From the NCBI GenBank assembly GCA_021371795.1, contig JAJFVK010000016.1, positions 1 through 39,378 on the forward strand: a DNA stretch of 39,378 nt, written 5' to 3'. This DNA is from Planctomycetaceae bacterium (GTDB taxonomy: Bacteria > Planctomycetota > Phycisphaerae > Sedimentisphaerales > UBA12454). Under the pieces are notes generated by a model. It was not told the DNA's origin, searched no databases, and worked only from the letters and a program-made list of their open reading frames with translations. Positions 1 to 39,378 of the stretch are shown in pieces. Made by a program: the position numbers and the translations under genes. How positions within the stretch are numbered: position 1 is the first letter of the stretch; every line of letters begins with the position of its first letter.

Positions 1-489
<489 letters not shown>

Positions 490-495
490 AGGAAT

Positions 496-524
496 TTAGT
501 TTCTCGTCTTCGGACGAGACTAAA
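496..524 (+). other. Hairpin with UUCG tetraloop just behind 16S rRNA
   Basis: The arms TTTAGT and CTCGTC, separated by two bulged T, pair with GACGAGACTAAA around a C(UUCG)G loop, an unusually stable tetraloop. It begins about 10 bases after the 16S 3' end and lies before the terminator. It could be a processing signal or a barrier protecting the pre-rRNA end. Its function is inferred from position only. Confidence 0.6.
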
Positions 525-567
525 GTCAGACATTTTCGCTGTAGCGGTATAACTGTTTTCGATATTA

Positions 568-597
568 AAAGCCCGTTCGAAAGAGCGGGCTTTTTTT
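568..597 (+). terminator. Intrinsic terminator of the 16S rRNA transcript
   Basis: The stem GCCCGTTC / GAGCGGGC with a GAAA loop is flanked by an A run and followed by seven T. This is a textbook rho-independent terminator about 85 bases after the 16S end. It shows that 16S is transcribed without a linked 23S-5S here. Confidence 0.9.
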
Positions 598-615
598 GTG
601 CGCTTTTATTTTTTT

Positions 616-645
616 TTGGATTTTAATCACTGTTGCAAATATAAT
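616..645 (+). promoter_or_regulatory. Candidate promoter for the HEPN/MNT pair
   Basis: A TTGGAT box at 616-621 is followed after 18 bases by a perfect TATAAT at 640-645. Transcription would start near 652, giving a leader of only about a dozen bases that just includes the GGAGG site at 653-657. It lies after the rRNA terminator, so the pair has its own transcription. This is read from consensus only. Confidence 0.45.
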
Positions 646-663
646 ATACGGCGGAGGCAATAT

Positions 664-969
664 ATGGCTCAATTAGGAATTACATTACCGCAAAAAAACA
701 TAGAGGAATTCTGTCTCAAGTGGAAAGTTTTGGAAATGTCGCTTTTTGGCTCGGTTCTGTCAAAAAGTTTTCGACCGGACAGCGATATTGATTTGCTTGT
801 CAGCTTTAAGGATGATGCAGGCTGGAGCTTGTTTGATTTCGTCGATATGATTGACGAATTAAAAATAATTTTTGGGCGAAAAGTGGACTTGGTTGAAAAG
901 GATACTTTGAAAAATCCATTTCGCAGACAATCGATACTTGCTTCCAACAGGGTGATATATGCGGCCTGA
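664..969 (+). CDS. MNT-type nucleotidyltransferase antitoxin (type VII HEPN/MNT system)
   Basis: This 101-residue protein is a minimal nucleotidyltransferase. The fold's signature is present: Gly29-Ser30 (FGSVLSKSF), then D41-x-D43 in PDSDIDLLVSF, and a third Asp near residue 75 (KVDLVEK). In characterised pairs the MNT protein transfers AMP to a tyrosine of its HEPN partner and so silences it. The ATG at 664 was chosen over an upstream in-frame start at 598 because GGCGGAGG lies 6 bases ahead and the candidate -10 box would fall inside the longer version. The stop overlaps the HEPN start by 11 bases, so the two are translationally coupled. The family assignment is firm; the antitoxin role follows from the pairing. 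Confidence 0.88.
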   Translation: MAQLGITLPQKNIEEFCLKWKVLEMSLFGSVLSKSFRPDSDIDLLVSFKDDAGWSLFDFVDMIDELKIIFGRKVDLVEKDTLKNPFRRQSILASNRVIYAA

Positions 970-1294
970 CGAAAGAAACGCAGCCTATTTATGGGATATG
1001 CTTGATGCGGCACAAACAGCCCAGATGCTTATTGATGGTATGGATTTCATTAAATATTCAAATGACCGCAGGACGCAACTGGCTGTTGAACGGACTTTAG
1101 AGGTTATCGGGGAAGCGGCGAGAAGAGTCTCTGACGATTTTCGTAATGCTCATCCAGAAAACCCTTGGCGGCAAATTATAGGCCAGCGCAATATTCTGAT
1201 TCACGAATATGGCGAAATAAAACAGGAAAGAATCTATAAGGTGGCAAAGGAAAATATTCCGCAACTCATCAAGTTTTTGAAAATGTTTGTTTAA
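959..1294 (+). CDS. HEPN-domain ribonuclease toxin (DUF86/HepT-like)
   Basis: This 111-residue, mostly helical protein belongs to the DUF86 HEPN family. The catalytic motif R-x4-H-x-Y is intact as R77-NILI-H82-E-Y84. In HepT-like toxins this RNase site cleaves RNA, and the tyrosine is the residue AMPylated by the MNT partner. The start ATG at 959 lies inside the end of the MNT gene in another frame. This order (antitoxin first, short overlap) is usual for type VII modules. All key residues are present, so the toxin is probably active. Such modules are mobile and often sit beside stable RNA genes, as here. Confidence 0.88.
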   Translation: MRPDERNAAYLWDMLDAAQTAQMLIDGMDFIKYSNDRRTQLAVERTLEVIGEAARRVSDDFRNAHPENPWRQIIGQRNILIHEYGEIKQERIYKVAKENIPQLIKFLKMFV

Positions 1295-1318
1295 ATTTAA
1301 TGCCCCTGTCGGAATATC

Positions 1319-1352
1319 GGGCTTCAACAAAGAAGCCATATAGTTTTATTAT
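1319..1352 (+). terminator. Weak candidate terminator after the HEPN gene
   Basis: The arms GGCTTC (1320-1325) and GAAGCC (1332-1337) form a 6-bp stem with loop AACAAA, followed after five bases by a short T-rich stretch. It sits between the convergent HEPN and nuclease-like genes and reaches the stop of the latter. The T tract is poor, so this is tentative. Confidence 0.3.
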
Positions 1353-2209
1353 CTTTTTGCTTTTCTCCTATAGTACCCTTTAACATAAGTTCCATCTTTG
1401 CGATAATAGCCATTAACATACACTTTGTCAGACGTATAATTATTTTCAGATGTTTCGTATTTCTCTGTGGCGGGTGCAGGTGAAACAATATCAGGTGATG
1501 TATTTGAATCTCCGGATGCAGGGCGATTGATTGGAGGATTGGTTTTGACAATCGTATTAGGTGCGGGACTATAAGAATTATTCTCTAATTTCCAAAGACC
1601 CTTTGGGGTTTTTGAAGCGATGCTTTCAAATGACTGGAATTTCGCCATATATTTGAAAGGCAATCTGGTGTAACATTTTCCATATCCCTGACGTATGATT
1701 TCCTCATTTATGAAAAGGCCGTCAGGATATCGATATAAATAAACAAAAGAATTGTCATATCCGGCGCTGCTGTTTTGATTTGGTTCACGTTCGATATACA
1801 CAGTTTCGCCAAGCAGTAAATTTCTTAAATAGATGGCAGCTATTTTGGAATATGAGTCGCCTGATTCAGGAACAACTATACCGATTAAGCTTAATGTGCT
1901 ATTGGCATCAATTTTAATCGTGCATCCATCGATCACAGATGTTACACGACCCAAGGAGGTTTTTTCTAGTTTTTTTTGCTGATATGCATTCGGCTCTATG
2001 ATATTGGTTTTTTTGTGTATAGATATTTCAATAAGTGAGTTCGCCTCTTCCGGCGTACAGTTGCCTATAGATTTTAAAATTTCCCTGGTTTTGGCCTCAC
2101 CATATTCATTATAAATATTGGAAACATCATTTAATGTGTAAGCCTTGACCTCGGTTAAACAAATGTAAAACAAGAAAATGAATGCCAACCAACATATTAC
2201 GTTCTTCAT
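1349..2209 (-). CDS. Secreted SNase-fold protein with degenerate active site
   Basis: This 286-residue protein has a signal peptide (about 1-23, ending VKA), a helical segment, a thermonuclease-like domain at about 85-210 and a Pro/Asn/Ser-rich tail ending in two GYYR repeats (VNGYYRKDGTYVKGYYRRK). The fold is recognisable from VIDG-TIKI, LIG--VPES and FINEEIIRQGYGK. Aligned by eye to staphylococcal nuclease, D19 (D94) and E43 (E115) are kept. D21 becomes Cys96, R35 becomes Ser107, D40 becomes Val112, T41 becomes Val113 and R87 becomes Asn153. Calcium binding and both catalytic arginines therefore appear lost, so it is probably not a nuclease and may bind or scaffold something at the surface. 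The start has a good AAGGAG site 7 bases upstream. Confidence 0.8.
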   Translation of the reverse strand: MKNVICWLAFIFLFYICLTEVKAYTLNDVSNIYNEYGEAKTREILKSIGNCTPEEANSLIEISIHKKTNIIEPNAYQQKKLEKTSLGRVTSVIDGCTIKIDANSTLSLIGIVVPESGDSYSKIAAIYLRNLLLGETVYIEREPNQNSSAGYDNSFVYLYRYPDGLFINEEIIRQGYGKCYTRLPFKYMAKFQSFESIASKTPKGLWKLENNSYSPAPNTIVKTNPPINRPASGDSNTSPDIVSPAPATEKYETSENNYTSDKVYVNGYYRKDGTYVKGYYRRKAKR

Positions 2210-2246
2210 TTCATACTCCTTCTTATATAATATTTTGATTAAGATT

Positions 2247-3400
<1,154 letters not shown>

Positions 3401-3428
3401 ACCCTTCTTCCTTCAATGAAAAATTTAT

Positions 3429-3644
3429 CTAAATTTTTTTATGAATAAAGCTGGACTTGAACCAATTGAAATTTAGAAAAAGATGCAGTCCCATAAGGCA
3501 AAGCAAAACTATGCCGGCGTCTTTGTGGAAAAAGCCAAATGCCTCGTGTGAGTAATGTTCACGAAAGATTACCGAAACAGCCTGATTAACAAAGAGAATC
3601 AGCAGAAGAACATTTGTGATTTTTAATATCGTAACTTTTTTCAT
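3429..3644 (-). CDS. Small two-helix membrane protein, DUF4405-like
   Basis: This 71-residue protein has two predicted membrane helices (about 8-27 and 43-61) with histidines at the second helix (FHKDAG and LMGLHLFLNF). The spacing of these histidines, and the ending LNFNWFKSSF, resemble the DUF4405 family of small cytochrome-b-like membrane proteins, so haem binding is possible but unproven. The start ATG is preceded by AGGAG at a good distance. It lies between the pectate lyase and DUF4139 genes on the same strand, with only 24 bases separating it from the latter, so it is probably cotranscribed. Confidence 0.6.
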   Translation of the reverse strand: MKKVTILKITNVLLLILFVNQAVSVIFREHYSHEAFGFFHKDAGIVLLCLMGLHLFLNFNWFKSSFIHKKI

Positions 3645-3668
3645 AATTTTCTCCTAATGTTTAAGGTG

Positions 3669-5069
3669 TTACCATTTCTGCATTACAGAATATTCGAGTG
3701 TCGCGTTTGAATCGGCGGGGATTTCGACGGTGAATCGCGCTGTTGTCGCGTCTTTCTTTATTTGCGGATGGGTCGAATCTTCGATTTTCCAGTTTACCCA
3801 CGGCGAAAATTTCTCATCGACAAATATCGTAACGGCGGAATCTTTGCGGTTTCGCAATTCGATAGAGCGTTTTTCCCATCTGCTTTTTTGGACACCTGCA
3901 CTACTGCTGACGACTTTGCTATCTAAAATCTTGTATTCAACTGTGATGTCGAACGCATCGCCAATATAAAGTGATAATTTTTCCTTATTCGGCGTATGGT
4001 CGATTTCATCCTCGCCGACAAATTCCAGTTCGCCATCGGTGTCTTTCTTGAATACGCGTACTTTGCCTTTCGGCAGAGCGATACCGAGGCCGAGTTCCTT
4101 TTTGTTTTCAAACTCGAATTTTATCTGAACTTTTTTCTGGTCTTTCTGCGGCTCATAAAGATAAATTTTCTTTGCGGGTATATTTTCCACAGGCGCAATA
4201 AATTCAATCTGTTTTGTTTGATTATTATTTATCGTGCTTGGTCTGCCGAGGGTATAAAGATGGTATTCCATAAAAGATTTTTCTTCAAAGCCCGCCGCTT
4301 CGGCCATTACTGCTCTTGTCGCATATACCATATCGTTTTTCATCATCTGCTGCGGCGGAGTAATTCTTCTTACGTCGCCTGCGATGAGTTTAACTTTCGC
4401 ATCTTTATATGCCGCTCCGCTTTGGTTGTCGATTGTTACCCAGCCACTGAAGTTTAAGCCGTTTTCATCGGCGTTGAGAATTGCCGAGTAGTCCGCTTTC
4501 CAGCTTATGTTTTCGGTTGTATATGTAACCTGGCATTTCTCGCTGCCCTCGGTTTCGGAGTTTGCGAGCCAGACGAGCGTCGGCCTTGTAATCAGACCTT
4601 CCGGCAGAGACCGCAGCGAAATATGTCCAACGCTGTCCTGTGCGATGATTTGGATTAGGTTGTTTTCATCTTTGATTATTAAGTTGTTATCTCTTGCTGC
4701 CAGCAAAACACCATCCACTACGCTTCCGGCGTCAGCACCGCTGCCTTTGATGGAAATTATGACGACTTTATCAATGTATTTGTTCAGCAGGCTTTGCGTG
4801 CCGACGAGGTCATATTCGTAATTCTGTTCGAGAATGGAAATTTTGCCCGGCGACGACAGGCACTGGAAACTTACACTTGTCGGGTCGATTGACGCCGCGA
4901 CGTCGGTAAATTTCAATGTGTTAACGCCTTTTTCAAAATCCATCATTCGCTGTTCTTTGACTACGCCGAAATTGCTGTTGTAAACCGTAACGGAAACGGA
5001 ATTGCTTTCGGCGGCGAAAAGACAAACCGGAAATAAAAGAATTGCCAAAACGATAAGTGAATTTTTCAT
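3669..5069 (-). CDS. DUF4139 domain-containing exported protein
   Basis: This 466-residue protein has a signal peptide (MKNSLIVLAILLFPVCLFAAE) and then SVTVYNSNFGVVKEQR, the characteristic opening of DUF4139 proteins. The core is a chain of beta-rich segments such as WLANSETEGSEKCQVTY and WKADYSAILN, and it ends in an Ig-like EIPADSNATLEYSV strand pattern. The family's function is unknown; relatives include mucoidy-inhibitor-like proteins. The ATG at 5069 was preferred because GGAG lies about 10 bases upstream. In-frame starts at 5084 and 5207 lack a good site, and the 5207 version would run into an intergenic repeat. The last strand ends 24 bases before the small membrane gene. Confidence 0.8.
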   Translation of the reverse strand: MKNSLIVLAILLFPVCLFAAESNSVSVTVYNSNFGVVKEQRMMDFEKGVNTLKFTDVAASIDPTSVSFQCLSSPGKISILEQNYEYDLVGTQSLLNKYIDKVVIISIKGSGADAGSVVDGVLLAARDNNLIIKDENNLIQIIAQDSVGHISLRSLPEGLITRPTLVWLANSETEGSEKCQVTYTTENISWKADYSAILNADENGLNFSGWVTIDNQSGAAYKDAKVKLIAGDVRRITPPQQMMKNDMVYATRAVMAEAAGFEEKSFMEYHLYTLGRPSTINNNQTKQIEFIAPVENIPAKKIYLYEPQKDQKKVQIKFEFENKKELGLGIALPKGKVRVFKKDTDGELEFVGEDEIDHTPNKEKLSLYIGDAFDITVEYKILDSKVVSSSAGVQKSRWEKRSIELRNRKDSAVTIFVDEKFSPWVNWKIEDSTHPQIKKDATTARFTVEIPADSNATLEYSVMQKW

Positions 5070-5159
5070 TTTTTGTGTCTCCATAAAATTCAATATGGCA
5101 GATATTTTGACACAATTGAAGGGAAACGTAAAGAGAAATCTGTGACACTTTGAAACGAT

Positions 5160-5282
5160 GAGATTGCTTCGTCGTTCCGATTCCATCAGAACTCCTCGCA
5201 ATGACATAATTTGCGTTTTTGTGTCATTGCGACTACAGTCCCCTTGTGGGAGGGAGTCCTTTAGGGCGACCGCGGCAATCTC
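5160..5282. repeat. Nested palindromic intergenic repeat (REP/MITE-like), about 123 bp
   Basis: Outer arms GAGATTGC (5160-5167) and GCAATCTC (5275-5282) enclose an inner perfect pair TCGCAATGACA (5196-5206) and TGTCATTGCGA (5222-5232). The GC-rich right part differs from the flanks. It fills most of the gap between the DUF4139 and polyprenyl synthase genes. Similar GAGATTGC...CGCAATGAC repeats are known to me from unrelated bacteria, so it may be a dispersed non-coding mobile repeat. No second copy is seen in this window. Confidence 0.65.
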
Positions 5283-5303
5283 AAATGTGAAATATAGTTT
5301 GGT

Positions 5304-6176
5304 TTATAAAGCGGTTTGGGTTGCGCAAATTGTAAGTTCTTTTAGTGCCTTTGCGGCTGGATTGGCGGCGAAGCCGTCGATTATATCAAGAGCGTTTTGG
5401 CGGAATTGTGCAATTTGGGACTTGGTAAAATCTATGCTCTTGAGAATTGGCATAGTCGGGACTTTGTTTTCAAGGTCTCTGCCGGTGGTTTTGCCGGTGT
5501 TGTTTTCTGCGCCGAGAACATCGATTAAATCATCAGTGATTTGAAAAGCCATGCCGAGATTATGGCCGAAGTCGTAAAGGCTTTTGCAGGTTTTTGTATC
5601 AGCATTTGAGATAATGCCGGCAAGCTGTGCGGACGCTGCGAAAAACACCGCTGTTTTTTTGGAGATTACGTCGAGATAATCTTCAACTTTGATTTTGAAA
5701 TCGCCGCGGCAGGTGTTTTGCACCATTTCGCCCTGACAAATCGTCGAGGCGGTGTCGGTGATAATTTTGTTGATGTCGTTTCTGCCGAAATCAGACAAAG
5801 CCAAAAACGCCTTGCTCAAAAGATAATCGCCGAGCAGTACGGCCTGATTAGCGCCCCAAATATTATTTGCCGTCGGCTGAAATCTGCGTGTGCTGCCGCT
5901 GTCGATGACATCGTCGTGCAGAAGTGTCGCGGCGTGAATCATTTCGATTGTGCCGGCAACGCCGATGTGCAGATGATTTAGTTCGCCGAGTAATTTTCCG
6001 CAGAGCAGAAGCACCGAAGCGCGAATCATTTTGCCCTGCCGATTTTTTATGTAATCGAGGAATTGCTCGAGCCTTGCGTCCGGGCATTGAAGCTGAACAG
6101 ATATGAAATTTCTGACTTCCTCCAGTTGGTTTGCTATGAGCGCAGTATAAGCGGATGTCGGATTTTGTGTAGTCAT
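5304..6176 (-). CDS. Polyprenyl diphosphate synthase
   Basis: This 290-residue trans-isoprenyl synthase has both aspartate-rich motifs: DDVID at residues 88-92 in LLHDDVIDSGSTRR, and DDLID at 215-219 in FQITDDLIDVLG. These bind the Mg-diphosphate of the allylic primer. It elongates farnesyl or geranylgeranyl diphosphate with isopentenyl diphosphate, probably to the side chain of menaquinone or ubiquinone. Product length cannot be read reliably. It is somewhat shorter than octaprenyl synthases (about 320 residues), and the usual GKRLRP is GKMIRAS here. The start lies four bases after the aminotransferase stop with no clear Shine-Dalgarno site, suggesting translational coupling. Confidence 0.88.
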   Translation of the reverse strand: MTTQNPTSAYTALIANQLEEVRNFISVQLQCPDARLEQFLDYIKNRQGKMIRASVLLLCGKLLGELNHLHIGVAGTIEMIHAATLLHDDVIDSGSTRRFQPTANNIWGANQAVLLGDYLLSKAFLALSDFGRNDINKIITDTASTICQGEMVQNTCRGDFKIKVEDYLDVISKKTAVFFAASAQLAGIISNADTKTCKSLYDFGHNLGMAFQITDDLIDVLGAENNTGKTTGRDLENKVPTMPILKSIDFTKSQIAQFRQNALDIIDGFAANPAAKALKELTICATQTAL

Positions 6177-6180
6177 ACTG

Positions 6181-7047
6181 TTATTTAGACCGGCCGTGCG
6201 CGTATTCGAAGAATTTTTTACGAAGCATCTGTGTAACCGGGCCGGGTTTGCCGTCCGATATTTTTCTGCTGTCTATTTCGACAACGCCTATGACTTCGGC
6301 GGCGGTGCCTGTCAGGAAAACTTCGTCAGCGACGTAAAGGTCGAAGCGGGTAAGATTTTTCTGGACGACTTCAATTTTCTCCGCTGCTGCCAGACTCATA
6401 ACGACGTTTCTCGTTACACCTTCCAGTGCGCCGGTCTGAATTGGAGGCGTGGCAAGTATGCTGTTCTTAACGATGAAAACATTATCGCCCGAAGCTTCGG
6501 CGACGTAACCTTCGTGATTATACATAATCGCTTCCTGTGCGCCGGCGTCGAGACATTCAATTTTCGCCATAATATTATTCAGATAGTTCAGGCTCTTTAC
6601 CTGTGGCGGTATCGCAAGCGGATGATTGCGAATCGTGCAGGCACTGACGACCTTCAGGCCCCTTTCGTATAATTCCGGCGGATAGAGCTGAATCTTGTCC
6701 GCGATAATAATTATCAGTGCCTTTTCGCACGTGAAGGGATTCAGTCCCAAATTGCCGACGCCTCTGGTAACTACAAGTCTAATATAGCCGTCAACGATGT
6801 TATTCGCCTTGACGGTTTCTTGTGTCGCTTTTGCCATATCTTCCATCGACATACCTATATTAAGTCTTATGACTTTCGCGGATTCGTAAAGTCTTTTCAG
6901 GTGCGTATCGAGTTCGAAAACTTTTGAACTGTAAACGCGAATACCCTCGAACACGCCATCGCCGTAAAGCAGGCCGTGATCGAAAACGCTGACTTTAGCA
7001 TCCTGTTCGTTTACCAATCTGTCGTTGAGCCAAATTTTTAAAGCCAT
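6181..7047 (-). CDS. ilvE: Branched-chain amino acid aminotransferase (class IV, PLP)
   Basis: This 288-residue class IV aminotransferase interconverts branched-chain amino acids and 2-keto acids using 2-oxoglutarate/glutamate. The opening WLNDRLVNEQDAKVSVFDHG, the GDGVFEGIRVY block, the PLP lysine K151 in VKSLNYLNN, and the EASGDNVF and TGALEGVTR blocks are all present. D-amino acid aminotransferases share the fold and the KSLN lysine context, but GVFEGIRVY favours the branched-chain type. A GGAG site lies 6-7 bases before ATG. It sits upstream of the polyprenyl synthase in the same transcript. A citramalate synthase gene about 19 kb away fits an isoleucine route using this enzyme. Confidence 0.87.
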   Translation of the reverse strand: MALKIWLNDRLVNEQDAKVSVFDHGLLYGDGVFEGIRVYSSKVFELDTHLKRLYESAKVIRLNIGMSMEDMAKATQETVKANNIVDGYIRLVVTRGVGNLGLNPFTCEKALIIIIADKIQLYPPELYERGLKVVSACTIRNHPLAIPPQVKSLNYLNNIMAKIECLDAGAQEAIMYNHEGYVAEASGDNVFIVKNSILATPPIQTGALEGVTRNVVMSLAAAEKIEVVQKNLTRFDLYVADEVFLTGTAAEVIGVVEIDSRKISDGKPGPVTQMLRKKFFEYAHGRSK

Positions 7048-7066
7048 ATATACTCCGTAAAAAAAA

Positions 7067-7157
7067 TTAAGATTGAAGATTTAAGATTGAAGATTTGTGG
7101 AGCCGCCTCCGGCGAGATATTTAAAATATTCAATCTTCATTTTTCAATCTTCAATTT
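7067..7157. repeat. AT-rich direct and inverted repeat cluster TTAAGATTGAAGAT
   Basis: Two adjacent copies of TTAAGATTGAAGAT (7067-7080, 7081-7094) are followed by a small GCCG-CCTC-CGGC hairpin (7102-7113). Two inverted copies, ATTCAATCTTCAT and TTTCAATCTTCAATTT, end at 7157. The right end covers the stop codon of the lolD-like gene. A related cluster is at 10571-10661. Confidence 0.75.
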
Positions 7158-7852
7158 GTACTAATTTTGCCGTCTGTGAGCCTGATAATCCGCTGCGCTT
7201 TGGCGGCAATTCTGTCATCGTGCGTGACCATAACAATCGTCTGGCCGGCACTGTTTAGCTTTTCCAATACCTTTAAAATATCATTTCCAGTTTCAGAGTC
7301 AAGGTTTCCTGTCGGTTCATCTGCTAAAATTACGTCCGGAGCGTTAATTAATGCCCGTGCGATTGCGACCCTCTGGCGTTCGCCGCCGGAAAGCTGGAAC
7401 GGCCTGTGCTCGATTCTGGCCGACAGTCCCATCTCGTCCAGCAGCTTTAAAGCCGCTTTTTTGGCCTGTCCGGCCTTCATCAGCCAACCGAGCGTGCCGG
7501 TCTGAATCATCGGCGCCAGCAGGACGTTCTGCAAAACTGTTAATTCGTCAAGCAAATGATAGAACTGAAACACAAAACCTATTTTTTTATTCCGGAATTC
7601 ATTAATTTTCGTTCCGCTGAACGAATTCAGGTCTTTTCCGCAGTAAAAAACACTTCCCTTGTCGGGTTTATCGAGCGTGCCGAGTATGTGCAGCAGGGTG
7701 CTCTTGCCGCTGCCGGAAGCGCCTTTGATGGCAATGAATTCGCCTTTGGCGATGTTCATATCAACGCCTTTGAGCACTTCCAATTTCATCGCGCCCATCT
7801 TATAGGATTTGAAAATGTTTTTGCAGCTCAATATGTAATTGTCTTCTGTCAT
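7151..7852 (-). CDS. ABC transporter ATP-binding protein, LolD-like
   Basis: This 233-residue ABC ATPase has Walker A GASGSGKST (44-52), a Q-loop in FVFQ (93-96), signature LSGGERQ (154-160), Walker B VILADEP (174-180) and switch His211. It is of the LolD/MacB class, which pairs with FtsX-fold permeases that do mechanical work instead of channelling solute. The start overlaps the preceding permease stop as ATGA (7849-7852), so the three genes are coupled. With two different LolC/E-like permeases and no MacA-type adaptor, release of lipoproteins from the inner membrane for outer-membrane sorting is the best guess. The last codons and stop lie in an AT-rich repeat. Confidence 0.87.
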   Translation of the reverse strand: MTEDNYILSCKNIFKSYKMGAMKLEVLKGVDMNIAKGEFIAIKGASGSGKSTLLHILGTLDKPDKGSVFYCGKDLNSFSGTKINEFRNKKIGFVFQFYHLLDELTVLQNVLLAPMIQTGTLGWLMKAGQAKKAALKLLDEMGLSARIEHRPFQLSGGERQRVAIARALINAPDVILADEPTGNLDSETGNDILKVLEKLNSAGQTIVMVTHDDRIAAKAQRIIRLTDGKISTN

Positions 7853-9201
7853 ATATTATTCACTCGTAAAATATCTACACAATTTTGTCTTGCTGCTTTT
7901 ATTGTCGGCAGTGCTGCGCCAAGCAGACAGGCGATAATTGCCGCCGCGGCCACAGCGACCGGAAGCGCAACGCCCGTGTGATTCGGTATATCGCCAATCG
8001 CGTAAATCTCACGATTCCACAACTGGAAACCGAATTTGTAGAACAGCCAGCCTTCAAGGTCATTAACGTAATCGAGAAAAACAAGTCCCGCTGCCGTTCC
8101 GATTGCCGAGCCGACAATTCCTATCAGCACCGCGTATCGCAAGAATACCAGCGTTATGCCGAATCGGGAAGCGCCGATGCTTTTCAATATTCCGATGTCT
8201 TTGTTCTTTCTGCCGATTATCATATAGAAAATCACAAAAATAATAAAGACCGTAATCAGTCCGACCATCAGGAAGAGCATAAGCATCATTGCGCGTTCCT
8301 TTTCCATTGGCGCGATGGTCTCACGTTTGTAGCTTTTGAAATCCTGAACGTTTACATTCTTGGAAAGATTAATAGCCGTCGGGTCTGTCGCAAAGCCTGT
8401 AAAAGATTTCCACAACGCGGCTGTTTTTTCGACGGATTTTTCGGTGTTATGTCCGTGTTTAAATTTTATAAATATTGCCGAGGTTCTTTTTATTTGCATA
8501 TCCATACCGTTGAGCGTTTGCAGTTCATCGAACGGCAGATATACCGTTGTGCCGTCAACTTTCGCAAGGCCGGTGTTCGAGTTGTCGCTTTGATGATAAG
8601 TTTTAGTATTTGCGGAAATCGAAGTTCCGGTTTTTACAAGCGTTCCCTTTGGAGAAAGCGGGAAGCAGGTGATGTTGAAAGTGCGTCTGGGCGTTGCTGG
8701 CCATAACTGGTAATTGCCCCATTCATCTCTGTTTTCAATCAGGTCGATTCCCACGATGCAGCCGGGCAGTTCATCATTATAAGTAGGCACAAACGCAAGC
8801 GGCAACTTGTCCTTGCGATAATATAAACTATCGGCAAAGCCGGTTGTTTTGAAATGATGGTCAACGTCGATTCCCATAAGAGTCATCGGGCCGCTGCGTC
8901 CTGTGTTTTCTAATAGTACCAGGCCGAATGAATTAATCACAGGCGTTGCGCTTTCGACATAATCCTGCGAACGCAGCAGAGTTGCAAATTCGTTATAATC
9001 CGCAAAGCCCACAAGCGAATCGGTCGAGATAATGCAGTCTGAATAGAAGCGGTGATTCTGATTTATAAAATCTACGGTCAGGCCGTTCATCACGGTCATA
9101 ACGACGATGACGGTAAACACACTCACCGCGACCGCCAGCACCGCGAGGATGGTCAGCTTGTTACTCTTGAATAATTTTAATGGCAATATTATATCGTACA
9201 T
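7849..9201 (-). CDS. ABC transporter permease, LolC/LolE-like (second of two)
   Basis: This 450-residue FtsX-family permease has one N-terminal membrane helix (about 15-40, LTILAVLAVAVSVFTVIVV). A large periplasmic domain of roughly 240 residues follows, then three C-terminal helices. The FtsX-type block NKDIGILKSIGASRFGI follows helix two. This 1+3 helix plan is that of LolC/LolE and MacB permeases. It abuts the other permease with no gap (TAA then ATG at 9204/9201) and overlaps the ATPase gene downstream by 4 bases. It is longer than typical LolC (about 400), with the extra length in the periplasmic domain. The Lol assignment is inferred from the operon make-up. Confidence 0.82.
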   Translation of the reverse strand: MYDIILPLKLFKSNKLTILAVLAVAVSVFTVIVVMTVMNGLTVDFINQNHRFYSDCIISTDSLVGFADYNEFATLLRSQDYVESATPVINSFGLVLLENTGRSGPMTLMGIDVDHHFKTTGFADSLYYRKDKLPLAFVPTYNDELPGCIVGIDLIENRDEWGNYQLWPATPRRTFNITCFPLSPKGTLVKTGTSISANTKTYHQSDNSNTGLAKVDGTTVYLPFDELQTLNGMDMQIKRTSAIFIKFKHGHNTEKSVEKTAALWKSFTGFATDPTAINLSKNVNVQDFKSYKRETIAPMEKERAMMLMLFLMVGLITVFIIFVIFYMIIGRKNKDIGILKSIGASRFGITLVFLRYAVLIGIVGSAIGTAAGLVFLDYVNDLEGWLFYKFGFQLWNREIYAIGDIPNHTGVALPVAVAAAAIIACLLGAALPTIKAARQNCVDILRVNNI

Positions 9202-10542
9202 TTATTCATACCGTAAAATTTTCACCGGCGAAGTTTTTGCCGCGATAAGCGAAGGGATAACCGCGCCGAGCACCGATGCCGCGATTGCAGCGAAAAAGAA
9301 ACATATCGCCCAGTACCAGTCGAAATAACTTGGTATCTTTGTGAACATATATGTGCTGCTGTCCCATAGTTTCAGGCCGAAGATACTGCTTATAAATTGT
9401 TCGATTGCGTTGATATTGTGCGTAATGAAATAGCCAATCGCAATTCCGCCTGTCGCACCAACAATGCCGACAAACAAACCGAACAGCAAAAATATCGAAA
9501 TTATATCCGTCGAAGATGCGCCGATTGATTTTATAATCGCCAGGTCTTTGAGTTTGGCCTTTACAATCATATAGAAGATGCAGAACACCAGCACGATAAT
9601 GCCCGCGCTGATAATTCCGAATACGACCAGCAGCACGCCCATTTGTTTTTTAAGTTCGCCGGTATAGCCGGCCTGTTTTTGCATCGCGGTGATAATTTCC
9701 GAATCTGCCGCGAACGATTCCGGCCAGCCGATGTCCTGCGTTGCGAATTCCAGCCATATTTTCCGAACAGTTGGAATCGCATCGGCCGGCGAAACTCCCG
9801 GTTTGCATTTGATATGAATAATGTCAGCCGCTTTGATGTTTGTGTCGCTGCCGAGCAGCAATTTCGATAAATCCTCAATCGGCAGAAAGACAAATCGCTT
9901 GTCGATTTCATAAACCGCGGTGAAAACAACATCGGATATTGTAACCGCGACCGAGCGGGTCAACGAAACGCCTTTGGCCTGACTGCCGTCGCTGCCCAGT
10001 GTGCCGGTAGTTATTATAGCTTTTTTGCCGATGTAACTTTCGGCCTTTGCCAAATCATACTTGTCCGTTTTCGCGTCCGGCTCGGTCAGCATCGCAATGC
10101 CGACAAGTGCGACAGATGTATTATTTGCGTCGTTATTGAAATTAATCAGACTGGCTGATTTTTTCTGCATCAGCAGATTGTTTTTGAAGTTTGTTACTTT
10201 GCATCTGCTCTGGAGGTCTATACCCCAGAAGTTGACGGCTTTAACATTACCAGCATCGAGATAAATTAATCCGCTCGACGACAGCACGGGCGTCGCCGAA
10301 TCGATTACTCCATTTGCGTTGAGTCTGGTCAGCAGCGAATCGTAATGCGTTATTCTTATCGTCGGCTCAAGAACGATATCGCCGAGATATTCAGAGGCGT
10401 TAAGCTCGATAGCGTGTATGAAAGCGGTGAACAGACTTGCGACAGTAACAAGCAGCGTCGTCGAAAGCATCACCGCCGCAATGCTTAAGAAAACTATTCT
10501 GCGTTTTTTAAGGTATCGCATCGCTAAATAAAACTTAAGCAT
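9202..10542 (-). CDS. ABC transporter permease, LolC/LolE-like (first of two)
   Basis: This 446-residue paralogue of the next gene has the same 1+3 helix plan: YLKKRRIVFLSIAAVMLSTTL at the N-terminus and three helices from about 305 to 440. It includes the block LKDLAIIKSIGASSTDIISI. The periplasmic domain matches its partner in places (SATPVLSSSGLIYL beside SATPVINSFGLVLL), so the pair arose by duplication and would act as a heterodimer. It is the first gene of the three-gene operon. The leader at 10543-10650 carries an AT-rich repeat, and I saw no convincing promoter. Confidence 0.82.
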   Translation of the reverse strand: MLKFYLAMRYLKKRRIVFLSIAAVMLSTTLLVTVASLFTAFIHAIELNASEYLGDIVLEPTIRITHYDSLLTRLNANGVIDSATPVLSSSGLIYLDAGNVKAVNFWGIDLQSRCKVTNFKNNLLMQKKSASLINFNNDANNTSVALVGIAMLTEPDAKTDKYDLAKAESYIGKKAIITTGTLGSDGSQAKGVSLTRSVAVTISDVVFTAVYEIDKRFVFLPIEDLSKLLLGSDTNIKAADIIHIKCKPGVSPADAIPTVRKIWLEFATQDIGWPESFAADSEIITAMQKQAGYTGELKKQMGVLLVVFGIISAGIIVLVFCIFYMIVKAKLKDLAIIKSIGASSTDIISIFLLFGLFVGIVGATGGIAIGYFITHNINAIEQFISSIFGLKLWDSSTYMFTKIPSYFDWYWAICFFFAAIAASVLGAVIPSLIAAKTSPVKILRYE

Positions 10543-10570
10543 TTATCCGTCTTTCTGGCTCTTTATTGAA

Positions 10571-10661
10571 GAAGGAAGAATGAAGATTGAAAATTTTAAG
10601 TTTTTGAACAGGGAACTCAAATTTCAATCTTCAATCTTCAATTTTAAATCTTAAATTTTCT
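10571..10661. repeat. AT-rich repeat cluster between the permease operon and lysS
   Basis: A copy of AATGAAGATTGAAAATTTTAAG at about 10579-10600 (left arm) faces inverted copies, ATTTCAATCTTCAATCTTC then AATTTTAAATCTTAAATTTT, ending at about 10660. The right part covers the lysS stop (10651-10653) and its last codons. The unit is the same GATTGAAGATT family as at 7067-7157. Part of it (AATTTTAAATCTTAAATTTT) recurs at 20230-20250. Confidence 0.7.
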
Positions 10662-12135
10662 CCGGCTTCAGTAGTGGGAACAGAATTACGTCTCTGATAT
10701 TAGTCGTTCCTGTCAAAAGCATAACAAGTCTGTCGATGCCGATACCCAAACCGCCGGCAGGGGGCATACCGTATTTCAATGCCGTGATGAAATCCTCATC
10801 GAGACTGCGGAAGGTATCTTCGTCTTCGCCTGCGCCTTTTACCTGCGAGGAGAAATTTTCCAATTGAACCGCAGGGTCGTTAAGCTCGGTATATGCGTTG
10901 GCAAGCTCAATACAGCCTGCGTAAAGCTCGAATCGCTCGGCAAGTTCCGGATTTGTTTTGCTTCGCTTTGTCAGCGGACACAGTTTGCCGGGATAATCAA
11001 TTACGAAAGTCGGATTGACAAGATTTGCCTCGACTTTTTCTTCGAAAAGTTTGTTTACGACGACTTCATCATCCATTTTCGACTCGTCCATACCGGCGGC
11101 TTTCGCTTTTTTGCGTACCTCGGCAATATCGTTTATGTCGCAGCCGCAGTATTGTTTGACTAATTCGGCGTAAGGTGCGCGTTTCCACGGCCTTGTAAAA
11201 TCAATTTCATAATCGCCGAATTTTATTTTTGTGCTTCCGCAGTGCTTTTCAATCAGCGTGGAAACCAGCGATTCTGTCAGTTCCATCATAATATTATAAT
11301 CGGCATACGCCTGATAAATTTCCATCATCGTAAATTCAGGATTATGGCGAGGGCTTAAGCCCTCGTTTCTGAAATTACGGTTAATCTCGAAAACTTTTTC
11401 CATTCCGCCCACGAGCAGTCTTTTCAGGAACAGTTCCGGCGCGATTCGCAGATACAAATCGATATCCAAAGCGTTGTGATGAGTAATGAATGGTTTTGCC
11501 GCTGCACCGCCTGCGATGGTCTGCATCATAGGCGTTTCAACTTCCATAAATCCTCTTTCGCCGAGGAATTTTCTGATTGTCGATACCATATCGAGCCGCG
11601 TTTTGAATCGCTGCATAACTTCCGGATTTGCCCAGAGGTCAACGTATCGCTGACGATAACGTAATTCGGTATCTGACAGGCCGTGGAATTTCTCCGGCGG
11701 CTGAAGAACCGATTTTGTAAGCAGCGTGAAATTCTCAACCCAGATTGTAAGCTCGCCTGTCTTTGTAAGACCAAGCTGTCCTTCGACGCCGACAATGTCG
11801 CCCAGTTCGACCAGCTTAATGACCGGCCAGTGGTTTTCGAGATGTTTTTTGCTCAATCCGATTTGGATAATTCCACCGCTGTCGCGGAGCGTAATGAAAA
11901 TCAGTTTGCCGATGTCTCGCAGCAGAACTATTCTGCCCGCGCAGATAGCTCTCTGCGGCGGCTGAATTTTTTCATCGAATTTTTTACGTATCGCTTCTGT
12001 CGATTCTGCGTTATCAAACCGGCCGCCATAAGGGTCAACGCCGAGTTGTTTGATTTTCGAAAGTTTTTCGTTACGCTGCTGTTCAAATTTGCCCGCTTCG
12101 TTTTGCGGCGAGCCTGTGTCCTGTTGCTCTGTCAT
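10651..12135 (-). CDS. lysS: Lysine--tRNA ligase, class II
   Basis: This 494-residue protein charges tRNA-Lys with lysine. An N-terminal OB-fold anticodon domain (about 60-145, starting CAGRIVLLRDIGKLIFITLRD) is followed by the class II catalytic core. Motif 2 is present as RNFRNEGLSPRHNPEFTMME (253-272) and motif 3 as GGLGIGIDRLVML (461-473). Length is normal for bacterial LysS (about 490-505). The start overlaps the stop of the S41 protease gene as ATGA (12132-12135), so it is translated from the same message. The stop codon lies in an AT-rich repeat. Confidence 0.95.
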   Translation of the reverse strand: MTEQQDTGSPQNEAGKFEQQRNEKLSKIKQLGVDPYGGRFDNAESTEAIRKKFDEKIQPPQRAICAGRIVLLRDIGKLIFITLRDSGGIIQIGLSKKHLENHWPVIKLVELGDIVGVEGQLGLTKTGELTIWVENFTLLTKSVLQPPEKFHGLSDTELRYRQRYVDLWANPEVMQRFKTRLDMVSTIRKFLGERGFMEVETPMMQTIAGGAAAKPFITHHNALDIDLYLRIAPELFLKRLLVGGMEKVFEINRNFRNEGLSPRHNPEFTMMEIYQAYADYNIMMELTESLVSTLIEKHCGSTKIKFGDYEIDFTRPWKRAPYAELVKQYCGCDINDIAEVRKKAKAAGMDESKMDDEVVVNKLFEEKVEANLVNPTFVIDYPGKLCPLTKRSKTNPELAERFELYAGCIELANAYTELNDPAVQLENFSSQVKGAGEDEDTFRSLDEDFITALKYGMPPAGGLGIGIDRLVMLLTGTTNIRDVILFPLLKPEKI

Positions 12136-14288
12136 TCTTTTAGTCCTGATTCAATAATTTTTGCTTTTGCCGCAAGAATTGCAATCTGGAGCTGATAATC
12201 GCTTGTTAGTGTTTCCTGCAGGTCGTGCCTTTTTAGTTTAGTGCCATTGTCATTATGGTCTGCCGCAGCCAGAACGTCGTTATCGCGTTCCATCTCGAGC
12301 ATTTTTTTCATTTCATCGCCGGTCATTTCTACTTTGATATGCGGCATAACGCCCCAGTCTTTTTTGTTTTGCTTTTGCTGTGCCCAGCGGTCGTTTACTC
12401 GCTGGCCGGACGGCAGATGATAATATGCCATTGTGTATTTAAGCTGTGAGCCGCCGCCGGGATATTCGGAAATGGTCTGCACGCTGCCTTTTCCGTAGCT
12501 TTGTTCGCCGACGAGTGTGGCGCGTTTAAATGCCTTGTCGGAAAGTGCGCCCGATACGATTTCAGATGCGCTTGCCGAGCTTGAGTTAATCAATATCACC
12601 AGCGGATAATTCGGATGCGTTCCTTTTTTCTCCGCTGTTTCCCACGTGGGCAGTCCGACTCGCGGCTGTGTGCTTACCATTACGCCTTTTTCAACGAACA
12701 GGTCTGTAATGTCCGCAGCGCTTTGCAGGTAACCGCCGGTGTTGAATCTCAAATCCAAAATCAGGGCTTTCAAACCTTCGCTTTCGAGTTTTGTAATTGC
12801 GTTGTTCAGGTCGGATGCTGTCGTAGCGGAAAATTGTGTAATTCTGACGTAGCCGATTTTTTCCTTGTCGTCCACGAAGTACAGCCAACTGCCGTTATTG
12901 TCTCTGGACCATCCGCGGATTGTCGGCACAATGATTCGTGCTCTTGTGATTGTAATCTCTCTTGATTTTTCAGAATCTGGTCTGCGAACAGTGAGCGTTA
13001 CTTTTGTGCCGGCAGGGCCTGTAATTTTGCTCACGGCGCAGGTGATTGTCATATCTTTTGTGCTTTCGCCGTTAACGGCTTCGATTATATCGCCTGCGTC
13101 AATGCCGGAATGATAAGCCGGCGCGCCGGGCACGAGACTGACGGCTTTTAGCTGGCCGTCCTGTTTGGAAATCTCAACGCCGATGCCGGTGAATTCGTTG
13201 GTCATACTTTTTTCAAAATCTTCGACCTGCTTTGGCCAAATAATTGTTGTGTGTGGGTCGAGCGCACTTAGCGATGCGTCGCCGATGTGCCAGATAACAA
13301 TTTGCTGCGGCAGTTTTATTGTCGATAAATTGAGAGCAAGCATTCTTTTAAAGAGTTTTACATACTGGTCTTTGCTCATACTCGACACATCTTCGGATGA
13401 GTATTCTTTCTGCAATGCGTTAATGCCGGCGACGAAACCCTGTATGCCGTCCTTGTCAAAACTGAAGCTTATCGCGTTTTCGTCTTTTTTGGCGGTTGAA
13501 TTCGATTCGGCCGGCGTTTCGACATAAGTGCTTGTGCTCAAGACTTCCGCCATGGAGTTCATTCTCTTGAACGCTTTTTCGGCCATATCGTTATATTTGA
13601 ACGGCGCGACGTATCCATACTCGAGCATATCAAGGGTTCGTGAGAAAATCTCCGGCGTGATTTTTTCATATCTGTCTTTTGTCGATTCGCAGGGACTGTC
13701 CTGCATCGAGCCTCTTATAACAGCTTTGTCCTCAAGCTGCTCTCTTTTGTTTTCATAAGTTTTGTCTTCGTCATAAAGCGCGGCCAGCCAGCTATAACAG
13801 TAAATAAGAGAATTGATATAATTGCCTTTGGCTTCATATTCGGCTGCGGCCTTTTTCGCCTTTTCAATAGTCTCTTTCACATAAGGCATTTCGAGTACCG
13901 ATGCCTTTTCTTTTTCGTTCGCGAAATCGCGTGCCTTTAAAATCACAGGGAAAACTTCCAGCAGATTCGGCTCGTTTGTTTCCGGAGCGTCTTTGAATTT
14001 CTTGAGCTGCTCAAGCTGTTCCTGATACGCTTTTTCCCTCGCGTCTTCCATTGTCTTCTGGAGTTTATTGTATTCGGCGATTACGCCGAGTATCTGCTGC
14101 GATGCCGGGTTGTTGGCATCAGGTTTCTTTATAATTTGCTCTGCCGCGGCGAAATTGCCGTCGCAGATTTGCTGCACTGCGGATTTAACCGAAAATGTGG
14201 AATCGGCAGTTGCCGTTTCTGATGAATAAGCAAAAGAAGTGCAGAACAGTATTTGGAGTACGAAGACCAGAGAGATAATTTTTTTCAT
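12132..14288 (-). CDS. Carboxy-terminal processing protease, S41 family (Prc/Ctp-like)
   Basis: This 718-residue exported protease has a signal peptide (about 1-21, ending SFAYS). A helical N-terminal region with coiled-coil character follows (70-160), then a PDZ domain (about 364-450, from FTGIGVEISKQDGQLKAV to EAVNGEST). The S41 core carries LDLRFNTGGYL (511-521), serine cluster SASASE (571-576, catalytic Ser573 by alignment to Prc) and SYGKGSVQ with general-base Lys600. Length is close to Prc (about 680) and longer than most CtpA. Such proteases trim or degrade periplasmic and membrane proteins from their C-termini. It precedes lysS with a 4-base overlap. The long N-terminal region may be specific to its lineage. 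Confidence 0.9.
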   Translation of the reverse strand: MKKIISLVFVLQILFCTSFAYSSETATADSTFSVKSAVQQICDGNFAAAEQIIKKPDANNPASQQILGVIAEYNKLQKTMEDAREKAYQEQLEQLKKFKDAPETNEPNLLEVFPVILKARDFANEKEKASVLEMPYVKETIEKAKKAAAEYEAKGNYINSLIYCYSWLAALYDEDKTYENKREQLEDKAVIRGSMQDSPCESTKDRYEKITPEIFSRTLDMLEYGYVAPFKYNDMAEKAFKRMNSMAEVLSTSTYVETPAESNSTAKKDENAISFSFDKDGIQGFVAGINALQKEYSSEDVSSMSKDQYVKLFKRMLALNLSTIKLPQQIVIWHIGDASLSALDPHTTIIWPKQVEDFEKSMTNEFTGIGVEISKQDGQLKAVSLVPGAPAYHSGIDAGDIIEAVNGESTKDMTITCAVSKITGPAGTKVTLTVRRPDSEKSREITITRARIIVPTIRGWSRDNNGSWLYFVDDKEKIGYVRITQFSATTASDLNNAITKLESEGLKALILDLRFNTGGYLQSAADITDLFVEKGVMVSTQPRVGLPTWETAEKKGTHPNYPLVILINSSSASASEIVSGALSDKAFKRATLVGEQSYGKGSVQTISEYPGGGSQLKYTMAYYHLPSGQRVNDRWAQQKQNKKDWGVMPHIKVEMTGDEMKKMLEMERDNDVLAAADHNDNGTKLKRHDLQETLTSDYQLQIAILAAKAKIIESGLKE

Positions 14289-14299
14289 AGTTAAAACCC

Positions 14300-14337
14300 A
14301 TAGGGTACAGGACGTTTTACGGTTACCTGTACCCTAT
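14300..14337. terminator. 12-bp perfect inverted repeat between aldolase and protease genes
   Basis: ATAGGGTACAGG (14300-14311) pairs with CCTGTACCCTAT (14326-14337) around a 14-base loop. It lies 48 bases after the aldolase stop and just before the protease ATG, so it may end the aldolase transcript. On the minus strand it is followed only by GGGTTTTAA, a weak T tract. A protein-binding site is equally possible. Confidence 0.45.
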
Positions 14338-14385
14338 TTTAGAATTTATATTTTAAAAGTATTTACATTTTTCAAGTTAAATCGC

Positions 14386-15336
14386 TTACATACATTCAGC
14401 TGCTTTGCCGCTGCATCCGAGTACGTCAAGTTTGTGTATAACCATCGCCTTGATAGCTTCTCTTGCCGGTCCCAGATAATTTCTTGGGTCGAACTCGCCT
14501 GGCTTTTCAGCAAATACCTGACGAATCTTCGCGGTCATTGCCATTCTCAAATCTGTATCAATGTTAATTTTGCAAACAGCCATTTTGCCTGCCTTTGTTA
14601 TAGCATATTCCGGAACGCCTACTGCGTCTGGCATTTTTCCGCCGTACTTATTAATAAGGTCTTTGAATTCCGGCAGAACGCTGCTTGAGCCGTGCATTAC
14701 CAAAGGATAGCCCGGCAACTTATCAGCGACTTTCTGTATTACGTCGAACGCGAGTTTCGGTTCAGCTTTGAATTTATAAGCCCCGTGACTTGTTCCGCAG
14801 GCGACAGCTAATGAATCGCAACCGCTTTTCTGTACGAATTCGATTGCCTGATTTGGGTCTGTCAGATGGCTTGCGACATCATCGTGCGATAAGCCGACAA
14901 CGTCTTCTTCGATTCCGCCGAGCTGGCCGAGTTCCGCTTCGACAACAACGCCGTGTTTGTGAGCATATTCTACTACCTGCCTGGTGATTTTGATATTATC
15001 TTCAAAAGAATGATGCGAAGCGTCAATCATAACAGATGTGAAGCCGTCATCAACGCACTGTTTGCAGCTTTCGAATGTATCGCCGTGGTCAAGGTGCATA
15101 CAAATTGGAATGTTGGGATTTTCCTTCACTGCGACGTCAATTATCGCTTTCAAATAACTCATCGAAGCGTACTTTCTTGCGCCTCTGGAAATCTGCAGAA
15201 TCAAAGGAGCTTTTCTTTCCGCAACAGCTTCTACTATACCTTGCGTAATCTCCATATTGTTGACATTGAATGCGCCAATTGCATAGCCGTTTTTGTAGGC
15301 CATTTTGAACATTTTTTCTGTGGTTACTAAAGCCAT
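14386..15336 (-). CDS. fba: Fructose-bisphosphate aldolase, class II
   Basis: This 316-residue zinc-dependent aldolase cleaves fructose 1,6-bisphosphate to dihydroxyacetone phosphate and glyceraldehyde 3-phosphate. The opening MALVTTEKMFKMAYKNGYAI and GAFNVNNME block is typical. Asp83-His84 of CMHLDHGD are the catalytic acid and a zinc ligand. VEAELGQLGG supplies the active-site glutamate. GTSHGAYK, LVMHGSSS and INIDTDLR bind zinc and substrate phosphate. A strong AAGGAAGG site lies just before the ATG. A tagatose-type or other ketose substrate cannot be excluded. It sits downstream of the lptD-like gene with an 85-base gap that shows no clear promoter. Confidence 0.93.
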   Translation of the reverse strand: MALVTTEKMFKMAYKNGYAIGAFNVNNMEITQGIVEAVAERKAPLILQISRGARKYASMSYLKAIIDVAVKENPNIPICMHLDHGDTFESCKQCVDDGFTSVMIDASHHSFEDNIKITRQVVEYAHKHGVVVEAELGQLGGIEEDVVGLSHDDVASHLTDPNQAIEFVQKSGCDSLAVACGTSHGAYKFKAEPKLAFDVIQKVADKLPGYPLVMHGSSSVLPEFKDLINKYGGKMPDAVGVPEYAITKAGKMAVCKINIDTDLRMAMTAKIRQVFAEKPGEFDPRNYLGPAREAIKAMVIHKLDVLGCSGKAAECM

Positions 15337-15421
15337 TTTACCTTCCTTAAATTAAATAAAAGATTTACAATTACCTGATAGACCTATACTTATGTATTAA
15401 CTCCTGCAATGGAATTAATTA

Positions 15422-18400
15422 TTAATAATTTCTTTCAGCGGGGCTTTCCAGTCCGAGCATATTTTTTTTACCCGCAGCCAATTCGCCAACGCCTTCCGGC
15501 CATATAGTAAGGGTTATCGTGCGTCTGTCAAGTGATTCGTCCACGCCATAAGAAAGTGCGTAATAAAGTCTGTTGTATCTTCTGATTAATGAAACCTGTG
15601 TCGCAATCAGGCCGTTGCGTTCGAAGTCGTACTGGTGTGCGAAAGCCAGCGTATAACGCGGCGTAAGTTTATATGTTGCCGCAAAGGTAAAGGCGTTCGA
15701 ACCTTTCCTGTCGTCGCCGTCATAGTTGGTTTGGACGCTTCTCATATATCTTGTGCCGACGTATAAACTCAAATTCGGCCAAACCATTCTCGAAAGGCCG
15801 ATGTTGAACTGCTCGATTTCGGAGTCGGCGACATCCCAGTTAAAATCGCTAAGGATTGCTGTTGTGTCGCTGATTCTCCAGATGTAATCGCCGTTGACAC
15901 TGTCGCGCTGCGGGCCGAATACTTCGAATGTTCTGTAATTGTTGCCCAGGTCGCTGTTGTAAATTCCCGGCGCAACGAGCGTTGAAAGCGGAACAAACGG
16001 ATTGTTCCATAAAGACCTGTCTGCCCGTCTGTCGTCGGAAGGGTCGCTGACTTTTGTGTATTCAAGATTCAAACGCATCCAGTCGATGAGCCGCTGCTTG
16101 TCGCCCTGACCGCGTTTTGTCTGCCATCTCTGCAATACGCCCAGCGTAACAACATCGCGCTGCTCCACGTAGTTGGAATTTTCCGCGAATACAGATGCGG
16201 TTGCATAAGGCTTTACAATATGCCGAAGTCCGTGAACGTCCCAGAATTTGGAATCATACTTATATTGCTTCCAGAACTGCGTCGATGTTCGCAGGCCTGC
16301 TTCGCCGATGAAAACATTCTCTTCGCCGTTTGGTCCTGTGCCGGCGGTCGCATCCTGTGAAAAGCCGCTTCTGTCGTCATAGCCATAAGTGCCGGCGACA
16401 AACGGAACGATGCTCCCTTTTTTATATTGCAGCGGAAAATCGATTTCCGTTCTGTTGTAGCCGAAAGTGTAGTATTCGTCTTTCAAATAGAAATTATGGT
16501 TTTCACCGACTCGCTGTCTGAATCTGCCGAGCATACTGTCGTTGTATAATGTAAGTTTATCGTCCCAGAGCGACTGGCCTGTCAAATGATATTGCGCCGA
16601 TGGAAGGTCTTCGAGCTGGTCTGCCCATTTGTTTATTCGCCATCTGCCCAGGACAGCGAATGCCTGATTGTCTTTAATCCATTTCAGATGTACGCTCGTT
16701 TCCCTGCCTCTTCCTTCGAAATAATCTTCGCGTCTGAACGCCTCAAGGAAGTGTTCATCCGACATATAACTTGATTCGAGCGTAAGCTGCCAGTGTTCGG
16801 GCAGGAAGTGCCTGTGCTGGAAATTGAACATTCCTCTCATTGTCTGGTCAGGCTCGATGTTTTTCCTGTTTCTTCCCAGGTCGTCTTCGCCCTTGTCATT
16901 GATGATATATCCGTTGATGTCGCCGAAGTAGTTTTCTTTTTTATAATTGATGTCTGCGCCTACTCCTGTGCCGCGTTTGGAATAGGTATCCAGCATCATA
17001 GTGGATTCCACGCCGCGGGGTTCTTTAACGCCCAGCACTCTTGCCAGATACCATTCGGTTTCTATTGAAGTGCCGAATGAGTTGTCATTGCTGAATTGAA
17101 TTCTTTTAAGCGGAAGGTCAGAACTTTCGGCATTGCCTCGCAGTCTCGGCCACCAGAATACTGTTTTGTCATTCATTTTCATTTTTACGTTTTCCATCAC
17201 GGCGTCGTAACTATGGCTGTCTAATTTGCCGGCCGCCTGGTCAACGGTTGTTGTGTCGGTGATGAACACCTTTGAAGCCGTCGCGGAGATCTGCGGTACG
17301 TAAAATTCGCTGTTGGTCATCGTAACATTTTCGCCTGCGAATTGAGTTTCCGATACCTGCCTGATTTTCTCCGCTCGTATATAAACAGGAATGCCTCGCT
17401 GCGGGTCATAAATGGTTATTACAGGTTTTATCATCAGCGCCTGCTTTTTCACGAAATCGTAATAGGCCTCGGCGGCTCGAATTGTTCTGCTGCCTTCGGT
17501 CATTATAACATCGCCGTATAAATATATGCCTTTGATGCTGTTGTTTTCCGGCAGGTCGTTTGATGTTGTGTTTGGTTCTTCTGTTTTCTTCGCGTAGAAA
17601 ATTACGGCGCTGTCGCCCATGAGTTCGAGCGTTATTCCGTTTTCGTTCTGTTTTTGCCACAGGTAGAATCTGTTCATAATAGACGCGATGCCTGTACCGT
17701 CCGGAAGATTTTCATTGTTGAACACAATCGGCTTTTCTGTTGCGCTGCTGATATTAACAGGATAGCTGATTTTAACTTTCGGCTTTGGCGGTATTACGTT
17801 TGGTTCAGCGACTTTTGGTTTGGCTGCGAACCATGAGCGTTTTGCCGTCCGCTGAACTTTTTTCTTTTCTTTTTTTGCCTTCTTGGAAGTTTCTTCTTCG
17901 GCAGCGACCGCGGCCGTTTTATTTCCGCCGAAAATATTAAGTTTCGGAGCATTGCCGGCGGATGTTTTTTTAGATTTTTCCTGTACTGTATTTGAATCGC
18001 CTGTTTGAGCGTCTGCGACTTGTGTTTCTTCCTCTTCCTGCGGAGGTTCTATTTTAATTTGGCCTGTCGCGATTTGTGCGTTATGGTACAACTCGCTTGT
18101 TCGCGGGTCTTCGGTTATGCGATTGTCAGCGGTTATGAAAACTTCTCCGGTTACGGTGAATTTTGCGACCAGCGACTCGGCTCCTTCGACTATCTGATTT
18201 TCCGTTTCAACGCCGGACATCTTGGAGCTTTTGCCCTGATTCATACTGACTTTGTCCTGCAAATAGATAGTCAGTCTGTATTCGGTGATTTGCTGTCCCA
18301 GATGTTCTCTTGTGATTGTGTTCAGCCAAACGACGGATTTGTCGCTTTTGAGGTGGTTATCGCCGAGTGTAAATTCAAAACCTTTATCGAAAACAAGGAT

Positions 18401-18562
18401 TTGTTCATTGTCGGATGTTTGGAAGTCTGTCATTGATCGGCCGCGGATGTTGAGGTCTTCGGCACCGAAATACTTTGCCTGTGAGGAGCTGATTTCACAA
18501 AATCCCTCGCCAGTTATCAAGGACATTAATATGAATATGATGCCAATAATCCGTTTATGCAT
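15422..18562 (-). CDS. LptD-like outer-membrane assembly protein
   Basis: This 1046-residue protein has a signal peptide (about 1-22, ending GFC). OstA/LptA-like beta-jellyroll segments follow at about 25-165 and again at 330-440 (YGDVIMTEGSRTIRAAEAYYDF). Between them is a Lys/Glu/Pro-rich linker at about 175-270. From about 480 onward it is a long series of alternating aromatic beta strands, typical of a barrel and ending near TITLTIWPEG. In proteobacteria LptD receives LPS and inserts it in the outer leaflet. The charged linker splitting the OstA-like region is unusual. A homologue here implies an outer membrane with some exported glycolipid, but the cargo is unknown. The start has AGGA 6 bases upstream. 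Confidence 0.8.
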   Translation of the reverse strand: MHKRIIGIIFILMSLITGEGFCEISSSQAKYFGAEDLNIRGRSMTDFQTSDNEQILVFDKGFEFTLGDNHLKSDKSVVWLNTITREHLGQQITEYRLTIYLQDKVSMNQGKSSKMSGVETENQIVEGAESLVAKFTVTGEVFITADNRITEDPRTSELYHNAQIATGQIKIEPPQEEEETQVADAQTGDSNTVQEKSKKTSAGNAPKLNIFGGNKTAAVAAEEETSKKAKKEKKKVQRTAKRSWFAAKPKVAEPNVIPPKPKVKISYPVNISSATEKPIVFNNENLPDGTGIASIMNRFYLWQKQNENGITLELMGDSAVIFYAKKTEEPNTTSNDLPENNSIKGIYLYGDVIMTEGSRTIRAAEAYYDFVKKQALMIKPVITIYDPQRGIPVYIRAEKIRQVSETQFAGENVTMTNSEFYVPQISATASKVFITDTTTVDQAAGKLDSHSYDAVMENVKMKMNDKTVFWWPRLRGNAESSDLPLKRIQFSNDNSFGTSIETEWYLARVLGVKEPRGVESTMMLDTYSKRGTGVGADINYKKENYFGDINGYIINDKGEDDLGRNRKNIEPDQTMRGMFNFQHRHFLPEHWQLTLESSYMSDEHFLEAFRREDYFEGRGRETSVHLKWIKDNQAFAVLGRWRINKWADQLEDLPSAQYHLTGQSLWDDKLTLYNDSMLGRFRQRVGENHNFYLKDEYYTFGYNRTEIDFPLQYKKGSIVPFVAGTYGYDDRSGFSQDATAGTGPNGEENVFIGEAGLRTSTQFWKQYKYDSKFWDVHGLRHIVKPYATASVFAENSNYVEQRDVVTLGVLQRWQTKRGQGDKQRLIDWMRLNLEYTKVSDPSDDRRADRSLWNNPFVPLSTLVAPGIYNSDLGNNYRTFEVFGPQRDSVNGDYIWRISDTTAILSDFNWDVADSEIEQFNIGLSRMVWPNLSLYVGTRYMRSVQTNYDGDDRKGSNAFTFAATYKLTPRYTLAFAHQYDFERNGLIATQVSLIRRYNRLYYALSYGVDESLDRRTITLTIWPEGVGELAAGKKNMLGLESPAERNY

Positions 18563-18758
18563 AAACTTCCTGTAAAACCTTCTTTAATTCGGCCTGATTA
18601 TAGTCTTGTTCAATTATAAATCCAGTTATAAATACCAGTTTTAAATACTGATAACGCATTTTTCCGTTTATCCGCGGCCAAAATCTCAAAAAAACATAAA
18701 AACCATTTATATCCGCGGAATTTTACCACCCTGAAGGATGAAAACTCTGATATTAGTA
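18563..18758. other. Divergent upstream region of the lptD-like gene
   Basis: This AT-rich stretch separates the lptD-like gene (minus) from the small plus-strand gene at 18817. On the minus strand a TATAAT occurs at 18597-18602, 35 bases before the lptD-like ATG, without a good -35 partner. The string ATCCGCGG appears twice (around 18670 and 18713). An opposite-strand open frame at 18610-18858 is not convincing. Confidence 0.4.
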
Positions 18759-18786
18759 TTGATAACAGGGTTATATAAGTTATTAT
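18759..18786 (+). promoter_or_regulatory. Candidate promoter for the small conserved gene
   Basis: TTGATA (18759-18764), a 16-base spacer and TATTAT (18781-18786) lie about 30 bases before the ATG at 18817. Consensus match only. Confidence 0.4.
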
Positions 18787-18816
18787 CGTACAAAACAATA
18801 GAACAGGAATAATAAT

Positions 18817-19077
18817 ATGTCGAATAATTTTACCGGTTATCAAAAAAAGGTCATTCAAAACTATTATGGTAATATAGATAAGATAGCACTTGCCAATTTG
18901 CAGGAGCTTGTGGCGGAGATTTACCTTGCCGACAGCGAAGCCAAAAAAGCGAAGCTATGGGACAGGGTTGCTGTGGCCATGGGGAAACTAAAAATCCCAA
19001 CCGCGATAGCCGCGAACATCTTGAAACATAAAGACCCGCAAATCCTTGCCAAAAATTTAACAGGCTGGTTAAAATAG
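18817..19077 (+). CDS. Conserved hypothetical protein, small helical (planctomycete type)
   Basis: This 86-residue protein has no signal peptide and looks all-helical. It begins MSNNFTGYQKKVIQNYYGN and contains LANLQELVAEIYLADSEAKK and a closing LAKNLTGWLK. I associate this pattern (FT-YQKK-I-YY, LQELV-E-YLA-S-AKK, LAKNLT-WL) with an uncharacterised family found in planctomycetes, but could not check this. The function is unknown. An AGGA site lies 8 bases upstream and a plausible promoter lies further up. It stands alone and diverges from the lptD-like gene. The codon pattern and lack of internal stops argue for a real gene. Confidence 0.7.
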   Translation: MSNNFTGYQKKVIQNYYGNIDKIALANLQELVAEIYLADSEAKKAKLWDRVAVAMGKLKIPTAIAANILKHKDPQILAKNLTGWLK

Positions 19078-19340
19078 GCAAAACAGGAAGTTGGTTTTTT
19101 AACCGCGGATGATTTCACGGATTTATTGATTTAAAAAGGATAGTTGATAAAATCGGATACGGTTTTTTTGTTTACCACGAAGGTGTACTGTTTCAGCGTG
19201 AAAAGGACAAAACCGTTCTACGCTGAACCAATACAGAAATCAACCTACGAGAATTAAGAGTTGATATTGGGTTACAGTAGTTAGTTGAAAAGTCGGTATT
19301 GGGCTATCAACAGACTATTGGCCTTGCTGGATATCAGATT
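19078..19340. other. Gene-free stretch left of the transposase element
   Basis: I see no gene here. It holds GGAAGTTGGTTT at 19086-19097, which is inverted at 20181-20192, and short open pieces broken by stops near 19220-19340. It may be decayed coding DNA. Confidence 0.35.
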
Positions 19341-19977
19341 GCCCTGAAATGGCATAATATGTCAGCCCAGGGCAACGCCCTGGGTTAAGAGATAGTAAAA
19401 AACCATAAGCCCTGAAAGGGCGAGATAATCAATGGCGCAATCGCTGGCAAAAATACTGGTTCATATCGTCGTTAGTACAAAAAACCATCGTCCATTTCTA
19501 GATATTGGCATTAGGCCTGAATTGTATGCCTATATTGCAGGCATATTGAAAGCCAATGATTCACACGCTATAAAAATCGGCGGCATAGAAAACCATATCC
19601 ATATTTTTTGTACACTGCCCAAATGTATTTCGCTCGCAAAAATAATCGAGGAATTCAAAACAAGTTCATCAAAATGGGTCAAAACCAAAGGGCCACAATA
19701 CGCATCATTTTATTGGCAAAATGGGTACGGTGCATTTTCGGTTAGTCAGTCTGACGCAGACCGTGTTGCCAAGTACATTGAAGCACAGGAAGAACATCAC
19801 CGTAAGGCTTCATTTGAAGATGAATTTCGTGCGTTTTTGGAAAAATATCAAGTTCCTTATGATGAGAGATATGTGTGGGATTAACGAGTATTGCGCCCTT
19901 TCAGGGCTTGATAGGGATGGATATGCTGTTTTCCCAGGGCTTTGCCCTGGGCTAATATGTTATACCCTTTCAGGGTT
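19341..19977 (+). mobile_element. IS200-type element with mirror-image REP hairpin ends
   Basis: A single Y1 transposase gene is framed by matching hairpins in opposite order. On the left are an imperfect CCCTGAAATGG, CCCAGGGC-AAC-GCCCTGGG (19366-19384) and GCCCT-GAA-AGGGC (19409-19421). On the right are GCCCT-TTC-AGGGC (19895-19907), CCCAGGGC-TTT-GCCCTGGG (19933-19951) and ACCCT-TTC-AGGGT (19964-19976). The reverse complement of the right end aligns with the left end, including the spacer ATAATATGTCAGCCC against ATAACATATTAGCCC. IS200/IS605 elements have subterminal hairpins recognised by TnpA, but paired mirror-image arrays like this resemble REP/BIME units bound by REP-associated transposases. 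Boundaries are set by the outermost hairpins. Confidence 0.8.
19432..19884 (+). CDS. tnpA: IS200/IS605-type Y1 transposase (TnpA, HUH family)
   Basis: This 150-residue single-strand transposase has the HUH metal motif His55-Ile-His57 in GGIENHIHIF and the nucleophile Tyr115 in RVAKYIEAQEEHHRKASF. It ends with the common EFRAFLEKY...YDERYVWD tail. Length is normal for this group and both catalytic elements are intact, so it is probably active. It would cut and rejoin single-stranded DNA at the hairpins around it. The ATG directly follows the left AGGGC hairpin with no strong Shine-Dalgarno site, and GGGCGAGA is the best candidate. No TnpB/IscB-type partner gene is present. Confidence 0.9.
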   Translation: MAQSLAKILVHIVVSTKNHRPFLDIGIRPELYAYIAGILKANDSHAIKIGGIENHIHIFCTLPKCISLAKIIEEFKTSSSKWVKTKGPQYASFYWQNGYGAFSVSQSDADRVAKYIEAQEEHHRKASFEDEFRAFLEKYQVPYDERYVWD

Positions 19978-20051
19978 GTAAGAAAAAGTAGCCTAAATAA
20001 TGGATAACTGAAAATAGTAAAAATTGTTTTGTCCACTAAGAGCAAAGATGA

Positions 20052-20168
20052 TGGGATTTTATTGGCGGTGAAGGTGCTTATCAAGATTTGCTAAATATCT
20101 TTGAACAAATAGGAATTGAATTGCGACCTGAAATTGATGCTTATTTCAGTCGTTATAATAGGGCATAA
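20052..20168 (+). pseudogene. C-terminal remnant of a gene beside the transposase element
   Basis: An open stretch of 38 codons starts straight after a stop (TGA at 20049) and ends in TAA. It has no start codon, and the peptide looks protein-like: WDFIGGEGAYQDLLNIFEQ then IGIELRPEIDAYFSRYNRA. The pattern WDFIGG--AY--LL is reminiscent of the C-terminus of some type II restriction endonucleases (TdeIII-like), but that is recall, not evidence. It lies about 75 bases right of the mobile element, whose insertion may have helped destroy the gene. Confidence 0.4.
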
Positions 20169-20299
20169 ATATTTATGTTTAAACCAACTTCCAAAAAAAT
20201 AAATTAAGCGATAACTACCGGCGTTCCACAAATTTTAAATCTTAAATTTTTTGTAAAAAAGAGTTGATTTTCTTGTTTTGTCCGATAATATTCGAGGTT

Positions 20300-20941
20300 A
20301 TGGACAGAAAACACAGCAAAGGACTGCGCAGTAAGTGTATTATTGCCGTGGGGACGGCGGTTATGCTGCTTTGTCAAACAATGGTGTCAGGAGTCATTTA
20401 CACATCTTTCGGAACATCGGTTTGTCAGTCTTTCGGCTCGCCGGAAGAAAAGGGTGTTACGATTATCTCGCAGCTTTATATTCCATTCCGCGGCACGATA
20501 ACAGATTTAGATATCTCTTTAGATTTAAAACACACGAGCTTTTGCGATTTAGTCATTACCATCGAAAGCCCAACAGGAGTTTCCGCGACTATAAGTATTT
20601 ATGACGAAGACACTTTCGTCAAAGGCAAACAAAGTTTCGGCTGGATAACTCTGGATAACGAAAGCACTATAAAAATCGACTTTGCACAAAACCTTAGCGT
20701 TGGTTCATTTTTGCCGACCGGCCTGAAACCGATAAGCAGATTCTACGGCCGACAAAGTTTCGGAATGTGGAAGATAAAAATTTGCGACCAAATATATTAT
20801 GACACCGGCACACTCGACGGCATCCGATTCGATATGGCTATCGAGCCGGATATTCCTATTGCTGCGTTAGCAATCCCCGAACCCGCGACCCTCATTTTCA
20901 GTATTGGCGGACTATTTATTTTGTTTAAAAAGCCCCGATAA
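20300..20941 (+). CDS. PEP-CTERM exported protein with P-domain-like beta sandwich
   Basis: This 213-residue protein has a signal peptide (about 10-32) and a domain at about 50-185 that follows the proprotein-convertase P-domain pattern: GTITDLDISLDLKHTSFCDLVI, ESPTG, FYGRQSFGMWKIKICD and DTGTLDGIRFDM. A PEP-CTERM tail (IPEPATLIFSIGGLFILF then KKPR) closes it. PEP-CTERM proteins are cut at PEP by exosortase and usually delivered to the surface or matrix. No protease domain is attached, so the P-domain stands alone. ATG at 20300 was chosen; an upstream TTG at 20264 would add residues ahead of a normal signal peptide. The leader contains AATTTTAAATCTTAAATTTT from the AT-rich repeat family. Confidence 0.82.
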   Translation: MDRKHSKGLRSKCIIAVGTAVMLLCQTMVSGVIYTSFGTSVCQSFGSPEEKGVTIISQLYIPFRGTITDLDISLDLKHTSFCDLVITIESPTGVSATISIYDEDTFVKGKQSFGWITLDNESTIKIDFAQNLSVGSFLPTGLKPISRFYGRQSFGMWKIKICDQIYYDTGTLDGIRFDMAIEPDIPIAALAIPEPATLIFSIGGLFILFKKPR

Positions 20942-21089
20942 GCTGGAGAAAAACAAGCTGTTTTGCCGATACATTTTCATAGCGTTGCGGTTAAGTTGCG
21001 CGCATAATGCTGATTCTAAAGTTATTATAGGACGTTATTTTGTTTTTGACTGTCCCGTGATTCGGGAAGATTTTTTTTGAGGTGGTAAA
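20942..21089 (+). other. Intergenic region before ftsK
   Basis: These 148 bases have no gene. They hold a possible hairpin near TGACTGTCCCGTGATTCGGGA (CCCG with CGGG, about 21054-21066) 10 bases before the GAGGTGG site of ftsK. I see no clear promoter. Confidence 0.35.
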
Positions 21090-23609
21090 TTGAAAAAACC
21101 GTCTAATTTGGCTTCTAATTTGACATCGAAAGCTCTGCTTGTTATTGGGCTTGCGTTTATATTAATGCTTTTGTGCAGCTGCATCAGTTTTGATGCCGGC
21201 GATTTTCCAAGCAAGTTTGTCTGGCCGAACAATCATCCAGCCGAAAACTGGTGCGGTTCTGTCGGCGCATTTTTTGCGTATTATCTGACATACTACGTTG
21301 GGCCGGGCGTTTTCATCGCTCTTGTTTCCCTCGGCGTTGCGTGCGTTGTAAGGCTTGCTGACAAACATATAAGTCAGCCGGTTTTGCGGACAATCGGAAT
21401 GATGCTCGTTGCGGCATCTATTTCATCTATTATATATATGCTTCGCAGGGAGAGTGTTTCAGTCCTGCCGACCGGCAGCGGTGGAATTCTCGGCGCGGCA
21501 ACGGTTATATTCCTGAAGAAAAATTTCTCGCTGCTGGGCACTGTCATTATTGTGCTTAGCGGTTTTATTGTCGGCTCGATTCTTTTCGCGGATTCATTAG
21601 TTATGGGCTTGCTGCACTTTATCGGCGCAGCGTCGATGAAAGTTGTTTCGGCCTGCATACCTGCCTGGGCTACCGCAAGAGGTCATTCGCAAAAGGTTTC
21701 TGCAATCTGGAAAAAGCTAAGCGAAAAGAAACCACAGCCGCAGCCTACGATTGCAGAGCTTGTCGCCGAAGAAGCACAGCAGCAGGCGGAAGTTATTGCC
21801 GAGTCGTCGCCGCAGCAATCAATTCAGGTCGACCGCGAAATTGAACATCATCTTGAAAAAACACCCGCTCCGGCAATGGTTATCAAACAGCCGACCAAAT
21901 CGCAGGTCTCCGCTCAACAGCAGCAGGAAAAAGATGAACAGGCTTATGAATCTGAAACTTATGACGGCTATATTCTGCCGCCTTTGGATTTACTTATTGA
22001 GCCGGAGTACAATTTTGGCTCGGTACAGGAAAAAATTATCAAGGCAAAATCGGTCGCTCTTGAACAGGTGCTTACGGAATTTGGTCTTGAAGCGCACGTA
22101 GCCGGTGCAGAGCCCGGCCCGACAATTACAATGTTCGAGCTTGCTCTTGCCCCCGGCATTAAAGTCAGTCAGATTGTGAACCTCTCGAACGACATCGCGC
22201 GTGCGCTTGGCGCACCGGCAGTTCGAGTTGTTGCGCCTCTGCCCGGCAAACATACAATTGGTATCGAAGTGCCGAACAGTCAGAAAGAAACCGTTCGTCT
22301 CAAAGACCTGCTTCAGCGGGCTGATGAAAACTATAAGAAAATGCAGTTGCCGTTGTTCCTCGGCAAGGATTCTTCCGGCAAGGCAATCGTCAGCGATTTG
22401 GCTTCTATGCCGCATCTGCTTATCGCCGGCACGACAGGTTCCGGAAAAAGCGTTTGCATCAACAGTATTATTATGAGTTTGATGCTGACCAAGCGGCCTG
22501 ATGAAGTGAAACTTGTGCTGGTTGACCCGAAGATGGTTGAAATGACGGCCTTCGCGAAAATTCCGCATCTGATGGCGCCGATTGTTACGGAAATTAATAA
22601 GGCCGAGCAGATTTTCGAATGGGCAACGATAAAGATGGATGAGCGTTACGCTCTGTTCGCAGAAGCGGGCGTGAAAAATATCGCAGGCTATAATTCGCTC
22701 GGCACAGAAGAGCTTGTTCGCAGATTTAATCCGCAGACACCTGATGAAGAAGCGAAGATTCCAAAGAGAGTTCCGTATTTCGTGATTATCGTCGATGAGC
22801 TTGCGGACTTGATGATGACCTCATCGAAGGAAATTGAATCATATATAGTTCGTATCGCTCAAAAGAGCAGGGCGGTTGGCATTCATATTGTGCTCGCTAC
22901 CCAGCGTCCGCAGGCGACGGTCGTTACAGGTCTTATCAAGGCGAACCTGCCGAGCAGAATAAGCTTCCGTGTTTCCGGTCGTCTCGATAGTAGAATCGTG
23001 CTCGACCAGAACGGCGCTGAAACGCTTCTCGGTCAGGGCGATATGCTCTTCCTCAAGCCCGGCACAAGTGAGCTTGTCCGTGCGCAGGGCGCGTTTGTCG
23101 ACGACGGCGAAGTCAAAAAAGTTGTTCAGCATCTTGCCGAGCAGGCCGAGCCGCAATTCCATCCGGAACTTATGCAGCTTAATCGAATTGACGCAGCCGC
23201 TGCGTGTGATGATGATATGTTCGACGATGCGGTTCGCGTTGTGCTTGAATCGCAGCGAGGCAGTGTGTCTCTGCTGCAAAGAAAATTGAGTATCGGTTAC
23301 GCCCGCGCAAGCAGAATGATCGAAGCGATGGCTACTTCCGGCATTCTTGGCGAATACAAGGGCAGTCAGGCTCGCGAATGTATGATGACGCTCGATGAAT
23401 ATGAAGCGGCAAGAAAACAGATGTCGATTGACAAGCAGGCAGGCTTTGCAGATATGCAGGAGCCTGTCGAAGTGATTGATGAGGTCGATTCCGATTTAGA
23501 GGATGACGTCGATGAAGATGAAGGATCCGAGCCGGACATTGGCAACAATGTAAAGGATTACGATTGTAATCGTACTCCTCGTCCGCAGCACGAGAATACA
23601 GTTGCATAG
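21090..23609 (+). CDS. ftsK: DNA translocase FtsK/SpoIIIE
   Basis: This 839-residue double-strand DNA pump clears chromosomes from the division plane. It has four N-terminal membrane helices (about 15-185) and a Gln/Pro/Glu-rich linker (about 205-290). The motor has Walker A GTTGSGKS (447-454) and Walker B in YFVIIVDELADLMM. A C-terminal gamma winged helix (about 710-785, RVVLESQRGSVSLLQRKLSIGYARASRMIE) reads orienting sequences. After the gamma domain comes an acidic tail of about 50 residues (VDSDLEDDVDEDEGSEPD), which is not standard. The start is TTG with GAGGTGG just upstream; the next ATG would cut off the first helix. The stop TAG lies in the first of three TAGCGTA heptamers. Confidence 0.95.
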   Translation: MKKPSNLASNLTSKALLVIGLAFILMLLCSCISFDAGDFPSKFVWPNNHPAENWCGSVGAFFAYYLTYYVGPGVFIALVSLGVACVVRLADKHISQPVLRTIGMMLVAASISSIIYMLRRESVSVLPTGSGGILGAATVIFLKKNFSLLGTVIIVLSGFIVGSILFADSLVMGLLHFIGAASMKVVSACIPAWATARGHSQKVSAIWKKLSEKKPQPQPTIAELVAEEAQQQAEVIAESSPQQSIQVDREIEHHLEKTPAPAMVIKQPTKSQVSAQQQQEKDEQAYESETYDGYILPPLDLLIEPEYNFGSVQEKIIKAKSVALEQVLTEFGLEAHVAGAEPGPTITMFELALAPGIKVSQIVNLSNDIARALGAPAVRVVAPLPGKHTIGIEVPNSQKETVRLKDLLQRADENYKKMQLPLFLGKDSSGKAIVSDLASMPHLLIAGTTGSGKSVCINSIIMSLMLTKRPDEVKLVLVDPKMVEMTAFAKIPHLMAPIVTEINKAEQIFEWATIKMDERYALFAEAGVKNIAGYNSLGTEELVRRFNPQTPDEEAKIPKRVPYFVIIVDELADLMMTSSKEIESYIVRIAQKSRAVGIHIVLATQRPQATVVTGLIKANLPSRISFRVSGRLDSRIVLDQNGAETLLGQGDMLFLKPGTSELVRAQGAFVDDGEVKKVVQHLAEQAEPQFHPELMQLNRIDAAAACDDDMFDDAVRVVLESQRGSVSLLQRKLSIGYARASRMIEAMATSGILGEYKGSQARECMMTLDEYEAARKQMSIDKQAGFADMQEPVEVIDEVDSDLEDDVDEDEGSEPDIGNNVKDYDCNRTPRPQHENTVA

Positions 23610-23634
23610 CGTACAGTGTGTAGCGTATAGCGTA
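23607..23634. repeat. Three TAGCGTA heptamers between ftsK and the next gene
   Basis: Copies lie at 23607-23613, 23621-23627 and 23628-23634. The first contains the ftsK stop TAG and the last ends one base before the ATG at 23636, leaving no normal ribosome binding site there. Confidence 0.7.
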
Positions 23635-23635
23635 T

Positions 23636-24334
23636 ATGGAACAAAACCTAAAAACTGAAAGTTCTTTACCTGGCGGCACAAAGCAGTGTCCATACTGTGC
23701 GGAGCTGATTCTTTCGGCTGCGATAAAGTGCAAACACTGCGGCGAATTCCTTAATAAGCCTTTGAAGAATGAGAATAAACCTGCTGATGGGGACGGCGAA
23801 GAGGAAAACAAATCGCAATTTCCACTTGAAGTTTCGCCTTCGTTTTGGCTGCTTATGCCAAGTTGTTTGAAAATGGCGATAGTTCTGACTATTTCTTATT
23901 TTGTTGCACTTTGGCCAGCAGATAGTTTGTTTGCAAAACTTAAAATTTCCGCACCGATGATTACGTCGATTGAAAAATACCGAATGGTTGTTGGAATTTC
24001 CATTGCGGCGGCGGCTGTTATAATATTTTTATATAAAATTATAAAACTCAAGAGCGTCCGTTACAAAATCACTCAAGACCGCATTGAATGGTCTCGCGGT
24101 ATTATGCAAAGGCGGGTCGATAATATTGATATGTTCCGCATTGTCGATATGAAGATGGAGCGAACCCTGCCGGATATTCTCGTCGGCATCGGCTCGATTA
24201 CGCTTATTACCAGCGACAAAACCGACCCGAACTTTAAATTTGAAAAACTTCGCAGCTCGAAACGCATTTACGATATTATCAAAAAATCAAGTCTCGACTC
24301 CGACAAAAAACGCAACGTTGTCCATCTCGAATAA
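23636..24334 (+). CDS. Zinc-ribbon and bacterial PH domain membrane protein
   Basis: This 232-residue protein has a zinc ribbon with C18-x2-C21 (CPYC) and C32-x2-C35 (CKHCGEFLN), a charged linker (40-62), two membrane helices (about 75-97 and 122-142) and a bPH_2/DUF304-like PH domain (about 145-222: YKITQDRIEWSRGIMQRR, VDNIDMFRIVDMKMERT, GIGSITLIT). Members resemble YdbS-type proteins of unknown role. The PH pattern -R-D-I-L-R- suggests membrane-associated regulation. The start lacks a Shine-Dalgarno site and follows a heptamer repeat. No later in-frame ATG exists before the first cysteines, so the start is accepted. It is close behind ftsK (26 bases) and may be cotranscribed. Confidence 0.82.
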   Translation: MEQNLKTESSLPGGTKQCPYCAELILSAAIKCKHCGEFLNKPLKNENKPADGDGEEENKSQFPLEVSPSFWLLMPSCLKMAIVLTISYFVALWPADSLFAKLKISAPMITSIEKYRMVVGISIAAAAVIIFLYKIIKLKSVRYKITQDRIEWSRGIMQRRVDNIDMFRIVDMKMERTLPDILVGIGSITLITSDKTDPNFKFEKLRSSKRIYDIIKKSSLDSDKKRNVVHLE

Positions 24335-24401
24335 TATAACTCAAAACTGACCGATGGTCAGGTTTGAAAATCAAATATAAAAAATTAAATATCAAAATTA
24401 T

Positions 24402-24430
24402 GGATTCGGCCACGAGGCCGAGGCTTTTTT
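24402..24430 (+). terminator. Probable intrinsic terminator after the zinc-ribbon/PH gene
   Basis: The stem TCGGCC / GGCCGA with loop ACGA (24406-24421) is followed by GGC and six T. It is 70 bases after the stop and ends the ftsK transcript. Confidence 0.6.
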
Positions 24431-24514
24431 GTATAAAACTTTTTTCGTAACTGTTATTTTCATAAATAGTTATGCTGGAGATGGTATATTTCTCGGCCAG
24501 TTTGAGTAATATTG

Positions 24515-24543
24515 TTGACAATTCCTGAACTATATATTAGTTA
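24515..24543 (+). promoter_or_regulatory. Candidate promoter for the AGCS symporter
   Basis: A perfect TTGACA (24515-24520) is followed after 17 bases by TAGTTA (24538-24543), a weak -10 box. The remaining leader to the ATG at 24622 is about 75 bases with no obvious riboswitch. The stretch 24431-24514 shows nothing else. Confidence 0.4.
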
Positions 24544-24621
24544 ATCTGGATAAAATAAGCAATTTGCAGTAGTACGTTTAGATATTAGAATTTAGAACTT
24601 TGCAGCATACAAGGAGTTTGA

Positions 24622-26067
24622 ATGGAATCTTTGAATGGATTTTTCACCTTTCTGAATAGCTATCTTTGGGGGCCGCCGATGCTTATCCTCCTTTTCGGCA
24701 CTCACCTATTTTTGACTTTCCGTTTAAGATTCATACAAAAGCACATCGGCCTTGCTATTAAATTATCCGTTACTCGTGAAGACGACATCAAAGGCGATGT
24801 AAGTCCTTTTGGCGCATTGACTACGGCACTTGCCGCGACAATCGGTACCGGCAATATTGTCGGCGTTGCGATTGCGATTGCGATTGGCGGGCCGGGCGCG
24901 GTTTTATGGATGTGGCTGACAGGCCTTTTCGGTATCGCTACAAAATATTCCGAAGCGCTGCTGGCGGTGAAGTATAGAGTTACGACTTCCGACGGCACAA
25001 TGCTCGGCGGCCCGATGTACGCTTTGGAAAAAGGTTTGAATATGAAATGGCTCGGCGTGCTGTTTTGTGTTTTCACTATGCTTGCCGCTTTCGGCATCGG
25101 CAACACCGTCCAGGCAAACGCGATTTCGCAGCTTATCAGTCATCAGTTTCATATTAATGTATATGTAACCGGTACGTTGTTGGCGATTGCGACTGCGTTG
25201 GTTATTCTTGGGGGCATTAAATCGATAGCTCATACCTGCGAAAGGCTTGTTCCGTTTATGGCGGCTTTTTATGTTATAGGTTGTTTGGTTATACTTTTGA
25301 TTAACGCTTCTTATGTTTTCCCTGCTATCGCATTGATTTGTAAATCTGCATTTACGCCACGCGCAGCCGGTGGCGGTTTTATTGCCGCGACGGTTATGAC
25401 AGCCGCTCGTTTAGGAGTTGCCCGCGGATTGTTCTCGAATGAATCGGGTTTGGGTTCGGCTCCGATTGTCGCCGCGGCGGCAAGGTCAAAAAATCCTGTG
25501 CGTCAGGCGTTGGTTTCATCGACCGGGACTTTCTGGGATACGGTGGTTGTTTGCGCGATGACGGGTTTGGTACTTGTTACGAGTATTATGAAAAGCCCAA
25601 GCGGTTTTGAAAATATGAATGGTGCAGTTCTTACAACCTCTGTTTTCGCAGCCGTTCCTGTTGCCGGCCCGATAGTTTTAGTTGTCGGCCTGTTCACTTT
25701 CACATTCTCAACGATTCTCGGCTGGTGTTACTATGGCGAAAGGGCGTTCGAGTATCTTTTCGGTAAGAAATTTATCAAAATGTATCGAGTTGCGTGGGTT
25801 GTTGCGGTGTTTTTAGGTTCGGTCGCGGCAATGCCTTTGGTTTGGAATTTTGCCGATGCGCTGAATGCGTTGATGGCGATTCCGAATTTGATTTCGATTT
25901 TGTGCTTGTCCGGCGTGATAGTTGCCGAGACGAAGAAATATTTGTGGGAGAATAACATCGAGGCGTCCGAAGAGCCTCATTCTGTTGCGGTTGATTTTGT
26001 TCCAAAGCCGCAGTTTGCAGAGCCGGCGTTAGAGAAAGTCGCCGTCGGTGCGGATGAGTCAATATAA
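24622..26067 (+). CDS. Sodium:alanine/glycine symporter (AGCS family)
   Basis: This 481-residue membrane protein has 10-11 predicted helices. It takes up alanine or glycine driven by sodium (or proton) entry. Family signatures include FGALTTALAATIGTGNIVGVA (about 65-85), GGPGAVLWMWLTGLFG, TKYSEALLAVKYR, GGPMYALEKG and RGLFSNESGLGSAPI. Length is normal (450-500) and nothing is missing. The start has CAAGGAG 8 bases upstream. The C-terminal tail is a hydrophilic, variable 60 residues. Substrate preference between alanine, glycine and others cannot be told from sequence. Confidence 0.92.
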   Translation: MESLNGFFTFLNSYLWGPPMLILLFGTHLFLTFRLRFIQKHIGLAIKLSVTREDDIKGDVSPFGALTTALAATIGTGNIVGVAIAIAIGGPGAVLWMWLTGLFGIATKYSEALLAVKYRVTTSDGTMLGGPMYALEKGLNMKWLGVLFCVFTMLAAFGIGNTVQANAISQLISHQFHINVYVTGTLLAIATALVILGGIKSIAHTCERLVPFMAAFYVIGCLVILLINASYVFPAIALICKSAFTPRAAGGGFIAATVMTAARLGVARGLFSNESGLGSAPIVAAAARSKNPVRQALVSSTGTFWDTVVVCAMTGLVLVTSIMKSPSGFENMNGAVLTTSVFAAVPVAGPIVLVVGLFTFTFSTILGWCYYGERAFEYLFGKKFIKMYRVAWVVAVFLGSVAAMPLVWNFADALNALMAIPNLISILCLSGVIVAETKKYLWENNIEASEEPHSVAVDFVPKPQFAEPALEKVAVGADESI

Positions 26068-26139
26068 TCGCAGCAACTTATTTTTCTTTACTTTTTCGGC
26101 GTTTTTTGTACAATAAACGGCCTATTTTGATAGGTAAGC

Positions 26140-27714
26140 ATGGAACGAATAAGAATTTACGATACAACTCTCCGTGATGGAATGCAGGCCGAGGGCATAA
26201 GTTTTTCGCTCGACGACAAACTGGCAATCGCAAAGCATCTCGATGCGCTCGACTTCGACTACATCGAAGGCGGCTACGCGTCCAGTAATGACAAGGAAAT
26301 GCAGTTTTTTCACGACGCTGTAAAGCTTGGCCTGAAGCGTTCGAAAATCGCCGGCTTTGGCAATACCCGCCGAGCGGACGCGACCGTTAAAGACGATATT
26401 TCACTCAACGCGATACTTGCCTGTCAGACTCCAGTCGCCACACTCGTCGGCAAAACATGGGATATGCACGTAACCGAAGTGCTGCGATGCAGCCTTGAGG
26501 ACAATATAAAACTCTGTGCCGAGTCGGTACAGTATATGAAATCCAAAGGGCTGGAAGTAATTTTCGACGCCGAGCATTTCTTCGACGGATTTAGAAAAAA
26601 TCCAGAATATTCGCTCAAGGTTCTGGCAGCGGCAATCGATGCCGGTGCGGATGTAATTTGCCTTTGCGAAACTAACGGCGGATTCCTGCCGAATGAAGTT
26701 TACGAAATAACAAAAACAGTAAAGCAGAAATTCGGCAAAGTATCAATTGGCATTCATTGTCACAATGATACCGATTGCGCGGTCGCTAATTCTCTTGCCG
26801 CGGTGCACGCAGGCGCACGACATGTTCAGGGTACAATCAACGGTCTTGGCGAACGAACCGGCAACGCGAATTTATGCACTATAATTCCAAATCTTGCCCT
26901 GAAGATGGGCTTTGAGGTTTTGAGTCCGGACAAAATCAGAATGCTGACGGAGATGTCCCGCTTCGTATCTGAAACGGCGAATCTTGCGCCTGCTTCGAAT
27001 ATGCCGTATGTCGGCGAAAGCGCGTTTGCTCACAAAGCAGGCTTGCACGTCGATGCGCTGCGGAAAAACAAAAAAACTTACGAACACATCGACCCATCGC
27101 TTGTCGGCAATGAGCGCAGGTTTTTAATTTCCGAGCTTTCCGGCAAAGCGAACATTCTTGCCAAACTCGAAAAAGCGAACATAACACAGGACCCGCACCT
27201 TGCCCGCAAAATTCTGATTGAAGTTCAGAATATGGAAAACAAAGGCTACCAGTTTGAGGCCGCCGAGGCGAGTTTCGAGCTGCTGATAAAAAAAATGATG
27301 GGCGTTTACAAACCATTTTTCACTCTCGAAAAATTTCACGTTACGGTTGAAAAAGACCTTTTCGGGAAAATGGTTAGTCAGGCGACGATAAAACTTGTCG
27401 TTGACGGCTCAACCGAGCACGTTGTTAGTGAAAGTAATGGCCCCGTTGATGCTCTGTATAGTTCGCTTTGCAAAGCGCTGAAAAGATTTTATCCCTGTGT
27501 GCTTGATATGCATCTGATTGATTACAAGGTGCGAATTGTCAACCCACAGGCCGCGACTGCTGCGATAACGAGAGTAATTATTGAAACCCGTGATAAAGAT
27601 TCGGTCTGGGGCACAGTCGGCGTTTCAGGAAATATCATCGATGCAAGCTGGCAGGCACTGGTTGACAGCGTGGAATATAAATTGCTCAAAGATGGTTTAT
27701 CTCCGCAAAAGTAA
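26140..27714 (+). CDS. cimA: (R)-citramalate synthase
   Basis: This 524-residue enzyme of the HMGL/2-isopropylmalate synthase family has the catalytic TIM barrel opening IYDTTLRDGMQAEGISFSLDD. FDAEHFFDGFRKNPEYSL is a hallmark of the long citramalate synthase type, IHCHNDTDCAVANSLAA carries metal-binding histidines, and GTINGLGERTGNAN is the glycine-rich block. A C-terminal LeuA-dimer regulatory domain spans about 385-515. It condenses pyruvate with acetyl-CoA to citramalate, the first step of threonine-independent isoleucine synthesis. Some members with this motif set are annotated as homocitrate or 2-isopropylmalate synthase, but GXGERTGNA with FDAEHFFDG favours citramalate. The Shine-Dalgarno site (GATAGGTAA) is modest. 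Confidence 0.85.
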   Translation: MERIRIYDTTLRDGMQAEGISFSLDDKLAIAKHLDALDFDYIEGGYASSNDKEMQFFHDAVKLGLKRSKIAGFGNTRRADATVKDDISLNAILACQTPVATLVGKTWDMHVTEVLRCSLEDNIKLCAESVQYMKSKGLEVIFDAEHFFDGFRKNPEYSLKVLAAAIDAGADVICLCETNGGFLPNEVYEITKTVKQKFGKVSIGIHCHNDTDCAVANSLAAVHAGARHVQGTINGLGERTGNANLCTIIPNLALKMGFEVLSPDKIRMLTEMSRFVSETANLAPASNMPYVGESAFAHKAGLHVDALRKNKKTYEHIDPSLVGNERRFLISELSGKANILAKLEKANITQDPHLARKILIEVQNMENKGYQFEAAEASFELLIKKMMGVYKPFFTLEKFHVTVEKDLFGKMVSQATIKLVVDGSTEHVVSESNGPVDALYSSLCKALKRFYPCVLDMHLIDYKVRIVNPQAATAAITRVIIETRDKDSVWGTVGVSGNIIDASWQALVDSVEYKLLKDGLSPQK

Positions 27715-27735
27715 TACAAACATAACGTTTTTGTC

Positions 27736-27765
27736 TTGAAATAGTCAAGAAATATGTTGTATTTT
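27736..27765 (+). promoter_or_regulatory. Candidate promoter for the DUF4143 ATPase
   Basis: TTGAAA (27736-27741) and TATTTT (27760-27765) are separated by 18 bases. Its start point would fall after the ATG at 27767, which supports the in-frame ATG at 27794 as the true start. Confidence 0.35.
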
Positions 27766-27793
27766 AATGATGGCATTGATAAAATACGACATT

Positions 27794-29035
27794 ATGTACA
27801 AAACGAGAGCTATTACAGACCTATTATTTAAGCTGACAAGCTATTTTCCTGTGGTTGTAATCACCGGTGCGCGGCAAGTAGGGAAAAGCACTTTTGTAAA
27901 ACATATTTTTGGCCAAAAGGCAGACTATGTTCTCCTTGATTCTTTAATAGATGTGGAGAGTGCAAGAACCGAGCCGGAGCTTTTTCTAAACAGTCATCGG
28001 CAAAAACCTCTGATATTGGATGAGATTCAATATGTACCTCAACTTGTCTCGGCGATAAAGCGAAGAATAGATGAAGACAGAAGTCCAGGCCAATACATTC
28101 TTACCGGTTCGCAGCAATGGTCGGTGATGAAATCTATTTCGGAAAGCCTGGTAGGCCGTGCGGTATTTCTTGATCTTTCTGGTTTTAGTTTACAGGAAAT
28201 TACCGGCAAGATTTCAAAACCGTGGCTGGCAGGCTGGCTTGAAAATACAAATACTTTTCTTGAAGCAGCCAAACAGAGACTTGTGCCGGATTCTTCTTTA
28301 TATGAAATTTTATGGCGTGGATTTTTGCCTGAAGCAACACTGATGCCGCTGGATTTAGTTCAAAAATTTCACGATGCTTATTTCAGGACATATATTGAAC
28401 GTGACGCAAGACAGTTTGCGGATGTTTCAGACTGGAATCTATTTGGAAGATTTATTCGTCTTGTTTTTGCGCTGACGGCACAGGAAATTAATTACAGCCA
28501 ATTGGGCAGAGAACTTGGAATTACTCCGCAAACGTCGCGCAAATGGGTGGATATCTTAAAGGCTACTTTTCAATGGTTTGAAATTCAAGCTTATTCAAAT
28601 AATGCAGTCAAAAGAATCAGCAACAAGCCTAAAGGATTTGCTTTGGATACCGGTCTTGTTTGCAGCGCACAGGCAATATCATCGCCCAATGCCGTAGCTT
28701 CACATCCGTTGTGGGGCGCTATTTTTGAAACGGCAGCAGTAAGTGAAATTGTCAAGCAGTGCTCACTTTTAAATCCGACACCTAATATTTACCACTGGAA
28801 AACACACCGCGGGGCAGAAGTTGATATAATTCTTGAAAGGGACGGAGTTTTTTATCCTATAGAAATCAAAGCCTCGGCCAGACCTTCACGCAAAGATATA
28901 AGCGGCATTCAAGCGTTCAGGAAAACTTACCCGAGTATTAAAATTGAAAAAGGATTGGTTATTGCGCCAACGGAGAAATTTATTCAAATTTCTGAAAATG
29001 ATTATGCGATACCGTGGGATTGCTGCATTAAATAA
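27794..29035 (+). CDS. AAA ATPase with DUF4143 / PD-(D/E)XK-like C-terminus
   Basis: This 413-residue protein combines an AAA_14 P-loop domain with a DUF4143 C-terminal part. Walker A is GARQVGKST (25-33), Walker B-like PLILDEIQYV, sensor-type ILTGSQQWSVM. A winged-helix-like stretch follows (NYSQLGRELGITPQTSRKWVDIL). The tail AEVDIILERDGVFYPIEIKAS fits the D...ExK nuclease-like core often seen in DUF4143. These proteins are common, often horizontally moved, and of unknown role; some sit with defence or toxin loci. The start MYKTRAITDLL at 27794 was preferred over 27767 because it matches the usual family start and the candidate promoter. The longer form would have nine extra residues. Confidence 0.85.
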   Translation: MYKTRAITDLLFKLTSYFPVVVITGARQVGKSTFVKHIFGQKADYVLLDSLIDVESARTEPELFLNSHRQKPLILDEIQYVPQLVSAIKRRIDEDRSPGQYILTGSQQWSVMKSISESLVGRAVFLDLSGFSLQEITGKISKPWLAGWLENTNTFLEAAKQRLVPDSSLYEILWRGFLPEATLMPLDLVQKFHDAYFRTYIERDARQFADVSDWNLFGRFIRLVFALTAQEINYSQLGRELGITPQTSRKWVDILKATFQWFEIQAYSNNAVKRISNKPKGFALDTGLVCSAQAISSPNAVASHPLWGAIFETAAVSEIVKQCSLLNPTPNIYHWKTHRGAEVDIILERDGVFYPIEIKASARPSRKDISGIQAFRKTYPSIKIEKGLVIAPTEKFIQISENDYAIPWDCCIK

Positions 29036-29047
29036 AATGTTAACAGA

Positions 29048-29230
29048 CTAACTTTTCTTTTTGCGTTTATTCACAATCAGAAAAACTATAATCAACAAGA
29101 TTATCAGCAGGAATATCCATTTTGTATCTGGCGACATAAAAAGTGCGCCAAACAATGCAATCGTTGACGGAATGGCAAACATCAGAAGCATTCCGATTAA
29201 ATCATTTTTGCCATTGAATCTTACCGGCAT
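29048..29230 (-). CDS. Small two-helix membrane protein behind dnaE
   Basis: This 60-residue protein has two membrane helices (about 11-31 and 37-54) and a basic tail (NKRKKKS). The ATG at 29230 lies three bases after the dnaE stop, and GAGG inside the end of dnaE gives a good ribosome binding site, so it is translationally linked to dnaE. No family is recognised. It converges with the DUF4143 gene, ending 12 bases from it, with no clear terminator between. Confidence 0.65.
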   Translation of the reverse strand: MPVRFNGKNDLIGMLLMFAIPSTIALFGALFMSPDTKWIFLLIILLIIVFLIVNKRKKKS

Positions 29231-29233
29231 TTT

Positions 29234-32200
29234 TTACCTCAACTGAAAATTTTCTGTTCCCACAAGGTTTTCCATCTGTCTGCAAAAATCCGTTGTTGGA
29301 TTTACTGACAAACTTTTGCCCGCCATTGTTTTCACTTTAACGCCGCTGATTGTTTTGATTGTAATATAAACCGGGCTTCTGCCGCGATGTGCTGCGCAGA
29401 TGTGTTTGAGCGATGCGATTTTTTCTTTCGTTGCCGCGATTTCTTCGATAAGAATACTAACGCTGCGATTTGCCGCGATTTTCGTTGGTGCGTGTTCGAG
29501 GTCAATCAACTCTTCGCAAATAATCTGCGGCGTTTCTCTGGTCAAATCAACTTTGCCGCGTACGAACAGAATCCTATCGACCGTCAGCATACCCCCGAAT
29601 ACCGCAAAGCAATCCGACCACATCACAACCTCGCAGCTTCCCTGCAAATCGGCAAGTGTAAAGACCGCCATTTTCGCCCCGGCGTTTCGTCCGTTGCGTG
29701 TGATAATACTGCGAATCTTCTGCACCATTCCGCCGATAATTGCCGGCTTGCCTGACGAATCGTTTTTTAAATGCGAAGTGTTCATCGTGCTGTAAACGCT
29801 AATCATATCGGCGTGTTCGCTTAGCGGATTTTTCGTAACATAAAGTCCGAGCACTTCTTTTTCGTAAGTCAGCATTTGTGTTTCGGGCCAGGCCGGCACA
29901 TCAGGCAGCTTCAAATGGTCTTTGGCGTAATCTTTTTTCATCTCGGCCGATTCGAACAATCCCATCTGTCCGTTTGCTTTATCGTTTTGCATATTTGCGC
30001 CGGCTTTCATTCCTATTTCAAGACCGGCCATCATTTGCGCTCTGCTTCCGCCCAAATCGTCGAACGCGCCGGCTTTAATCAGCGATTCGATAACCTGTTT
30101 GTTGACTAACCGCAAATCCACATTTTCGCAGAAGTGAAACAGACTGTGAAATTGTCCGATATTTTCACGCGCAGCTATAATCTGCTCGACGGCCTTGTCG
30201 CCGACACCTTTAACCGCCGCAAGACCGAATCTAATCAGTCCGGAGTTTTGTTTTGTCTCATGCTGCTGCTGATAAATCACTGTAAAGTTGATGAAGCTTT
30301 CGTTTATATTCGGCGGGGCAACTTCAATTCCCATTCTCCTGCACTCGCCGATATATTCAGCGACTCTTTCGGCGTCACCTCGTTCATAAGTTAAAAGCGA
30401 GGCCATAAATTCAATCGGCCAATACGCTTTCAGATACGCGGTTTGAAATGCGATAAACGAATATCTTGTAGCGTGACTTTTATTAAAGCCGTAGCCTGCG
30501 AACCGTTCGATAAGCTCGAAAATATCGTCTGCCTGCCGCTGACTCAATCCCTTTTCGCCGCAGCCTTTTAGGAACTGTTCTTTCTGTTTTGAAATTGTAT
30601 CGGCCTGTTTTTTACTGATAGCCTTAATCAGCGTATACGCCTGCCGCAGGGGAATATCGCCCAGCCTATTGCAGATACGCATAACCTGTTCCTGATAGAC
30701 CATAATGCCGAAGGTTTCTTCGAGCACTTCGCGCATAATCTGATGCGGCACTTCCCACTTTGCTCCGTGTTTGCGGTCGATGAAATCACCGATAAGCGCC
30801 ATCGGGCCCGGCCTGTAAAGCGCGTTCGCCGCGATGAGGTCTTCGATTCGGTCGGGCTTGAGCCGCATAAGCAAATCCTGCATACCGCCGGATTCAAACT
30901 GGAATATGCCTTTTGTTTTGCCCGATGCGAAAATCTCAAAAACCTTATGGTCGTTGAGTTCAATTTTTTCGATATCGATTTTTACGCCGTGCGTCGATTC
31001 TACGAGGTCGATTGTATGCTGAATAACAGACAGCGTCCGCAATCCGAGAAAATCCATTTTCAGCAAGCCAATTTTGTCAACCAGCGGCCCTTCATACTGT
31101 GTTACAATATCGCTCGATTTCGGATCGCGATACAATGGCACAAAATTTGTCAGCGGCTCATCAGCGATAACAACGCCGCAGGCGTGCACCGATGCGTGTC
31201 GCGCAAGGCCTTCAAGTTTTTTGCCGATTTCAATTACATTTCTTGCCGCGGGATTATTATCATAAGCGGCTTTTAAATCCGGCTCCTGTACTATCGCTTC
31301 TTCGAGTGTAATATTCAAAGTCGCCGGCACTAACTTCGCCAGCTTGTCCGCTTCGGCCAGCGGCAAATCCAAAACTCTGCCGACGTCTCGAAGAACTCCG
31401 CGAGCTTTCATTGTTCCGAAAGTTATAATCTGCGCGATATGGCCGTATTTGCTGCGGACGTATTCGAGAACCTTCGCGCGTCCGTCCTGGCAGATGTCAA
31501 TATCAATATCAGGCATTTCGTTTCGTTCAGGGTCCATAAACCGCTCGAACAGCAAATCGTATCGAATCGGGTCAACATTGCACAGCCCCAGACAATAACC
31601 GACGACCGTGCCGACGCCGCTTCCTCTTGCGCCGGTCGGAATATTATTTTCAGCAGCGAATCTGCAAAAGTCCCAAACGATTAGAAAGTAACTGGAAAAT
31701 CCCTTGCTCTCGATGACTTTTAATTCGTGGTCGAGCCTTTGTTTTATTTCAGGCGTAATTTCGCCGTAGCGTTTTTTCGCGCCTTCGTAGCAGAGTTTAA
31801 TGAGGAATTTCTCCGGCTTGCTTCCATCAGCCGGCTTGAAACTTGGTGCGTGTCTTGTCTTTGTATCGATTTCGACATTGCATCGTTCTGCGACGAGTAC
31901 CGTATTATCGCACGCTTCGGGAACATCAGCGAACATCTCGCGCATTTCCTGATTAGTCTTTACATAAACATCTTTCGGATAATGCAGTCTGCCTTCTTCG
32001 TTGACTTTCTTGCCGGTACTGATGCAGGTAAGCGCATCGTGCGCTTCATAGTCTTCGGCGTTGAGAAAATGGCAATCGTTCGTCGCAAGCAGCGGCAGCC
32101 CCATCTTTTTTGCCAAATCGATAATCGCGCCCCGCACATGCGGCACGTCGGTCGGCTCGTGTTCCTGAACCTCCATAAAGAATCGATTGTCGCCGAAGAT

Positions 32201-32701
32201 TTTTAGATATTCTTCAACAACGCGTTTCGCTGCGTCCATATCCTGCCGTGCGAGCATTACATTGATTTCGCCTTTAAGACATGCAGATGCGCAAATTAAT
32301 CCTTCGTTGTATTCAGCCAGAACTTCCTTATCGATGCGGGGCCGATAGTAAAAGCCTTCGGTGTAGCCGATACTCGAAAGTTTGAGCAGATTTTTGTAGC
32401 CGGTATTGTTTTCAGCCAGCAATACAAGATGATAAGCCGCGTCGGAGATAGACGATTTATTTTTGTTATGTCTGCTGTCAGGTGCGATATATGCTTCGAT
32501 ACCGATGATTGGTTTTACATGCGCAGCTTTTGCCGAGAGGTAAAAATCGACAGCACCGAACATATTTCCGTGGTCTGTGATGGCAACCGCTGTTTGTCCG
32601 TCCGCCAGACACCTGGCAAAGAGTTTTTTTGGTATAATCGCTCCATCCAACAGCGAATACTGTGTGTGTAAATGTAAATGACTAAATCCTTTATCCGCCA
32701 T
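29234..32701 (-). CDS. dnaE: DNA polymerase III subunit alpha
   Basis: This 1155-residue replicative polymerase of the DnaE1 type opens with a PHP domain whose metal ligands look intact: HLHLHTQYSLLDG, ITDHGN, GIEAY, HLVLL, CLKGE and NDCHF. The palm aspartates are in PDIDIDICQ and KMDFLGL. The fingers, a helix-hairpin-helix region (GLAAVKGVGDKA) and a C-terminal OB fold (AVFTLADLQGSCEVVMW) follow in usual order. An intact PHP site suggests manganese/zinc-dependent proofreading, which E. coli DnaE has lost. The start has AGGAATT upstream. It is followed by a small membrane protein in the same transcript. Confidence 0.96.
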   Translation of the reverse strand: MADKGFSHLHLHTQYSLLDGAIIPKKLFARCLADGQTAVAITDHGNMFGAVDFYLSAKAAHVKPIIGIEAYIAPDSRHNKNKSSISDAAYHLVLLAENNTGYKNLLKLSSIGYTEGFYYRPRIDKEVLAEYNEGLICASACLKGEINVMLARQDMDAAKRVVEEYLKIFGDNRFFMEVQEHEPTDVPHVRGAIIDLAKKMGLPLLATNDCHFLNAEDYEAHDALTCISTGKKVNEEGRLHYPKDVYVKTNQEMREMFADVPEACDNTVLVAERCNVEIDTKTRHAPSFKPADGSKPEKFLIKLCYEGAKKRYGEITPEIKQRLDHELKVIESKGFSSYFLIVWDFCRFAAENNIPTGARGSGVGTVVGYCLGLCNVDPIRYDLLFERFMDPERNEMPDIDIDICQDGRAKVLEYVRSKYGHIAQIITFGTMKARGVLRDVGRVLDLPLAEADKLAKLVPATLNITLEEAIVQEPDLKAAYDNNPAARNVIEIGKKLEGLARHASVHACGVVIADEPLTNFVPLYRDPKSSDIVTQYEGPLVDKIGLLKMDFLGLRTLSVIQHTIDLVESTHGVKIDIEKIELNDHKVFEIFASGKTKGIFQFESGGMQDLLMRLKPDRIEDLIAANALYRPGPMALIGDFIDRKHGAKWEVPHQIMREVLEETFGIMVYQEQVMRICNRLGDIPLRQAYTLIKAISKKQADTISKQKEQFLKGCGEKGLSQRQADDIFELIERFAGYGFNKSHATRYSFIAFQTAYLKAYWPIEFMASLLTYERGDAERVAEYIGECRRMGIEVAPPNINESFINFTVIYQQQHETKQNSGLIRFGLAAVKGVGDKAVEQIIAARENIGQFHSLFHFCENVDLRLVNKQVIESLIKAGAFDDLGGSRAQMMAGLEIGMKAGANMQNDKANGQMGLFESAEMKKDYAKDHLKLPDVPAWPETQMLTYEKEVLGLYVTKNPLSEHADMISVYSTMNTSHLKNDSSGKPAIIGGMVQKIRSIITRNGRNAGAKMAVFTLADLQGSCEVVMWSDCFAVFGGMLTVDRILFVRGKVDLTRETPQIICEELIDLEHAPTKIAANRSVSILIEEIAATKEKIASLKHICAAHRGRSPVYITIKTISGVKVKTMAGKSLSVNPTTDFCRQMENLVGTENFQLR

Positions 32702-33168
32702 ATTTTATAATTCCTGTGCGACTTCCAGACAGACCAAAATTTTTATTTTGGGCGGGAATCCGCATTAAATTTCTGATAACCGGAAGTATTGATACACATT
32801 TCTTATACCAACGGGCTTAAATAACTGCGTTCGTAATTCGCGGCTTAGCGAAGCCGGCGTAATGACTTACCAATCGTTCGACGCGCAATTAAAAAATACC
32901 TGTGGTATTGCTTCCTTAACCTTTTGTATTCTGTCTTGGCTATTATAAGACCAGACCGTGAATTTTCAATTTTCAATATTAAATTTTAAATTTAAATATG
33001 TGTCGCCATCTGGATTTCCGTGTTGTTTTTTGTAAACATTTTTTTAAGTTCGATATTTCAAACACCTTAGAGCCGATAAAAAATGCGATTTCAGTAGTGT
33101 TTTTGGATAGTACGTTGTCTTTTTTCAACACACTGATAAAGTTTAGCATTATAGTTAATCTGCATAAA
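32702..33168. other. Long gene-free region upstream of dnaE
   Basis: No convincing gene. It holds a 7-bp hairpin CCAAAAT / ATTTTGG (32734-32751), another CGGCTT-AGCG-AAGCCG (32841-32856), and an AT-rich block of the repeat family (AATTTTCAATTTTCAATATT then AAATTTTAAATTTAAATATG) at about 32961-33000. An open frame at 32998-33321 has no ribosome binding site and low-complexity composition, so it is not called. Confidence 0.5.
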
Positions 33169-33198
33169 TTATCTTATAAGGCGTTAAGTTTATATTAT
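33169..33198 (+). promoter_or_regulatory. Candidate promoter for the structured RNA
   Basis: TTATCT (33169-33174) with TATATTAT (33191-33198) gives a 16- to 18-base spacer depending on register. The -10 box is good and the -35 box weak. Transcription would begin near 33205. Confidence 0.3.
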
Positions 33199-33204
33199 AT
33201 ATGC

Positions 33205-33435
33205 GTTTGTGAATATGGGGACTATGTTTGTTGTGAACTCAAAACGCCTGGCACGAGCTTTGCTCTCAGTAACGGTTATGTTGCATGGTGGGCGACTGCT
33301 TCGGTTTTCCCAGGAGGATGAAGAAGTGGAAGTGCCCGCCTGTGTACGCAATCAGAGCTAAACCTATAAACTTTGAGCTCTGTCTAAATATGCGTTGGTT
33401 CTGGAGCTGGCCAGGAGGAGGCAGCTCCTTTTTTT
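33205..33435 (+). ncRNA. Probable structured RNA or long regulatory leader, unidentified
   Basis: About 230 bases have no plausible frame but nested complementary segments. CTCAAA (33238-33243) pairs with TTTGAG (33372-33377), TTGC (33281-33284) with GCAA (33348-33351), and GGTGGGC (33287-33293) with GCCCGCC (33334-33340). A local hairpin GAGC-TTT-GCTC lies at 33255-33265. Together they make one rod about 140 bases long, ending in an intrinsic terminator. The base composition is richer in GC than the flanks. It could be a free-standing small RNA (6S-like rods have this outline) or a leader with attenuator controlling the lipoprotein gene that begins 53 bases after the T tract. I tested it by eye against tmRNA, SRP, RNase P and common riboswitch motifs and did not recognise it. 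Confidence 0.5.
33403..33435 (+). terminator. Strong intrinsic terminator
   Basis: GGAGCTG (33403-33409) pairs perfectly with CAGCTCC (33422-33428) and is followed by seven T. It lies between the structured RNA and the lipoprotein gene. Confidence 0.88.
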
Positions 33436-33487
33436 ATGCGCAGTTTTTTAGAAGCCTCCCAGTATTACTCACTTAAAGGTCAGAATT

Positions 33488-34195
33488 ATGGCAGATCTCA
33501 ATAGATGTTCAGTGAAATACTTTATATTAATGCTGATATTCATGCCGTTTTGGTCTGGATGTGTCAGGTCAACGATGTTGGATGCAAATGCTAAGAAGCT
33601 TGACCTGACAAAGAGATCCATCGCCCTGATGAGAGTTAAAGTGTCCAATGAATACAAGCCGGAATATCAGCCGTTCCTGCGCACGGCAATGTTGATGACA
33701 AAAGGCGGATATGCTGACTTTAAAATTAAATCTTCAGCTTTGCTGGTTAAAGAAGAAAAAAAATACAATGAATATTTGGTGACTGTGGATGTGCCTCCAG
33801 GAAAGTATTTGATGGAAAGCATGGTAGGGGAGGTGATGACGCTTGTTCCTCCGATAGATGCTACCAGTGTTATGATTCCTTGCGTGCCTTTTGAGCTGAA
33901 ACCCAATGAGATAGTATATCTGGGCAAAATTGAAGGCAGAATACATAAAAGATTAAATGACAAAGAATTGCGGGCAGGAATTGTTATTCCTTTGGTTGAC
34001 CAGATGGTAGCGGGGTTTTCGACTGGTACCTATGATATTTCTGTTTTTGATAATTACTCGGCTGACATTCCGCTTTTTATTCAAAAATACCCAATACTGA
34101 AAAATTATACGATTAAGAAGGCTGTACCGCATACTTATAAGCAGCCGAAAACTGTGGCGGATATCAAAAATTTTAAAAAGCTGTACTTTAAGTAA
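33488..34195 (+). CDS. Hypothetical lipoprotein
   Basis: This 235-residue protein has a lipoprotein signal: charged start, hydrophobic YFILMLIFMPF, then WSGC with the lipid-carrying cysteine near residue 25. The mature part is mostly beta (KYNEYLVTVDVPPGKYLMES, FELKPNEIVYLGKIEG), suggesting a carboxypeptidase-regulatory-like or Ig-like fold. PPGKY and YLGKIEG resemble lipoproteins of the DUF2846 type, but this is loose. No function is proposed. ATG at 33488 has only a weak AAAGG site. Its transcription may depend on read-through of the terminator at 33403-33435. Confidence 0.72.
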   Translation: MADLNRCSVKYFILMLIFMPFWSGCVRSTMLDANAKKLDLTKRSIALMRVKVSNEYKPEYQPFLRTAMLMTKGGYADFKIKSSALLVKEEKKYNEYLVTVDVPPGKYLMESMVGEVMTLVPPIDATSVMIPCVPFELKPNEIVYLGKIEGRIHKRLNDKELRAGIVIPLVDQMVAGFSTGTYDISVFDNYSADIPLFIQKYPILKNYTIKKAVPHTYKQPKTVADIKNFKKLYFK

Positions 34196-34224
34196 TCGTA
34201 TGAGTTGATTCAGGTAGTTTTAAA

Positions 34225-34297
34225 TGGGCGATACTGGACTCGAACCAGTGACCCGCTGATTAAGAATCAGCTGCTCTACCAACTGAGCTAATCGCCC
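34225..34297 (-). tRNA. tRNA-Lys (anticodon CTT)
   Basis: Read on the minus strand it starts GGGCGATTAGCTCAGTTGG and ends with an acceptor arm pairing GGGCGAT / ATCGCCC. The anticodon stem GCTGA/TCAGC holds the loop TTCTTAA, giving CTT for AAG codons. The T arm is CTGGTTCGAGTCCAG. The discriminator base is A and CCA is not encoded. It is 73 bases long and stands alone between the lipoprotein gene and an empty region. Confidence 0.96.
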
Positions 34298-34543
34298 TAA
34301 ATAGCACCTAAACAAAGACTTATAGCTTGTAAATCCATTCTAAAGTCAATGACTACAACCGTTTTGGGGTTATATTTGATTGCTAATGAATCCATTTCAA
34401 TTAGCAAGTTGTAACTGATGTTATTATTCGTGTTATAAAAAAACGTTAGAAAATGTAACATACAGTCAGGTAAATTTTCGCCAACTTTACACCCAATGAG
34501 CCAATTTTGCAAGAAAATTAGAGGTAAGTTATATTACTTTTGA
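34298..34543. other. Gene-free AT-rich region next to tRNA-Lys
   Basis: No convincing gene. A minus-strand open frame (34297-34512) ends inside the tRNA and lacks a good start site. No attachment-site duplication of the tRNA end was seen in the window. Confidence 0.4.
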
Positions 34544-34705
34544 AACGACAAAAAACTTGCCCTGCAAAAGTATTTAGAACAGGCGGCTTACTTATATGAT
34601 GGTTCAAACATTACCCCCGGAAATAAAGACAAAGATATTTCTATCAAATGCCTCTGCAATCTCTTCTTAAAAATCAACTATCAAGAGTGGATGGCGGTGA
34701 TTTGA
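34544..34705 (+). pseudogene. Possible gene remnant
   Basis: 53 open codons run between a TGA (34541) and a TGA (34703) with no usable start. The peptide looks protein-like (LALQKYLEQAAYLYDGSNI then KDKDISIKCLCNLFLKINYQ). It may be the tail of a lost gene. No family is recognised, and chance cannot be excluded at this length. Confidence 0.3.
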
Positions 34706-34782
34706 CGCCGCGATATTATTCTGATCAGATTTGCGTTTAAGGCTGCAGATACATAGCAAATAAAAGCCGTATTTTTTTTACA

Positions 34783-35961
34783 TCACGGGCAATTATGGCG
34801 TTTGCGGTATGCTTGTGGACTGATACCAAATTCTTTCCGAAATGCTCTGGCTATATGTTTATCATTATCATCACCCATTGCATACGCTATCTGGAATACG
34901 GACATATCCGTTTCCAGGAGCATTTGAGCGACTTGTTCCATACGAGTGTGTATAATTTCCTCGTATAATGAGTGGCCGCGAACATAAAAAAAACGCTTGT
35001 AGAGACTGCATCGGGATATTCCTGCTGCGGTGACTACATCACTAACCTGAATTTTTTTCTTTGCATTTTGTCTTATAAATCGCATTGCTTCTGCAACATG
35101 CTTATCTTCAACAGCCAGAACATCCGTCGACGCCCTTGTTATAACGTGAGTTGGTTCGATTATTATTTTTTGGCCATTCATTTTTTGGCCATTCATTAAT
35201 TTCGCCAGTAATTCTGCAGTTTCAAAGCCTGCCTTTTCCGTGTTGAGAGCTATGCTTGAAAGTGATGGTTCAGCCAAACTGCATAATATGTCTTCGTTGT
35301 CTACACCGACAATTGCAATTTGATCCGGGAGTTGTACCCCCACGATCTTGGCCGCTTCAATAACATCCTGACCACGATCGTCACTACAGACCATTACTCC
35401 AATTGGCTTTGGCAGTGATTTCAGCCAGTTCACCAATGTCGGCTTCTCATTTTTCCACAGACGCTGAAGTTTTGACTTTGCCTGTTTGTAGATATGACAT
35501 TCATAGCCGTATTTGGTAACTTCTTTATAAAAATATTCTTCCCGCTGCCGAGACCAAATCATGTCGTCAAAACCACAAAACGCAAATCTTCGGAATCCAT
35601 GATCAAGCAAATGGCTTAAAGCCATTTTTGCTACTGTCTCGTTATCGGTAATGATATGCGGCAAAGAAATATGTGTTTTTTTTGCCGTATAGAGTTTCTC
35701 ACTGGGTTCCCCAAAAACAATTTGAGGAGCACTGCAATGGAGGTTGTGCCCCTTTTGGTCGGCAATAATTCCGTTTGCTCCCCATCCCTCCAGCATAGTC
35801 ATCTCCCGTTTTTTTTCTGCACCACTTCTGTAATATGGGAGTGTCCTGTAGAATTCCCATGGGCTATGCATACGAGAATACTTAATGATGCCTCGCAAAA
35901 AACTTTGACTATACACCGTTGATGTGTCAAATAACAATATAATTTTAGGCTTCTTTTGCAT
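34783..35961 (-). CDS. XylR-like transcriptional regulator (sugar-binding domain plus AraC HTH)
   Basis: This 392-residue regulator has an N-terminal periplasmic-binding-protein-like sensor (about 5-275) and a C-terminal AraC-type double helix-turn-helix (about 290-388). The sensor opens KIILLFDTSTVYSQSFLRGI and has GVMVCSDDRGQDVIEAAKIVG and IAIVGVDNED, which match XylR/LacI-type sugar sensors. The HTH includes AAGISRCSLYKRFFYVRGHS and ends FRKEFGISPQAYRKRH. Members sense a sugar and activate nearby degradation genes. It starts two bases after the stop of the 1083-residue secreted protein, so the two form one operon. Residues MNGQKMNGQK reflect a 15-bp tandem duplication (35166-35195) in the linker. 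Confidence 0.9.
   Translation of the reverse strand: MQKKPKIILLFDTSTVYSQSFLRGIIKYSRMHSPWEFYRTLPYYRSGAEKKREMTMLEGWGANGIIADQKGHNLHCSAPQIVFGEPSEKLYTAKKTHISLPHIITDNETVAKMALSHLLDHGFRRFAFCGFDDMIWSRQREEYFYKEVTKYGYECHIYKQAKSKLQRLWKNEKPTLVNWLKSLPKPIGVMVCSDDRGQDVIEAAKIVGVQLPDQIAIVGVDNEDILCSLAEPSLSSIALNTEKAGFETAELLAKLMNGQKMNGQKIIIEPTHVITRASTDVLAVEDKHVAEAMRFIRQNAKKKIQVSDVVTAAGISRCSLYKRFFYVRGHSLYEEIIHTRMEQVAQMLLETDMSVFQIAYAMGDDNDKHIARAFRKEFGISPQAYRKRHNCP
35166..35195. repeat. Perfect 15-bp tandem duplication inside the regulator gene
   Basis: The unit TTTTTTGGCCATTCA occurs at 35166-35180 and again at 35181-35195. It adds five residues in frame (MNGQK twice) near the end of the sensor domain. Confidence 0.9.
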
Positions 35962-35963
35962 AT

Positions 35964-38900
35964 CTACCGTGATGTAACAGTTTGTAATCCTATTAATTGT
36001 ATCTCACCTACATATACAGGTGTGTCTGTTTTCTTCAGGCGAGAACGGCTCAATTTGATATTAACATATCTAAGTTTCTGTTTATTAAATTCCAACCAGT
36101 TTGCCCCATCTTTTGAAATTAACTCTGTATCCAGTAGTTTCTGCATCTTATCCATGGATAAACCGGCATAGACAACCACATGATCAGGGCAAAAGTCAGG
36201 AATCAGGCCGCCAGTCCGGATACTCAAACGGCAACACTCCACATTATAGCCAATATCGCCTTTCAATGTTATCGAAAAATCATCACTTTCCGTGGGACTC
36301 CAACCTGCGGATAAGTCATCAGAATACAAGCCTTCAATTATACCGTCAGTAAGTGTGTTTGTTGATTTTGATCCCAAATCAGGCTGCCGTTCTGCCTTCA
36401 ATTGTATGTCTTTGAGGTGGTTGATTTCCTGCATATATTCAGGTACTCTTTCTTTTCGAACTTCGCCGATGATTTCCGCAGCTTTTTGATGCCATTGCTC
36501 GTCATATGCAAAAGGGTTCTCATTTAATAAATAATACGCCAGCGTTGTTGAGGCCAGCGAGTTCATCCACCCTGTATAAGCACAATAGGCTCCATAGTTC
36601 GAATCGTAACGTGTTCCGTAATACTCCCAGTTTTCCATATCGAAAGAGCGCATCCAACAGCCATCCAGCCGAGTATCAGAATTAGTAAACTGGATTCGGA
36701 CCAGATAATCCAAAGTAGCTTCAACATTTTTTTTAGAAGATTTACCAGAAGACGCTTTGAATACTTCCCATTGCATTAATGCGGTTTTTGGAACTGAGTA
36801 CAATTGATCGGAGAGGGGTTCTCCTTTGAAGGTATTAATAGAGCAGTCATTATTATATATGCGGCCTATTTCTGCCGGACAGATATCATTCGGTACAACA
36901 TCTCTGCCATACTTTTGTACATCGGAACGCTGCAAATAATCATTTTGCGCAATGTTATAAAGGTCTACGAGTTTCTGACGAAGCGGGTCGTCCTTTTTAA
37001 GATAGTTAATCGCCACTGCTAAGCCGCGTGTTTGCAGAGTCCGGAACTGACTGATACCATGTTCTTCCGGTTTGTCTGCGCAGAAAAGTGTTAAGGGTGC
37101 ATAAATTCGAATCAGGTCATCCAGACGCTTTCGATAAGAGGCGTCTCCCGATGCTCTATATGCGTAGTGATAACGATAAAGACACCAGTCGCTAAAATTA
37201 TCAAAATTATAAACCGTTCGCAAATATGCTCGTCCTTTATTGTTTACTGTTTCTGGAGCGGTAACCCAATATGCCAAAGTCGAATCCTCACGGCTGGTAT
37301 CAGTTACAAACTCAACGTTTCGCAAAGCCGCTTTAAGGTAAGATTTATTTCCGATTCTGGTATAAAGCCAAGCCATACATTCCGAATCTCTGTTATTATC
37401 GTCCTGCGGATATATCGCATTGTTGTCATAGAAAAGCCATTTCCACCCGCCAAAAGCAGGTTCCGATGAATCCGTAAACTGATATTGCAGCATATTGGCG
37501 GCTATATTTTCTGCACGTCTGTGCCATTGTTTGTCTTGACAGACATCACCGTACATATAAAATGCCTTGGCAGTCGTCGCCTGACAATCGAGGCGAAATG
37601 GACAGGAAAGGTCTTCGGCCTGCCCGGCATAGATAGCGCCAAGTTCTATCGTACTTTTGATACCCGCAGTTCCATCTTTTTGAGGCAGAACGCCGGAGTT
37701 TAAGAACCATCTCATATTTTTGTCAAGTGCCCGGCGGTACATAATTGTGCGAGGCTGAACGGACAGTGCGATAGCGTTTTCGTTCCAGCCGAGGGCGTTG
37801 GATGTTTTCACACCAAACGTATATTCTCCCTGTTGAGGTGAGCACGTTGCCAGATAGTGTCCTTTTTCAAGTTCTTTGACAGATGAAAAGTTGATATCCT
37901 GGCAGATTAGTTTAACATCAACGGCAGGTTCGCTAAAAATGTGTATTTTAACTTCCTGGCCGGGCAAAGACCATGTGCGCGGTTCTGTATAAACATGCAG
38001 CGGTAATAGTTTCATGCTTAGCTGCGTCTGTTGATTTTCTGGAAACAATGAAAGTGATAACCCCTGAATTAAGGATTCCCATCTCCGTGTCAATCGATAG
38101 TTATTTTTGCGAAAAGTACTTAGCGATGTTGAGGCGTAGTAAAGATGGCCTTTTCCCAAAGGCCAGCCGATTAAAGCATTCCACTTTTTTTTGTTAAACT
38201 CCATTTTCTTTGGCGCAGAAAAGAGATACTCGCTATCTTCCTGCCAGTGACGCGGTTTTTCACCTTTAGTGAGCGAAAGCGACCGGCTCACGGCATTTTC
38301 AGGCGCAATATTTCCAACCTGAAAAATGTAAGGTGTGTCTTTAGCGACATTCTGATTGTTGACATCATATATTTCAATGCCGTTAAGAGCCACAAAATCG
38401 GCGTTCGGCCGGCCCCATTTTTCTATATAAAATCTGACATATCTGCCGATTTTTCCATCCAGAGGCACATCAGCTTTTAAGTTTTTGAATGACTCTGATT
38501 TTACTTCCGCTATCTCTCGAAATTGAAGATCATTTCCCGCAATGCTTAATCTGACCAAATCAGGGACATAATTGGCGTTCAAGCCGCCGTACCATTGCAT
38601 TGCTGTTTTGAGTTGCCTTTCTTGTCCCAAATCGACTGTTATAGTAAAATTTGTCGGCGATTCTTTTATCTGCCATGCAACCTTATAAGTTCCCAGATAA
38701 AGTCCGTATTGCAGAAGAACCTCGGCATTAGCAGGTGCGGTAACATTTAATAGGTAAGAATTGTGTTCTTCAAGCAAATCATCTTTTTCCAGATGACTGT
38801 TTACAGGGTTATTCCGAGCAACCGCGATATTTTCAAACCTGTTAAGAATCGGATGTGGATCAATGTTCCAGCCCGGCAGCACATTGCAGTCCATAGCCGT

Positions 38901-39215
38901 ATATTCTATATATGCTCTCCCGCCGTCAGAAATAAAATTGGTAATAATTTTCGATTGCTCGCTCGTCAACTCTTGAGACTTATCCGCAGATGACGCACAA
39001 ATAACAAGTATCGTATAATTATCAAGACTCTTCAATTCACGCAGCGAAGATACCTCTGTAATTTCGGCGCCATAATGTTGTAAATAGTGTCGAAACTCTC
39101 CTGTTAAAGACTGTTCGCCAACCAGTAAAGCTCGTTGTTGGCCGGTGGCATAACCATCTGACATACCATACAGAAGCGATATAGTGAACGTAACGCCGAT
39201 CAGGTATTTCTTCAT
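35964..39215 (-). CDS. Large secreted multidomain protein, probable polysaccharide-active enzyme
   Basis: This 1083-residue protein has a signal peptide (about 1-23). Segments in order: a GATase-like alpha/beta region (about 25-115, with TILVICASS and FISDGGRAYIEY), an F5/8-type C (discoidin-like) domain (about 178-285: FTITVDLGQERQLKTAMQWYG to GRYVRFYIEKWG), and a return of the GATase-like fold (about 340-390, GWPLGKGHLYYASTSL). An Ig-like domain (about 405-490), an alpha-helical domain of about 400 residues that looks like an (alpha/alpha) toroid (about 490-890), and a second discoidin-like domain (about 960-1080) follow. No known glycoside hydrolase or lyase family is recognised with confidence. 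The discoidin modules and the coupled XylR-like regulator suggest binding and cutting of a polysaccharide. Confidence 0.75.
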   Translation of the reverse strand: MKKYLIGVTFTISLLYGMSDGYATGQQRALLVGEQSLTGEFRHYLQHYGAEITEVSSLRELKSLDNYTILVICASSADKSQELTSEQSKIITNFISDGGRAYIEYTAMDCNVLPGWNIDPHPILNRFENIAVARNNPVNSHLEKDDLLEEHNSYLLNVTAPANAEVLLQYGLYLGTYKVAWQIKESPTNFTITVDLGQERQLKTAMQWYGGLNANYVPDLVRLSIAGNDLQFREIAEVKSESFKNLKADVPLDGKIGRYVRFYIEKWGRPNADFVALNGIEIYDVNNQNVAKDTPYIFQVGNIAPENAVSRSLSLTKGEKPRHWQEDSEYLFSAPKKMEFNKKKWNALIGWPLGKGHLYYASTSLSTFRKNNYRLTRRWESLIQGLSLSLFPENQQTQLSMKLLPLHVYTEPRTWSLPGQEVKIHIFSEPAVDVKLICQDINFSSVKELEKGHYLATCSPQQGEYTFGVKTSNALGWNENAIALSVQPRTIMYRRALDKNMRWFLNSGVLPQKDGTAGIKSTIELGAIYAGQAEDLSCPFRLDCQATTAKAFYMYGDVCQDKQWHRRAENIAANMLQYQFTDSSEPAFGGWKWLFYDNNAIYPQDDNNRDSECMAWLYTRIGNKSYLKAALRNVEFVTDTSREDSTLAYWVTAPETVNNKGRAYLRTVYNFDNFSDWCLYRYHYAYRASGDASYRKRLDDLIRIYAPLTLFCADKPEEHGISQFRTLQTRGLAVAINYLKKDDPLRQKLVDLYNIAQNDYLQRSDVQKYGRDVVPNDICPAEIGRIYNNDCSINTFKGEPLSDQLYSVPKTALMQWEVFKASSGKSSKKNVEATLDYLVRIQFTNSDTRLDGCWMRSFDMENWEYYGTRYDSNYGAYCAYTGWMNSLASTTLAYYLLNENPFAYDEQWHQKAAEIIGEVRKERVPEYMQEINHLKDIQLKAERQPDLGSKSTNTLTDGIIEGLYSDDLSAGWSPTESDDFSITLKGDIGYNVECCRLSIRTGGLIPDFCPDHVVVYAGLSMDKMQKLLDTELISKDGANWLEFNKQKLRYVNIKLSRSRLKKTDTPVYVGEIQLIGLQTVTSR

Positions 39216-39247
39216 AATAACTTATATCCGTATTAATCTTAAGGCCA

Positions 39248-39271
39248 CCTCTAAAAATCGCATTTTAGAGG
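39248..39271. promoter_or_regulatory. 9-bp inverted repeat upstream of the secreted-protein operon
   Basis: CCTCTAAAA (39248-39256) and TTTTAGAGG (39263-39271) flank a six-base spacer. It lies about 33 bases before the ATG, inside the expected leader. It may be an operator or an RNA hairpin. Confidence 0.5.
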
Positions 39272-39314
39272 CATAATTTTCAGTTAAACTTTTTTAGGTA
39301 TTTTTTTGAAACTT

Positions 39315-39344
39315 TTATCACAAAATTACGGTTTTTTCTGTCAA
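39315..39344 (-). promoter_or_regulatory. Candidate promoter of the secreted-protein/regulator operon
   Basis: On the minus strand a perfect TTGACA (39344-39339) is followed after 18 bases by TGATAA (39320-39315). This gives a leader of about 90 bases that contains the inverted repeat. It is plausible as a sigma-70 type promoter. Confidence 0.5.
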
Positions 39345-39378
39345 AATAATGGCACTTTACTTCTGCACCGCTCGGCAA

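Follow-up and report, generated by a model that had tools for sequence, protein, structure and literature searches.

CsrA is widespread, and most of what is known of its RNA antagonists comes from gammaproteobacteria. There, CsrB/CsrC and RsmX/Y/Z (under BarA–UvrY and GacS–GacA) are stand-alone small RNAs (sRNAs) with GGA in their hairpin loops, are controlled by two-component systems through distant upstream palindromes and occur in genomes that encode CsrA. The site that CsrA recognizes is GGA in hairpin loops (PMC7652899). In Pseudomonas, CbrAB–CrcZ couples an NtrC-type two-component activator and sigma-54 to the production of an sRNA sponge (PMC8871633), and LuxO–Qrr and GlrR–GlmY/GlmZ likewise combine an NtrC-type regulator with a sigma-54-dependent sRNA. 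The locus described here, found in a 39,378-nucleotide stretch of DNA that we analysed as a whole (the window), resembles the Csr/Rsm RNAs in the features listed, with two-component control as a predicted one, and CbrAB–CrcZ is its closest analogue in wiring. It is a predicted stand-alone, single-copy sRNA gene, conserved across a large part of Sedimentisphaerales (Planctomycetota, Phycisphaerae), that a candidate dedicated sigma-54 sensor–regulator pair probably switches on.

The sRNA gene, its structure and its conservation

The gene lies between dnaE (29234-32701, minus strand) and a lipoprotein open reading frame (ORF) that starts at 33488, in an intergenic gap that re-inspection of the sequence found as the initial annotation had described it. 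Promoter geometry suggests a transcript of ~161 nt at ~33275-33435 on the plus strand; conservation places the start at ~33275, downstream of the position near 33205 first proposed. Covariance model R1 matches 33269-33435 with 142 bits, a score to which the window's own sequence contributes as part of the model. The idea of an independent RNA of no known class has held up, given its family-wide conservation, its own promoter and terminator, and Rfam searches at gathering and lax settings that returned nothing at the locus beyond chance level, even at E<=10, and no match to a known CsrB/RsmY-type family. 6S RNA (RF00013), which is of similar size and also stand-alone and intergenic, gave no covariance match here; the genome's own 6S RNA is elsewhere (G000:C6:58223-58407, above the Rfam cut-off). 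Short ORFs overlap the block, but the family alignment contains indels with lengths not divisible by three and shows no apparent common frame, so a protein-coding reading was rejected. The window also contains an Acido-Lenti-1 RNA (RF01687; 19933-19977, plus strand) above the Rfam cut-off, in a planctomycete genome. Positions 1-600 hold the end of a 16S gene followed ~100 bases on by a strong terminator, which suggests that 16S is unlinked to 23S.

All structural elements are on the plus strand. Hairpin 1 pairs GGTGGGC (33287-33293) with GCCCGCC (33334-33340), has a corresponding helix in family f7 and encloses AGGAGGA at 33312-33318 (context CCCAGGAGGATG). This helix is the part of an originally proposed long rod that survives. 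CTCAAA (33238-33243), assigned to the same rod, falls outside the transcript because it is upstream of the sigma-54 promoter at 33249-33264, and the TTGC/GCAA pairing (33281-33284/33348-33351) does not hold in some relatives, L003 and L008 among them. In the model, ACGCAA is instead the 5' arm of a conserved second helix, with TGCGT as the 3' arm: hairpin 2 (33346-33395) joins ACGCAA (33346-33351) to TGCGT (33391-33395), with an inner pairing of CAGAGC (33353-33358) and GCTCTG (33377-33382). The intrinsic terminator (33403-33435) is as first described, with a perfect 7-bp stem (GGAGCTG 33403-33409/CAGCTCC 33422-33428) and seven T (33429-33435), and its loop carries AGGAGGA (33413-33419). The TGCGC that directly follows the U-tract (33437-33441) is also found at other terminators and is probably a general terminator feature here; (A/G)TGCGC often occupies this position at intrinsic terminators in the order, unrelated ones included (window positions 591 and 33429; L133, L137, L141-L144, L146 and L150). 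In predicted folding energy, 33205-33435 does not stand out from its dinucleotide shuffles (z -0.77), so the evidence for an RNA lies in conservation, covariation and the promoter.

Among 98 relatives searched at the DNA level, clear homologues came only from the window's family, f1, within which the covariance model also detects the RNA. Three blocks are conserved in 12 oriented f1 loci: the sigma-54 box, a hairpin that has GGAGGA at almost every locus, and the terminator, in which the string GGAGGAGGCAG is invariant. For f1, whose alignment was fitted to the model, the share of pairs that form is 93%, against 41-50% when the alignment is slid, and covariation within f1 alone is modest. The f7 alignment was not fitted to the structure; there, 93% of pairs form (33-55% when slid), GGAGGA is retained and the pairs of the terminator stem co-vary around GGAGGAG. 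The compensatory changes for which an alignment of relatives had been suggested are present in f7, where 13 of 23 pairs are changed on both sides, a level that none of 500 shuffles reached. Weak covariance-model matches extend to other families of the order, and several of these independently show sigma-54 boxes and GGAGGA terminators; two that have neither box nor GGAGGA (L044 and L051) look like chance and were set aside, as was a simple GGAGGAG-terminator pattern across the class, which is partly noise outside the order. Most genomes are drafts, and absences are therefore weak evidence. Even without a role for CsrA, the locus defines a predicted conserved sRNA family in the order, with a likely activator.

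Promoter, paired palindromes and a kinase–regulator operon

The predicted sigma-54 (-24/-12) promoter TGGCACGAGCTTTGCT, of textbook form, lies at 33249-33264 on the plus strand. Its box, TGG(C/T)A(C/T)-N5-TTGCT, is present in all 12 f1 homologues in the oriented alignment, and the window's genome encodes RpoN, so that both hallmarks of a sigma-54-dependent gene are found together. Sites of this consensus number 15 in the same genome, compared with 0 and 2 in two control orientations, and several of them lie 5' of likely flagellar genes, an ammonium transporter gene and the gene for a DnaK homologue (names beside the 15 sites come from reading the protein sequences by eye and general knowledge, with no database search). 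In Pirellula, csrA itself has been reported to be sigma-54-dependent (PMC12316311).

Upstream of the box are two enhancer-like palindromes, each with one mismatch to TGTTG-N8-CAACA: UAS1 (TGTTGTTTTTTGTAAACA, 33021-33038), whose counterpart is at ~-228 from the box in the family loci examined, and UAS2 (CGTTGTCTTTTTTCAACA, 33113-33130), at ~-136, giving a spacing of ~92 bp. A secondary palindrome (TGATAAAGTTTAGCA, 33134-33148) is kept in most of f1 and is perfect, as GTGATAAAGTTTATCAC, in L008 and L009. Between UAS1 and UAS2 (33039-33112), family f1 has an extra conserved block, CTTAG..CC.ATAAAA. The same arrangement of two palindromes, with the same distances and spacing, recurs in the tested loci of f1, f6 and f7, and the f2 locus L085 has palindromes at -127 and -221. 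Across 397 genomes of the class, paired palindromes followed by a sigma-54 box occur in 48, of which 46 belong to Sedimentisphaerales, and the reversed-pattern control gave zero matches in the same genomes. By inspection, the two matches outside the order (G280 and G336) have no sRNA features, and the match in G015 is uncertain as an sRNA locus; the in-order members counted have a terminator within ~70-210 nt of the promoter. The palindrome and the paired-site pattern were spotted in the data and afterwards tried on additional genomes from the order, and the f1, f6 and f7 loci that suggested them are not independent of the pattern; independent support comes from the reversed-pattern control and the kinase-operon result below. 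One genome has this sigma-54 promoter with its paired sites twice; the second copy, L104 (G372:C1:637791-638034), has a degenerate 5' hairpin after it and then, apparently, a protein gene.

A palindrome search within the family revealed a second recurrent TGTTG-N8-CAACA site, just 5' of the -35 box of a kinase–regulator operon, in nine f1 genomes including that of the window. In the latter, the operator is at G000:C2:55459-55476, the sensor kinase gene at ~G000:C2:54329-55411 and the NtrC-type regulator gene at ~G000:C2:52764-54179, both on the minus strand. Pfam domains are HisKA and HATPase_c in the kinase, in which no obvious transmembrane segment was seen by eye, and Response_reg, Sigma54_activat and HTH_8 in the regulator; the nearest NCBIfam names for the pair, AtoS and AtoC, fall far below cut-off, so the pair is left without a name. 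Of 23 genomes from f1 and f4-f7, 17 have a palindrome no more than 150 nt 5' of the kinase ORF (some ORFs were mis-picked); other loci have ~0.18 such sites per kb, a figure that includes true sites. Regulator orthologues (59-73% identical; paralogues at most 49%) were found in 23 of 30 genomes, a hand-chosen and mostly RNA-bearing set that offers support and is not an unbiased test. In G014, G019, G021 and G033, neither the orthologue nor the RNA was detected; G016 and G020 encode the regulator but gave no match to the RNA pattern, and three RNA-bearing genomes (G030, G057 and G013) are without a close orthologue. Because the palindrome of the sRNA promoter is also present at the operon promoter, this kinase–regulator pair is the likely regulator of the sRNA.

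GGAGGA motifs and alternative readings

The RNAs contain 2.8 GGAGGA motifs each, compared with 0.12 in shuffles. GGAGGA was counted 5' of the terminator in 9/9 f1 and 22/23 f7 transcripts and at the terminator loop in the same proportions, where the f7 exception, L097, was mis-called by the script and has a visible GGAGGA terminator; the comparison with control terminators comprised 8 controls, too few to be informative. In structure predictions, the terminator GGAGGA has an unpaired probability of 0.79-0.91, and the GGA of hairpin 1 takes part in some pairing. Family f6 has shorter RNAs with a weaker motif than f1 and f7: GGAGGA is kept at the terminator loop in 5 of 14, and three have no GGA there. 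As with CsrB/RsmY-type RNAs, therefore, GGA motifs occur in hairpin loops above chance in f1 and f7, less so in f6, and the genome encodes a canonical CsrA with the RNA-binding residues L4 and R44. The exposed, duplicated GGAGGA, the canonical CsrA and the two-component control together point to CsrA titration. We hold binding of CsrA by the sRNA to be somewhat more probable than not, with only moderate confidence because the motif is weaker in f6 and co-occurrence is uninformative: CsrA is present in 89 of 98 genomes of the order, with the RNA or without it, and is thus no discriminator. Two RNA-bearing genomes, G008 and G013, gave no CsrA match (drafts 89% and 84% complete).

Conserved, exposed GGAGGA loops could instead serve as purine-rich seeds of a base-pairing sRNA directed at UCCUCC-containing mRNAs or C-rich sRNAs, with sigma-54 regulation unchanged. 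Qrr and GlmY/GlmZ are established sigma-54-dependent sRNAs of this kind and provide precedents, and the partial replacement of GGAGGA by AGGGUGAUG in f6 would suit a changing partner. Against this, the same short motif occurs twice per RNA in separate hairpins, as is typical of a protein-binding decoy, and we consider base pairing unlikely, though worth keeping in view. Still less probable is a role as a Shine–Dalgarno mimic, in which the RNA would pair with the 3' end of 16S (CACCUCCUUU). GGAGG is complementary to CCUCC of the 16S tail in the window, and AGGGUGAU in f6 lengthens the match, but a mimic should keep GGAGGU, and of 131 GGAGG cases 97 are followed by A and only 3 by U; we regard this as very improbable. 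In the short f6 versions (L117-L128), the terminator is preceded by a conserved stretch that resembles AGGGUGAUG and is partly complementary to the 16S 3' end.

The decoy could also be meant for another RNA-binding protein, such as Hfq or an unknown one. CrcZ carries A-rich repeats, and the conserved motif here is GGA in loops, not repeats of that type, which makes this reading improbable even though CrcZ, the closest analogue in wiring, sequesters Hfq/Crc in Pseudomonas (PMC8871633). Finally, the position of the sRNA 5' of the lipoprotein ORF had raised the prospect of a riboswitch-type attenuator of that gene, and of 20 larger neighbourhoods from across the order, 15 have a gene 3' of the sRNA that looks ThiE-like on inspection of its sequence. 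Neighbouring genes differ between the family homologues, however; neither dnaE nor the lipoprotein gene is a conserved neighbour among the family loci compared, the lipoprotein gene is absent beside the RNA at the other 11, and the ThiE-like gene, by inspection, has its own TATAAT near the start codon, beyond the sRNA terminator. An attenuator of either gene has a negligible chance of being correct. In two f6 genomes (L142 and L150), flagellin-like genes lie just 5' of the sRNA; flagellin is under CsrA control in other bacteria.

The proposed circuit and known systems

Our preferred reading, CsrA titration, assembles parts that can be read from the genomes: the gene, its conserved structure and promoter, the paired sites, the common operator and the genes for CsrA and RpoN. 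The phosphorelay, regulator occupancy, transcription and CsrA binding with its effect are the steps that we infer. The HisKA kinase would phosphorylate its operon partner, the NtrC-type regulator (REC, sigma-54-activation AAA+ and Fis-type HTH), which would bind the two TGTTG-N8-CAACA palindromes ~92 bp apart and activate RpoN–RNA polymerase from a distance at TGGCAC-N5-TTGCT. The resulting ~161-nt RNA, ending at its own terminator, would present GGAGGA in its first hairpin and terminator loop, and these motifs would occupy the two RNA-binding faces of the CsrA dimer, titrating CsrA and de-repressing its targets. We assign this whole circuit, from kinase through NtrC-type regulator and sigma-54-dependent sRNA to CsrA titration, a probability of about 0.58.

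In the literature searched, we found no report of a CsrA RNA antagonist in planctomycetes (description elsewhere is possible), no described sRNA in Sedimentisphaerales and no description of this circuit layout for Planctomycetota. We see about an even chance that the locus represents an independently wired Csr cascade in this phylum, with a dedicated kinase and NtrC-type regulator, paired enhancers, sigma-54 and a CsrA-sponge RNA shared by a large part of the order; it would be, to our knowledge, the first CsrA-antagonist sRNA proposed there. If true, this would suggest that the kinase–regulator–sRNA–CsrA circuit arose more than once from different transcription parts, and it names a specific, testable set of regulator, operator, RNA and target protein.

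Set against known systems, the planctomycete RNA has no relation in Rfam to CsrB/CsrC or RsmX/Y/Z, belongs to a different phylum, is a putative CsrA ligand only, has two main GGAGGA sites and probably uses sigma-54 with an NtrC-type activator. CrcZ sequesters Hfq/Crc and adjoins cbrAB, whereas the planctomycete RNA is unlinked to its candidate regulator operon, has paired palindromes as its sites and carries GGA in its loops. The RNAs of LuxO–Qrr and GlrR–GlmY/GlmZ base-pair or act as a RapZ decoy, and show no sequence relation to it in Rfam. We infer that the planctomycete circuit is wired like GacSA–RsmYZ, but through sigma-54 and an NtrC-type regulator.
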